The position numbers were made by a program, and so were the translations under genes. The notes beneath the pieces were generated by a model. It was not told where the DNA came from and ran no database searches. It worked only from the letters and a program-made list of their open reading frames with translations. A DNA stretch of 55,015 nt. Origin: Flavobacteriales bacterium. GTDB taxonomy: Bacteria > Bacteroidota > Bacteroidia > Flavobacteriales_E > Vicingaceae. Each line of letters starts with the position of its first letter. The stretch's first letter is position 1. The stretch is taken from assembly GCA_002706365.1 (NCBI GenBank), contig PALM01000007.1, positions 1-55,015 of the forward strand. Direction: 5' to 3'. Positions 1-55,015 of this stretch are shown piece after piece.

Positions 1-478
1 AACTCTTCCGAATAACGACGATGTTTTCGTAAAGTCCTGATGTTTGTTTTCATGTTGATCACATTTAAAAGTGGTCAACCTATTTCAGGCACGGACAGAG
101 GGAGAATGGATGTGAAATATGATATGTGAAAGTTTTGCAGCCTTGAGGAACTAGTTGCAATTTATTTCTGGCTTGCGGTTTCAGGATTTTTAAGAAGTTC
201 AACCGCGCTAGTCATAGCGAACATGCCTACCGGCAGGCACAGCGAAATTTCTTTCCAAAATGTCAATACTCAATCTCCGGATTCCGGTCTCTTTCAAGCT
301 ATTGCACAAGGGTTCTCGAAGGTTTCCTGCCTTAGGCAGGCAGGCGCTAAGGTTCACAAAGAGTAGAATTATCAATCCTTGAGAACCTTCGAGAGCGCGC
401 AGCGCCATCGCGAGCCTTTGTGACACAGCTAAAAACCAACTTTAGGCACTCTAGTTGCACTCTAGCTGCACTTCCAAC
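1..478. repeat. Intergenic region with dispersed repeats
   Basis: No credible gene is visible. The stretch is made of short repeat modules found elsewhere in the window. Bases 291-359 resemble 35750-35818: both begin TTCAAGCTATT, continue with CAAGGGTTCTCGAAGG and CCTGCC, and end in GGTTCAC. A CCTGCC/GGCAGG palindromic motif lies at 328-341. Bases 449-476 carry two units of a CTCTAGnTGCA repeat that reappears at 1427-1465. A small reading frame on the minus strand at 208-426 consists of this repeat material and is not called. Confidence 0.6.
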
Positions 479-1285
479 TTAATTCGTCTTAAAGATCTCC
501 ACCCCTCTATCACTGTGCATATAGAATCGACCTTTCTCTTTTCTAGCACCGTAAACTTCTTTTGCTTGTAGACTATCGCAATCACTTTCAAGCTCCAATA
601 GTCGATAATTGCAGTAATTCCCATCTTCTACATAAGAGATGATACCTTCTAACATTTGCAATTGGTTAAGGCCTAGAATAGGAAGTTTTCTCAAATAGGT
701 TCCGAAATTATCGAAGACATAGATCCCCATGCTGGGTTCATTGAGATAGAGTTTGTTGTTGTATTGTATCATGTAGTTTGGCTCCAGTCTTTTGCCAAAC
801 CATTGAATGAAGTTTACCGTTTCATTAGTCTTTCTGAAGTTGGCATCTAGCTTCAAGACTTTTTGCTTCAGCTGATCAAAGACCCAAAAGCCTTTTTCTT
901 GCGAAAGGCAAACCAAAGTGGCTTGATCAAAACCGAGCTCCTGCATATCTCTTGCCGGACCATTTTCACTGAGGTAGTTATCGAGGTACAAGACCACATT
1001 GTAATCTTTGAAAAAAACGAGAAGCTTGTAAGGGTCTGTGCAATCGAGGAATTCGATCTTGCCATATCTCTTGGTGTTGAATGCGCGAAGGGAATCCCCG
1101 TTCCTATCGTACATCCAGATATCATTGTTCTTCACAATATAGAGATTGCCCAATCTATCTGTGCTAATAAAATCAGCCTCTTTATTCAGCTTCTTTACCG
1201 GCTTATTCAAAACCGCCTCAGCGATATCCTGGCTGTAGGAGGATGCTGATATCAATAGAACTAATATGGAAAGAATAAGCTTCAT
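479..1285 (-). CDS. Secreted beta-propeller-like protein of unknown function
   Basis: A 268-residue protein starting with a Sec signal peptide (charged MK, hydrophobic residues 3-15, likely cleavage after SYS before Gln19). The mature part shows recurring short units in which an aromatic/glycine turn precedes a strand (for example LGNLYIVKNNDIWMYDRNGD and GIYVFDNFGTYLRKLP). This suggests NHL/6-bladed propeller blades, but no catalytic motif is visible. It is probably periplasmic or surface exposed. It is followed by repeat-rich DNA and lies downstream of the GH3 gene on the same strand, with a 170-base gap. The fold is inferred from pattern only; the function is unknown. Confidence 0.75.
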   Translation of the reverse strand: MKLILSILVLLISASSYSQDIAEAVLNKPVKKLNKEADFISTDRLGNLYIVKNNDIWMYDRNGDSLRAFNTKRYGKIEFLDCTDPYKLLVFFKDYNVVLYLDNYLSENGPARDMQELGFDQATLVCLSQEKGFWVFDQLKQKVLKLDANFRKTNETVNFIQWFGKRLEPNYMIQYNNKLYLNEPSMGIYVFDNFGTYLRKLPILGLNQLQMLEGIISYVEDGNYCNYRLLELESDCDSLQAKEVYGARKEKGRFYMHSDRGVEIFKTN

Positions 1286-1455
1286 TGTTAATATCTATCA
1301 CTAGGATTAGTTAGAGTCCGTCCTTCGGCTGCGCTCAGGAACCGAGGTTCGAGTCCGGCATTTCAACTTCAAATCTCTTTCACATTTCATATTTCACATC
1401 TCACATTTCATATTTGGCCAAACTCTAGTGCATTCTAGTGCACTCTAGCTGCACT
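1286..1455. repeat. Intergenic repeats: 50-bp hairpin module and CTCTAG units
   Basis: Bases 1315-1364 are one of three near-identical copies of a module of about 50 bp (TCCTTCGGCTGCGCTCAGGA followed by ACCGAGG and GAGTCCGG); the others are at 14536-14588 (inverted) and 34783-34836 (inside a gene). Bases 1378-1415 are a TTTCACATTTCATAT-type simple repeat, matched in opposite orientation near 108-131. Bases 1424-1465 hold four imperfect units of CTCTAGnTGCA that run into the stop codon of the upstream GH3 gene. Confidence 0.7.
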
Positions 1456-2976
1456 CTAGCGCACTTCCACCTCGTTCAAACGCAGGATCGCCTCTAAATA
1501 TTCCCTCGAATTGCTTAAGCGAGGCACTTTGTTTTGTCCGCCCAGTTTATCTCGACTCTTCATCCAGTTGTAAAAGCTTCCTCTTGGCATTTTATGTATC
1601 AAGGGAAATTCCAAAGCCATATTCCCTTTTCTTTTGGCATCGTAATCTGAATTGATCTCTCTTAAACGATTATCCATTTCCACGCCAAACTCTTCAAAAC
1701 TGTCGGGCTCTTTTTTGAATTCGATCAACCATTCATGTCTTCCGGCTTCTTTATTCGTAAGGTAGACCGGGGCAGCCGTGTATTCTTCAATAACTGCTCC
1801 TGTTTTTAGGCAAGCGTGTTTAAGCGCTTGTTCGGCATTATCGATGATCACTTCTTCTCCAAAGGCATTCATGAAATGCTTGGTTCTGCCACTTACTTTT
1901 ACCCTAAACGGATCTATTGAAGTGAATTGAATGGTATCGCCAATCTTATATCTCCACAATCCGGCATTGGTTGATATCAATAAGGCGTAATTCGTTTCAA
2001 GCTGTACTTCTTCCAATCCCACAGTCCTTGGGTGTTCTTTATCCCATTCACTCATTGGAATAAACTCATAATAGATTCCGTAGTCGAGCATTAGGATCAA
2101 TTCTCCGGGATGGTCGGGATCTTCGATTCCAAAGAAACCTTCAGAGGCATTGTAGGTTTCTAGATAGTTCATTTTACCCGAGATTATTGCCTCGAATTGC
2201 GGTTTGTAAGGAGTAAAGGCCACACCTCCGTGGAAGAAAACTTCTAGGTTTGGCCAAATCTCTTTGATATCGGTCTTTTGATACTTTTCAAGGATCTTGT
2301 TGATCAAGATCAGGTTCCAAGAGGGCACTCCGGAAATGCTGGTTACATTTTCCTTGGAGCATATCTCGGCCATCTTTTCAAGTTTTTCCTCAAAATCCTC
2401 CATCAATGCCGTTTGCCTATCGGGCGTTCTTCTGATCTCGGCCCAAAAGGGAAGGTTCTTGATGATAATAGAGGAGAGGTCGCCATGATAAGTGTTGTTA
2501 TCTGGATCAATGGTCTGGGAGCTTCCTCCCATCATCAATGTTCTTCCGGTGAATACCTCGCTATCTTCTGTGTGTGAGCAGTAGATAGATAACATATCCT
2601 TACCTCCTTTGTAGTGACATTCTTCCAATGCTTCTTTACTCACCGGGATGAATTTACTGCGATTGCTGGTTGTTCCTGATGATTTAGCAAACCATTTGAT
2701 CTCTGTGGGCCAAAGCAGATTCTGCTCACCCTTCATGATGCGATCTACATAGGGTTTTAAATCGTTGTATGATTGAACTGGAACCTGCTCCTTAAAGTCA
2801 TTGCCATTCTTGATATCGGCAAAACCATACTTCATTCCGAATTCGGTGTCTTGAGCGCTATTGATCAACTCATTGAACCATTCGTTTTGAACTTCTTGAG
2901 GATATTTAAGGAAGAGTTCAATCTGGTGAATTCGTTTTTTCATCCACCAAGAGAAGAGCTTATTGAGAATTGGCAT
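1456..2976 (-). CDS. GH3-superfamily acyl-adenylate/amido synthetase-like protein
   Basis: A 506-residue protein of the GH3 family, relatives of plant acyl-acid amido synthetases in the ANL adenylating superfamily. The ATP-binding motif SSGTTS is at residues 99-104, followed by KFIPVS. A second GH3 landmark, the YNASEGFFGI segment, lies mid-protein, and the GLWRYKIGD and GR-KHFMNAFGEE segments belong to the adenylating core. Length fits bacterial members. Substrate and physiological role in Bacteroidota are not established. It lies 100 bases downstream of sppA, beyond an apparent terminator, so it probably has its own promoter. Its stop codon falls inside the CTCTAG repeat array. Confidence 0.88.
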   Translation of the reverse strand: MPILNKLFSWWMKKRIHQIELFLKYPQEVQNEWFNELINSAQDTEFGMKYGFADIKNGNDFKEQVPVQSYNDLKPYVDRIMKGEQNLLWPTEIKWFAKSSGTTSNRSKFIPVSKEALEECHYKGGKDMLSIYCSHTEDSEVFTGRTLMMGGSSQTIDPDNNTYHGDLSSIIIKNLPFWAEIRRTPDRQTALMEDFEEKLEKMAEICSKENVTSISGVPSWNLILINKILEKYQKTDIKEIWPNLEVFFHGGVAFTPYKPQFEAIISGKMNYLETYNASEGFFGIEDPDHPGELILMLDYGIYYEFIPMSEWDKEHPRTVGLEEVQLETNYALLISTNAGLWRYKIGDTIQFTSIDPFRVKVSGRTKHFMNAFGEEVIIDNAEQALKHACLKTGAVIEEYTAAPVYLTNKEAGRHEWLIEFKKEPDSFEEFGVEMDNRLREINSDYDAKRKGNMALEFPLIHKMPRGSFYNWMKSRDKLGGQNKVPRLSNSREYLEAILRLNEVEVR

Positions 2977-3009
2977 AGTTTAGTTTCTGGAGGATTAAAA
3001 TTAATTGAA

Positions 3010-3046
3010 AAAATAAAAGCCCTGAAATGATAATTCAATTCAGGGC
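3010..3046 (-). terminator. Intrinsic terminator of sppA
   Basis: Reading the minus strand, GCCCTGAA (3046-3039) pairs with TTCAGGGC (3026-3019), an 8-bp stem with a 12-base loop, followed by a T-rich tract (3018-3005). It sits just after the sppA stop and before GH3. Confidence 0.7.
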
Positions 3047-3076
3047 CCAATTAATTTAATTGTCTTCTTCTTTCGT

Positions 3077-4951
3077 TTAGTTGAAGATGATGTCAACTGG
3101 CAATCGGGTGTAGATACCCTCTGATTCGAAAGCTTGTTCTAGCGTTCTGTAATACTTTTCGGCTTTAGTGGCCATAGGGAAATTGAAGATCTTGAGATAA
3201 GACTGATTAGCCAATTGCTGCATAAGCTTCATCATTGGATCTTCTTTTTCTGGCAGCTCTTTCAATTTGTATTTCTCTACTTCAGCCAATTCAGCAGCTG
3301 AAGCAATTGCAGATTCCAGTCCGCCAATTTCATCTACCAAACCGATCTCAATCGCATCCATTCCGCTCCATACTCTTCCCTGGCCAATGCTATCCACATT
3401 CGCCTGGCTCATGCCTCGGCCATTGGCTACCTTAGATGTGAAATCGTCGTAGATTTCCTCTATCATTGTTTTAACTGCCACTCTTTCTGTATTGCTAAGT
3501 GGTCTGAAAGGAGTTAATCCATCGGAATTTATATTGGTATTGACTTCATCAGTATAGATTCCCAATTTATTATTCAGCATTCCCTGCATATTCGGAATTA
3601 CACCAAATACGCCAATCGATCCTGTAATTGTAGATTCTTCTGCGTAGATCTTATTGGCTCCACAAGAAATGTAGTAACCACCAGATGCTGCAAGATCACC
3701 CATAGAAACTACAAGTGGCTTTTCTGCTTTAGCCAGCATGGTTTCTCTCCAGATCACATCAGAAGCCAAGGCAGAGCCTCCTGGAGAATTAACTCGAAGC
3801 ACGATGGCTTTTACTTCCTCATCTTTTCTGGCTTTTCTGATCGCTTCTGCTATCGTCTCAGAACCCATTCTTCCATCATTGCTTTTTCCGCTAACGATCT
3901 CACCCTCGGCAAAAATCACAGCGATCTTGTTCTTGCTTCTTCTGATCTCTCTCACTAGCTCCATATCTTCCCCTTTGGCATACTTCAGTTTATTGAGTTC
4001 AGTTAGGGTAAGAAGATTTAAGTTCTTACTAGAGCCCTTACTTTCCTTAACAACATCAGTTGAGTCCGAGTCCGAATTTTCTGATTTCTGATTTCCGATT
4101 TCAGATTTTGACAGGCTTCCTTTCGCTCTCAACAGCTCCTTCACTTCATCTTCATATAAGAGATCATCCACAAAGCCAAATGCCAAGGCATCATCTGCAG
4201 TGCGAATTAAAAGACTGTCGGCAATTCGATTCAATTCAGCTTTTTCGATCTTTCTTGCGCTCGAGATCTCTTCTAACTGACTAGCCCATATACCATCGAT
4301 AAGTTTTCTCAATTGAGCTTCATTTTCCGGACTCATATCATTCCTTACAAAGGGTTCAATGGCGCTTTTGAACTTTCCATGACGAATCACTTGCATATCA
4401 ATGTCCAATCGGCCTAAAGCATCTTTAAAGAACATCAATTGAGCAGACAGACCTTTAAAAGTCATTCCACCGGCTGGGTTCAAATAGATCTCATCGGCAA
4501 CTGAGCAGAGGTAATATTCATTTTGCCCGTAATCCTCATTATAGGCTACAATGAATTTGCCGCTCTCTTTGAATTCTGCTAGGGCGCGACGAATAGCTTG
4601 GGTGCTCGACATATTTGCGCGAAGACTTTGAATATCTAGATAGATGCCGTCAATTCTCTCATCCTTGCTCGCTTTTTCGATATTTTCGATGATCTTGCTA
4701 AGACTAAGCGGAGATTCATCTTCCAAAGTGGCGAAGTTGAAAGTCTCGAAGGGATTGTCGGACGGACGGTCCTTGATCTGGCGATTTAACTTCAAATGAA
4801 GAATGCTACCTTCTTTTATAGAAGGTTCTTTTTGGTCGTTTGCGCTCGAGGCTATGCCTGCAATAATTCCTCCTCCAATCATGAAAAGGATGATAAGACT
4901 CAGAAAAAAGCCAATTATGGTGGCAAACATGATTTTGAAAAACTGTCTCAT
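3077..4951 (-). CDS. sppA: Signal peptide peptidase SppA, 67 kDa type
   Basis: A 624-residue inner-membrane serine protease that degrades leftover signal peptides. One N-terminal membrane segment (about residues 8-32) is followed by two tandem ClpP-fold S49 domains, the long SppA architecture. Predicted catalytic residues are Lys195 in GKFKSAIEP of the first domain and Ser423 in AASGGYY of the second, matching the Lys/Ser dyad of E. coli SppA. Between the domains is a low-complexity linker at about 280-310, with KSEIGNQKSE at 282-291 and then a Ser/Asp run. That linker is encoded by a dispersed repeat that also occurs in two unrelated genes here. The gene is divergent from folK. Confidence 0.95.
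   Translation of the reverse strand: MRQFFKIMFATIIGFFLSLIILFMIGGGIIAGIASSANDQKEPSIKEGSILHLKLNRQIKDRPSDNPFETFNFATLEDESPLSLSKIIENIEKASKDERIDGIYLDIQSLRANMSSTQAIRRALAEFKESGKFIVAYNEDYGQNEYYLCSVADEIYLNPAGGMTFKGLSAQLMFFKDALGRLDIDMQVIRHGKFKSAIEPFVRNDMSPENEAQLRKLIDGIWASQLEEISSARKIEKAELNRIADSLLIRTADDALAFGFVDDLLYEDEVKELLRAKGSLSKSEIGNQKSENSDSDSTDVVKESKGSSKNLNLLTLTELNKLKYAKGEDMELVREIRRSKNKIAVIFAEGEIVSGKSNDGRMGSETIAEAIRKARKDEEVKAIVLRVNSPGGSALASDVIWRETMLAKAEKPLVVSMGDLAASGGYYISCGANKIYAEESTITGSIGVFGVIPNMQGMLNNKLGIYTDEVNTNINSDGLTPFRPLSNTERVAVKTMIEEIYDDFTSKVANGRGMSQANVDSIGQGRVWSGMDAIEIGLVDEIGGLESAIASAAELAEVEKYKLKELPEKEDPMMKLMQQLANQSYLKIFNFPMATKAEKYYRTLEQAFESEGIYTRLPVDIIFN
4076..4108 (-). repeat. KSEIGNQK-encoding dispersed repeat inside sppA
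   Basis: On the coding strand this reads AAATCTGAAATCGGAAATCA and continues as GAAATCAGAA, encoding residues 282-291 of SppA in the inter-domain linker. Near-identical DNA in the same frame lies at 34852-34885 and 53172-53197. Confidence 0.8.
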
Positions 4952-5036
4952 ATCTATATGGTACTAATGGTATTCTAAAATGTAGTTGATCGGTATTGCT
5001 TCCGCTTTATCTTAATTTGGTACCGACAATGCTACG

Positions 5037-5044
5037 CAAATTTA
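5037..5044 (-). promoter_or_regulatory. Candidate -7 element upstream of sppA
   Basis: The minus strand reads TAAATTTG, an exact match to the Bacteroidota -7 consensus TAnnTTTG, giving a predicted leader of about 80 bases before sppA. No TTG lies at the usual -33 spacing, so support is modest. Confidence 0.35.
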
Positions 5045-5110
5045 AAACAGAGGAATGGCTATTCAGTTTAGATTTACAGCAATGGTAATTCAATAGGATA
5101 ATTGGGATAG

Positions 5111-5614
5111 ATGGCTGATATATACCTTTCATTAGGCTCAAATCTAGGTGATAGAATGCAGAACCTAGCACAGGCGATCGAAAAACTTGAAGAAATGGGT
5201 GCTCGTATCGTATCCAAATCATCGATTTATGAAACTGAAGGATGGGGCAATTCGGATCTAAACGACTTTTTGAACATGGCAATTCATCTTCAGCAGGATA
5301 TAGAAGCCGAAAAATTTCTTAAAAATTCTAAAAAAATTGAGGCTGAAATGGGTCGTGATATCCATCAAAAAGCAAAAGAGAATGAATTGGAATATTCGAA
5401 TAGAATGATCGATATTGATATTTTATACTACAATAATGAGCGAATTGATAGTGAGGAACTTAAAGTGCCTCATCCTCGCCTTCAAGATCGTCGCTTTGTA
5501 TTGCAACCCCTGCTTGAGATTGCTCCAAATTTCATTCATCCGATACTCGGAAAAAGTAATCAAGACTTATTAACATCCTGTAACGACCTAAACAAAGTTC
5601 ATTTACATTCGTAA
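5111..5614 (+). CDS. folK: 2-amino-4-hydroxy-6-hydroxymethyldihydropteridine pyrophosphokinase
   Basis: A 167-residue HPPK, which transfers pyrophosphate from ATP to 6-hydroxymethyl-dihydropterin in folate synthesis. It shows the N-terminal YLSLGSNLGDR motif, the SSIYETEGWG substrate loop, the metal/ATP signature RMIDIDILYY and VPHPRLQDRRFVLQPL. Length is normal for stand-alone HPPK. The first ATG gives a full N-terminus. It is divergent from sppA; the sppA-folK neighbourhood is, from memory, common in Bacteroidota. A small hairpin (ATTCG-taag-CGAAT, 5607-5620) overlaps its stop codon. Confidence 0.96.
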   Translation: MADIYLSLGSNLGDRMQNLAQAIEKLEEMGARIVSKSSIYETEGWGNSDLNDFLNMAIHLQQDIEAEKFLKNSKKIEAEMGRDIHQKAKENELEYSNRMIDIDILYYNNERIDSEELKVPHPRLQDRRFVLQPLLEIAPNFIHPILGKSNQDLLTSCNDLNKVHLHS

Positions 5615-5760
5615 GCGAATTTTCACGACAAGCTTATTCGTGACTCAAATTGGTTAACTCTTTTTGCTTTCCCCTAAAGACGGTGCTTTTTTGTGTGAAT
5701 TAACATATTTAACTAATATTGCAGGATTAACTAATTAAACCTGTTAGATTTAAAACCAAG

Positions 5761-7482
5761 ATGAAAAAACAGAACTTAAGATCATACGCTTTGATCGCGG
5801 TTGCAGCAGCTACCACTATAGCTTGTAACCCATTGAACAATATGACTAAAAAGGCTGAGGAGGTATCTTACTCAGTTACTCCTGATCCGCTAGAAATGCA
5901 TGCGGATAGTATAGAGATCAGTATTTCCGGGACAATCCCACCAAAATTCTTCAATAAGAAGGTTTCTGTGGATGTTACTCCTGTTTTAAACTATCAGGAC
6001 CAAGAAACTTCATTTAGCAAGATCACTCTTGTTGGTGAGGATTCAGAAGTAGAGGGAATAAAGATTGCATACGAAGCAGGAGGAAACTTCTCGCACGTAA
6101 CTAAGATTGCATACCAAGATGGTATGGAGCAAGCAGTATTGAATGCTGTAGCTGTTGGATCTTATAAAGGAAAAGAAGTTGCATTTGACCCAGTTCAAAT
6201 TGCAACTGGAACTGTTGTTACTCCTATGTGGGTTGAAGACGATTACGTTTTCGCTCTTGGAAAAGACAATTTCCAAAAGACTTATCCTAAATCAAATTCA
6301 GCTGAGATCAATTATTTGGTAAACAGTTCATCTGTTCGTTCTTCTGAATTGAGAGATGAGGATATGAAAGCATTGAGCGATTGGATCAAAGAGAACGCTG
6401 ATCACCCAATGTTCGCATTCAAAGGTGGTGAAGTTGTAGCTTACGCTTCTCCTGAAGGTGAACTAAGCATCAATGAGAACCTTGCAGGCGATAGAGCTAA
6501 GTCTGGTTCTGCTGCTGTTCGCAATATCTTGAGAAGAGCTGGTGAGAAAGACGCTAGTGGAAATGAATTCTTCCAATTGTCACCAAAAGGTGAAGACTGG
6601 GATGGTTTCAAGAAAGCTATGCAAGCTTCTGATATCAAGGACAAAGATTTGATCTTGAGAGTTCTTGAGATGTACGAAGACAAAGCGAAGAGAGAAGAGG
6701 AGATCAGAAACCTAGCTGAGACTTTCGAAGTATTGAAAGAAGAGATCCTTCCTTCATTGAGAAGATCTGTGATCACTGTGAACGGTGAGATGACTAGTTT
6801 CTCTGATGAGAAGATCCAAGAATTCTCTAAAACTAATCCTGATACACTTTCTTCAGAAGAGTTGCTTTATGCTGCTACTATGACAGATGATATGGATGAG
6901 AAGTTGAGAATCTACAAGAAGTTCGCTGAGCTTTTCCCAGAAGATTGGAGAGGACCAAACAACGTTGGATACATCATGGCTCTTAACGGAGATATGGATG
7001 GAGCAAAAGCTGAGTTCGACAAAGCTGCTCAGATCGATCCAGAGAATGGAGTGATCCTTAACAATATGGGTGTTTATGCTCAGTCTACTGGAGATATGGA
7101 GAAAGCTATGGAACACTATCAGAAGTCTGGTACTTCTGAAGCTGGAGCTAATGCTGGAGCAATCTACATCAACAGAGGTGAGTATGCTCAAGCTGTGAAC
7201 AGTTTCGGTTCTATGAAGTCATTCAACTCTGCTTTGGCTAAGACATTGAACGGAGATTACGCAGATGCGCTTACAGTAATTGATGAGTCTCCTACTGCTG
7301 AAGAAGCTAAGAGTCACTATCTTAAAGCTATCATCGGTGCAAGACAAGGCGATAAGAATGCTGCTATCACTAGCTTGAAAGCTGCTATCGCTGCCGACTC
7401 TTCATTGAAAGACAAAGCTAAAACTGATGCTGAATTCACCGCATACTTCGACGATGCTGAATTCCAAGCTGCAGTTAACTAA
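5761..7482 (+). CDS. Lipoprotein with OmpA-like segment and TPR repeats
   Basis: A 573-residue predicted lipoprotein: signal peptide with lipobox ending at Cys22 (TIAC). Residues 40-200 form a beta-rich domain (PDPLEMHADSIEISISGTIP onwards). Residues about 200-260 contain VAYASPEGELSINENLAGDRA, which matches the peptidoglycan-contacting part of OmpA-like domains of Bacteroidota surface proteins. From about 355 to the end there are several TPR-like helical pairs (for example NNVGYIMALNGDMDGAKAEFDKAAQIDPENG). Codon use is strongly uniform (GCT, GTT, AGA, GAG, AAG), suggesting high expression. It probably sits at the periplasmic face of the outer membrane. The order OmpA-like then TPR is unusual. 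Exact function unknown; it is not a recognisable PorE or SprE/PorW. Confidence 0.8.
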   Translation: MKKQNLRSYALIAVAAATTIACNPLNNMTKKAEEVSYSVTPDPLEMHADSIEISISGTIPPKFFNKKVSVDVTPVLNYQDQETSFSKITLVGEDSEVEGIKIAYEAGGNFSHVTKIAYQDGMEQAVLNAVAVGSYKGKEVAFDPVQIATGTVVTPMWVEDDYVFALGKDNFQKTYPKSNSAEINYLVNSSSVRSSELRDEDMKALSDWIKENADHPMFAFKGGEVVAYASPEGELSINENLAGDRAKSGSAAVRNILRRAGEKDASGNEFFQLSPKGEDWDGFKKAMQASDIKDKDLILRVLEMYEDKAKREEEIRNLAETFEVLKEEILPSLRRSVITVNGEMTSFSDEKIQEFSKTNPDTLSSEELLYAATMTDDMDEKLRIYKKFAELFPEDWRGPNNVGYIMALNGDMDGAKAEFDKAAQIDPENGVILNNMGVYAQSTGDMEKAMEHYQKSGTSEAGANAGAIYINRGEYAQAVNSFGSMKSFNSALAKTLNGDYADALTVIDESPTAEEAKSHYLKAIIGARQGDKNAAITSLKAAIAADSSLKDKAKTDAEFTAYFDDAEFQAAVN

Positions 7483-7502
7483 CAGGAAATATTAAGTTCT
7501 AA

Positions 7503-7540
7503 AAGAACCCGAGGTGGAGAAATCTGCTTCGGGTTTTTTT
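7503..7540 (+). terminator. Intrinsic terminator after the OmpA/TPR lipoprotein
   Basis: AACCCGAGG (7506-7514) pairs with CTTCGGGTT (7527-7535), 9 bp with one G-T pair and a 12-base loop, followed by TTTTT to 7540. It lies 24 bases after the stop codon. Confidence 0.85.
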
Positions 7541-8007
7541 ATGCCTCACGGCAGTTCGGAGCCTGGAGGATGGAGTAAGGATTTTAGGGTAGAGTTATTG
7601 ACGCCTTTCTCTCGATACAATCCCATTAGCTGCACCTTGATTCCGATGAAATCGGAATAGAACCGAGGCATACGGGATTACTCGAGAAGCGGCTTGGTTT
7701 TTAGGACTGATATGTCACTGTGACCTTTGTGCTAAGCGAAGCGCCTTTGCGAAGCCCCGTCCCTCGATACAATTCCGCGTAGCGGAATCACTCGGGAACC
7801 ATCGGGGCTTTTGTGGTAAAAAAGAAAGATGACTAGAACAAGAATTATGATTATTTTTCAAATGCTATCTAATCTATAAAATCTAAGCTCTTAAAGAAAA
7901 TCCGCTTTAACCACGAAGTACACAAAGCTTTATCACTAAGGGCACAATGGATTTTTATTTGAAAATATAACCGTCTAGTTTCTAGACTCTAGATTCTAAG
8001 CTCTCTC
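7541..8007. repeat. Intergenic region with two hairpin repeats and simple-repeat families
   Basis: No gene is seen. Bases 7611-7686 and 7752-7811 are two copies of a hairpin-forming repeat (third copy at 35930-36008). The first runs from CTCGATACAATCCCAT to GGGATTACTCGAG with an inner ATTCCGAT/ATCGGAAT stem. The second has AAGCCCCG/CGGGGCTT outside and ATTCCGC/GCGGAAT inside. Bases 7909-7930 are of the CCACGAAGTACACAAAG type and 7969-8000 of the TCTAGACTCTAGA type, both seen again in other gaps. No terminator for leuS was recognised here. Confidence 0.7.
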
Positions 8008-10566
8008 CTAAACAACTATATTGACAATCTTCCCCGGCACCACAATCACCTTCTTAGGAGCCTTGCCTTCCAGCCATTTTTGGGCGTTTTCATGGGATAG
8101 GACAGTTTCTTCTACCTGATCCTTTGGCATATCTGCAGGCAGCTCCAACATAAAGCGCATCTTTCCATTGAAGGAAACAGGATATTTCACTTCATCCTGC
8201 TTCAAATGGGCTTCATTGAACTTTGGGTAAGGGAGTTTGGAAATGGATCCTTCATGACCCATTTTTGAACTTAGCTCTTCGCTAATATGAGGCGCAAATG
8301 GAGAAAGTAAGATGCATAGCGGTTCTAAGATCGAGCGTTTGTTGCATTTGAGATCCTGCAATTCATTCACGCAGATCATAAATGCACTCACGGCTGTATT
8401 GAATGAGAAGGATTCTATGTCTTCACTTACCTTTTTAATGCATTTGTGAAGGCTTCTAAGCTCTTTCTTATCTGCAGCCTCATCAGATAGTTCTAATTCA
8501 TTCTGATCGTTGTGATAGAGTCTCCAGAACTTTCTCAGAAAACGATGCACTCCTTCTATGCTATCTGTATCCCATGGCTTGGATTGCTCCAATGGTCCTA
8601 GGAACATTTCAAATAGTCTAAGTGTGTCTGCTCCGTATTGAGCAACAATATCGTCTGGGTTGACCACATTGCCATATCGCTTGCTCATCTTTTGTCCGTC
8701 AGAAGCCAAGATCATACCTTGGTTGATCAATTTCTTGAACGGCTCGTCTGTACTAAGATATCCGCTATCAAATAAGAACTTTGTCCAGAAGCGAGAGTAG
8801 AGTAGGTGACCGGTAGCGTGTTCTGCCCCTCCAAAATAGAGATCTACATTCTCCCAATACTTCAAACTTTCTTCAGATGCAAATCCGTTCTTTCTCTCCA
8901 GATCCATATAGCGGAATAGGTACCAGCTACTGCCAGCCCATCCAGGCATAGTTGAAGTTTCTATTGGATTTCCCTCAAAACTCCAATCTCTTGCTCTTGC
9001 AAGCGGTGGTTCGCCAGTTTCTGTGGGTTTGTATTCGTCGATCTCAGGAAGGCGCAGTGGTAACTCATTTTCGGGAATTGCCTTGGCCATTCCATCTTTA
9101 AAATAGATCGGAATGGGCTCTCCCCAGTAGCGTTGACGAGAGAATACGGCATCACGCAGACGGTAATTGATCTTTCCTTTACCTATTCCTTTCTCTTCAA
9201 CTACAGAGATGCTCTTTTTGATTGCATCTTGAACACTCAGTCCATTCAGGAAATCGGAGTTCACGATCTTTCCATCTTTGCGATCATCGGCACCTTCACT
9301 TACATCTTGTCCTTCAATAACTGGAGGGATCTCCAATCCGAATTTCTTTGCGAAACCCCAATCTCTTTGATCTCCGGAAGGTACTGCCATAACAGCCCCT
9401 GTTCCGTATCCCGCTAACACATAATCTCCAATCCAGATTGGTATTGCTTCATTGGTAAAAGGGTGGATGGCATAGGCTCCAGTAAATTCTCCACTTACGG
9501 TTTTTACCTCGCTCATTCTTTCTCTTTCAGATCTTGAAGCGGCATATTTCTGATAGGCCTTTACCTTTTTTGATTGCTCCTTACTGCTGATTTCATCTAC
9601 CAAAGGATGTTCAGGTGCAAGTACCATGAAAGAGGCTCCGAAAATTGTATCCGGACGAGTGGTAAATACTTCTATCTCATCCTCGCGATCTGCTACCTTA
9701 AAGCGAATGCTTGCGCCCTCGCTCTTGCCTATCCAGTTTCTCTGGATCTCTTTAAGTGCATCGCTAAAGTCGATCTTGTCCAATCCTTGAAGTAAGCGTT
9801 CAGCATAGGCTGTGATGCGCATACTCCATTGTTTCATTTTCTTGCGCTCAACGGGATGACCTCCTCTCTCCGATTTGCCATCTTTGATCTCGTCGTTGGC
9901 GAGAACGGTTCCCAAAGCCGGACACCAATTCACAAATGAGTCTGAGAGGTAAGCCAGGCGATAATCCATAAGGATATCAGCTTGTTCTTTCTCATCCATC
10001 TCTTGCCATTCGGCTGCTGTGAAGCTGATCTCACTGTCTGTGTGAGCATTTAGCTTAGATGAACCTTCTTTATCGAATATTGAGATAAGTTCTTCTATAG
10101 ATCTTGCTTTATCGGCATCCTTATCATACCAAGAATTAAAAAGCTGAAGAAAGATCCACTGTGTCCATTTGTAGTATTCTGGGTCGGATGTCTTTACTTC
10201 TCTATCCCAATCATACGAAAAGCCAATAAGGTCTAATTGTCTTCTATAAGTGGCTATGTTATTTTCTGTGGTGATCCTTGGATGTTGCCCTGTTTGGATG
10301 GCATATTGCTCGGCAGGCAGGCCAAAAGAATCATAACCCATTGGGTGCAAGACATTATAACCGAGGTGTCGCTTGTAGCGCGATACAATATCAGAGGCGA
10401 TATATCCCAATGGATGCCCAACGTGAAGTCCGGCTCCGGAAGGATATGGAAACATATCTAAAACATAGAATTTTTCCTTTTGGCTATTCTCATCTGCAGC
10501 AAAAGTCTTTTGCTCGCTCCAATAGCTTTGCCAGCGTTTTTCGATCTCTGAAAAGTTGTAATCCAT
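8008..10566 (-). CDS. leuS: Leucyl-tRNA synthetase
   Basis: An 852-residue class I aminoacyl-tRNA synthetase charging tRNA-Leu. The HIGH motif appears as HVGH (residues 48-51, in [15 protein letters not shown]) and the KMSKS motif as KMSKR at 626-630. A CP1 editing domain lies between them, including the [20 protein letters not shown] editing-site region. The [13 protein letters not shown] segment before KMSKR and the C-terminal anticodon-binding helices and small tail domain (ending [15 protein letters not shown]) are also present. Length is close to the bacterial norm. The gene is single and flanked by repeat-rich intergenic DNA. Confidence 0.97.
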
Positions 10567-10584
10567 GCCTTGGGTTTAGGTCTG

Positions 10585-10592
10585 CAAAAGTA
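10585..10592 (-). promoter_or_regulatory. Candidate -7 element of leuS
   Basis: The minus strand reads TACTTTTG, an exact TAnnTTTG match, 19 bases upstream of the leuS ATG, predicting a leader of about 12 bases. No -33 TTG at the expected spacing. Confidence 0.4.
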
Positions 10593-10808
10593 GTATGAAA
10601 TTAGGGGATTTGCAGGCTATATGGAACTTCAAAAATAAAATAGAAACCTAATTAGATGTATCTACGTATAACAGAACTTAGAATGTCAATTTCCAGCGAA
10701 AATCAACAAGTCTTTGACTTTTAGATGAATAGTATGATTCGTTCGATGAAAAAGGAAAAAATTCGATGAATGATGTAAAAAAAGCAACGAACGAATGAAA
10801 ATAATCGA

Positions 10809-10816
10809 TATATTTG
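10809..10816 (+). promoter_or_regulatory. Candidate -7 element of a small RNA
   Basis: TATATTTG, an exact TAnnTTTG match, placed so that transcription would begin near 10822, just before the self-complementary segment that ends in the 10909-10945 terminator. No -33 TTG is seen at the usual distance. Confidence 0.4.
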
Positions 10817-10821
10817 TATTG

Positions 10822-10945
10822 CGAACCTAAGTTAAGGTTGAACCTAAGAGTAACCAATACGAAGCTTGTCATCTTATCTTTTAGTGTTTGACACAGTCTT
10901 AACTTTTTAAAGCCATCATTACACCATAATGATGGCTTTTCTCTT
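10822..10945 (+). ncRNA. Candidate structured small RNA, possibly 6S-like
   Basis: A stretch of about 120 bases bounded by a -7 element and a strong terminator, with no plausible plus-strand reading frame. AAGTTAAG (10829-10836) is exactly complementary to CTTAACTT (10898-10905), closing the structure. Inside, CTAAGAG (10844-10850) pairs with CTTTTAG (10878-10884) with one G-U, extendable by TAA/TTA across a bulge. The two stems are separated by a large asymmetric internal loop, an architecture that recalls 6S RNA. This is a fold read by eye: the unit could instead be another sRNA or a leader. The minus-strand frame at 10678-10872 that overlaps it has no family resemblance. Confidence 0.4.
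10909..10945 (+). terminator. Intrinsic terminator of the candidate small RNA
   Basis: AAAGCCATCATT (10909-10920) and AATGATGGCTTT (10928-10939) form a perfect 12-bp stem with a 7-base loop, followed by TCTCTTTT. No plus-strand protein gene precedes it for more than 300 bases, so it must end a non-coding transcript or act on minus-strand transcription. Confidence 0.85.
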
Positions 10946-10982
10946 TTATATTTTTTTCACAATTTAATTATCGTCATAAAGG

Positions 10983-10990
10983 TATTTTTG
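10983..10990 (+). promoter_or_regulatory. Candidate -7 element giving a near-leaderless mRNA
   Basis: TATTTTTG, an exact TAnnTTTG match, only 7 bases before the ATG at 10998. The expected start site falls on or just before the start codon. No -33 TTG at standard spacing. Confidence 0.4.
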
Positions 10991-10997
10991 AATCACT

Positions 10998-11381
10998 ATG
11001 ATTCAGGTTGGGACAAGCGTGTTTAGTAAATGCCTTTGGGGTCTGATGGCAGTTTACCTGCTCAATATTTCTATTGATCCGGCAGATCCGAATCCAGAAA
11101 ATATTCCCGAAGACCTTAGCTTCAATGATCAGGAGAGTATAATTGAAGTGGTTGTAGAGAAGTTCCTAGGATTTGAAGATGCAATAAAAGAGTATGACGA
11201 TAACGATTCTGATGATAATCAGAATAAGAAGCAGTTTAAGGTTGATATTTTGACTTCCAATAGTGGAATCGATCAAAGCGGATTGAATGATCCATCCCTT
11301 AAAGTTCAGTATTATCCCAACCAAGAATTTAGATTAGTTAATGGTTTCTTTGAAGTAGATAGCCCACCGCCCAAAGTTTGA
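10998..11381 (+). CDS. Small membrane-anchored acidic protein, conserved, function unknown
   Basis: 127 residues. A hydrophobic segment at about 9-24 leads into NISIDPADPNPENIPEDLSFNDQESI, a block I recall as conserved in Bacteroidota proteins of this size. It is followed by VVVEKFLGFEDAIKEYDDND and an Asp-rich linker, then a short C-terminal part with YYPNQEFRLVNGFFEV. The N-terminal segment could be an uncleaved anchor or a signal peptide. An internal Met17 is an alternative start, but the first ATG keeps the hydrophobic segment. The next gene follows on the same strand after 70 bases with a hairpin between, so the two are probably linked. Function unknown. Confidence 0.75.
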   Translation: MIQVGTSVFSKCLWGLMAVYLLNISIDPADPNPENIPEDLSFNDQESIIEVVVEKFLGFEDAIKEYDDNDSDDNQNKKQFKVDILTSNSGIDQSGLNDPSLKVQYYPNQEFRLVNGFFEVDSPPPKV

Positions 11382-11403
11382 TTTGTTTTTCTATTTAATC
11401 TTT

Positions 11404-11430
11404 CCTCTTGATAATTGATCAAGGGGTTTT
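11404..11430 (+). terminator. Weak terminator or attenuator between two linked genes
   Basis: CCTCTTGAT (11404-11412) pairs with ATCAAGGGG (11418-11426), 9 bp with one wobble and a 5-base loop, followed by only TTTT. It may reduce expression of the downstream outer-membrane gene relative to the small upstream gene. Confidence 0.4.
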
Positions 11431-11451
11431 CGTAATTAAAACAGATCAAAA

Positions 11452-12312
11452 ATGAACAGAAATAAACTGTGGATGCCACTAATTTTATTGGTATTTTACT
11501 CCTATTGCGAAGCACAAATCAGTGACGCACAGAAAGATAGTCTCTATATTAATCAAGTAGAGAATAAAGACGAACCAGATAAGGTATTGCATGCAGAACC
11601 ACTTTATATTGATTTGATTCGAGACCTAGGAGCCAGGAAGGGTGAACGGGAATGGAATGTTGGATTAGGTCTGACAGATAAGCTTAAGTTCGATTCGTAT
11701 GAGGCTCTGATCGAGTATGAATGGGCGCCTATTGATAGGTTGGGTATTGAAGTTGAGTTGCCCTTTACTTTTTACTCAGCCGTAAATGGAACAGAAGCTT
11801 CAGCAGTGCCATCTAACCAGCTTAATAGCATAAAGGTGGCTGCTCAGTGGTCCTTTTTTGTTAATGAAGCCATGGCAACCTCTATGGCTTTGGGATATAT
11901 TAATGAAATTGAATTGAGCGACTTTAATCAATTTGGTAGACCATTGATCAAAGGGAATGTATATAATCCCTTTCTAGTGGTGGCCAAACGTTGGAGCAAC
12001 AATTTTCATTCATTGATCTACACTGGGCCCAAGATCGAGCAGCAATTCAATTCTAATAAGTTTAACACTACCTACGAGGCCAACACGAGTTTTCATTATA
12101 TGATTTCAGGTACCAGGAACTTTATTGGTGTTGAGTTTAATAAATCATTTGCACAAAGTGACTTCGACATGACCATTAGGCCTCAGATGAGATTGGGGAT
12201 AGCTGACAATTTGTTAGTCGGTATTGTCGCTGGAATACCGGTAAATCGTGAAAACCAAAGACTCAGCTCCTTTGTACGGTTGATATGGGAGCCTGGGCAT
12301 AATAGTCACTAG
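11452..12312 (+). CDS. Conserved outer-membrane beta-barrel-like protein, function unknown
   Basis: 286 residues with a signal peptide (hydrophobic 6-17, likely cleavage after CEA before Gln22). The mature start HAEPLYIDLIRDLGARKGEREWNVG is strongly patterned and recalled as a conserved Bacteroidota block. The rest alternates amphipathic strands (YEALIEYEWAPIDRLGIEVELPFTFY, AAQWSFFVNEAMATSMALGY, HSLIYTGPKIEQQF), ending SSFVRLIWEPG, consistent with a small outer-membrane barrel. It is paired with the upstream 127-residue gene; the pair may form one envelope system. No enzymatic motif is seen, and the barrel is an inference from strand periodicity. Confidence 0.75.
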   Translation: MNRNKLWMPLILLVFYSYCEAQISDAQKDSLYINQVENKDEPDKVLHAEPLYIDLIRDLGARKGEREWNVGLGLTDKLKFDSYEALIEYEWAPIDRLGIEVELPFTFYSAVNGTEASAVPSNQLNSIKVAAQWSFFVNEAMATSMALGYINEIELSDFNQFGRPLIKGNVYNPFLVVAKRWSNNFHSLIYTGPKIEQQFNSNKFNTTYEANTSFHYMISGTRNFIGVEFNKSFAQSDFDMTIRPQMRLGIADNLLVGIVAGIPVNRENQRLSSFVRLIWEPGHNSH

Positions 12313-12315
12313 AAT

Positions 12316-12358
12316 TAGAGAAGCCATTGGTGTGGTATTGCCGATGGCTTTCTCTCTC
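12316..12358. terminator. Bidirectional terminator between convergent genes
   Basis: AGAGAAGCCATTGG (from 12318) and CCGATGGCTTTCTCT (to 12355) form an imperfect hairpin between the convergent ends of the outer-membrane gene and engB. It can serve both strands. Confidence 0.6.
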
Positions 12359-12368
12359 TAATATACTC

Positions 12369-12980
12369 TTAGTGTAGTGAGATCGAAAAATCTCTATTGG
12401 TTTGCTCTATCAAATTCCACACATCCTCTTTGCCAAATTTGCTTTCAGAAGAGGTGGTGATCACAGGGGGCATTTCCTCCCATTCTTTAAGCATAGCTTT
12501 CTTGTAGGCGGTGAGATTCTTGTTCAATGCCGAGCTGCTTAATTTGTCGATCTTGGTAAAAAGCATCACAAATGGAATCTGTTTTTTCCCCAAATGTGCC
12601 ATGAATTCCAGATCTATTTTTTGAGGAGGGATGCGACTGTCGATCAAAACAAAAGTGTAGAGCAAATTAGGTCGTTGGTTCAGATAGCCCTGAATCATTT
12701 TCTCCCATTTCTCTCTTTCCTTCTTTGAGGCTTTTGCAAATCCATATCCTGGTAGATCCACCAGATAGATATTTTCATTGATCAGGAAATGATTGATCAA
12801 TTGGGTTTTTCCGGGAGTGGAGGAGGTCTTTGCGAGTTTCTTTCGCTCGCATAGCATATTGATCAGCGAAGATTTGCCCACATTAGAGCGACCGATAAAT
12901 GCGTATTCGGGAAACTCAGCTTTGGGGCATTTCCGATAGTCTGTATTGCTGATTAAGAATTCTGCAGAATGGATCTTCAT
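12369..12980 (-). CDS. engB: Ribosome biogenesis GTPase EngB/YsxC (YihA)
   Basis: A 203-residue TrmE-Era-like GTPase needed for large-subunit assembly. G1 is GRSNVGKS (residues 30-37), the switch region holds TSSTPGKTQ, G3 is DLPGYG (75-80) and G4 is TKID (142-145). Length is typical. It starts two bases after the stop of the alpha/beta hydrolase gene, so both are probably co-transcribed from the promoter near 13.77 kb. This pair upstream of mraZ is, from memory, a common Bacteroidota arrangement. Confidence 0.96.
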   Translation of the reverse strand: MKIHSAEFLISNTDYRKCPKAEFPEYAFIGRSNVGKSSLINMLCERKKLAKTSSTPGKTQLINHFLINENIYLVDLPGYGFAKASKKEREKWEKMIQGYLNQRPNLLYTFVLIDSRIPPQKIDLEFMAHLGKKQIPFVMLFTKIDKLSSSALNKNLTAYKKAMLKEWEEMPPVITTSSESKFGKEDVWNLIEQTNRDFSISLH

Positions 12981-12981
12981 G

Positions 12982-13749
12982 CTAAGCTAATTTTGAGCTC
13001 AGCCACTTATCGAGTATCTCGTTAAATTCATGTGGGTGTTCCATCATAGCTGCATGGCCACATTTATCAATCCAATGTAATTCAGAATCAGGGAGTTTTG
13101 CGTGAAATTCTTCGGCTACTTCCGGTGGTGTAACACTATCGTTCTTACCCCAGATCAGACAAGCCGGCATATTGAATTTTTGTAGATCCTTTGCCATGTT
13201 GTGGCGAATTGCCGACTTCGCCATAGCTAGAATTCTGATCAATTTATTTCTGTCGTTCACGATCTTGTAAACCTCATCTACCAATTCATCTGTAGCGACA
13301 GCAGGATCGTAGAAAGTGACTTCAATTTTCTTTCTCAAATATTCTTTGTCTTCCCTTCTTGGGAAAGAACCTCCAAATGCATTCTCATACAATCCCGAAC
13401 TACCGGTAAGTACAAGAGAATGAACTTTCTCGGGAATGTCCAATGCGCAGATCAATGCTACATGACCACCAAGTGAATTCCCTAATAAAGTGATATTATC
13501 TAGTCCTTTGTAAGTAATGAATTTCTTGATGTATTTCGCCATACTACCTACACTGGTTTTGATCAATGGTAGAGTGTAAAGCGGCATGATTGGCACAATT
13601 ACTCTGTACTTGGTGGAAAAGTCATCGATTACATCTTCAAAGTTGCTCAATGCACCAAAGAGTCCGTGCAAGACTACAATGGTGTGACCCTCTCCTTTTT
13701 CCAGGTATTCAAACTCTTTTTCTTTCTTGATATAGTCTTGATACTTCAT
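12982..13749 (-). CDS. Alpha/beta hydrolase
   Basis: A 255-residue alpha/beta-hydrolase-fold protein without signal peptide, so cytoplasmic. The oxyanion-hole motif HGLFGA is at 28-33 and the nucleophile elbow GNSLGG at 90-95 with Ser92. The probable acid is Asp204 (GKNDSVTP) and the catalytic His is His232 (KCGHAAMMEHP). The cap region spans about 115-185. The substrate cannot be told from sequence. It is co-directional with and directly upstream of engB, and divergent from mraZ. Confidence 0.88.
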   Translation of the reverse strand: MKYQDYIKKEKEFEYLEKGEGHTIVVLHGLFGALSNFEDVIDDFSTKYRVIVPIMPLYTLPLIKTSVGSMAKYIKKFITYKGLDNITLLGNSLGGHVALICALDIPEKVHSLVLTGSSGLYENAFGGSFPRREDKEYLRKKIEVTFYDPAVATDELVDEVYKIVNDRNKLIRILAMAKSAIRHNMAKDLQKFNMPACLIWGKNDSVTPPEVAEEFHAKLPDSELHWIDKCGHAAMMEHPHEFNEILDKWLSSKLA

Positions 13750-13766
13750 ATGGCAAAGCTTAGCGC

Positions 13767-13794
13767 CAAAAATAGCAAATTAATCCAGTTTCAA
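13767..13794 (-). promoter_or_regulatory. Promoter of the hydrolase-engB unit
   Basis: On the minus strand TTG (13794-13792) is followed after 17 bases by TATTTTTG (13774-13767), matching the flavobacterial promoter TTG-N17-23-TAnnTTTG. The predicted start site leaves a leader of about 11 bases before the ATG at 13749. This is the only promoter in the window with both elements exact. Confidence 0.6.
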
Positions 13795-13944
13795 TAGGCT
13801 TTGGAAGCTTGCTTAGTGCAATAGCTCTTCCCACCCTAATTTCCTTTTTCCCACATCTGACACTCATCTGAAAGCACTGATAATGCTGCATTACAGGCTC
13901 ATTTCTAATGGAGTAGGGCTCAATTATGCCCTAAAGTTATCAAC

Positions 13945-13974
13945 AAAGTGGTAAAAAGTGGTAGAATGTGGTAA
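13945..13974 (+). promoter_or_regulatory. Triple direct repeat, candidate MraZ operator
   Basis: Three consecutive 10-bp units, AAAGTGGTAA, AAAGTGGTAG and AATGTGGTAA, lie 53 bases upstream of the mraZ ATG. MraZ proteins bind arrays of short direct repeats with a 10-bp period in front of their own operon (TGGGN units with 5-bp spacers in E. coli, AAAGTGKN3-type units in mollicutes). These units fit the second form closely. A -7-like TATTTTTA (13984-13991, one mismatch) follows 9 bases downstream, so a bound MraZ multimer would cover the upstream promoter part. Function is inferred from position and periodicity. Confidence 0.72.
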
Positions 13975-14026
13975 AATTATCGATATTTTTACCTACTAAT
14001 TGCTGAAACCCACGCCAAATAAGGCT

Positions 14027-14491
14027 ATGTCGAGCTTCATAGGAGAATTTGATTGTAAACTGGATGCCAAGGGTCGCCTGATGGTCCCTTCCGGTCTGCG
14101 CAAGCAGCTAGAGCCTGCTGCCAACGAAAGCTTTGTGCTTAATCGTGGCTTTGAGCAGTGCCTTGTGCTTTATCCAAAGAATCATTGGGATAAGGTTTCA
14201 GCCGAGGTGAATAAGCTCAATCAGTATGTGAAGAAGAATCGTGAATTCATCCGCTATTTCTACAGAGGGGCGACAGAATTGACGCTTGATGGAACGGGCC
14301 GACTACTGCTGCCGAAGCGCTTGCAGGAGTACGCCGAGATCGGGAAAGAGGTAGTGCTCTTCGCCTATTCAGACAGAATAGAGGTGTGGAATAAAGAGAA
14401 ATACGAAGGTCTGCTTACAGATGAGCCTGAAGATTTTGCGAATCTGGCAGAGGAGGTAATGGGGAATCAGCAGCAAGAGGGAGATGAGTAA
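14027..14491 (+). CDS. mraZ: Transcriptional regulator MraZ
   Basis: 154 residues from the ATG at 14027; a TTG 27 bases upstream would add nine residues (LKPTPNKA) that lie outside the domain. Two AbrB-like SpoVT/MraZ half-domains are seen: FIGEFDCKLDAKGRLMVPSGLRKQL, and later ATELTLDGTGRLLLPKRLQEYA. Both carry the D-x-x-GR-(L/M)-x-(V/L)-P DNA-binding motif. MraZ forms a ring-like multimer that represses the dcw operon. It is the first gene of the cluster, directly behind the triple repeat. It is separated from rsmH by 144 bases of dispersed repeat. Confidence 0.95.
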   Translation: MSSFIGEFDCKLDAKGRLMVPSGLRKQLEPAANESFVLNRGFEQCLVLYPKNHWDKVSAEVNKLNQYVKKNREFIRYFYRGATELTLDGTGRLLLPKRLQEYAEIGKEVVLFAYSDRIEVWNKEKYEGLLTDEPEDFANLAEEVMGNQQQEGDE

Positions 14492-14635
14492 ATCAGAAAT
14501 AAGAGATCAGAAATCTGAAATGATTTTGAAGCAAAATGCCGGACTCGATCCTCGGTTCCTGAGCGTAGCCGAAGGACGGACTCGGACCAGATGAAAGAAA
14601 TGAAGTCAAAAAAGTAAAAGTGTCAAGAAAATAAA
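14492..14635. repeat. Dispersed repeats inside the dcw operon (mraZ-rsmH gap)
   Basis: Bases 14494-14522 are of the AATCAGAAAT/AATCTGAAAT type also found inside three genes. Bases 14536-14588 are an inverted copy, almost base-for-base, of the 50-bp module at 1315-1364 and 34783-34836 (core TCCTGAGCGTAGCCGAAGGA). The core is self-complementary enough to form a hairpin, but no T tract follows, so termination is not predicted. Confidence 0.75.
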
Positions 14636-15559
14636 TTGAACGAACGCGAATACCATAGACCAGCCCTGCTGGAAGAGAGTCTGGAGGGGCTCTCGATCAA
14701 AGCTGAAGGAAAGTATGTTGATGCTACCTTTGGCGGCGGCGGCCACTCTCGCGAAATACTTAAACGGCTTTCTGATCACGGAAAGCTGTTTGCTTTTGAT
14801 CAAGATCCTGATGCGCTGAAGAACAAGATCGACGACCCGCGCTTCACGCTGATCGATCAAAATTTTGCCTATCTCAAAAACTTTCTCCGACTGCATGGAA
14901 TGATTCCGGTCGATGGAATCCTAGCCGACCTAGGCGTTTCTTTCCATCAATTTGATGAGGCTGAAAGGGGCTTTTCTTTCCGCTTCGACGGACCTCTAGA
15001 TATGCGCATGGACCAAAAGCGTCCGCAAACTGCAGCCCACATCCTCAATGTCTATGCTGAAGAAGATCTGGCTTTGCTGCTAAAGAATTACGGTGAGCTC
15101 AGACAGGCAAAAGCAATTGCTAGAAAGATAGTCGAGAAAAGAGCTGAAGGAGAGATCAAGCAAATAGCCGAATTCAAAGAATTACTGCAAGGATTTGTGC
15201 CTGAGCGCCACCAGCACACTTTCATGGCTCAGGTCTTTCAGGCCTTGAGAATTGAAGTGAACCAAGAAATGGAAGTGCTTGAGAGCTTGCTAGAGCAAAG
15301 CAAAGAAGTGCTTGCAGAAGGTGGAAGATTGGTGGTGATCACTTATCACTCTCTGGAAGATCGCATGGTAAAGAATTTCTTCCGCACAGGAAATATTCAG
15401 GGAAAACAAGAAAAAGATTTCTACGGCAATCTCATCAGGCCACTTGAGCCCATAAATCGCAAGCCAATCATCCCATCAAAGGAAGAAATCGCCGCGAATA
15501 ATCGCTCGCGTAGTGCAAAACTGAGAATAGCTGAAAAATTGGCTTTGGAGAATGAATAA
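14636..15559 (+). CDS. rsmH: 16S rRNA m4C1402 methyltransferase RsmH (MraW), TTG start
   Basis: A 307-residue SAM-dependent methyltransferase. EYHRPALLEESLEGL is the family's N-terminal motif, followed by the SAM-binding DATFGGGGHS, then FAFDQDPDAL and GILADLGVSFHQFDEAERGFSFRFDGPLDMRMD. The C-terminus contains ITYHSLEDRMVKNFF and NNRSRSAKLRIAEK. The only usable start that includes the N-terminal motif is TTG at 14636; an in-frame TAA at 14615 rules out anything further upstream, and the next in-frame ATG lies far inside the domain. It overlaps ftsL by 8 bases. Confidence 0.95.
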   Translation: MNEREYHRPALLEESLEGLSIKAEGKYVDATFGGGGHSREILKRLSDHGKLFAFDQDPDALKNKIDDPRFTLIDQNFAYLKNFLRLHGMIPVDGILADLGVSFHQFDEAERGFSFRFDGPLDMRMDQKRPQTAAHILNVYAEEDLALLLKNYGELRQAKAIARKIVEKRAEGEIKQIAEFKELLQGFVPERHQHTFMAQVFQALRIEVNQEMEVLESLLEQSKEVLAEGGRLVVITYHSLEDRMVKNFFRTGNIQGKQEKDFYGNLIRPLEPINRKPIIPSKEEIAANNRSRSAKLRIAEKLALENE

Positions 15560-15938
15560 GTACAAAGACATAGAAAAAGAAGAGGCTCCAAAAAAGGAGA
15601 AGAAGACTGGCTTTAAGAGTTTGATGAGCGGACAGTTCCTCAATCGCGATCAGGCTGTTCAAGGTCTTCCTTTCATCTTGTTCTTGAGCTTGCTGGGTAT
15701 TTTCTATATCGCCAATGGCTATCAGGCAGAAAAGCTGATCCGACAGATCTACAAGACCAACAATGAACTAAAAGAATTGCGCTCTGAATACATCACCACC
15801 AAATCGGATCTGATGTATATCTCAAAGCAGTCACAGCTTGCCAGAGCTACCTATGAGTTGGGTTTGAAAGAACTCACCTCTCCGCCAAAGAAAATAGTGC
15901 TCACCGAAGACGAAATGGAGGATTATCGCGATGAATGA
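15552..15938 (+). CDS. ftsL: FtsL-like cell division protein
   Basis: 128 residues with a charged cytoplasmic N-terminus (residues 1-37), one membrane segment (about 38-56, LPFILFLSLLGIFYIANGY) and a periplasmic coiled-coil-like stretch (AEKLIRQIYKTNNELKELRSEYITTKSDLMYISKQSQLA). That is the FtsL layout; sequence conservation is low, so the call rests on topology and on its place between rsmH and ftsI. FtsL bridges FtsQ and the FtsWI synthase. It overlaps both neighbours by 8 bases, implying translational coupling. Confidence 0.85.
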   Translation: MNKYKDIEKEEAPKKEKKTGFKSLMSGQFLNRDQAVQGLPFILFLSLLGIFYIANGYQAEKLIRQIYKTNNELKELRSEYITTKSDLMYISKQSQLARATYELGLKELTSPPKKIVLTEDEMEDYRDE

Positions 15939-18054
15939 GGTGAAGAAAGATATCGCCTGGAGAGTATACCTTACCTACTTCGCAGTTTGTCTGTTCGGTT
16001 TGGCCATTATCGTGAAAGCCGCCACCATTCAACTCATCGAGGGACCTGAGCTTAGAGAGAAAGTGCAGAGCTATACCCTCAAGGAAAAGAATATTGAAGC
16101 AGTGAGAGGTAATATCTATGCTACCGATGGCAGTTTGCTTGCCACCTCAGTGCCGATCTACGAAGTGCGCTTCGATCCAAATTCAGATGCCATTACTGAT
16201 GAGATCTTCTATGATGAAGTGGATTCACTGGCTTTTAAATTGAGTGAGCTTTTTCAGGATAAGCCAATGGTAGCTTACCGTCGCTCTTTGGTGAATGCCA
16301 GAAAAGAAGGTCAGCGATATCATCTGATCAAACGCAAGGTGAAATACACCGAGCTCAAAGCCTTAAAGACATTCCCAATCTTCAGAAGAGGAAAATACAA
16401 AGGAGGCCTTATCTATATACAACAAAACAAACGCCAGCGCCCATTCAAGGTGCTTGCCGCCAGAACCATTGGCTATGAAAGAGAAGGTGTAAGTCCTGTT
16501 GGACTAGAAGGTGCCTATAGTGAAGTGCTAAAGGGAGTTGATGGAAAAAGAATGATGCAAAAGATCTCTGGCGGAGTATGGATGCCAGTGGGAGACGATA
16601 ATGAGATCGAACCAGAAGATGGTAGAGATATCTACACCACCATTGATGTAAACCTTCAAGATGTTGCGGAATCTGCCTTGCTCAAGCAATTGCAAACGCA
16701 TAAAGCCGATCACGGCTGTGTGGTGCTTATGGAGGTAAAGACCGGCGCCATCAAGGCTATCGCAAACCTCAAGCGCAATCAAGACGGAAGCTATTACGAG
16801 GGCTATAATTACGCAATTGGCGAGAGCACTGAGCCTGGCTCTACTTTCAAATTAGCTGCCTTGATCACGGCACTTGAAGATGGCTTTGTAGATATGGAAG
16901 ATATGGTCGACTGTGGAGATGGTAGCAAGCAATACTACGATCGCACCATGTTCGATTCCAATCATGAAGATGGTGGTTGGGGAAAGATCACCGTGCAGCG
17001 AATCTTTGAGGTTTCTTCAAACATTGGAATGGCAGAGATCATTCAGAGGTCTTATGCCCAGGAGCCTCAAAAGTTCATCGATGGACTAGATGAAATGGGA
17101 TTGAGAAAACCTTTGGGTATCGAGATCGCCGGAGAGGGCAAACCTTATATCAAGAATACAAGCGACGATAGTTGGTCTGGAATTTCACTTGCCTGGATGG
17201 CTCACGGTTATGAGGTGAAACAAACTCCTCTTCAGATCCTCACTTTCTACAATGCCGTCGCCAATAACGGTCGTATGGTGAAGCCAAAATTCGTGGAGCG
17301 CATCACCAAGGGAAGAAAAACAGTTGAGGAAATTGAAACTGAAGTTTTGGTTGAGGAAGTCTGCTCTCAGAAAACTATCGATAAAGTAAAACTCGCCCTA
17401 GAAGGTGTGGTGGAGAATGGTACGGCCTCTAACCTCAGAAACGCAGATTATAAGATTGCCGGAAAAACAGGAACAGCTCAGATCGCAAACAGGAATTACG
17501 GTTATTCCTACCAGTCGAGAGTGAGTCACCAGGCTTCATTTGTCGGCTATTTCCCGGCTGATGATCCCCAGTATTCCTGCATAGTGGTGGTGAATGCTCC
17601 TTCACAGAATGTGTATTACGGTAACCTGGTTGCCGGTCCGATATTCAAGGAAGTGGCCGATAAGGTCTATGCCAACAGCCTAGAGATGCACGACCCACTT
17701 CAAAAGCAAGAGAATTATCTGGCATCTTCTCCAATACCATATTCCAAGCACGGAAATAAATACAGCATAGAAAAGATCTTCTCAGAATTGAATATCCCGG
17801 TCAAGTCAAAGGCTGCTGATGCCGACTGGATCGTAACTCAAACAGGAGATAGCTCGGTGACTATCGCTCCTAGAGAAGTGCAAGATAAACTAGTTCCCAA
17901 TGTAGTGGGAATGGGATTGAGAGATGCGGTGTATCTGCTGGAAAATCAAGGACTACAAGTAGCGGTTGAAGGCCGTGGAATGGTAAAAACACAATCGATA
18001 ATGCCCGGTAGAGTGGCGAAAAGAGGAATGAAGATAAAGCTCGAGCTATCGTAA
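15931..18054 (+). CDS. ftsI: Septal peptidoglycan transpeptidase FtsI (PBP3) with C-terminal PASTA domain
   Basis: A 707-residue class B penicillin-binding protein. A membrane anchor at about 12-32 is followed by the pedestal (NIYATDGSLLATSVPIYEVRFDP) and the transpeptidase domain with STFK (Ser304 nucleophile), SSN (362-364) and KTGT (512-515). A PASTA domain occupies about 650-706 (LVPNVVGMGLRDAVYLLENQGLQV), typical of Bacteroidota FtsI. It cross-links septal wall together with FtsW. Its last base is shared with the murE start (TAATG overlap). Confidence 0.96.
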   Translation: MNEVKKDIAWRVYLTYFAVCLFGLAIIVKAATIQLIEGPELREKVQSYTLKEKNIEAVRGNIYATDGSLLATSVPIYEVRFDPNSDAITDEIFYDEVDSLAFKLSELFQDKPMVAYRRSLVNARKEGQRYHLIKRKVKYTELKALKTFPIFRRGKYKGGLIYIQQNKRQRPFKVLAARTIGYEREGVSPVGLEGAYSEVLKGVDGKRMMQKISGGVWMPVGDDNEIEPEDGRDIYTTIDVNLQDVAESALLKQLQTHKADHGCVVLMEVKTGAIKAIANLKRNQDGSYYEGYNYAIGESTEPGSTFKLAALITALEDGFVDMEDMVDCGDGSKQYYDRTMFDSNHEDGGWGKITVQRIFEVSSNIGMAEIIQRSYAQEPQKFIDGLDEMGLRKPLGIEIAGEGKPYIKNTSDDSWSGISLAWMAHGYEVKQTPLQILTFYNAVANNGRMVKPKFVERITKGRKTVEEIETEVLVEEVCSQKTIDKVKLALEGVVENGTASNLRNADYKIAGKTGTAQIANRNYGYSYQSRVSHQASFVGYFPADDPQYSCIVVVNAPSQNVYYGNLVAGPIFKEVADKVYANSLEMHDPLQKQENYLASSPIPYSKHGNKYSIEKIFSELNIPVKSKAADADWIVTQTGDSSVTIAPREVQDKLVPNVVGMGLRDAVYLLENQGLQVAVEGRGMVKTQSIMPGRVAKRGMKIKLELS

Positions 18055-19529
18055 TGAATATACTGAAGAACATACTATACGGATTGCCTTTGCAGAATGT
18101 GGTGGGAATAACTGATCGTCCAGTTAGGGCTTTGCAGTTCGACTCCAGAAAGGTTGAGGATGGGGATTGTTATGTGGCGCAAAGAGGAACGCAAGTAGAT
18201 GGTCACGATTTCATCGCGCAAGCTATAGAAAAAGGGGCCAAGACAATTGTTTGTGAAGAAATACCTGAATTGGATCCTGCTGATGTGACCTATGTGCAGG
18301 TTGCGGATTCATCTGAGGCTCTTGGTCAAATGGCTCATAATTTCTATGGTTCGCTATCTGATCACATCAAGCTAATCGGGGTAACCGGAACCAATGGAAA
18401 GACTACTACAGTAAGCCTTCTCTACGATCTATTTACCTCATTGGGCAAGCGCTCTGGTTTGATCTCAACAGTATTGAATAGAGTGGGCGACAATATTATT
18501 CCGGCCACACATACTACTCCGGATGCGGTGCAGATCAATAAGCTTTTGGCACAGATGGTAGAGTCTGATTGTGAATACTGCTTTATGGAAGTGAGTTCAC
18601 ATGCAGTAGTGCAGCATAGAATTGCAGGACTGAATTTCTCAGGTGGAGTATTCAGTAATATCACTCCAGAACATCTCGATTTCCACAAGACATTCAAAGA
18701 ATACATAGAGGCGAAGCAGGCATTCTTCACTGCTTTGAGTCCGCGTGCATGGGCGCTATCAAATAGAGATGATAAGAATGGTGAAGTGATGCTTCAGAAT
18801 TCTAAAGCAAGCAAGCATTATTACGCATTGAAGAAGCCGGCCGACTTCAAATGCAAGATCATTGAGAGCAGTTTTGATGGCTTGCAGCTAAAGCTAGATG
18901 AACAAGAGGTGTGGAGTCCGCTTGTAGGCAGATTCAACGCCTACAATCTCACTGCAATTTACGGTGTGGCTATGCTCTTAGAGCAGGATAAGCTAGAGGT
19001 GCTCACCGCACTCTCTCAGTTGAAGTCGGTTGCAGGCAGATTCCAATTCATCGCTGTGGGCAAGGTTTCGGGCATTGTTGACTATGCGCACACTCCGGAT
19101 GCTTTGGAAAATGTGTTGAAGACCATCAAAGAAATTAGAGGAGGCAATGAGCAAGTGATCACTGTAGTGGGATGCGGTGGCGACAGGGATCGCAGCAAGC
19201 GTCCGATCATGGCAGAAATAGCCTGCAACTACTCAGATAGAGTGGTGCTTACCTCAGACAATCCAAGAACAGAAGATCCGGATGCCATTATCGCTGAGAT
19301 GATGAAAGGAGTTGATAAGGTGTCGCAGAAAAAAGTGATCTCCATTAGCAATCGCAGGGAGGCCATTCGAACTGCCAGCTCATTGGCAGAGGCGGGAGAT
19401 ATAGTGTTGGTGGCCGGAAAGGGGCATGAGACCTATCAGGAGATCCACGGAGAGCGCAATCACTTCGATGATAGAGAAGAATTATCTGAATCATTAAACA
19501 TCTTCCACAGTCAAGAAAACCTAAACTGA
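18054..19529 (+). CDS. murE: UDP-MurNAc-L-Ala-D-Glu:diamino acid ligase MurE
   Basis: A 491-residue Mur ligase adding the third stem-peptide residue. The N-terminal domain has [19 protein letters not shown], the P-loop is [11 protein letters not shown] and [12 protein letters not shown] follows. The C-terminal domain contains [13 protein letters not shown] and DNPRTEDP. The DNPR motif marks enzymes that add meso-diaminopimelate rather than lysine, so mDAP-type peptidoglycan is predicted. The gene overlaps ftsI by one base and is followed by mraY after one base. Confidence 0.96.
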
Positions 19530-19530
19530 T

Positions 19531-20763
19531 ATGCTCTACTATCTATTTGAATATCTGAATGAACTTGATTTCCCGGGAGCGGGTGTATTCCAATACATCA
19601 CCTTCCGAACTGCGGCATCGGTAATCGTTTCCCTTTTGATCTCTATGGTCTTTGGTAAGCGAATCATCAACCTACTGCATCGCAAGCAAGTGGGAGAAAC
19701 GGTGAGGGATCTTGGTCTAGACGGACAAAAATCCAAGCAGGGCACTCCTACCATGGGTGGATTGATCATTCTGGCTTCTATTCTTATTCCAACCCTGCTA
19801 TTTGCCCGACTAGATAATATCTACATCATCTTAATGCTATTGTCTACGGTGATGCTTGGCGCGATTGGCTTTATCGATGATTACATCAAAGTCTTCAAAA
19901 AGAACAAAGAAGGCTTGGCCGGAAAGTTCAAGATCATCGGACAGGTTGTGGTGGGCTTAATGGTAGGTGCCATTCTATTCTTCCACGACGATATCGTGGT
20001 AATGCATAAGGTTGAGGTTGAATTTCAGCAGACCGATGTAGCAGCTGCGGCTGAGGTCTCTGAAACAGTTTGGCAAGAGAGTAAGGATGTGGTGACCACC
20101 ATTCCTTTTGTGAAGCACAATGAGTTCGACTATGCCTGGTTGATCGAATGGTGTTGCGATAACGCCATGGATTGGATCTGGTTGATCTTTATCCCCATCG
20201 TGATCTTCGTGGTCACGGCGGTCTCCAATGGGGCCAATATGACGGATGGATTGGACGGTTTGGCCACGGGGACTTCAGCCATCATTGGAGTTACATTGGC
20301 AGTTTTCGCCTATGTAAGTGGTAACACCATTTTCGCCGATTATCTGGATATCATGTACATCCCTGATTCCGGTGAACTCACTGTCTTTATCGGAGCATTC
20401 ATAGGAGCCTGTGTGGGATTCCTTTGGTACAACTCTTATCCGGCTCAGGTATTTATGGGTGATACCGGTAGTTTGGCCCTTGGCGGGATTATCGCGGTAT
20501 TCTCATTGGCCATTCGCAAAGAATTATTGATCCCTGTATTCTGCGGTGTATTCCTCATCGAGAATTTATCGGTGATGATGCAGGTGGCTTATTTCAAATA
20601 CACCAAGAAAAAATACGGAGAGGGTCGTCGCATCTTCCTGATGTCGCCCCTTCACCATCACTATCAGAAAAAAGGCATGCATGAATCCAAGATCGTAGCG
20701 CGATTCTGGATCGTGGGTGTAATGCTAGCCATATTATCAATTGTAACCCTCAAGCTTCGATGA
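19531..20763 (+). CDS. mraY: Phospho-MurNAc-pentapeptide transferase MraY
   Basis: A 410-residue polytopic membrane enzyme making lipid I from UDP-MurNAc-pentapeptide and undecaprenyl phosphate. Motifs are [24 protein letters not shown] (Asp pair), NMTDGLDG (236-243) and the cytoplasmic HHH loop in [12 protein letters not shown]. It is longer than E. coli MraY (360) because of an extra stretch of about 50 residues around 150-200 ([18 protein letters not shown]...), which I recall as usual for Bacteroidota. It overlaps murD by 4 bases. Confidence 0.96.
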
Positions 20764-22097
20764 AGACCAAAGTCGGCATATTAGGCGGAGGCGAAAGCGG
20801 AGTAGGGGCAGCCCTGCTAGCGCAGCGGGAGGGTTATGAGATCTTCCTATCTGATGCAGGAAAGCTGAAAGAGAAATTCCGTTTGGAATTGGATGCAGCC
20901 GGATTGCAATATGAAGAAGGTGGTCATGAGAAGATCATCGACTTCAATCCAGCTATCCTGGTGAAGAGTCCGGGTATTCCTTCGGAAGCTGAGGTAGTTC
21001 AAAAGTTGATCGCCGGTGGAGCGGAATTGATTTCTGAGATCGAGTTTGCCTATAGACACACAAAGGCTTATTTAATCGGGATAACCGGAAGTAACGGCAA
21101 AACAACCACAGCGCATTTACTCTATCACATGCTTCAAAAGGCCGGCTTGAATGTGGGCTTGGCGGGCAATGTGGGTAAGAGTTTTGCGCGACAGCTTACA
21201 GAAAAGGAGCACGACTATTACGTAATTGAGATCAGCTCATTCCAATTGGATGATGTAGCTCAAATGAAATTGCCGATCTCCATCCTGCTCAACATCACCC
21301 CAGACCACTTAGACAGATATCAATACAGCTTAGAGCTCTATGCAGATGCCAAGCTGAAGATTGCAAAAAATACAACTGAGGAAGATTACTTCATCTACAA
21401 TGCCGACGATCCGGTGATCGCCGAGGGCATGGAAAGAAATCCGATTCAGGCTAAAAAGATCCCCTTTTCCCAAAAGCAAAAGCTGGAGGAAGGGGCATAT
21501 AACAGTTCAGAAGAACTAATCATTAATCATAAAAACCAATCATTCATTATGTCAATACATGATTTAGCCTTACAAGGCAAGCACAATTTGTATAATTCCA
21601 TGGCAGCCGGAATCGCAACGAGAATTCTGGATCTGCGCAAGGAAGTAATTAGAGAGAGTCTTTCCGACTTTCAAAATGTAGAACATCGTTTAGAGACTGT
21701 AGCCTCTGTGCACGGTATCGAATTCATCAACGATTCAAAAGCCACCAATGTGAATTCCACTTGGTATGCGCTGGAGAGCTTAAGTCGTCCGGTAGTTTGG
21801 ATCGTAGGTGGAGTTGATAAGGGTAACGACTATTCTGAGTTGATGCCATTGGTAGAAGAAAAGGTAAAAGCCATCATCTGCCTGGGTAAGGACAATAAGA
21901 AGATCATCGATGCATTCAAAGAAAAGATCCAGATCATAGAAGAAAGCACATCTGCAGAAGACGCAGTGCGCAAAGCATATGAGATTGGAGCAAAAGGAGA
22001 TGTGGTATTGCTTTCACCTGCATGTGCAAGTTTTGATCTTTTTGAGAATTACGAGGATAGAGGACACCAATTCAAGAAAGCGGTAAAGGCACTTTAA
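20760..22097 (+). CDS. murD: UDP-MurNAc-L-alanine:D-glutamate ligase MurD
   Basis: A 445-residue Mur ligase adding D-Glu. It shows an N-terminal Rossmann-like start ([18 protein letters not shown]), KSPGIPS, the P-loop [35 protein letters not shown] and, in the C-terminal domain, [23 protein letters not shown] and [21 protein letters not shown]. All motifs are intact. It overlaps mraY by 4 bases and its last base is the first base of ftsW. Confidence 0.96.
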
Positions 22098-23251
22098 TGC
22101 AATATATACTCAAGTATATCAAGGGAGATCGGGTGATCTGGGGGGTTTCTACCCTTCTGGCCATCTTTTCCATTTTAGTGGTTTATAGCTCCATTGTAAC
22201 TCTGGCATATAAATATCAGGGAGGAAATACTGAATTCTACTTATTGAAGCACAGCATTATCCTTTTGATTGGTTTTGGACTAATGTACTTTGCTCATAAG
22301 CTGAACTATCGATATTACTCCCGCATGTCGCAGTTGGCGCTCTTCCTTGCCGTGCCCTTGCTCTTGCTCACTCTGCTAACCGGTGCAAGCATTAACGATG
22401 CTAGTCGCTGGCTGGTAATACCGGTGATCAACCAAACCTTCCAAACATCGGATTTGGCCAAATTGGCCTTGATCATGTTCTTGGCGAGGATGTTATCGAA
22501 GCGACAAGATCACATCAAGGACTTCAATGGAGCCTTTGTGCCGATTATGATTCCGGTGCTCTTGGTTTGCGCTTTGATCTTGCCGGCTAACTTTTCCACT
22601 GCAGCCATGCTTTTTGTGACATGCTTGGTATTGATGTTTATTGGAAGGATCAATTTGGCCTATATCATTTCACTGGTCTCTATAGGAGTGGTGGGACTGG
22701 CAATCTTCATTGCCATTGTGATGAATTCCAATGTAGATTCTCGAGTGGGAACCTGGAAGGCCAGGATAGAGAATTTCATGGATGGAGGCTCACAGGTGAA
22801 TTATCAAGCAGAGCAATCCAAGATTGCAATAGCAACAGGTGGAGTGGTAGGAAAGGGTCCTGGAAGGTCTACCCAAAGGAATTTCTTACCTCAGGCCTAT
22901 TCAGATTTCATTTTTGCCACGGTAATAGAAGAATATGGAATGATAGGGGGCATTTTTATCGTGCTATTGTATTTGATACTGTTTTACCGTGGGATACTTA
23001 TTGCGCGGAATGCTCCAAGGACATTTGGCTCACTGCTGGCAGTGGGCCTCAGCTTCAGTCTGGTTTTTCAAGCCCTCATAAATATGGCGGTTGCAGTGAA
23101 TCTATTCCCCGTTACCGGTCAGCCATTACCCATGGTAAGTATGGGTGGTACATCCATCTGGTTTACCTGTTTGGCCATAGGTATTATTCTATCTGTGAGT
23201 CGCCACAATGAGGAAGAAGAAACAACTCAAAACAAATTCAGCAATGGCTAG
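22097..23251 (+). CDS. ftsW: Lipid II polymerase FtsW (SEDS family)
   Basis: A 384-residue polytopic SEDS protein, the glycosyltransferase partner of FtsI, with about ten membrane segments. Conserved parts are GASINDASRWLVIP, FQTSDLAKLALIMFLA, GPGRSTQRNFLPQAYSDFIFATVIEEYG (with the essential Asp region after the large loop), NMAVAVNLFPVTGQPLPMVSMGGTS. It overlaps murG by 8 bases when murG is started at 23244. Confidence 0.95.
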   Translation: MQYILKYIKGDRVIWGVSTLLAIFSILVVYSSIVTLAYKYQGGNTEFYLLKHSIILLIGFGLMYFAHKLNYRYYSRMSQLALFLAVPLLLLTLLTGASINDASRWLVIPVINQTFQTSDLAKLALIMFLARMLSKRQDHIKDFNGAFVPIMIPVLLVCALILPANFSTAAMLFVTCLVLMFIGRINLAYIISLVSIGVVGLAIFIAIVMNSNVDSRVGTWKARIENFMDGGSQVNYQAEQSKIAIATGGVVGKGPGRSTQRNFLPQAYSDFIFATVIEEYGMIGGIFIVLLYLILFYRGILIARNAPRTFGSLLAVGLSFSLVFQALINMAVAVNLFPVTGQPLPMVSMGGTSIWFTCLAIGIILSVSRHNEEEETTQNKFSNG

Positions 23252-24344
23252 TATTCGAGTGATCATAAGTGGAGGTGGAACGGGCGGACATATATTCCCA
23301 GCCATCGCAATTGCCAATTCCATCAAAAGGAAACAGCCAGAAGCCGAGATACTTTTTGTAGGGGCAGAGGGGCGTATGGAAATGGAGAAAGTTCCTCAAG
23401 CCGGATATGAGATCATTGGTCTCCCTATTATGGGAATTCAACGCAGCTTCAGTTTTAAGAATCTGAAGTTCCCTTTCAAGCTCTTAAAGAGTATGAGAAA
23501 GGCAAAAAGGGTGATTAAAGACTTTAAACCGGATGTAGCCGTTGGAGTTGGAGGCTATGCTAGTGGTCCGCTACTCAGAGCCGCTTCAAAAGCCGGAGTA
23601 CCTACTATTATTCAGGAACAAAATTCCTATGCCGGTCTCACCAATAAGATTTTGGGAAAGAAGGCATCTAAGGTTTGTGTGGCCTATGAAGGGATGGAGA
23701 AATTCTTTCCGGCAGACAAAATCATTCTTACCGGTAATCCTGTGAGGTCTGAAGTCGTGAAGTTGGAAGGCAAAAAAGAAAGAGCCATTGAATTCTTTCA
23801 ATTGGATCCCTCCAAGAAAACCTTGCTTATCGTTGGTGGAAGCCTGGGAGCATGGAGTGTGAACGAAGGGGTGGCTGCAGCTTTGGATCAGTGGAAAGAA
23901 GATGACATCCAATTAGTATGGCAATGTGGTAAGACCTATTTGTCGAAAGCTGAAGAAGCGGCAAAAGGAAGAGATAATGTGAAGGTGCATGAATTCATCA
24001 ATAGAATGGACCTGGCTTATGCTGTGGCCGATTTGGTGGTGTCTAGAGCAGGAGCTTTAGCCGTTTCTGAATTGTGTCTGGTGAAGAAGCCCAGCATATT
24101 TGTGCCTTTGCCTTCGGCGGCGGAGGATCATCAAAATAAGAATGCGCAGGCACTTACTTCAAGGAATGCAGCCTTCTTGCTTCCAGATTCTGAGGTAAGA
24201 GAGAAATTAGGAGAAATGGTGAGCAGATTGATGAATTCTGAAGAGGAATTGGAGAAAGTAGTGGCCAATATCAAGCCATTGGGTTATGAAGATGCGGCAG
24301 ATATCATTGCCGATGAAGTAATAAAATTGAAGAGTCAAGACTAA
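23244..24344 (+). CDS. murG: Lipid II synthase MurG
   Basis: 366 residues from the ATG at 23244 (MASIRVIISGGGTGGH). A frame-open ATG at 23208 would add 12 lysine-rich residues (RKKKQLKTNSA) lying wholly inside ftsW; the shorter form places the glycine-rich nucleotide/lipid loop at the normal distance. MurG is a GT28 glycosyltransferase adding GlcNAc to lipid I. Motifs include GGGTGGHIFPA, GVGGYASGPLLRAA, IIQEQNSYAGLTNKIL, the G-loop VGGSLGAWSVNEGV and VVSRAGALAVSEL. It shares one base with murC. Confidence 0.95.
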   Translation: MASIRVIISGGGTGGHIFPAIAIANSIKRKQPEAEILFVGAEGRMEMEKVPQAGYEIIGLPIMGIQRSFSFKNLKFPFKLLKSMRKAKRVIKDFKPDVAVGVGGYASGPLLRAASKAGVPTIIQEQNSYAGLTNKILGKKASKVCVAYEGMEKFFPADKIILTGNPVRSEVVKLEGKKERAIEFFQLDPSKKTLLIVGGSLGAWSVNEGVAAALDQWKEDDIQLVWQCGKTYLSKAEEAAKGRDNVKVHEFINRMDLAYAVADLVVSRAGALAVSELCLVKKPSIFVPLPSAAEDHQNKNAQALTSRNAAFLLPDSEVREKLGEMVSRLMNSEEELEKVVANIKPLGYEDAADIIADEVIKLKSQD

Positions 24345-25720
24345 TGAATGCACAGCTTGAAAAATCACATGTGTATTTGATCGGTGTTGGAGGCATCGGA
24401 ATGAGTGCCCTTGCGCGTTTCTTCAACAAGCTTGGAAAGCAAGTGGGTGGTTATGATCGAGCTACTACAAAGCTTACCAAGCAATTGCAAACTGAGGGTA
24501 TTAAGCTCACAGACATTCAAGATGCGGATGCTATCCCACAGCCATTCAGAGATAAAGAGAATACGCTGGTGATCTTCACTCCGGCTATACCCAAATCTCA
24601 TCCGATAAGAGCCTATTTTGAAGAAGAAGGTTTTAGGCTTTACAAAAGAGCTGAAGTACTTGGTCTACTCTCCAAAGATCTTAAGACCATTGCAGTAAGT
24701 GGGACTCATGGCAAAACAACTACTTCTGCAATGATCAGCTATCTGCTTAAGTCGATCGGGATCAAGTTGAATGCTTTCTTAGGTGGAATCAGTGCAGATT
24801 TTAGCAGCAATTTGATCTTGGAAGAAGGAGCCGAACTAATGGTGACTGAAGCTGATGAATTCGATCGATCCTTTTTACAACTAGAACCGGATATTGCCAT
24901 CGTTACTTCATTGGATATCGATCATTTGGATATCTATGAAGATAGAGATGATATGCTGGATACTTACAGACAGTTTACCAGACAGCTTCGCAAGGACGGA
25001 AGTCTACTATGTAAAAGCACTATTGAGTCTGATCTTCAATTAGGTGCTGATATAGAGAGTTATAGTTATGGCTTGAATGATATTGAATCTGATTATGCCG
25101 CTGAGAATATTGGGGTGGTAAATGGTAATTATCAATTCGATCTGCGCATCAAGGACCGCAGAGTTAAAGGATTGACTTGCGGACTTCCGGGAATACATAA
25201 TGTAGAGAATGCAGTTGCGGCTCTGGCGGTATGTGATGTACTGGGATTGAATGTGGAAGATCTTAGAGAGGCTCTGTCGAGCTTCAGAGGGGTAATGCGC
25301 CGCTTTGATGTGCATATCAAAAGAGATGATTTTGTGTACATCGATGATTATGCGCATCATCCTAAAGAAATTGCTGTCTTGCTGCAATCTGTGAAAGAAC
25401 TTTATCCCGGAAAGAAGATCACCACCATCTTTCAGCCTCATCTGTATAGTCGCACCAAAGATTTGGGTAATGAGTTTGCCGAAGCCCTTTCAGAATCAGA
25501 TGATTTGATACTATTGGAGCTATATCCTGCAAGGGAAGAGCCAATAGAAGGCATAGATTCACGTTGGTTAAGTAGAAAAGTGAAGTTGAATAATGTACCC
25601 GTTTGTAAAAAGGAGCAATTGATGAACCTTCTCAAGGAAAGAGAAATCGAAGTGTTACTCACTGTTGGAGCGGGAGATATAGATACCCTTATTCCTCAAA
25701 TCAATGAATACTATTTATGA
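24344..25720 (+). CDS. murC: UDP-N-acetylmuramate:L-alanine ligase MurC
   Basis: A 458-residue Mur ligase adding the first stem-peptide residue. It has the N-terminal dinucleotide-like fold (VYLIGVGGIGMSALARFF), the P-loop VSGTHGKTTTSAMI, EADEFDRSFLQLEPDIAIVTSLDIDHLD, FRGVMRRFDVH, YIDDYAHHPKEI and IFQPHLYSRTKDL. All ligase motifs are intact. As in other Bacteroidota clusters, murB and ddl are not between murC and ftsQ. It overlaps ftsQ by 4 bases. Confidence 0.96.
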   Translation: MNAQLEKSHVYLIGVGGIGMSALARFFNKLGKQVGGYDRATTKLTKQLQTEGIKLTDIQDADAIPQPFRDKENTLVIFTPAIPKSHPIRAYFEEEGFRLYKRAEVLGLLSKDLKTIAVSGTHGKTTTSAMISYLLKSIGIKLNAFLGGISADFSSNLILEEGAELMVTEADEFDRSFLQLEPDIAIVTSLDIDHLDIYEDRDDMLDTYRQFTRQLRKDGSLLCKSTIESDLQLGADIESYSYGLNDIESDYAAENIGVVNGNYQFDLRIKDRRVKGLTCGLPGIHNVENAVAALAVCDVLGLNVEDLREALSSFRGVMRRFDVHIKRDDFVYIDDYAHHPKEIAVLLQSVKELYPGKKITTIFQPHLYSRTKDLGNEFAEALSESDDLILLELYPAREEPIEGIDSRWLSRKVKLNNVPVCKKEQLMNLLKEREIEVLLTVGAGDIDTLIPQINEYYL

Positions 25721-26511
25721 AGAAGTCATTGATACATAGCGTGATCTGGGGAGTGGTTCTTTTAGCTACTCTAATTGTGCTGGGCTTTGTTGAAAGTGTG
25801 CAGGATGATAAGGTATGCACTGCTATTCATATCAATATCGACCACAGTAGTGGAAACTTCTTTGTGGATGAAATAGAAGTGAATTCTATGGTATATCACG
25901 AGATGGATACGGTTGTTGGTCGTGCGATCTCTAGAATTGAAGCGGGGAATCTTGAGCACAAGCTCAATAATCATCCAAATATCTCCCGAGCGGAGGTTTA
26001 TAAGACCATTCAAGGTGAATTGGTGGTAGATGTGACTCAACGCACACCAATTGTGAGGATTTTTAATCAAGATGGAGATAGCTATTATTTGGATAGCACA
26101 GGGAAGGTGATGCCACCCTCAAAAAAATACACTTCAAGGGTATTTGTGGCGAATGGATTTATTAAGGATAAGTTCTTGGATGTGAATCAGTTGAATGCTT
26201 CCTCTCTAAGCGACTCTCTGGCTAGGATTAGCATGATCGACGACATTTTCAAATTTGCTGATTTTATCCGTCAGGACCCCTTTTGGAGCCTACAGATTGA
26301 ACAGCTTTATGTTAATAAAGATTCTGAGGTTGAATTGATACCAAGGGTTGGAAATCATAGAATTGTATTCGGAGATGCCACTGAACTCAAGGGAAAATTC
26401 AAGAAGCTGAAGATCTTTTATGAAAAAGGCCTGAGTAAGACAGGCTGGAACGAATACAGTGTCATTAACCTAAAATTTGCCGACCAGGTGGTCTGCACAA
26501 AAAGAATTTGA
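25717..26511 (+). CDS. ftsQ: Cell division protein FtsQ/DivIB
   Basis: 264 residues: short cytoplasmic tail, one membrane segment (about 6-24), then a POTRA-like region (FVDEIEVNSMVYHEMDTVVGRAISRIEAGNLEHKLNNHPNISRAEV) and a beta domain with VTQRTPIVRIF and YYLDSTGKVMPPS. The order POTRA then FtsQ/DivIB domain fits the family despite low sequence conservation; its position between murC and ftsA supports it. It links FtsL to the divisome from the periplasmic side. Confidence 0.9.
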   Translation: MKKSLIHSVIWGVVLLATLIVLGFVESVQDDKVCTAIHINIDHSSGNFFVDEIEVNSMVYHEMDTVVGRAISRIEAGNLEHKLNNHPNISRAEVYKTIQGELVVDVTQRTPIVRIFNQDGDSYYLDSTGKVMPPSKKYTSRVFVANGFIKDKFLDVNQLNASSLSDSLARISMIDDIFKFADFIRQDPFWSLQIEQLYVNKDSEVELIPRVGNHRIVFGDATELKGKFKKLKIFYEKGLSKTGWNEYSVINLKFADQVVCTKRI

Positions 26512-26512
26512 T

Positions 26513-27805
26513 ATGGATGCTTCTGGAGATATAGTTGTTGGACTGGATATTGGGACTACCAAGATCGTAGCTATGGTTGGCCGTCGCAATGAGCACGGCA
26601 AGCTAGAAGTCTTGGGTATGGGTCGCGCTGAATCCCTTGGTGTGAGTCGTGGTGTGGTTGCCAATATCGAAAAGACCGTCCAATCCATCAAAACTGCAGT
26701 ATCAGCAGCTGAAGAAAAATCGGGCGTTGATGTTCGAATCGTGAATGTGGGTATTGCTGGTCAGCACATTAAAAGCCTTCAGCATCGAGGAATAAGAGTA
26801 AGGAATACCTTGGAAGATGAGATCGGACAGGAAGATATCGACTTGCTGATCAATGATATGTTCAAATTGGTGACTCTTCCAGGAGAAGAGATCATTGATG
26901 TGTTGCCACAGGAGTTTATTGTAGACAATGAACAAGGCATTAAGGATCCAATTGGTATGTCGGGCATTCGCCTTGAGGCCAATTTTCACATCATAACCGG
27001 TCAGGTAGCAGCTGCTAAGAACATTCACAAATGTGTTCACAAAGCCGATCTAGAGGTTCAGGATGTTATTCTAGAGCCATTGGCTTCATCTGCAGCAGTG
27101 CTCAGTGAAGAGGAGAAGGAAGCGGGTGTTGTGCTAGTAGATATTGGTGGTGGTACCACTGATGTTGCAATTTTCCAGGATGGGATCATCCGTCATACTG
27201 CTGTAATTCCTTTCGGAGGTAATGTGATTACTGAAGATATCAAGGAAGGTTGTAGCATTATCAAGAATCAAGCGGAATTGCTGAAGATCAAATTTGGATC
27301 AGCATTGGCGAATGAGAGTCAGGAGAACGAGATCGTTTCTATACCCGGATTGAGAGGAAGAGAGCCAAAAGAGATCAGTATTAAGAATTTGTCACACATC
27401 ATTCAAGCACGACTGGAAGAGATCATAGAGCATATCTACTATGAGATCAAGAACAGCGGTTATGAGAATAAATTGATCGCCGGTATGGTGATCACTGGTG
27501 GTGGAGCTCAGATGAAGCATATCGGACAGCTATTCGAATATGTAACCGGAATGGATACCAGAATTGGCTATCCGAATGAGTATTTAGCACAGGGAAATTC
27601 TGAAGAGGTCACTTCTCCAATGTATGCCACTGGGGTGGGATTGATCTTGAAAGGATTTGAGAAGATAGATCGACAAAAAGGGAAGTTGGAAGACAATAGT
27701 AGAGCCGAGTCGATCAAAGTAAGACAAGGAGAAAAAACGAAGAAGGGCTTTTTGCAGGAGATAGTTGATAGGAGTAGACAGTTCTTCGAGGAAGACGAAA
27801 GGTAA
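26513..27805 (+). CDS. ftsA: Cell division protein FtsA
   Basis: 430 residues from the ATG at 26513, one base after the ftsQ stop. A TTG at 26477 lies inside ftsQ and would add 12 unrelated residues, so it is not used. FtsA is an actin-like ATPase tethering FtsZ to the membrane: VVGLDIGTTKIVAMVG (phosphate 1), LVDIGGGTTDVAIF (phosphate 2) and GMVITGGGAQMKHIGQL (adenosine). The 1C domain lies between. The C-terminal KKGFLQEIVDRSRQFFEE is a likely amphipathic membrane-targeting helix. Confidence 0.95.
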   Translation: MDASGDIVVGLDIGTTKIVAMVGRRNEHGKLEVLGMGRAESLGVSRGVVANIEKTVQSIKTAVSAAEEKSGVDVRIVNVGIAGQHIKSLQHRGIRVRNTLEDEIGQEDIDLLINDMFKLVTLPGEEIIDVLPQEFIVDNEQGIKDPIGMSGIRLEANFHIITGQVAAAKNIHKCVHKADLEVQDVILEPLASSAAVLSEEEKEAGVVLVDIGGGTTDVAIFQDGIIRHTAVIPFGGNVITEDIKEGCSIIKNQAELLKIKFGSALANESQENEIVSIPGLRGREPKEISIKNLSHIIQARLEEIIEHIYYEIKNSGYENKLIAGMVITGGGAQMKHIGQLFEYVTGMDTRIGYPNEYLAQGNSEEVTSPMYATGVGLILKGFEKIDRQKGKLEDNSRAESIKVRQGEKTKKGFLQEIVDRSRQFFEEDER

Positions 27806-27879
27806 TTAGAACCTAGAATCTAGAGTCTAGAATCTAGACTCTTTCTGGGATAAAATAGAAATTAACAAAAACCAAGAAA
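27806..27879. repeat. TCTAGA-type repeat in the ftsA-ftsZ gap
   Basis: Bases 27810-27841 read as alternating AGAATCTAGA and GTCTAGA units, a self-complementary simple repeat. Similar tracts are at 7969-8000 and 39789-39818 and, more loosely, at 31671-31705. It fills almost the whole gap between ftsA and ftsZ. No promoter or terminator was recognised. Confidence 0.7.
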
Positions 27880-29460
27880 ATGGAATTTGATTTGCCCAAA
27901 GACCAATCATCAATCATCAAAGTCATCGGTGTAGGTGGCGGTGGTAGTAATGCGGTCAACCACATGTACAATCAGGGAATAACGGGTGTAGATTTTGTGA
28001 TCTGCAACACCGACCAGCAAGCGCTGGATATGTCGCCTGTACCAAACAAAATGCAATTGGGCTCTACCCTTACCGAAGGTAGGGGAGCGGGTTCCAATCC
28101 TGAAGTAGGTAAGAATGCCGCCATTGAGAATGTAGATGATCTAAAAGCCCTTCTTGAGAAGAATACGCAGATGGTTTTCATTACAGCTGGTATGGGAGGT
28201 GGAACCGGAACCGGTGCTGCTCCAATTATCGCTAAGACTGCCAGAGAAATGGGCATACTTACAGTAGGTATCGTTACAATTCCATTTTCATTCGAAGGTA
28301 GAAGAAGAAAACTTCAAGCTGATGAAGGACTATCTGCATTGAGAGATAATGTGGATACATTACTCGTGATCTGCAATGATAAGTTGAGAGAGATGCACGG
28401 TAATCTGAAGATCTCAGAAGCTTTTTCAAAGGCAGATGACATCTTAACTGTTGCAGCTAAGGGAATAGCAGAGATCATCACCGTAGCAGGATATATCAAT
28501 GTGGATTTTGAAGATGTGAAAACCGTTATGAAAGATGGTGGTACAGCTATCATGGGATCTGCAGCAGCAGAAGGAGATAGCAGAGCTGTAAAAGCGGTTT
28601 CTTCAGCATTAGCATCGCCGCTATTGAACGATAACGACATTACCGGAGCGAACTATATTCTACTCAATATCACTTCTGGAGAAGAAGAGGTGAGTATGGA
28701 TGAGATCGACGAGATCACTGATTACATCCAGAATGAAGCGGGTAACACCGCAGATATCATTTGGGGTAATGGAGTAGATGAAAGTCTTGGAAATAAGATT
28801 TCTGTGACCATCATTGCAACCGGATTTGGTGCTCAGGAACCTTCGGGATTCCAGATGGAGAAGAAGCCTAAAAAAGTAGTAAGGGATCTAAATGATGAAG
28901 TAAAGACAGAGATCACACAGTCCCCTGAAGGAGAACAAGAGACAAAGAGTGAGGAGCAAGAGGATGTTAACCCTCAAGAGCCGTATTTAAAGACAAAGGA
29001 TGAAACTGAATCAGAGAATCAAGCCAGTTTTGAGTTTGAGATCCGACCTTCCATCCCACAGGATAAAGATCTTGAAAAAGACCCACCTCAAGTAAAGCGA
29101 TTCAATCTAGATGATGAATTGAATAAGGATGATGAGAGTGAGGATGTGCCTTCAGATGAGGAGATCAAGATGCAAAGTAGGGAAGACCATCAGCCTGAGC
29201 GTCAGATGGATGAAGAAGAGCAGATAAAAAAGAGTCAGGATCGCATACTAAAACTCAAAGCTTTGAGTTTAAAGATGAAGAGTCCTGGAGGAATTAACGA
29301 TCTTGAGCAAGAGCCAGCTTACAAGCGAAGAAACATCAAGCTTGAAGATACTCCACACTCATCTGAGTCGAATGTGAGTCGTTACACTCTAGGAGAAGAC
29401 GAGGAAAAAAAAACGACTCTAAAACAGAATAATTCATTTTTACACGATAACGTCGATTAG
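27880..29460 (+). CDS. ftsZ: Cell division GTPase FtsZ
   Basis: A 526-residue tubulin homologue forming the Z ring. The core covers residues 1 to about 320, with GVGGGGSNAVNHM, the tubulin signature GGGTGTGAAP (106-115) and the T7-loop region NVDFEDVKTVM. The remaining 200 residues are a long Glu/Asp/Lys-rich, presumably disordered linker, ending in conserved RYTLGEDEEKK and a C-terminal tail NSFLHDNVD instead of the proteobacterial tail. E. coli FtsZ has 383 residues, so the linker explains the extra length. A strong terminator follows, ending the cluster. Confidence 0.97.
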   Translation: MEFDLPKDQSSIIKVIGVGGGGSNAVNHMYNQGITGVDFVICNTDQQALDMSPVPNKMQLGSTLTEGRGAGSNPEVGKNAAIENVDDLKALLEKNTQMVFITAGMGGGTGTGAAPIIAKTAREMGILTVGIVTIPFSFEGRRRKLQADEGLSALRDNVDTLLVICNDKLREMHGNLKISEAFSKADDILTVAAKGIAEIITVAGYINVDFEDVKTVMKDGGTAIMGSAAAEGDSRAVKAVSSALASPLLNDNDITGANYILLNITSGEEEVSMDEIDEITDYIQNEAGNTADIIWGNGVDESLGNKISVTIIATGFGAQEPSGFQMEKKPKKVVRDLNDEVKTEITQSPEGEQETKSEEQEDVNPQEPYLKTKDETESENQASFEFEIRPSIPQDKDLEKDPPQVKRFNLDDELNKDDESEDVPSDEEIKMQSREDHQPERQMDEEEQIKKSQDRILKLKALSLKMKSPGGINDLEQEPAYKRRNIKLEDTPHSSESNVSRYTLGEDEEKKTTLKQNNSFLHDNVD

Positions 29461-29486
29461 TGTCAATTGGTTAGTAGTAGTCGACT

Positions 29487-29520
29487 AAAGGGGGAAGCAG
29501 AGATGCTTCCCTTTTTTTTT
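29487..29520 (+). terminator. Intrinsic terminator of the dcw cluster
   Basis: GGGAAGCA (29492-29499) pairs with TGCTTCCC (29504-29511) over a GAGA tetraloop, followed by nine T residues. It lies 26 bases past the ftsZ stop. Confidence 0.9.
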
Positions 29521-29732
29521 TGAAGATCGAGGATCGAAGACTGGAGTTAGGATTTAATTGCCCTCCGTGTTCTCTGCTTTGCCCTTCGTAGCTGTCACAT
29601 CGAGCGGAGTCGAGATGCAAGCGTAGAAGGTTGCCTGCTCTGAGGTACCTTGTGAGCCAACTAAGTAAAAAGCTTTCAATAATTCCCATTTCTTACTAAA
29701 TTGAACCTCAATTAATTGCTAATCAATACTAA
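29521..29732. repeat. Intergenic dispersed repeats after ftsZ
   Basis: Bases 29521-29545 are a GATCGAGGATCGAAGA-type repeat, 29560-29590 a CCTCCGTGTTCTCTG-type repeat (compare 53620-53650), and 29600-29622 a CATCGAGCGGAGTCGAGATG element related to 35086-35130 inside a gene. No gene seen. Confidence 0.55.
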
Positions 29733-29978
29733 ATGGAAATCATCGACCAAAATCCAAGACCAATCTCAACCACCGACTGGTTCATCACAATACTCATTGC
29801 TTCAATTCCTATAGTAGGCTTCATTATGCTCTTTGTATGGGCATTTGGAAGCGAAACCAAGCCCTCAAAAGCCAATTGGGCCAAGGCTACCTTATTATGG
29901 TATCTAGTAGGGATAGGGTTGTTTATAATGGCACTTTCTCTAGGGGCATTTGCATCTCTCATAAGTATGGCACAGTAA
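29733..29978 (+). CDS. Small two-helix membrane protein
   Basis: 81 residues. Short polar N-terminus (MEIIDQNPRPISTTDW), membrane helix at about 17-40 (ITILIASIPIVGFIMLFVWAFG), a charged loop SETKPSKANWAKA, and a second helix at about 53-76. The IPIVG-F-WAFG and KANWAKA features recur in small Bacteroidota membrane proteins as I recall. The minus-strand frame in the same DNA is a shadow. Function unknown. It is 78 bases upstream of the YqeY-like gene on the same strand, so possibly co-transcribed. Confidence 0.75.
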   Translation: MEIIDQNPRPISTTDWFITILIASIPIVGFIMLFVWAFGSETKPSKANWAKATLLWYLVGIGLFIMALSLGAFASLISMAQ

Positions 29979-30056
29979 GTAGATTATTTGTTAGTCATTT
30001 CACGAACAGCTCACTAACTTTACTGTTGGACTTTTAAACCAGAAAAAGAAAACGAA

Positions 30057-30506
30057 ATGAGTTTAGCCGATCAAATCAATGAGGACATCAAGTCCGCCAT
30101 GAAGGAGAAGAATAAGCCCAAATTAGAGGCTTTAAGAGCTATTAAGGCGCAGCTTCTACTTGCAGCTACAGAGAAGGGCGCGGGTGAAAGTAATGAAGCA
30201 GCAGAAGTAAAAATGATTCAAAAACTTGTGAAGCAAAGAAGAGACGCTGCAGATATTTACATTAAGGAGAAACGTGATGATCTGGCAGCTGAGGAGCTTG
30301 AACAGGTGACTATCATAGAGAATTATTTGCCCGAGCAAATGACCGAACAGCAGATTCGTTCAGAGGTAGATGCCATCATCAAAGCTACCGGAGCTTCTTC
30401 TATGAAAGATATGGGCAAGGTAATGGGGCAAGCAAATGCTAAGATGGCTGGTAAGGCCGATGGGAAGCTGATTGCGGATCTAGTGAAAAAGGCCCTGGCT
30501 GGTTGA
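30057..30506 (+). CDS. GatB/YqeY domain protein
   Basis: A 149-residue stand-alone YqeY protein, similar to the tRNA-binding tail domain of GatB. Typical features are MSLADQINEDIKSAMKEKNKPKLEALRAIKAQLL at the N-terminus, KMIQKLVKQRRDAADIY, EQVTIIENYLPEQMTEQQI and the C-terminal GKVMGQANAKMAGKADGKLIADLVKKAL. Cytoplasmic; proposed to relate to tRNA amidation or aminoacylation, but the role of stand-alone YqeY proteins is not settled. Length is typical. Confidence 0.93.
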   Translation: MSLADQINEDIKSAMKEKNKPKLEALRAIKAQLLLAATEKGAGESNEAAEVKMIQKLVKQRRDAADIYIKEKRDDLAAEELEQVTIIENYLPEQMTEQQIRSEVDAIIKATGASSMKDMGKVMGQANAKMAGKADGKLIADLVKKALAG

Positions 30507-30669
30507 TTTTTGGACACTGAGAACACTGAGAAGGCACAGAGAGAATGATTAATGTGTGAATGATTCATTCATAATTCACATATTGAAAATTGAAAATTCA
30601 GACTTAGTCCTTAAACCTTCGACCTTCTTCCTTAATCTTTTATCCTCAAACTGTATTAAACCCTATCAG

Positions 30670-31263
30670 ATGAAAAATATCAAACAATTCTTATTCATTC
30701 TATCAGCCATTACATTCCTATCTGCCTGTACCATGGTGAAGCACAGTCCGTCTGCAAGCTTCCAGAAGGTAAAGTACAATCCTCACCTTAAACTGGCTAA
30801 GAAAGAGAGTGAATCAATAAATAGAGGAGATGAGATCAAGCTCAATAAGGTAGCAATTGATCAGCAAGAGGAGGAGCTTGCAGAAAACACAACTAAGACT
30901 TCAACAGTTCATAGCCAAAGCATAGATGCGGAAAAGGAGTTGGCTTCTGTTAGAAAGAAAGCTACATCAGTAACAGCTAAACAAAGTGAAGCCAATTCTA
31001 ATATAAGTGAAGAAAAGGCTGCTAAACCTAGTTTTAATCTATCCCCGCGGCCTGAAGCTCCGAAAGCAGCAGTTAATAATGTATTAGAGCCATTGGCAGC
31101 TGCATCTGATGATCAAATCCTTGATTTGATATACATCATCCTAATTATCCTCTTAGTCTTGATCGTGGTTGGATTAATCATAGATCTATCTGGTGGCTTA
31201 CTAGGAACTTTGATAGCAATTCTATTGATCTTATTGATCTTGCATTTGATGGGAGTGATTTAG
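30670..31263 (+). CDS. Predicted lipoprotein with C-terminal hydrophobic hairpin
   Basis: 197 residues from the ATG at 30670, chosen because it begins a signal peptide with lipobox (FLSAC, Cys19). An upstream ATG at 30556 would add 38 residues encoded by repeat-like DNA. After the lipidated Cys comes a polar, probably disordered region of about 120 residues rich in Lys/Glu/Ser. The last 48 residues are two hydrophobic stretches (LIYIILIILLVLIVVGLII and GTLIAILLILLILHLMGVI) around a glycine turn. Combining a lipid anchor with a membrane hairpin is odd. Function unknown. Confidence 0.7.
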   Translation: MKNIKQFLFILSAITFLSACTMVKHSPSASFQKVKYNPHLKLAKKESESINRGDEIKLNKVAIDQQEEELAENTTKTSTVHSQSIDAEKELASVRKKATSVTAKQSEANSNISEEKAAKPSFNLSPRPEAPKAAVNNVLEPLAAASDDQILDLIYIILIILLVLIVVGLIIDLSGGLLGTLIAILLILLILHLMGVI

Positions 31264-31785
31264 CAGAATTAAAAACATTGCGACCATTGTAATACCAACC
31301 GAAGCTTTAGCGTAGGTTGGCAGTTAAGGCGAATGGGGTTCAATTACGAATCGACAGCTCTGGTTTTTGAATGGATTTAGGATGAGAATTTTGGTAGTGC
31401 TTTTTTACCACAAAAGCTTCTCTCTTTGTTCGAAGCTTCGCAAAGAAGGCGCAAAGGTCGCGGAGACATTCGAATCCAATAAAACCTTGATATTGCCACA
31501 TATCACCGCAAGAACATCCGCTTTAACCACGGAGCCTCGACTCTGTCGAGGCAGCACAAAGGAGGCACAGAAGTCCGCCAGCTGGGCGCCTACGCTAAAG
31601 CGTCTGCGGCAGCGTGCGGACTAGTACGGCGGCAATTGATTCCCAAGTTGATTTCTTAACAGTATAGTAAAGTCTGGTTTCTGGACTCTGGACTCTGGAA
31701 TCTCCAGTTAAAGGCGGAAAAAGTAGCTATCTGCTATGATCCTATAAGCCTTACTTCAAGCTCCATACTCCGAACTGCCGAATGG
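31264..31785. repeat. Intergenic region composed of dispersed repeats
   Basis: No credible gene. Pieces recognised: CCAACCGAAGCTTTAGCG (31297-31314) with its echo ACGCTAAAGCG near 31591; a CCACGGAGCCTCGAC / GTCGAGGC hairpin at about 31527-31552; CACAAAGGAGGCACAGAAG (31555-31573); and TGGTTTCTGGACTCTGGACT (31674-31693), matched near 53730. An 85-residue plus-strand frame at 31367-31624 runs through these repeats and is not supported. Confidence 0.6.
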
Positions 31786-31787
31786 CA

Positions 31788-31828
31788 AAAAAAAAGCCGA
31801 AGGGAACTTAATCCTCTTCGGCTTCTTT
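31788..31828 (-). terminator. Intrinsic terminator of groES-groL
   Basis: Read on the minus strand, AAGCCGAAGAGG pairs with CTTCGGCTT (31796-31824 region), followed by a run of eight or more T. It lies directly after the groL stop. Confidence 0.85.
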
Positions 31829-31847
31829 ATGACTGTAAGTGAAACAA

Positions 31848-33515
<1,668 letters not shown>

Positions 33516-33533
33516 TTAATGTTTGATTGTGAT

Positions 33534-33809
33534 TTAAACGATGGCTAGGATGTCAGACTCACGCATGATGAGATAGTCATTGCCTTCGATGTTCAATTCA
33601 GTTCCTGAATACTTACCATAAAGTACCTCGTCGCCAACTTTAACTGTCATTGGCTCATCTGGCTTGCCATTACCTACGGCAACGATCTTTCCTTTTTGAG
33701 GCTTCTCTTTAGCGGTATCCGGGATGATAATTCCCCCGGCAGTTTTTTCTTCAGCAGCAGCTGGTTCTACCAACACTCTATCTGCTAAGGGTTTTATTTT
33801 TACTGACAT
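33534..33809 (-). CDS. groES: 10 kDa co-chaperonin GroES
   Basis: A 91-residue GroEL lid: [33 protein letters not shown] includes the mobile loop that docks onto Gro[36 protein letters not shown] completes the fold. It precedes groL on the same strand. The 188 bases up to secG hold a secG terminator, so groES-groL should start from its own promoter there; no exact TAnnTTTG was seen. Confidence 0.97.
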
Positions 33810-33945
33810 GGTTTTTTATTTTAAGATTTAAAAATATGCTATGTTCGATGCCTGCTGCATGTCAGATTCTATGCCAAAGCAAATAGCTGCATAAAATCAC
33901 TGGAATTGGGTTAAAAATGGCAGATTAGCTGAGTTTAGAGCAAAA

Positions 33946-33977
33946 AAAATGTCAGCCTTTCTGACAGACTGACATTT
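33946..33977 (-). terminator. Terminator of secG
   Basis: On the minus strand AAATGTCAG pairs with CTGACATTT around an inner TCTGTCAGAAAGG loop, followed by a run of eight T. It separates secG from groES. Confidence 0.75.
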
Positions 33978-33997
33978 ACACAATTCTTTAGCTGATC

Positions 33998-34381
33998 TTA
34001 ATCTTCCTCTCCGTCGCCTTCAGGAAGCAATGGATCTGCACCAGCAGGACCACCTTCAGTTGGAACGCCCTCCTGAATCATAGGAGCTTGATTCTGTGGA
34101 ATCACTGTTTGATTAGCCTCATCTTGAAGTTCAGACTGATTGCTGATCACTTCAGTAGAAACACCACCGATCAATGAAGAAGAGATCACAGAAAGTACTA
34201 GAAGAGCAATTCCCAAGGTCCAGGTAGCTTTCTCTAGAAAATCTGTGGTTTTGCGAACACCCATTACTTGGTTAGAGGCTGAAAAGTTTGAAGCCAATCC
34301 ACCTTTCGGGTTTTGTACTAGGATAACCATAACCAACAAAATGGCTACGATAAAGATCAGTACGGATATGAAAGTAAACAT
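33998..34381 (-). CDS. secG: Preprotein translocase subunit SecG
   Basis: A 127-residue SecYEG partner. Two membrane helices: about 2-23 (FISVLIFIVAILLVMVILVQ) followed by NPKGGLASNFSASNQVMGVRKTTDFLEKATW, the diagnostic SecG loop, then about 54-74. The C-terminal 50 residues are acidic and Pro/Gln/Gly-rich (PLLPEGDGEED end), an extension common in Bacteroidota. It starts six bases after the stop of the TPR gene, so both are probably one transcript that ends at the terminator near 33.96 kb. Confidence 0.94.
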   Translation of the reverse strand: MFTFISVLIFIVAILLVMVILVQNPKGGLASNFSASNQVMGVRKTTDFLEKATWTLGIALLVLSVISSSLIGGVSTEVISNQSELQDEANQTVIPQNQAPMIQEGVPTEGGPAGADPLLPEGDGEED

Positions 34382-34387
34382 CTTAAC

Positions 34388-35599
34388 TTATGATTTTAGT
34401 TTTTTCTTAACCGCTTTTATGCGGCCTGCAAAATAAACCCTTTTTTCGGGAAATTTCAACCTTAATTTTTCATATGCCTTAATGGCTTTTTCGAACTTCC
34501 CTTGATCTTCAAAAACTTTAGCCAAAGTCTCTGTCACCAGATCCTCAGATTCTGTCACAGATAATCTTGCCATCTTCTCAGCCGAATAGAACTCGGCCTT
34601 TTCCTGAATCTCATTAACTTGTTTGGAGATGGATTTCAAGATTTCTTTAGGTTCGGTACTCTTTGAACCAAAACTTCCTCCGTCTTCGTCTTCTTCCTCG
34701 TCATGGGGGCTGTAATGTTTTAACCAATCGGAGAATGAATGGGGTTGGGCTTCATCGAAGTTCTCCGCTGGCGCTTCGATTGGGTCCGAGTCCGTCCTTC
34801 GGCTGCGCTCAGGAACCGAGGATTGAGTCCGGTCATTCTCGTCATTGATTCCAATTTCAGATTTCTGATTTCCGATTTCTGATTTGTGAACACCTGTTTC
34901 CAACTCATCAACAATACTATTCCCAATCGCTGCACTTAGGATCTGTTGGTCTAAGAATTCTTGGTCTGCTTTGGCCTGTTCATCGAGCTCGATCTGTGAG
35001 CTCTCGCTCTCCGAAATCGGAGATTGAGGATCGGAGATCGGGACATTTTCGTCAATGATGCCAGTTTCTGTTTTTTGTTCTGTCACATCGAGTCCTTCGG
35101 CTTCGCTCAGGATAAACTCAGTCGAGATGTCAGATTTGTTATCTTCCTCTTGCTCGGCACTCAAGCTGTTGCTGTCCAGCTTCTGGCTTCCGGCTTCCGG
35201 CTTCCCAGTTGCTGAGGCCGAAGGTCGAAGACCGGGGTCGGCATTTTCGTCAATGATGACAGTATCTGAATTCTGAACATCGGAACTATGACTATCTGTA
35301 CTCTGAATCTCGTCTTCGTCATCCGTCCTCGTCGTGACATAACCTCCGTCTTCGATCTCCGTCTTCGATCCTAAGTACAGTAGATCATGAAGCTTCTTCC
35401 GATCTCCCGCATAGGCAGCCGTAAGTCTCAATTGCTTTTCGAAATTGAGGTTCTCGGTTTCGAAGAAAGCTTTGGTGAGAAGTAGCTGCGCGGAAGTGAA
35501 GAATGGATATTCCGAAATGAGGTCTTGCAGATCGTTGATCTGATCTTTCTGCAAGCGCTCTGGTGATTCTATGAGTTGATTTAGTTCGGAAGTCCGCAT
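34388..35599 (-). CDS. TPR-containing protein with repeat-derived middle region
   Basis: 403 residues. The N-terminus (about 1-90: QLIESPERLQKDQINDLQDLISEYPFFTSAQLLLTKAFFE) and the C-terminus (about 285-403, with a TPR-like LAKVFEDQGKFEKAIKAYEKLRLKFPEKRVYFAGRIK) look like a normal Bacteroidota protein found upstream of secG. The middle (about 95-280) is low-complexity and is largely encoded by dispersed repeats that elsewhere lie between genes: residues near VPERSRRTDSDP, KSEIGNQKSEIG (239-250), SEAEGLDVTEQ and PGLRPSASATGKPEAGSQ. The frame stays open through all of them. Function unknown; probably protein-protein interaction. Confidence 0.82.
   Translation of the reverse strand: MRTSELNQLIESPERLQKDQINDLQDLISEYPFFTSAQLLLTKAFFETENLNFEKQLRLTAAYAGDRKKLHDLLYLGSKTEIEDGGYVTTRTDDEDEIQSTDSHSSDVQNSDTVIIDENADPGLRPSASATGKPEAGSQKLDSNSLSAEQEEDNKSDISTEFILSEAEGLDVTEQKTETGIIDENVPISDPQSPISESESSQIELDEQAKADQEFLDQQILSAAIGNSIVDELETGVHKSEIGNQKSEIGINDENDRTQSSVPERSRRTDSDPIEAPAENFDEAQPHSFSDWLKHYSPHDEEEDEDGGSFGSKSTEPKEILKSISKQVNEIQEKAEFYSAEKMARLSVTESEDLVTETLAKVFEDQGKFEKAIKAYEKLRLKFPEKRVYFAGRIKAVKKKLKS
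34783..34836 (-). repeat. 50-bp dispersed module inside the TPR gene
   Basis: Near-identical to 1315-1364 (same orientation) and 14536-14588 (inverted), including GTCCTTCGGCTGCGCTCAGG. In this gene it encodes the VPERSRRTDSDP part. Confidence 0.85.
34852..34885 (-). repeat. KSEIGNQK-encoding repeat inside the TPR gene
   Basis: On the coding strand AAATCAGAAATCGGAAATCA then GAAATCTGAA, encoding KSEIGNQKSE from residue 239, in the same frame as the copies in sppA and the ABC-F gene. Confidence 0.85.
35083..35245 (-). repeat. Further dispersed-repeat segments inside the TPR gene
   Basis: Bases 35085-35132 (CATCGAGTCCTTCGGCTTCG, then CTCAGGATAAACTCAGTCGAGATG) resemble the intergenic 29600-29622 element and encode the SEAEGL part. 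Bases 35178-35245 carry tandem GGCTTCC units and GGCCGAAGGTCGAAGACC and encode the PGLRPSASATGKPEAGSQK part. Confidence 0.6.
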
Positions 35600-36110
35600 A
35601 CGACAAATTTATCAATCTTTAAATCTATAAATATTCAATTGAGATATTAGAGTTTAGATATTAGATTTTAGACTTGGACTTATGCTTTACAACTTTACTT
35701 TTATTTTCAAAGTTCAGTCTGCGATATAATTTCACCATTACCATTCTCCTTCAAGCTATTACACAAGGGTTCTCGAAGGTTCCTGCCTTCGGAAAGCAGT
35801 CGCAAAAGGTTCACGAAGCAGGATCTGCGTGATCAACGAAAAAATCAGCGTGATCTGCGGGAAACAATATAAGCAGGTGTTTTATTCCGCAGACCTGCCT
35901 GCCTGCCGGCAGGTTTCGCTGCCGACTATCCCTCGATACAATCCCATTAGCTTGTCGAGTGTTTCCGATGAAATCGGAAATGTATCGAGACATGCGGGAT
36001 CACTCGGGAGCCGTCGGGGCAAGCGAGTCCTTTTAGAGTTTAGCAAAGTGTATCTCGTATCCAAATTTCGGACTCGGTCCTCGGCCATCGGACTTATTCG
36101 GCTTGCCGAA
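35600..36110. repeat. Long repeat-filled gap between lptE and the TPR gene
   Basis: No gene is seen. Bases 35645-35675 are TTAGATATTAGA-like simple repeat. Bases 35750-35818 repeat 291-359. Bases 35895-35912 are the palindromic CCTGCCTGCCGGCAGG type. Bases 35930-36008 are the third copy of the hairpin repeat seen at 7611-7686 (CCTCGATACAATCCCAT to GGGATCACTCGGG, inner TTTCCGAT/ATCGGAAA). Bases 36067-36095 have a GGACTCGGTCCTCGG motif. The gap splits genes that are adjacent on one strand. Confidence 0.7.
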
Positions 36111-36632
36111 TCACCAGTTCGTAACCGCCTTATTAAAAATATCCTGCGTCAGCTGATCGTTGATGCTGTTCAATAGCTCCTGCTCCACAGAACTCAAGTC
36201 TCTGGAAGTTTCGAAATCTTCGAAGCGACTGAAATTGGTTTCGAAGTTCTGACTCTCATCCTTGGTATTCACAAACTTCACTTTTACCGTCATTGTTATT
36301 CTGGTGAGTGCTGCTCGTTCATTTCCTTGAATAGCTACAGGTTGGTTGTTGTAACCCACAATTGATCCAGAGAATTGCAGGTCGCCGTTCGACTTCACCA
36401 AAGTGAGATTGGTTTGAGATAGAAAGATATCCTTCAATGATTCCGTAAATAATTGTGCGGCTATAGGTGGCGCAAGTGGAGCGTATGAAGGAAAGAAATC
36501 AATTGAAACCGTCTCGACTTCTGGAGAGATGGATGCCCCTGTAAATGAATAGGATGGCTTGCAAGCAAATTGAATGCTCAAAGCGATCAATCCCAAGAAT
36601 AGGAGGACACTTATTTTCTTTAAGCTCATCAT
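36111..36632 (-). CDS. lptE: LptE-like LPS-assembly lipoprotein
   Basis: A 173-residue lipoprotein: signal peptide with Cys24 lipidation site (QFAC). After it, YSFTGASISPEVETVSIDFFPSYAPLAPPIAAQLFTESLKDIFLSQTNLTLVKSNGDLQFSGSIVGYN has the LptE pattern, and TRITMTVKVKFVNTKDESQNFETNFSRFEDF follows. LptE plugs the LptD barrel that inserts lipopolysaccharide into the outer membrane. Its ATG overlaps the stop of the sigma-54 regulator (ATGA), so they are coupled; a second ATG is three bases later. The family call rests on pattern plus gene order. Confidence 0.85.
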   Translation of the reverse strand: MMSLKKISVLLFLGLIALSIQFACKPSYSFTGASISPEVETVSIDFFPSYAPLAPPIAAQLFTESLKDIFLSQTNLTLVKSNGDLQFSGSIVGYNNQPVAIQGNERAALTRITMTVKVKFVNTKDESQNFETNFSRFEDFETSRDLSSVEQELLNSINDQLTQDIFNKAVTNW

Positions 36633-37942
36633 TGGTCGATTTCGTATTCTTTGATCTTGCGATACAGTGTACGCTCGGAAATTCCGAGATCCTCTGCTGC
36701 ATACTTTCGCTTGCCCTTATGTTTCTCAAGAGCCTTTATGATCAATTTCTTTTCCGTATCCGCTATCGAAAGGCTTTCTTCTTCCTCTTCTACGATCTCA
36801 TGATAGTCGTCTCTATCAGAATCTCTATTTATTGGATGCACTTCTGTCCTTTCTCTTTGCGCTTCCGACTTCCTTTCAATGGGTTTAGCTGTTGCTTTAT
36901 GAGACTCGGATGATGAGCCTTGCTCTTCTATCTGATAATTGGGATTTAGACGATATTCTTCCTGATCATCATACAAGCTCTCCATCAGCTGATCATTGAT
37001 ATCTTCTCTGCTGGTTGAACCTTCTGAGCTGACGATCTGACGAACAACTTGCTTCAGATCGGTCATGTCTTTCTTCATATCGAAGAGCACCTTATAAAGG
37101 ATCTCTCTTTCGCTCAATCCATCTTTATCCCCATCGTATAAAACTGGAAGAGATGAAGAACTGATATCTGGCAGATATTTTACCAAAGTTTCCTGATCGA
37201 TCTCTTTTTCCTGCTCGATCACAGAGATCTGCTCAGTAACATTCTTCAGCTGTCGGATATTCCCCGGCCAACGGTAATTGATCAACTTCTCTCTGGCTGC
37301 ATCCGTTAGTTGAACTACAGGCATACGATACTTATCTGCAAAATCAGAGGCAAACTTTCTGAAGAGAAGATGAATGTCTTCCTTCCTCGCTCTTAGCGGT
37401 GGCACATCAATTGGCACCGTATTCAATCTGTAGTATAGGTCTTCTCTAAACTTATTCTTTTTGATTGCCTCTGGAATATTCACATTGGTAGCAGCTACTA
37501 TGCGCACATTGGTCTTCTGCACTTTCGAGCTTCCCACACGAATGATCTCACCACTCTCCAATACCCTCAATAATCTCACCTGGGTTTGAAGCGGCAATTC
37601 TGCAACTTCATCCAGGAAGATGGTTCCTCCATCTGCTACCTCAAAGTATCCTTTTCGTGAATCTGTTGCACCGGTAAAGGATCCCTTTTCATGTCCGAAT
37701 AACTCGGAATCTATTGTTCCCTCTGGAATGGCGCCACAGTTAACCGCAATGTATTTATTGTGTTTTCTGGAGCTAAGCTGATGAATGATCTGCGGCATTA
37801 CTTCCTTACCAGATCCACTTTCTCCGGTAATCAATACGGTAAGGTCTGTGGGAGCTACTTGAGAAGCAATATCTATTGCCCTCATCAGTCCTTCAGAATT
37901 CCCTATGATCCCGAAACGTTGTTTGATCTGTTCTACATTCAT
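36629..37942 (-). CDS. Sigma-54-interacting transcriptional regulator without a sensor domain
   Basis: 437 residues from the ATG at 37942, which overlaps the miaB stop (ATGA). An upstream ATG would extend it into miaB. The AAA+ domain starts almost at once: Walker A GESGSGKE (40-47), the sigma-54 contact loop GSFTGA (87-92, usual GAFTGA), Walker B GGTIFLDE (105-112), then RIVAATN and [10 protein letters not shown]. After about residue 265 comes an acidic, Ser/Arg-rich linker of about 130 residues, then a Fis-type helix-turn-helix at the C-terminus ([21 protein letters not shown]). No receiver, GAF or PAS domain is present. Targets unknown. Confidence 0.93.
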
Positions 37943-39381
37943 ACGGCCTTTCCTATTAGAGTGGCAGAGGTGCAATCGTGAACTTTTACATTCACATAAT
38001 CACCTGTTTTAAAATTCTCTCTTGGGAATACTACCACGGAATTGTGTGTGGTTCTGCCAAATAGTTCTTTATCTGATTTCTTCGATACGCCTTCTACAAG
38101 AACTTCAAGGGTCTTGCCAACATCGGCTTTCATTCTTTCCAATGAATGCTTTTGTTGCATGGCAATGATCTCTGTAAGCCTTCTCGTTTTAGTTTCCTCA
38201 GGCACATCATCCTCATATTTACGCTGGGCCAAGGTGTTTGGTCGCTCTGAATATTTGAACATATAAGAGAAGTGGTATTTCACTTCTTCCATCAAACTCA
38301 ATGTCTCTTGATGCTCTTCTTCTGTTTCTGAGCAGAAGCCTGTGATGATATCAGCTGAAATAGCACATTCAGGAATGATCCTTCTGATTGCTTCAACGCG
38401 ATTCAGATACCATTCTCTAGTGTATCCTCTGTTCATCATTTCCAGTATTCGGCTGTTGCCCGATTGGAAGGGTAGGTGAATATACTTGCAGATGTTGTCG
38501 TACTTCGCCATCACTTCAAGTACTTCATCTGTCATGTCTTTAGGGTGTGAAGTGGAGAATCTGATTCTCACTTGATCGCTCACCTGCGCCACCTTTTCCA
38601 TCAATTGCGCAAAGTTCACGCTCATGGCTTGCTCTTCTTCGCTAAGCTTGTCGAAGTCCTTTTTCGGACCGCCGCCATACCATAAATATGAGTCAACATT
38701 CTGTCCGAGAAGCGTTACTTCCTTATAACCTCTTTCAGCTAGATCCTTTACTTCAGCAACTATACTTTCAGGAGCTCTACTTCTTTCTCTTCCTCTGGTG
38801 AATGGTACCACGCAGAAGGTGCACATATTATCGCAACCTCTTGTGATGGATACGAAGGCTGTAACGCCATTTCCTCCTAATCTAACCGGACTAATATCTC
38901 CGTAAGTTTCTTCTTTAGAGAGGATTACATTCACGGCTTTTCTTCCACCGTCTACTTCTCTAACCAATTCGGGAAGGTCTCTGTAGGCATCAGGACCGAC
39001 AACGATATCCACCAATTTCTCTTCATCCAAGAATTTTGTTTTCAAGCGCTCAGCCATGCATCCCAAAACGCCAATGATCATTTCGGGCTTTTGGGCTTTC
39101 GCCTTATGAAAACTCTGTAGTCTTTTTCTAACGGTTTGTTCCGCTTTCTCGCGGATAGAGCAGGTGTTTACGAATACGATCTCGGCCTCCTGCATCAATT
39201 TGGTGGTCTCGTAACCTTCATCTTCAAGAATGGAAGCCACGATCTCGCTATCTGAAAAGTTCATCTGACAGCCATAACTCTCGATATAAACCTTTCTTCC
39301 ATTGCCTTTTTTGGTTGATTCCCTCTCAAGGGCTTCGCCCTGTCTTTCTTCGTCTATTCTCTTCTCTTTAAGGTCGATCAT
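37939..39381 (-). CDS. miaB: tRNA-2-methylthio-N6-dimethylallyladenosine synthase MiaB
   Basis: A 480-residue radical-SAM methylthiotransferase modifying A37 of tRNAs reading UNN codons. N-terminal UPF0004 domain with [30 protein letters not shown] and [10 protein letters not shown], whose three cysteines hold the auxiliary cluster. The radical-SAM motif has Cys183, Cys187 and Cys190 (GCDNMCTFC). A TRAM domain ends the protein ([26 protein letters not shown]). It is the first gene of the minus-strand block that continues with the sigma-54 regulator and lptE through 4-base overlaps. Confidence 0.97.
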
Positions 39382-39989
39382 TTCTATTCCTCTGCTTTTG
39401 AGTGGAGCAAAATTAGGTAAAATTGGAGAGGAAGTGACAAAATGACAGTTTAGTGTAATTAGATTTAAGAATTATTAATAGCAGGGAGGGATTAATTACG
39501 AATTATGAATTGAGAATTACGAATGGCTTTTTAGTTTGGAAAGTAGAATTGGAAAATTTATAATTTCCGGCTATCGGCTATCGGCTATCGGCTATCGGCT
39601 ATCGGCTATCGGCTATCGGCTATTTTATCCACCGAAGCTTCAGCGAAGGTGGACGGCTATCGGCCATTTTTATTGTACCACTGAGTTTCACTGAGTTTAC
39701 ACATTCCTTCGCCAAGGCTTCGGATGGTGTCTCAGAGTAACTCTGCGATACTTTGCGGTATAACTTAAACTTCAGTGCACTAAAAAGTCGAGACTCTAGA
39801 ATCTAGGTTCTAGACTCTCGACCACTGCACCATCTCGCCAACGAAATTTTATATTATATTTATATAATATACCATCCCCTCCGAACGAAAATCAAGAGTA
39901 GCTTGTTTGTTGCTCAGTATTATTTGGTTTTCTTTGCTGCCTCAAAATGGGCAGTTCATCCTATTACTGAACCGACATAAGCTATACAA
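39382..39989. repeat. Intergenic region with heptamer array and dispersed repeats
   Basis: No gene is seen in 608 bases between the divergent miaB and topA. It contains a perfect 8-copy CGGCTAT array (39568-39623), a CCACTGAGTTTCACTGAG repeat (39677-39694), a CTAGAATCTAGGTTCTAGA tract (39791-39815) and an A/T-only hairpin, TATATTATA (39850-39858) with TATAATATA (39863-39871). A TATTATTTG near 39919 resembles a -7 element with one extra base and could serve topA. Confidence 0.65.
39568..39623. repeat. Perfect tandem heptamer array, 8 x CGGCTAT
   Basis: Eight uninterrupted copies of CGGCTAT, with a further imperfect pair at about 39654-39667 (CGGCTATCGGCCAT). Perfect identity suggests recent slippage expansion. 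Confidence 0.95.
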
Positions 39990-42332
39990 ATGTCAAAAAA
40001 TTTAGTGATCGTAGAGTCCCCGGCTAAGGCTAAAACCATCGAAGGTTTTTTGGGGAAAGACTACACCGTAAAATCATCTTTCGGACACATCCGTGACCTT
40101 CCTGGTAAGAACATCTCAATCGATATTGAGAATGATTTCAAGCCTGAGTATGTCATAAGCGATGATAAGAAGAAGGTGGTTGCAGAATTGAAGAAATTGG
40201 TCAAAGATGCCGACATAGTATGGTTGGCAACGGATGAGGACCGTGAGGGAGAAGCCATTAGCTGGCACCTTAAAGAGGCGCTTAATCTAAAGGATGAGAA
40301 TATTCGCAGGATCGTATTTCACGAGATCACCAAGAATGCCATCACTAAAGCAATCGAGAATCCGAGAAGCATTGATGAGAACTTAGTGAATGCTCAACAG
40401 GCTAGAAGAGTACTCGATAGATTAGTTGGTTATGAACTTTCTCCAATCCTATGGAAAAAAGTGAAGCCTTCTCTTTCTGCAGGTAGAGTGCAGTCGGTAA
40501 CAGTCCGACTAATTGTGGAGAGAGAGCGTGAGATCATGAATTTCCAATCTCAAGACTTCTATAAAGTGGTCGGGATATTCCAATCGAAAGATGGAAAGAC
40601 CTTCAAAGCTGAGGTAAGCAGTAGATTCAAATCTTACGAAGAAGCAAAGAGCTTTTTGGATCAATGTGCGGCCGCTAACTTTAGTGTTGGTAAAGTAGAA
40701 AAGAAACCTGCTACCAAATCGCCAGCAGCCCCTTTTACCACTTCTACACTTCAACAAGAGGCAAGTAGAAAATTGGGCTTCTCTGTTTCTCAGACAATGG
40801 TTGTAGCCCAGAAGCTATACGAATCTGGTAAGATCACTTATATGAGAACAGATTCTGTAAACTTATCTGATCTAGCAGTTAATTCAGCGAAGTCATACAT
40901 CAGTTCTGAATACGGAGCAGACTATTCAAACCCACGACAGTATTCTACGAAGTCTAAAGGTGCTCAGGAAGCACACGAAGCTATTCGTCCTACAGAACTT
41001 AGTTTGAGTTCCATTGGAAGTAGTACTCAAGAAGCAAGACTATACGATCTTATCTGGAAACGAACCATCGCTTCTCAGATGAGCAATGCCAAGATCGAAA
41101 GAACAAATGCGCAGATCCTAGTTTCAGGAGCCGACAATTACTTCTCTGCAAAAGGGGAGATCATCACCTTTGAAGGATTCTTGAAAGTTTATCTCGAGTC
41201 TACAGATGAGGAAGAAGATGAAGAACAAACAGAAGGTCTGTTACCTAACTTCAAGGAGGGTGATGGCATCAATATGCAAGAGATCACTTCTACACAGAGA
41301 TTCACCAAGCATCCAGCTAGATATCAAGAAGCAAGTCTGGTGAAGAAACTGGAAGAGTTGGGCATCGGTAGACCATCTACTTATGCTCCAACCATCTCAA
41401 CAATTCAGAAGAGAGGATATGTGATCAAGGAGAGTCGCGATGGTGAAGAGAGAGAGTATTTAAAAATGACGCTTTCTTCAGACGGACTCAAAGAAGAAAA
41501 ATTAACTGAAAACACCGGAGCTGAAAAGAACAAGCTTTTCCCAACGGCTATTGGAATGGTGGTTACCGACTTCCTATCGGAGCACTTTACCAATATTATG
41601 GACTACAGCTTCACCGCAGATGTGGAGAAGCAGTTTGATGAGATCGCTGAAGGACAAAGAAAGTGGAATCAGATGATCGAGAGCTTTTATACTCCCTTTC
41701 ATAATTCAGTTGAACACACCTTAGAACACGCAGATCGCGCTAAGGGTGAAAGAGAACTTGGTGTGGATCCAGATAGCGGAAAACCAGTATTCGCGAGAAT
41801 TGGTCGCTATGGGGCAATGGTTCAGATTGGTCAAGCAGAGGATGAAGAGAAGCCAAAATTTGCATCCCTACTCAAAGGTCAGAATATAGAAACCATAAGT
41901 CTAGAAGAAGCTTTAGAGCTATTCAAATTGCCAAGAACGCTTGGTGAGTTTGAAGGAGAAGAGATTCAAGCTGCTATCGGAAGATTTGGTCCATATGTGA
42001 GATGGGGAAAATTATTTGCATCGCTAAAAAAGAATGAGGGCGACGATCCATTTACAATAGAATTGGATAGAGCTATTGAGCTTGTCAAGGAAAAACAAGA
42101 GCAAGAAAAGAACAAGTACATCAAGACCTTTGATGAGGATAAGGATGTGCAAGTGTTGAATGGGCGTTACGGTCCTTACATTAAGATAGGTCGCAAGAAT
42201 TTCAAGATCCCTAAGGATAAAAAGCCCGAAGAATTGACCCTCGAGGAATGTCGCCAGATCGCTGAAGCAGCGCCGGCGAAAAAAAGAGGAGCAAGAAAGA
42301 CTACCAAAAGCAAAAGCAAGAGCAAGAGTTAG
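39990..42332 (+). CDS. topA: DNA topoisomerase I
   Basis: A 780-residue type IA topoisomerase relaxing negative supercoils. TOPRIM domain at the N-terminus (NLVIVESPAKAKTIEGFLG, ATDEDREGEAISWHL). The catalytic tyrosine is Tyr284 in ITYMRTDSVNLS. GIGRPSTYAPTISTIQKRGYV belongs to the central fold. The C-terminus has three TopoI_C-type units (RIGRYGAMVQIG, AIGRFGPYVRWG, LNGRYGPYIKIGR) in place of the CxxC zinc ribbons of E. coli TopA, and ends in a Lys/Ser-rich tail. Followed after 30 bases by the arginase-fold gene. Confidence 0.97.
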   Translation: MSKNLVIVESPAKAKTIEGFLGKDYTVKSSFGHIRDLPGKNISIDIENDFKPEYVISDDKKKVVAELKKLVKDADIVWLATDEDREGEAISWHLKEALNLKDENIRRIVFHEITKNAITKAIENPRSIDENLVNAQQARRVLDRLVGYELSPILWKKVKPSLSAGRVQSVTVRLIVEREREIMNFQSQDFYKVVGIFQSKDGKTFKAEVSSRFKSYEEAKSFLDQCAAANFSVGKVEKKPATKSPAAPFTTSTLQQEASRKLGFSVSQTMVVAQKLYESGKITYMRTDSVNLSDLAVNSAKSYISSEYGADYSNPRQYSTKSKGAQEAHEAIRPTELSLSSIGSSTQEARLYDLIWKRTIASQMSNAKIERTNAQILVSGADNYFSAKGEIITFEGFLKVYLESTDEEEDEEQTEGLLPNFKEGDGINMQEITSTQRFTKHPARYQEASLVKKLEELGIGRPSTYAPTISTIQKRGYVIKESRDGEEREYLKMTLSSDGLKEEKLTENTGAEKNKLFPTAIGMVVTDFLSEHFTNIMDYSFTADVEKQFDEIAEGQRKWNQMIESFYTPFHNSVEHTLEHADRAKGERELGVDPDSGKPVFARIGRYGAMVQIGQAEDEEKPKFASLLKGQNIETISLEEALELFKLPRTLGEFEGEEIQAAIGRFGPYVRWGKLFASLKKNEGDDPFTIELDRAIELVKEKQEQEKNKYIKTFDEDKDVQVLNGRYGPYIKIGRKNFKIPKDKKPEELTLEECRQIAEAAPAKKRGARKTTKSKSKSKS

Positions 42333-42362
42333 TTAAATTAGCCCAAACATTCTCTGAAGAAT

Positions 42363-43526
42363 ATGACTAACCTTCAAGACTACTTAAGTCCGCTAAAGCT
42401 AAAAAGCATAAATAAGGGTGGAGAATATCTAAGTAGTGAGATTGGAAGTGCAATTGAATTGGACTTCGATGAAAACAATCCTCCACATATTGCGATTTTC
42501 AATGTAGAGGAAGAAAGAGGAGCTACAGAAAATGAAGGCTGTGCAGCAGCTGGAAATGAGGTGAGAAAATATCTCTTCAAACTAAAGAAGGGAACTCATC
42601 AGTTAAGAATTGCCGACCTAGGTACTATAAAGGCAGGAGATCAGCTTAGCGATACCTATTTTGCCTGCAAAGAAGTGATCAAGCTCTTATTGAAGAACAA
42701 TTGTGTGCCATTGATCATTGGTGGTGGGCAAGATCTAACCTTGGCATCTTATATGGCCTATGGCGAGCTAGAACAAACTGTAAACCTGGTTGATATCTCT
42801 GCGCGCTTCTCTTTGGGAAATACCGATTTGCCGATCAACTCTGCAAATTATTTCAGCAAAGTATTATTGCATCAGCCAAATGTGCTCTTCAATTATTGTC
42901 AGATGGCTTATCAATCTTATTTCACAGATCAGCAAGAAATGAAGCTCTTAGAAGATCTTCATTTTGATCTGCACAGATTGGGACAGATCAAGGAAGATGT
43001 GAAAAAGGCAGAGCCACTTTTGAGAAATGCCGACTTCGTGAGTTTTAATATGGATGCGATTTCTCAAAGCCTTGCACCCTCACATTTGAATGGTTCTCCC
43101 AACGGATTGAGCGGCGAGGAAGCCTGTCAGCTAGCGCGTTACGCGGGCATAAGCGACAAATTGACCTCTTTTGGCGTCTATGAGTATAACCCATCGGTTG
43201 ACGAAAGAGGGGTAACAGCACATCTTGTTGCACAAATGCTGTGGTATTTTATAGATGGATACTACAATAGGAAGTCGGATTTTCCCGCTTGTAACAAAAG
43301 TGACTATACAAGATATACTGTTGCAGTTGATGAAGGAAAGCAGGAGATGGTTTTTTATAAAAGTCCAAAAAGTGATCGTTGGTGGATAGAAGTGCCTTAT
43401 CGAAGTTCTTTTAGAAAGAGATACCAAAGGCATTTGCTCTTACCCTGTGATTATGAGGATTATAAAACCGCGATGGAAAATGAGATACCAGAAAGTTGGA
43501 TTCTCACACAGCAAAAACTGAAATAA
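42363..43526 (+). CDS. Arginase/formimidoylglutamase-fold protein lacking most metal ligands
   Basis: A 387-residue protein of the ureohydrolase superfamily, recognisable from the NEGCAAAGNEVRKYLFKL segment, LIIGGGQDLTLASYMAY, DFVSFNMDAISQSLAP and FGVYEYNPSVDERGVTAHLVAQMLWYFI. The binuclear manganese ligands of arginases are mostly absent. The GGDH motif is GGGQD (His replaced by Gln123). The DxHxD motif is DISAR (144-148, only Asp144 kept). The DxD motif is N229-M-D231. It is thus probably not an active ureohydrolase; it has a C-terminal extension of about 85 residues. It lies between topA and the T9SS genes, an arrangement I recall from other Bacteroidota. Function unknown. Confidence 0.8.
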   Translation: MTNLQDYLSPLKLKSINKGGEYLSSEIGSAIELDFDENNPPHIAIFNVEEERGATENEGCAAAGNEVRKYLFKLKKGTHQLRIADLGTIKAGDQLSDTYFACKEVIKLLLKNNCVPLIIGGGQDLTLASYMAYGELEQTVNLVDISARFSLGNTDLPINSANYFSKVLLHQPNVLFNYCQMAYQSYFTDQQEMKLLEDLHFDLHRLGQIKEDVKKAEPLLRNADFVSFNMDAISQSLAPSHLNGSPNGLSGEEACQLARYAGISDKLTSFGVYEYNPSVDERGVTAHLVAQMLWYFIDGYYNRKSDFPACNKSDYTRYTVAVDEGKQEMVFYKSPKSDRWWIEVPYRSSFRKRYQRHLLLPCDYEDYKTAMENEIPESWILTQQKLK

Positions 43527-43601
43527 GTTCTTTTGCTTAATTTTAATTTTAGGTACTCAAACTGCAAATTGAATATTAAATTTTAAGTACTTTAGGCCAC
43601 T

Positions 43602-43609
43602 TATATTTG
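43602..43609 (+). promoter_or_regulatory. Candidate -7 element of the PorP/SprF-like gene
   Basis: TATATTTG, an exact TAnnTTTG match, 31 bases before the ATG, in an A/T-rich gap. No TTG lies 17-23 bases upstream. Confidence 0.45.
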
Positions 43610-43640
43610 AAATTTAGCTTTTGTTTCTCAAATTTCTACT

Positions 43641-44600
43641 ATGAAGAAAGTCTTTCTTAGTTTACTAGCTGTTCTCTCTTTCTGTGCTGCGAATGCTCAG
43701 CAAGATCCGCAATTTACGATGAACATGTTCAATAAATTGGCGGTTAACCCTGCCTTTGCCGGAGCAAGGAATTCTATTTGTGCAAGCATTTTGGCCAGAG
43801 AACAATGGATGGGCTTTGAAGGAAATCCAAGCACTAATGTCTTTAATGGCGATGGTGGTTTTACTTTCAAGCAAAAGCATCAAATGGGTGCGGGTTTAAC
43901 CCTGATCCAAGATGAGATCGGTCCGATCAACTCTCTTAACGTAAAAATATCATTGGCTTATCACTACAGAATCAACCAAGGTGTTCTTTCTGTTGGTATA
44001 TCTCCAGGAATATTCAATCAGTCTATTAGTGCAGATTGGAGAACTTCAGAAGGTAATTTTGATGGAACAGAGGATCCATCGATTCCAAATAGTGAAGCTG
44101 GAGCAACTAACTTTGATTTAGGTTTTGGCTTATACTATTATACAAGAGATCTATATGTAGGAGTTTCTTCTACCCATTTGAATCAACCAGAGATCACAGA
44201 TGCACCTGATGATGATTCTAGATATGTTTTCAATCAAGTAAGACATTATTATATAATGGCTGGCTATAACTATCAAGTTACGCCATCCATTGAATTACAA
44301 CCTTCTTTATTCGTCAAATCTGACGCGGTAAGTACGCAAATTGATATAAATGTTAATGCCGAATGGAATAATTTGGTGTTTGGTGGCGTTACTTATAGAC
44401 TTGAAGATGCAGTAGCATTAATTGCCGGAGTGAATGTGCCGGGTCAATTCAAGGGTTTGAAAGTAGGTATGGCCTATGATTACAACCTTTCTGATCTAGG
44501 CGATTATAACGACGGTAGTTTAGAGTTTTTACTCAGCTATTGCTTGAATCTTGAAAAAACACCAAGACTTGAGCGCTATAAGAGTGTGAGATTCTTGTAG
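43641..44600 (+). CDS. Type IX secretion outer-membrane protein, PorP/SprF family
   Basis: 319 residues with signal peptide (cleavage likely after ANA before Gln20). The mature N-terminus QDPQFTMNMFNKLAVNPAFAGARN is the PorP/SprF family hallmark. GVTYRLEDAVALIAGVNV, KVGMAYDYNLSDLGDYNDGSLEFLLSY and the strand-rich remainder indicate an outer-membrane barrel with a conserved C-terminal strand. Family members work with GldK/GldN at the outer membrane and can anchor secreted proteins. Its place directly upstream of gldK supports a core T9SS role, although the family is multi-copy in these genomes. Confidence 0.9.
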   Translation: MKKVFLSLLAVLSFCAANAQQDPQFTMNMFNKLAVNPAFAGARNSICASILAREQWMGFEGNPSTNVFNGDGGFTFKQKHQMGAGLTLIQDEIGPINSLNVKISLAYHYRINQGVLSVGISPGIFNQSISADWRTSEGNFDGTEDPSIPNSEAGATNFDLGFGLYYYTRDLYVGVSSTHLNQPEITDAPDDDSRYVFNQVRHYYIMAGYNYQVTPSIELQPSLFVKSDAVSTQIDINVNAEWNNLVFGGVTYRLEDAVALIAGVNVPGQFKGLKVGMAYDYNLSDLGDYNDGSLEFLLSYCLNLEKTPRLERYKSVRFL

Positions 44601-44611
44601 TTGTGAATTAA

Positions 44612-44644
44612 TTGAAACATTCTCAAAAAAAACGAGTATACTTG
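44612..44644 (+). promoter_or_regulatory. Candidate promoter of gldKLMN
   Basis: TTG (44612-44614), 22 bases, then TATACTTG (44637-44644; one mismatch to TAnnTTTG). This fits the spacing TTG-N17-23 and leaves a leader of about 45 bases before gldK. Confidence 0.45.
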
Positions 44645-44696
44645 CAAGTTCCATGTCTGTCCCGCTTTTGGGTTCAGAATATAAAATTTTAAGGCC

Positions 44697-45995
44697 ATGA
44701 AAAGACTGACCTTTTTACTTACGTTCGCGATAGCATTACTTACCGCCTGTGACCAGGGAAACGGTGAGTTGATAGGAGTACAAGATAGACCAGATTGGTA
44801 TCAGCCAGTTCCTTATGGAATGTTGTTGATTCCTCAGGGAAGTTACACTATGGGTAACACAGATCAAGATGTACCAGGAGCGCGAGTTTCAAAAACTAAA
44901 GTGGTATCGATTGCTTCATTTTATATGGATCAAACAGAGATCACCAATAATGAGTACCGTCAATTCGTACATTGGGTAAGAGACTCTATTGCTAGAAAGA
45001 TTCTTGCAGAAGAAGTTAGTGCAGAAGAGTTCTCTTATGAAGTGAATGTTTTTGGTGAAGACTTAGAGCCACCGACAATCAACTGGGATGCTAGAATTGA
45101 TTGGTATGGCGAAGAAGAGCGTGAAGCTCTTGAAGTGATGTTCTTGCCAGACTACGAGCGTTTCTACAACCAAAAGCAGTGGGATACTCGTAAATTCATG
45201 TTCGAATACTCATGGATCGATTATAAAGAGGCAGCTAGCCGTTTTAATCGTGAGCAAGGTCAGATCGACCGTTCGGTATTCATTAAGAATGATATTATTA
45301 ATGTATATCCAGATACATTGGCTTGGGTGCATGATTTTACATATGCCTACAATGAACCAATGACTAACTCATATTTCTGGCATCCTGCTTATGATGAATA
45401 TCCAGTGGTTGGAGTAAGCTGGAAACAAGCTAGAGCTTTCTCTATCTGGAGAACTGAATTATTGAATGGTTTCTTGAGAAGAAGAGGAATGAACGATGTA
45501 CAGTACTTCCGTCTTCCAACTGAATCTGAGTGGGAATGGGCTGCTAGAGGTGGTCTAGATCAAAACCAGTATCCTTGGGGTGGACCATACATTAGAAATA
45601 CTGTTGGTTGTTTCTTAGGGAACTTCAAGCCAATGAGAGGTAATTATGTTGATGATGGTGGACTTCACACTGTAAAAGTTACCGCATACAATCCGAACGA
45701 TTATGGTTTGTTCTGTATGGCAGGAAACGTTGCTGAGTGGACTTCAAATGCATTTGACGAAGCTGCATATGATTTTGCACACGATTTGAATGCTGACTAT
45801 TCATATGAAGCTAAAGAATCAGATCCTCCTTCACTGAAAAGAAAAGTGATCAGAGGTGGATCATGGAAAGACGTTGCATATTTCTTGCGAAACGGATCAA
45901 GAACATTTGAGTACCAGGATACGGCTAAATGCTATATTGGTTTTAGAAACGTAATGTCTTATCTTGGTCGTCCAGAAAATAACGAAGAACTATAA
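44697..45995 (+). CDS. gldK: Gliding motility / type IX secretion lipoprotein GldK (PorK)
   Basis: A 432-residue lipoprotein: signal peptide with lipid Cys18 (LLTAC). The mature part is a formylglycine-generating-enzyme-like (FGE-sulfatase) fold: GMLLIPQGSYTMGNTDQDVPGA, SFYMDQTEITNNEYRQFV, VGVSWKQARAFSIWRTE, RLPTESEWEWAARGG, GNVAEWTSNAF and VIRGGSWKDVAYFLRNGSR. GldK and GldN build the periplasmic ring under the outer membrane. It has a short GldL-proximal gap of 86 bases, and gldL, gldM and gldN follow on the same strand. Confidence 0.95.
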   Translation: MKRLTFLLTFAIALLTACDQGNGELIGVQDRPDWYQPVPYGMLLIPQGSYTMGNTDQDVPGARVSKTKVVSIASFYMDQTEITNNEYRQFVHWVRDSIARKILAEEVSAEEFSYEVNVFGEDLEPPTINWDARIDWYGEEEREALEVMFLPDYERFYNQKQWDTRKFMFEYSWIDYKEAASRFNREQGQIDRSVFIKNDIINVYPDTLAWVHDFTYAYNEPMTNSYFWHPAYDEYPVVGVSWKQARAFSIWRTELLNGFLRRRGMNDVQYFRLPTESEWEWAARGGLDQNQYPWGGPYIRNTVGCFLGNFKPMRGNYVDDGGLHTVKVTAYNPNDYGLFCMAGNVAEWTSNAFDEAAYDFAHDLNADYSYEAKESDPPSLKRKVIRGGSWKDVAYFLRNGSRTFEYQDTAKCYIGFRNVMSYLGRPENNEEL

Positions 45996-46081
45996 TATTT
46001 GACAAGCAGAGAATATTAGATTGAGCGTTTCGTTATCTATTTAATTAACTTAATCTAACTACACACAAATCAAAAATTAAA

Positions 46082-46909
46082 ATGGGAATAGTACAGTTTT
46101 TATTCGAAACGAAAAAAGGGAAAAAAGTGATGGGTCTCCTTTATGGTCTAGGAGCCTCTGTTGTAATTATCGGTGCCTTGTTTAAGATCGAGCACTGGCC
46201 AGGAGCAAGTGCCATGCTTATTATTGGTCTTGGTACTGAAGCACTTATTTTCGCCGTATCTGCCTTCGAACCACCACATACCGAGGTAGATTGGACATTG
46301 GCATATCCTGAACTTGCCGGATTGGAAGATGATCAGCTTACTGAAGCTGCTCGCAGAAAAACTGGTAAAGACAGTATTGCACAAGAAATGGACAAAATGC
46401 TTGAGGAAGCTAAGATTGGACCAGACTTGATAGAAAGTCTGGGAACTGGTTTTAGAAACCTTTCTGAGCACACTGCACACTTGAACGATATTTCGGACGC
46501 TTCAGTCGCTACCAACGAATATGTCGACAATGTGAAGAACGCTTCTAACAGAATGCAAAATCTTTCTGAGTCTTATGAGAAAGCATCTGAAACTCTTTCT
46601 GGAATTACAATCAATCCAGAAGACGGAGGATCTTATTCTGAGAATTTGAGAAGTGTAAGTGCTAAGCTTTCTGAACTGAACAATATCTATGAACTTCAAC
46701 TTAGATCTGCTTCTGAGCATATGGAAGCTAGTACTAGAGCTTACGAAGGAATGGATAGCCTTATGGATAACCTTCAGAAGTCGCTTCGTTCAACTGAAGA
46801 ATACAAGACAAACATCGCTGAATTGGCTTCTAACCTAAGCGAATTGAATACCATTTACGGTAATATGTTGAATGCCATGAGTAACGCAGCCCCTAGAAGA
46901 GAGGCCTAG
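46082..46909 (+). CDS. gldL: Gliding motility / T9SS motor protein GldL (PorL)
   Basis: 275 residues. Two membrane helices (about 16-34 and 44-62) flank KIEHWPGA. Glu53 in the second helix (GLGTEALIFAVSAFEPP) corresponds by alignment to the glutamate (Glu49 in F. johnsoniae) of the proton path of the GldLM motor. The remaining cytoplasmic part (about 70-275) is predicted helical, with long Ser/Leu/Glu heptad stretches. GldL5GldM2 motors convert proton flow into rotation driving secretion and gliding. Followed by gldM after 36 bases. Confidence 0.95.
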   Translation: MGIVQFLFETKKGKKVMGLLYGLGASVVIIGALFKIEHWPGASAMLIIGLGTEALIFAVSAFEPPHTEVDWTLAYPELAGLEDDQLTEAARRKTGKDSIAQEMDKMLEEAKIGPDLIESLGTGFRNLSEHTAHLNDISDASVATNEYVDNVKNASNRMQNLSESYEKASETLSGITINPEDGGSYSENLRSVSAKLSELNNIYELQLRSASEHMEASTRAYEGMDSLMDNLQKSLRSTEEYKTNIAELASNLSELNTIYGNMLNAMSNAAPRREA

Positions 46910-46945
46910 TTAATCGATTTATAATATATAAAGACTATATAGAAA

Positions 46946-48613
46946 ATGGCAGGAAATAAATTATCCCCCCGGCAGAAGATGATCGGTATGATGTACCTCG
47001 TACTGACCGCCCTTCTAGCTTTGAACATCTCTAAGGAGATTCTGAATGCCTTCGTTACAGTAAATGAAGGTCTTGAGAAAACCAAGGCGAATTTTAATGA
47101 TAAGAATGGATCACAGTATTCTGCTTTTGAAGCTTCTTACAGTGAGAACCCTAATAAAGTAAAGCCTTTTTGGGAAAAAGCTCAAGCTGTAAGAACAGTA
47201 GCAGACGAAGTAGTTTCTTATATCGATAAGATCAAAGTTGAGATCATTCACGGAGTTCAACCAGAATTTTCAAAAGAAGAGCTCATTGGACCAGATGCTT
47301 CTGGACAAGATACGGTAATGAGCGTTCGTCACGTGAGTGTGAAAGATAACTATATCGTTCCTACTAGTATACTTGTTGGATCTGAGCCTGGAAAGCCTAA
47401 AGAAGGTGAATACTCTGCAATGGAGCTTAAAGGTAAATTAGAGAATTTCAGAGATCAAATGATCAAGATTCTTGATGATCCAGATGGTGCTATTACTAAA
47501 GCATTAAAAGAAACATTTGATTTTGGAGAACAAATTAATCTAGCTTCAGGTAAGCCTGAGAATTGGCCAGCCTATAACTTCTATGGAGTTCCTACGGCTG
47601 CAACAATTACGCTATTGACCAAGATCCAAACAGATGTGCGTAATGCAGAATCTGATGTGGTTAAATACCTATATGCAGATGTAGATGCGGCTTCATTTAA
47701 GTTCAACAAATTGGAAGCAGCTGTGATCTCTCCTTCGAATTACGTGATCATTGGTGATACTTTTAGAGCTGAAGTTTTTCTTGCAGCATTTGATAGTACT
47801 CAAAATCCGGTAATTCAGATTGCAGATAAGATCGATACTGTGAATGGAAAGAAAACTGTTGTTGGAGATACACTTCCAATTACAGTTGATCAAGGTAAAG
47901 GTTATCTGAACATCCCTGCTAAGAGTATTGGTGATTTCCAATATGCAGGTGTGATTAAGATCAAGAATCCTGCTACTAAGGAGTACAACCCTTATTATTT
48001 CAACTTTGATTATAAGGTAGCTTCTCCAAGTACCACGATTTCTGCAACCAAAATGAACGTATTCTACATTGGTGTAGATAACCCAGTGGATATTTCTGCT
48101 GCGGGTGTTGGTAAAGACCAATTGAATGCTTCAATTACCAATGGTTCTATTAGCAAGAGTAGAGAAGGTTGGGTAGTTCGTGTAAGACAACCTGGTAATG
48201 CTACTGTTAGTGTTTCTGCCAAAGTTGAAGTAGATGGCGAGATGACTACCAAGAGAATGGGTGCTATGGACTTCCGTGTGAAGAGAATTCCTACTCCTAT
48301 TGCTGAGATCGCAGGTAAGACTGGTGGAGCTATTGGTAAAGGACAATTGGCTGCTCAATTGGGTATCATCGCCAAAATGGAAAACTTTGAATTCGACGTA
48401 AGAGTTGTAGTTAGTAGCTATGAGTTCTCTTATGTGCAGTCTAACGGACTTACTAGAGATATCAAAGTGGATGGACCAAGATTCAACAGTACAATCAAAG
48501 GAATCATTAACCAGATGAAACCTGGTTCGAGAGTGACATTTGATAACATCAAGGTGAAAATGCCAGATGGTGAGATCAGAAGACTTTCTCCAGTTGTACT
48601 TAAACTGGTATAA
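46946..48613 (+). CDS. gldM: Gliding motility / T9SS motor protein GldM (PorM)
   Basis: 555 residues. One N-terminal membrane helix (about 15-34: MIGMMYLVLTALLALNIS) in the typical LSPRQKMIGMMYLVLTALLALN start, then four periplasmic domains ending in the conserved C-terminal KMPDGEIRRLSPVVLKLV. The periplasmic dimer spans from the motor to the GldK/GldN ring. It is about 40 residues longer than the reference proteins I remember (about 515). All parts are co-linear. Confidence 0.95.
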   Translation: MAGNKLSPRQKMIGMMYLVLTALLALNISKEILNAFVTVNEGLEKTKANFNDKNGSQYSAFEASYSENPNKVKPFWEKAQAVRTVADEVVSYIDKIKVEIIHGVQPEFSKEELIGPDASGQDTVMSVRHVSVKDNYIVPTSILVGSEPGKPKEGEYSAMELKGKLENFRDQMIKILDDPDGAITKALKETFDFGEQINLASGKPENWPAYNFYGVPTAATITLLTKIQTDVRNAESDVVKYLYADVDAASFKFNKLEAAVISPSNYVIIGDTFRAEVFLAAFDSTQNPVIQIADKIDTVNGKKTVVGDTLPITVDQGKGYLNIPAKSIGDFQYAGVIKIKNPATKEYNPYYFNFDYKVASPSTTISATKMNVFYIGVDNPVDISAAGVGKDQLNASITNGSISKSREGWVVRVRQPGNATVSVSAKVEVDGEMTTKRMGAMDFRVKRIPTPIAEIAGKTGGAIGKGQLAAQLGIIAKMENFEFDVRVVVSSYEFSYVQSNGLTRDIKVDGPRFNSTIKGIINQMKPGSRVTFDNIKVKMPDGEIRRLSPVVLKLV

Positions 48614-48633
48614 TAAATTAAAAACCTAAGATC

Positions 48634-49482
48634 ATGAAAAAGGTTGTTTTCTTATTGTTAGCTATTATCGTGGGATTTGGTGGAAGCCAGGCTCAAGAAG
48701 TGCTTGACGGTGCATTCATCAAAGAGACTGCTCCTACAAGAAGAGTTGTTCCTTACACCCACGTACGTGAAGCCGATGTATTCTACTACAAGAGATTGTG
48801 GAGAACTATCGACCTTCGTGAGAAAATGAACTATCCATTATACTTTCCGGTACAGCCGATCAAAGAGATAGGATATGAGCGTATTTCTCTATTCGATCTT
48901 TTGAAAAGAAGTATCGAAGAAGGTACGATCACCGCTTATAAAGAAGAGGATGATGGTGGGCAGTTTAGAACACCTTTGACTAAGGATGAAGCGATGAGTG
49001 AATTGGAGAAAGAAATTTCTTCGATGAGTATCGATCCGGAAACTGGTCTTGAGGTTGAAACAAGTTATACTGAGTCTTTAACTGCGGATAAGATTACAGA
49101 ATACTACATTAAGGAAGACTGGTTCTTCGATCGTGAGCGTTCTGTAATGGAGGTTAGAATCATTGGAATTCTTCCTGTAGCATCTATTCCAAATACAGAG
49201 ACAGGACAGACTGATAAGAAAGGTCTTTTCTGGATCTACTTCCCAGAAGCTAGATATGTATTTGCCAACAATGAGACCTACAATCCACATAATGATGGTA
49301 GTAGATTAACATTTGAGGATCTGTTTAGAAAAAGAGTTTTTTCAAGCTATATCTACAGAGAAACCAACGTTTATGATAACCGTATCTTAGATAGCTATGT
49401 GAAAGGAATTGACCGCCTGCTCGAAGCGAGAAGAATTGAGCAAGAAGTGATCAATTTTGAGCACGATCTATGGCAGTTCTAA
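48634..49482 (+). CDS. gldN: Gliding motility / T9SS ring protein GldN (PorN)
   Basis: 282 residues with signal peptide (likely cleavage after SQA before Gln21). Conserved GldN features are the start LDGAFIKETAPTRRVVPYTHVREADVFYYKRLWRTIDLREKMNYPLYFP, the ITEYYIKEDWFFDRERSVMEVRIIGI block and the C-terminal FRKRVFSSYIYRETNVYDNRILDSY. It partners GldK in the periplasmic ring. Followed at once by a strong terminator, which closes the gldKLMN unit. Confidence 0.95.
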   Translation: MKKVVFLLLAIIVGFGGSQAQEVLDGAFIKETAPTRRVVPYTHVREADVFYYKRLWRTIDLREKMNYPLYFPVQPIKEIGYERISLFDLLKRSIEEGTITAYKEEDDGGQFRTPLTKDEAMSELEKEISSMSIDPETGLEVETSYTESLTADKITEYYIKEDWFFDRERSVMEVRIIGILPVASIPNTETGQTDKKGLFWIYFPEARYVFANNETYNPHNDGSRLTFEDLFRKRVFSSYIYRETNVYDNRILDSYVKGIDRLLEARRIEQEVINFEHDLWQF

Positions 49483-49499
49483 AGAAATAGAAATTATCT

Positions 49500-49533
49500 T
49501 AAAGCCCTATTCGATTCCGGATAGGGCTTTTTT
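49500..49533 (+). terminator. Intrinsic terminator of gldKLMN
   Basis: AAGCCCTAT (49502-49510) pairs perfectly with ATAGGGCTT (49521-49529) across a 10-base loop, followed by TTTT. Only 9 bases separate it from the next start codon. Confidence 0.9.
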
Positions 49534-49541
49534 GTTTGCAC

Positions 49542-50852
49542 ATGAATCGAGAGATCCTTCGTCTGGCTATACCCAATATCCTAACTAACCTAACAGTTCC
49601 ACTGGTTAGTCTTGTCGATGTTGCCCTGATGGGTCGTATGCCTTCCACTTTCTATATTGTAGCAATTGGATTGGGTACCCTCGTCTTTAACTTCCTCTAT
49701 TGGGCATTTGGCTTTTTGAGAATGGGAACCACCGGTATGGTTTCGCAGGCATTTGGCAGGGAAGATAAAGAAGCTCAGATTCGTCTGTTACAGAAAGGAC
49801 TGACGATCTCTCTTTTAGGGGGAATATTGATTATCCTCTTTCAATGGCCTTTAAGAGAGCTGGCATTGCAGATACTTTCACCGGAAAACGAGGTCCTTCC
49901 CTTATTGTCGAGATACATAGATTTTAGAATTTGGGCAGCCCCTGCTACTATTTCAGTCTTTGTGCTTACCGGCTGGTTGCTGGGTATGCAAGATTCTCGT
50001 TCGGCTTTATATCTAGCTCTTGTGATAAATGGCTCCAATGCAATACTTAGTGTGCTCTTTGTCTATGGCTTTGGCTATACCATTGGTGGTGTAGCCATCG
50101 GTACTGTGCTTGCTCAGTTCTTGGGTTTTATTTTTGGCCTTATCCTGCTTGCCAGAAAATATGATCTTGGACCATCGAAGATCCTTCATAAGCTAAGATC
50201 CAATTTAAGGGAAGGTAAAGCGTGGAAGGAGTTTATTTCTGTGAATTCCGACATTATGATCAGAACCCTATGTTTGATCTTCACCCTTTCATTTTTCAAA
50301 GCTAAAGCCGCTAATATCGATCCAATCCTTGGAGCCGCCAATATTCTATTGCTTGAATTCATTAGCATTTCTGCCTATGGTATTGATGGATTTGCTTTCG
50401 CAGCAGAGGCAATTAGTGGTAAATATTTTGGAAAGCAAGATAGAGTCAATTTGATCAGATCGATCAAACTCTCTTTTTTCTGGGGCTTTTTGATCGCAAT
50501 CTTACTTGCAGCCACTTTTTATCTTTTCGGCTATGAAATACTCTCCATTTTAACTGATAAGGTCAATGTAGTAGAGAAAGCAATGCCTTATTTGCCCTGG
50601 TTGATTCTTGCTCCACTTGTAAATATGCTGGCTTTTATATGGGATGGAGTCTATATTGGCACTACTACTTCCGCAAGTATGCGAAACACTATGCTCATAA
50701 GCACATTCCTGATCTTCTTACCTGCCTATTTCTATTTCTTCGATATCTATCACAACCACGGACTATGGCTTTCACTAACTCTATTCATGCTTGCGAGAGG
50801 TATATTGCTCAGTCTTTTGTTCAAACCGGCTGTACTGGATAGAATCTCTTAG
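49542..50852 (+). CDS. MATE-family efflux transporter (DinF-like)
   Basis: 436 residues from the ATG at 49542; a TTG six bases earlier is less likely. About twelve membrane helices in two related halves. The first half begins REILRLAIPNILTNLTVPLVSLVDVALMGRMP, a MATE signature resembling the DinF subfamily, and the second half has NSDIMIRTLCLIFTLSFF and GIDGFAFAAEAISGKYFG. Substrate unknown, probably cation or drug export driven by an ion gradient. It sits just behind the gldN terminator, with no promoter recognised, and its 3' end overlaps the convergent esterase gene by 4 bases. Confidence 0.9.
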   Translation: MNREILRLAIPNILTNLTVPLVSLVDVALMGRMPSTFYIVAIGLGTLVFNFLYWAFGFLRMGTTGMVSQAFGREDKEAQIRLLQKGLTISLLGGILIILFQWPLRELALQILSPENEVLPLLSRYIDFRIWAAPATISVFVLTGWLLGMQDSRSALYLALVINGSNAILSVLFVYGFGYTIGGVAIGTVLAQFLGFIFGLILLARKYDLGPSKILHKLRSNLREGKAWKEFISVNSDIMIRTLCLIFTLSFFKAKAANIDPILGAANILLLEFISISAYGIDGFAFAAEAISGKYFGKQDRVNLIRSIKLSFFWGFLIAILLAATFYLFGYEILSILTDKVNVVEKAMPYLPWLILAPLVNMLAFIWDGVYIGTTTSASMRNTMLISTFLIFLPAYFYFFDIYHNHGLWLSLTLFMLARGILLSLLFKPAVLDRIS

Positions 50853-51481
50853 TTACTTTCAGAATTTTGGAGGATTAGATCAATACAGGCATCAGATACT
50901 TCATGCTTGCCTTCAAAAGGATGCACATCTAAATGCTCAACAAGCCCTCTTAAACCCTCTACGATACTTTTTGCCCTGCTCACTTCCAATAATGGGTCAT
51001 TAATGCCATAGAAGTAATGAAATTGACTTCCCGACTGATGTTTGAGGTCTTCAGTATTCAATTCAGGAGGAATACTCCCAGAGCATAGATAGACATGCGA
51101 GAATACTTCTTTGCTTTTAGCCAACCACCTCATGGCAGTAGATACTCCTTGAGAATAGCCCAATAACTTCACTTCGTCATATTCTTTAACTGAGCTTATC
51201 TCTTTGTGAAGCTGATCCAGATAACTGACGTAATCATCCATTTCGGCCTCCCGCTCATGAGAAGTCATCCAGCTTGCTACTGGCTTTCTTTCTTTATTGT
51301 AGTATCTAGATAATGCTTCAGGCGCAACAATATCTACCTTGCCTTCTATGGCCTTGAAGTCCTTTAGAAAATCTTCAGCTAATTGTCCATACCCATGAAT
51401 TACATAGAGCAGTGTTCTGCAGTTTTCATTGCTCAAATAATGATAAATAGCAGTACGCTTAACCTGAATGCTTTTCTTCAT
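50849..51481 (-). CDS. Phospholipase/carboxylesterase-like alpha/beta hydrolase
   Basis: A 210-residue cytoplasmic alpha/beta hydrolase without signal peptide. Oxyanion region VIHGYGQ (28-34), nucleophile motif GYSQG (108-112, Ser110), and probable Asp162 (YGINDPLL) and His193 (GKHEV) complete the triad. The short length and GYSQG elbow resemble the YpfH/carboxylesterase-2 group. Substrate unknown. It is divergent from the ABC-F gene (45-base spacer) and convergent with the MATE gene. Confidence 0.88.
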   Translation of the reverse strand: MKKSIQVKRTAIYHYLSNENCRTLLYVIHGYGQLAEDFLKDFKAIEGKVDIVAPEALSRYYNKERKPVASWMTSHEREAEMDDYVSYLDQLHKEISSVKEYDEVKLLGYSQGVSTAMRWLAKSKEVFSHVYLCSGSIPPELNTEDLKHQSGSQFHYFYGINDPLLEVSRAKSIVEGLRGLVEHLDVHPFEGKHEVSDACIDLILQNSESN

Positions 51482-51514
51482 GAAACAAATGTCGGCTTTA
51501 GCTAGCTACTTTGG

Positions 51515-51522
51515 TACTTTTG
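51515..51522 (+). promoter_or_regulatory. Candidate -7 element giving a leaderless ABC-F mRNA
   Basis: TACTTTTG, an exact TAnnTTTG match, ends 4 bases before the ATG at 51527, so the expected start site is at the start codon itself. No -33 TTG at standard spacing. Confidence 0.4.
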
Positions 51523-51526
51523 CGGC

Positions 51527-53497
51527 ATGTTAGGAGTAAATCAGGCGAGCTTACATTTTGCAGACAGACCCATCTTTGATGAGATATCTTTCATTTTGAA
51601 AAAGAATGACCGTGTGGGATTGGTGGGTAAGAATGGAGCTGGAAAGTCCACCTTGCTTAAAGCCATGGCTGGATTACAAAAGCTGGATACGGGTAAGATT
51701 TCTTTCCCTCAGGGTTATACCATTGGTTATCTGCCTCAGGATATGGATTTCCTGCCGGGTAAGACAGTCTGGCAAGAGGCCGAGTCTAGCTTCCAACAGA
51801 GCAATAAGCTACAGGAGCAGATCGATGAGATCAATCATCAATTAGCTAGTAGAGAAGATTATGAATCTGATAGCTACTTGAGTCTGCTCGATGATCTATC
51901 AGATCTTAATGAGAAACTCAACTTGATGGATGTGGATTCCATTGAGGGAAAGATCGAGCAGGTATTGATGGGATTGGGCTTTGAGCGTGAAGATTTCGAC
52001 CGACAATCAGAAGAATTTAGTGGTGGTTGGAGAATGCGAATTGAGTTGGCGAAGATCCTCCTTCAAGATTCTAACCTCCTGCTTTTGGATGAGCCTACCA
52101 ACCACTTGGATATAGAATCTATACAGTGGCTAGAGGGCTTTCTGAAAGAATATGCCGGTGAGATCGTTTTAATCTCTCACGATAGAGCATTCCTGGATAA
52201 TCTCACCAAACGCACAGTGGAGATTTCCATGGGGCAGATCTACGATTATAATGCACCTTATACAAAGTATCTAAATCTGCGGAAAGAGCGCAGAGAACAG
52301 CAGCTTGCAGCATATGAGAACCAACAAAAGCAAATAAAGCAGACTGAGGCTTTTATAGAGCGATTTAGAGCAAAGGCTACTAAAGCTGTGCAAGTGCAGT
52401 CTAGGATTAAACAGCTTGACCGTATGGAGCGAATAGAAGTGGAAGAAGAAGATACCACAGCCATGCGTTTTTCCTTTCCACCAGCACCCCATTCCGGAAA
52501 AGTGAATCTCACAGTGGAGAATGCTGCCAAGTCTTATGGAGATCTTGAAGTATTCTCAAGAGTGGATCTATTGATCGAAAGAGGAGAGAAGGTTTCATTT
52601 GTTGGAAAGAATGGTGAGGGTAAATCTACCTTGAGTCGATTGATCGTCGGTGAAGAGAAGCCAACTAATGGTAAGATCGAACTGGGTTATCAGGTACAGC
52701 TCGGCTACTACGCACAGAACCAGGCTGAAACACTGAATCCCAAGAAGACGGTCTTTGAAACCATTGATGAAGCTGCAAGAGGAGAAGTGAGAAAGAAAGT
52801 CCGCACCCTTCTTGGATCATTCCTATTTCAAGGCGATGAAGTAGATAAGCCTGTAAGCGTGCTTTCAGGTGGTGAAAGAGCGAGATTGGCTCTTTGTAAG
52901 CTTTTGCTCGAGCCGGTAAATCTCTTGGTATTGGATGAGCCGACAAACCACCTTGATATTCGATCCAAAGACATTCTGAAAGATGCTTTGCTCAGATATG
53001 ATGGAAGCATGATCATCATCTCTCACGATAGGGACTTCCTTAAAGGCTTAACCGATAAACTCTACGAGTTTAGTCATGGAAAGGTGAAAGAGCATTTGGG
53101 TGGAGTAGAGGCCTTTCTCAGAAGGAAGCAGGCGGAGGATATGAGGGCTTGGGAAAGCGAGAAAGTAAATCGGAAATCGGAAATCGGAAATCAGAAAACT
53201 GAAGTAGAGGTTCAGAAGTCAAATACTAAATCTCAGAATGAGATTCGTGAACTGAAGAAAGAGTTAAAGCGCGAAAGTCGGAAGTTGGAGAAGTTAGAAG
53301 GACAGATCTCACTGCTTGAAAAGGCTATTGCAGAGATCAATCAAAAGCTCAAAGACCCAGACCAATTAAGTCAGGAAGAGAACCAAAAGCTGATCGCCGA
53401 CTGGCAAGCTAAGGATTCGGAGCTTCAAAAGGCTATGAAAGAATGGGAAGCACAGGGGGAGACAGTTGACGCTTTAGAGAATGAAATTGGAAACTGA
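51527..53497 (+). CDS. ABC-F family ATPase (Uup-like)
   Basis: A 656-residue soluble ABC-F protein: two ATPase domains joined by a linker and no membrane part. First domain: Walker A GKNGAGKST (34-42), signature FSGGWRMR, Walker B LLLDEPTNHLD. Interdomain linker rich in Arg/Gln (RKERREQQLAAYENQQKQIKQ). Second domain: GKNGEGKST, LSGGERARLAL and LVLDEPTNHLD. A C-terminal coiled coil (about 570-650) resembles Uup. Between domain 2 and the coiled coil, residues 550-557 read KSEIGNQK, from a dispersed repeat. ABC-F proteins act on the ribosome in translation; the subfamily is uncertain. Confidence 0.94.
   Translation: MLGVNQASLHFADRPIFDEISFILKKNDRVGLVGKNGAGKSTLLKAMAGLQKLDTGKISFPQGYTIGYLPQDMDFLPGKTVWQEAESSFQQSNKLQEQIDEINHQLASREDYESDSYLSLLDDLSDLNEKLNLMDVDSIEGKIEQVLMGLGFEREDFDRQSEEFSGGWRMRIELAKILLQDSNLLLLDEPTNHLDIESIQWLEGFLKEYAGEIVLISHDRAFLDNLTKRTVEISMGQIYDYNAPYTKYLNLRKERREQQLAAYENQQKQIKQTEAFIERFRAKATKAVQVQSRIKQLDRMERIEVEEEDTTAMRFSFPPAPHSGKVNLTVENAAKSYGDLEVFSRVDLLIERGEKVSFVGKNGEGKSTLSRLIVGEEKPTNGKIELGYQVQLGYYAQNQAETLNPKKTVFETIDEAARGEVRKKVRTLLGSFLFQGDEVDKPVSVLSGGERARLALCKLLLEPVNLLVLDEPTNHLDIRSKDILKDALLRYDGSMIIISHDRDFLKGLTDKLYEFSHGKVKEHLGGVEAFLRRKQAEDMRAWESEKVNRKSEIGNQKTEVEVQKSNTKSQNEIRELKKELKRESRKLEKLEGQISLLEKAIAEINQKLKDPDQLSQEENQKLIADWQAKDSELQKAMKEWEAQGETVDALENEIGN
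53172..53197 (+). repeat. KSEIGNQK-encoding repeat inside the ABC-F gene
   Basis: GGAAATCGGAAATCGGAAAT then CAGAAA, encoding KSEIGNQK at 550-557. Same frame and coding orientation as in sppA and the TPR gene. It is placed just before the C-terminal coiled coil. Confidence 0.85.
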
Positions 53498-53802
53498 GAG
53501 TCTGGAAACTTGAAAACTTGAGCTTAGGCGGAAAGTCATTTTTTTTTGACACTGAGGCCCTCCTCTTGTCGGGCTACACTGAGAAGAAACTGAGAGCTTA
53601 GGGAGATGTAGAATCAATAAGTCCTCCGTGTCCTCTGTGCCTTCTCTGCGTAGCACTTCGAAGCTTTAGCGTATAAGTGTGTTCTCTGTGTAGAAATAGA
53701 AGAGCTTATCTCGATAAAACTTAATTGTCTGGTTTCTGGAATCCGGACTTGGTCCCTGAGCGGAGTCGAAGGGCTGGCCTCCGCCTTGCCAAAGGCAAGG
53801 CT
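53498..53802. repeat. Intergenic region with dispersed repeats between convergent genes
   Basis: No gene. Modules recognised: ACTGAG-containing tracts (53549-53592), CCTCCGTGTCCTCTGTGCCT (53622-53641), GTCTGGTTTCTGGAATCCGG (53728-53747; compare 31672), and CCCTGAGCGGAGTCGAAGGG (53753-53772), a short imperfect hairpin related to the core of the 50-bp module. A GCCTTGCCAAAGGCAAGGC hairpin at about 53783-53801 lies just after the recQ stop and may help terminate recQ. Confidence 0.6.
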
Positions 53803-55015
53803 CTAATTCCCCATTTGCGACAAGAACTTGATTCGCATCATGCGCAGTTCTTCTTCTGAATATACACCATCGAATTCTTCAAGAGCATCGTCGATTGAAT
53901 CTTCCTCAGTATCTCTGAAATAATCGAAGATCTCTTCTTGATATTCTTCATCCAATAGGTCTTCTAGTATATAATCCAAATCGACTTTGGTTCCAGATTG
54001 TACAATATTCTCAATCTCTCCCAAGACATAATCTACCGACTTGCCTTTTGCAGATCCTATGTCTTCCAATGGCATTTTGCGGTCAATTGCTTGAATTATA
54101 AATACTTTGAGTCCCGATTTATTCACCACCGACTTAACCACCATATCATCTGGTCGCTCTATCTCGTTCTCCTCTACATAGTCTTTGATGGTTTCTAGGA
54201 ACACCTCTCCAAACTTTTCAGCTTTACCTTGGCCTACACCAGTAATATTGGTCAACTCCTCTTTGGTGATCGGATATCTAGTAGCCATATCCTCCAATGA
54301 GGTCTCAGAGAAGATTACATAAGGTGGTAAATCTTCTTCCTGCGCTACTTCCTTCACAAGGTCTTTTAGGATTCGATAAAGCTCTTCATCGGCAGCTCCT
54401 GCGCCTTTGCCTCCGCTTGCAATTAGAGTTTCACCTGCAGAAGCATCGTACTTTTTGGGCTCTACCATCATGATGCTCTTTGGCTTATCCAAAAATGCCT
54501 TTCCTTTCTTGCTGACCTTTAATACACCATAATTCTCGATCTCCTTGATGATAAGATCAGAAATGATGCACTGTCGGATGATAGAATTCCACTTGATCTC
54601 TTCCACATCAGAGCCAACACCAAAGGATGGATGCTGGTCGTGATTGAGCGATTTGATATCGCTATTTACCTCTCCCGCTAAGAAGTGAGAGATATAATTG
54701 GCCTTGAAGTTCTCTTTTAATTCGAGGATAGTCTTCAATAGCATTGAAACTTCTTCTTTAGCATCGAATTCTTTGCGAGGATTTAGACAATTATCGCAAT
54801 TGCCGCAATTATCTTCTTCATATCGCTCCCCAAAATAGTGAAGCAACTGCTTTCTTCGGCAAACGGCCGTTTCAGCATAAGATACGGTTTCAAAGATCAG
54901 CTGACGCCCAATTTCCTGCTCGGCTACCGGTTTTCCCTGAAGGAACTTCTCTAACTTTTCTATGTCCTTATAACTGTAAAAGGCAATACATCTACCTTCC
55001 CCGCCATCTCTACCT
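53803..55015 (-). CDS. recQ: ATP-dependent DNA helicase RecQ (3' part, continues past the window)
   Basis: The reading frame is open to the window edge; about 403 C-terminal residues are visible. The first ones (GRDGGEGRCIAFYSYKDIEKLEKFL) are the end of helicase motif VI. The RecQ zinc site follows, with Cys in AVCRRKQLLHYFGE and NCGNCDNC, then the RQC winged helix, and an HRDC domain (DEELYRILKDLVKEVAQEEDLPPYVIFSETSLEDMATRYP). After HRDC an acidic extension of about 120 residues ends SQMGN. A start at 54846 would cut off the zinc site, so the gene must begin outside the window. RecQ unwinds recombination and fork intermediates. Confidence 0.95.
   Translation of the reverse strand, partial: GRDGGEGRCIAFYSYKDIEKLEKFLQGKPVAEQEIGRQLIFETVSYAETAVCRRKQLLHYFGERYEEDNCGNCDNCLNPRKEFDAKEEVSMLLKTILELKENFKANYISHFLAGEVNSDIKSLNHDQHPSFGVGSDVEEIKWNSIIRQCIISDLIIKEIENYGVLKVSKKGKAFLDKPKSIMMVEPKKYDASAGETLIASGGKGAGAADEELYRILKDLVKEVAQEEDLPPYVIFSETSLEDMATRYPITKEELTNITGVGQGKAEKFGEVFLETIKDYVEENEIERPDDMVVKSVVNKSGLKVFIIQAIDRKMPLEDIGSAKGKSVDYVLGEIENIVQSGTKVDLDYILEDLLDEEYQEEIFDYFRDTEEDSIDDALEEFDGVYSEEELRMMRIKFLSQMGN

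Follow-up and report, generated by a model that had tools for sequence, protein, structure and literature searches.

A probable lineage-restricted small RNA of Bacteroidia with a conserved apical loop as its proposed seed

The gap beside leuS in a genome of Bacteroidia holds what is very probably a real RNA gene, whose product is probably a lineage-restricted regulatory small RNA (sRNA) presenting AAGCUUGUCA(UCUU) as a loop seed. The unit occurs in three genomes of two genera, this one included, where it is found in the neighbourhood of engB; its stem is compensated, its loop is conserved and it belongs to no Rfam family. An earlier note had proposed a promoter, an RNA and a terminator following one another without a gene, as a candidate small RNA, and this proposal is borne out by the presence of the unit in two genera, its position beside engB and the compensatory changes of its stem.

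The window analysed is a 55,015-nucleotide stretch of contig 7 of G000, a 3.0-Mb draft genome of Bacteroidia whose order consists of a single family, represented by 46 genomes in the collection. A 430-base gap between leuS (8008–10566, minus strand, TIGR00396) and a plus-strand ORF starting at 10998 contains TATATTTG, a hairpin and a terminator. The listing of ORFs gives no plus-strand frame of at least 40 amino acids overlapping 10599–10997, in agreement with the earlier note. The exact TAnnTTTG that it had described is indeed present on the plus strand; by itself, the motif is not significant, since the window contains 23 occurrences for 41 expected from shuffles. The elements of the unit are as follows.

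10809–10816, plus strand: promoter −7 element TAnnTTTG (TATATTTG), an exact match to the motif as in PMC9723704.
10822–10828, plus strand: probable 5′ end and leader CGAACCT, inferred from the sequence and its identity with the G001 locus L002.
10829–10836, plus strand: 5′ arm of the lower stem, AAGTTAAG, with its partner at 10898–10905 (fold, stem comparison).
10837–10850, plus strand: 5′ arm of the upper stem, GTTGAAC+CTAAGAG, with its partner at 10878–10892 and one bulged T (fold, stem comparison).
10851–10877, plus strand: apical loop of 27 nt, the proposed seed (fold, homolog comparison).
10862–10871, plus strand: conserved loop segment AAGCTTGTCA, common to two genera (homolog comparison).
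10878–10892, plus strand: 3′ arm of the upper stem, CTTTTAG-T-GTTTGAC, which includes TTAGTGTTTG (fold, stem comparison).
10893–10897, plus strand: 5-nt bulge ACAGT on the 3′ side (fold).
10898–10905, plus strand: 3′ arm of the lower stem, CTTAACTT (fold, stem comparison).
10909–10939, plus strand: intrinsic terminator with a 13-bp stem, a 5-nt loop and the U-rich tail TCTCTTTTAT (terminator scan).

As a separate observation, the count of TAnnTTTG, set against dinucleotide shuffles, amounts to a depletion throughout the window, as if the motif were avoided outside promoters.

The start site would lie a few bases past the −7 element, and the lower stem begins no more than about 8 nt from the 5′ end of the RNA. 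The minimum free energy fold consists of a lower stem AAGUUAAG/CUUAACUU, an upper stem GUUGAAC-CUAAGAG/CUUUUAG-U-GUUUGAC, a 3′-side bulge ACAGU and a 27-nt apical loop, followed by the terminator; the hairpin spans 10829–10905 in total. Both pairings of the earlier note, a self-closing segment and an inner stem CTAAGAG/CTTTTAG (10844–10850 with 10878–10884), are recovered in this fold, and a 7-bp middle helix GTTGAAC/GTTTGAC lies between them. What had been taken for a wide internal loop or central bubble is the apical loop, in which ACGA/UUGU form at best a marginal 4-bp pairing. The scan recovers the terminator on the plus strand, with a stem of 13 bp where the earlier note had given a perfect 12 bp. 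Folding gives z = −3.98 for 10800–10960, terminator included, and z = −1.72 for the core without it; as the folding energy of the core is weak alone, the real support comes from comparison.

The closest homolog, in a genome of the same genus (G001), is 89% identical over 10804–10904 by BLAST. Along the 22-bp stem, counted without the marginal ACGA/UUGU, seven positions are substituted and no pair is broken. Three pairs have changed on both sides (AT>TA, TA>AT and GC>AT), so that the search for compensatory changes in relatives suggested by the earlier note gave a positive answer; random placement of seven substitutions keeps all pairs in only 265 of 2,000,000 simulations. Promoter and leader, starting with TCGATATATTTG (window 10805–10828), are identical in 24 of 24 columns, the loop is identical at 25 of 28 positions, and the sequence ACAAT of G001 fits the 5-nt 3′ bulge. 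Over the 100-bp upstream flank the alignment is no better than shuffles, and over the 100-bp downstream flank it is moderately better (60.5 vs 45.4, sd 6.5). The terminator sequences are alike in 19 of 37 columns with the hairpin in the same place, and three terminator stem pairs are compensated, a count that is not strong alone. Seen across the relatives (window 10909–10939, L002 1606–1633, L021 2105–2141), the terminator sequence has turned over almost wholly while the position of the hairpin has been kept.

A diverged third copy was found in another genus (G031) by scanning the engB neighbourhoods of the family with R1, a two-sequence model (E = 3.2e-6). Alone, this copy folds into the same shape, with a predicted 5-nt 3′ bulge TAACC, and it keeps CUUUUAG and AAGCUUGUCA, the latter being invariant in the three homologs. 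The three homologs have in common a single stem, interrupted by a 5-nt bulge and capped by an apical loop of 21–28 nt. Because only three genomes carry the RNA, the covariation rests on few changes. R2, a model of all three homologs, revealed no convincing further member in the 46 genomes of the family and, with filters off, nothing under E 0.1 in the engB neighbourhoods examined except G001 and G031. Exact pattern scans of public genomes returned JAUIGQ010000012.1 (G001) and JAUIMG010000001.1 (G031), both ‘Bacteroidia bacterium’ MAGs, as the only homologs. The further public-genome sites are not homologs by model score, nor is a viral match, and BLAST against plasmids gave no match. A BLAST match in G021 (L006) was rejected as it lies inside a coding gene and folds unlike the RNA, and R1 matches in G034 (L013, L027) cover little beyond short hairpins. 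As far as seen, the RNA is confined to two genera.

The surroundings of the three copies are partly shared. In G001, engB directly adjoins the RNA and is oriented towards it, and upstream are the genes of a HisKA_3 kinase and a NarL-type response regulator; the G031 copy stands between an orthologous-looking NarL-type response regulator and engB. In the window’s genome, the two-component genes do not adjoin the RNA and leuS is found upstream instead. Two genes, 10998–11381 and 11452–12312 (HAEPLYID family), separate the RNA from engB here; G001 and G031 have neither of them in that interval. The ORF at 10998–11381 encodes 127 amino acids and has no Pfam or NCBIfam match.

G001 also contains a second hairpin with a terminator (L020, about 1399–1490), about 75 bases past the first terminator, which looks like a diverged tandem duplicate. 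Its terminator is perfect (GGGGUUGUC-UUA-GACAACCCC, then UUCUUUUU). With the terminator left out it folds only weakly (z −0.12), and the search upstream of it gave no TAnnTTTG. The stem is different, and the loop, AACCAAUA-GCUUGUCAUCU, is that of the first copy minus a few bases: GCTTGTCATCT of the window loop is common to the sibling hairpin, and GCUUGUCAUCU is kept in its loop. That the loop was kept while the stem changed is the best indication that function resides in the loop.

The earlier note had likened the hairpin to 6S RNA, and a 6S RNA, be it 6S-Flavo or a diverged relative, would bind RNA polymerase through a bubble resembling an open promoter and act as the template of pRNA. The length, the stand-alone unit and the shape of the hairpin are in keeping with such an RNA, and RF01685 matches nothing in the whole of G000, so that no other 6S RNA is seen there. 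This search is, however, low in power, RF01685 scoring 38–83 bits in 5 of 149 genomes of the class, none over the curated cut-off; the failure to locate a 6S RNA elsewhere in G000 thus says little. The model does work in the class, the positive controls L014, L015, L017 and L018 matching by the same tool. When the family was searched for the pattern ACTCAAC...GGAGTT, matches were about as frequent as with the reversed control, and the true 6S RNA of G000 was not located. Against a 6S identity, the scan of 10780–10980 with all Rfam families gave 17 matches at E up to 10, none of them 6S, 6S-Flavo or Bacteroidales-1, so the covariance check that the earlier note had called for turned out negative. 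The conserved ends of 6S-Flavo, ACUCAAC (5′) and GGAGUUU (3′), are absent from 10805–10945, as is the AAACUUGU of that family. The fold has neither a central bubble nor a terminal stem(-loop), its unpaired part being at the tip, and TTAGTGTTTG, in which the earlier note saw a vague resemblance to a −7 element by the bubble, is paired, as part of the 3′ side of the stem. Finally, 6S RNA is broadly conserved, and the present RNA is missing from most of its own family. A 6S identity is thus highly improbable.

Another reading would make the hairpin a leader or attenuator acting in cis on the gene at 10998, or a by-product of the ends of leuS or engB. In the window, the ORF does begin 58 bases past the terminator, but TATTTTTG stands at 10983–10990, just upstream of it. 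Neither G001 nor G031 has that gene at this place; what comes next there is engB, in the opposite orientation. This leaves nothing in cis to control and makes the explanation very unlikely. Just as little credit can be given to a hairpin without function or to a feature of the minus strand, either a 64-aa ORF (10678–10872) or a minus-strand terminator. The core folding energy is ordinary (z −1.72), as would be expected of such a feature, but the minus-strand ORF is broken in G001 by a 1-base insertion in the loop, with no comparable ORF from the same ATG. The U-run follows the terminator stem on the plus strand only, which also speaks against the reservation that the terminator might serve minus-strand transcripts alone, and the compensatory changes and the conserved promoter argue for a plus-strand RNA. 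More weight, although still on the unlikely side, is due to a protein-binding RNA whose loop would be a recognition or sequestration site and which would act by titrating a protein and not by base-pairing. A conserved loop on a variable yet maintained stem, its tandem repetition in G001 and the adjoining two-component system in G001 and G031 speak for it, a two-component neighbour being the arrangement of some titrating sRNAs. On the other hand, the loop motif occurs just once or twice per genome, GGA-type repeats are lacking, and we know of no Bacteroidota protein with such a target.

The favoured mode of action, more likely than not, is base-pairing with a seed in the loop. A regulator of this kind fits because the RNA has its own promoter and terminator, a maintained stem and a nearly invariant loop. 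The sequence presents several features expected of a trans-acting base-pairing sRNA, namely a promoter, a Rho-independent terminator, the absence of an ORF, a compensated structure and a conserved unpaired seed. In the proposed mechanism, RNA polymerase with the housekeeping sigma factor would start from TATATTTG, and the predicted transcript of about 115–120 nt would end at the 13-bp terminator. The RNA would fold as one long two-part hairpin holding out a 27-nt single-stranded loop, of which chiefly AAGCUUGUCAUCUU may be the working part. The loop would most likely base-pair with mRNAs from other loci, around their translation starts, and this pairing would change the translation or stability of the targets. 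Transcription, the ends of the transcript, the targets and a possible connection with the two-component system seen in the relatives are predictions at this stage.

Exact ATGACAAGCT sites, the complement of the seed, number 8, 11 and 2 in G000, G001 and G031, against 4, 5 and 2 in the reversed sequence used as control, own loci included (one of the 8 sites in G000 is the RNA gene itself). The search for seed-complement targets across the three genomes gave no conserved site. In G000, the best site is perfectly complementary over 13 nt and ends right at the TTG start codon of a yfiR-like gene (DUF4154). G001 retains 9 nt of this complementarity and G031 none, and a start region within the window pairs as well. 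This candidate is a lead, not evidence, and is not statistically convincing. Upstream of the yfiR-like gene (L139 963–1499, minus strand; also L145 and L146), all three genomes share the conserved segment AAAAGTTTATTACTTTTA.

Outside Bacteroides and Flavobacterium, little of the regulatory RNA repertoire of Bacteroidota has been mapped, and the RNA described here is covered by no Rfam model. For annotation, this would be a real RNA gene where gene finders leave a blank. If it is a loop-seed sRNA, the G001 pair would be a natural experiment on a small scale, showing on which part of the RNA selection acts. A more speculative and rather doubtful extension is that of a new sRNA family, from an uncultured lineage of Bacteroidia, in which the apical loop of a rigid hairpin exposes a long seed. 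Such a family would be coupled to the NarL-type two-component system next to it and would duplicate by keeping the loop and replacing the stem.

Among known systems, 6S-Flavo (RF01685) and Bacteroidales-1 (RF01693) are likewise stand-alone RNAs of about 110–180 nt with a long hairpin, but the present RNA differs from them in having no model match, no conserved ends, no central bubble and no terminal stem. Spot 42 of gammaproteobacteria (spf, RF00021) is also a small stand-alone RNA directly beside engB/yihA; its upstream neighbour is polA, in place of the two-component system or leuS found here (PMC3295665). RF00021 is not among the matches of the scanned region at E up to 10, and the common engB neighbour is most likely a coincidence. 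Rfp18 of Flavobacterium is, like this RNA, a strongly structured Bacteroidota sRNA conserved beyond one species and with pairing predicted via a stem-loop; compared by description only, it differs in having at least three stem-loops (PMC9723704). GibS and FopS of Bacteroides thetaiotaomicron are, like this RNA, intergenic sRNAs of Bacteroidota with Rho-independent terminators, in which a conserved single-stranded seed pairs with start-codon regions (PMC7366714, PMC11697453); FopS further has canonical housekeeping-sigma promoters and paralogs sharing the seed (PMC11697453). Target pairing is proven for GibS and FopS and only inferred here. Their seed, called R1 like the model above, lies in an unstructured 5′ end, an arrangement that the present RNA lacks, its 5′ end soon entering the stem. 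Here the proposed seed is instead held at the tip of a long hairpin, in its apical loop, which, if the RNA is a loop-seed sRNA, would represent another seed architecture in the phylum.
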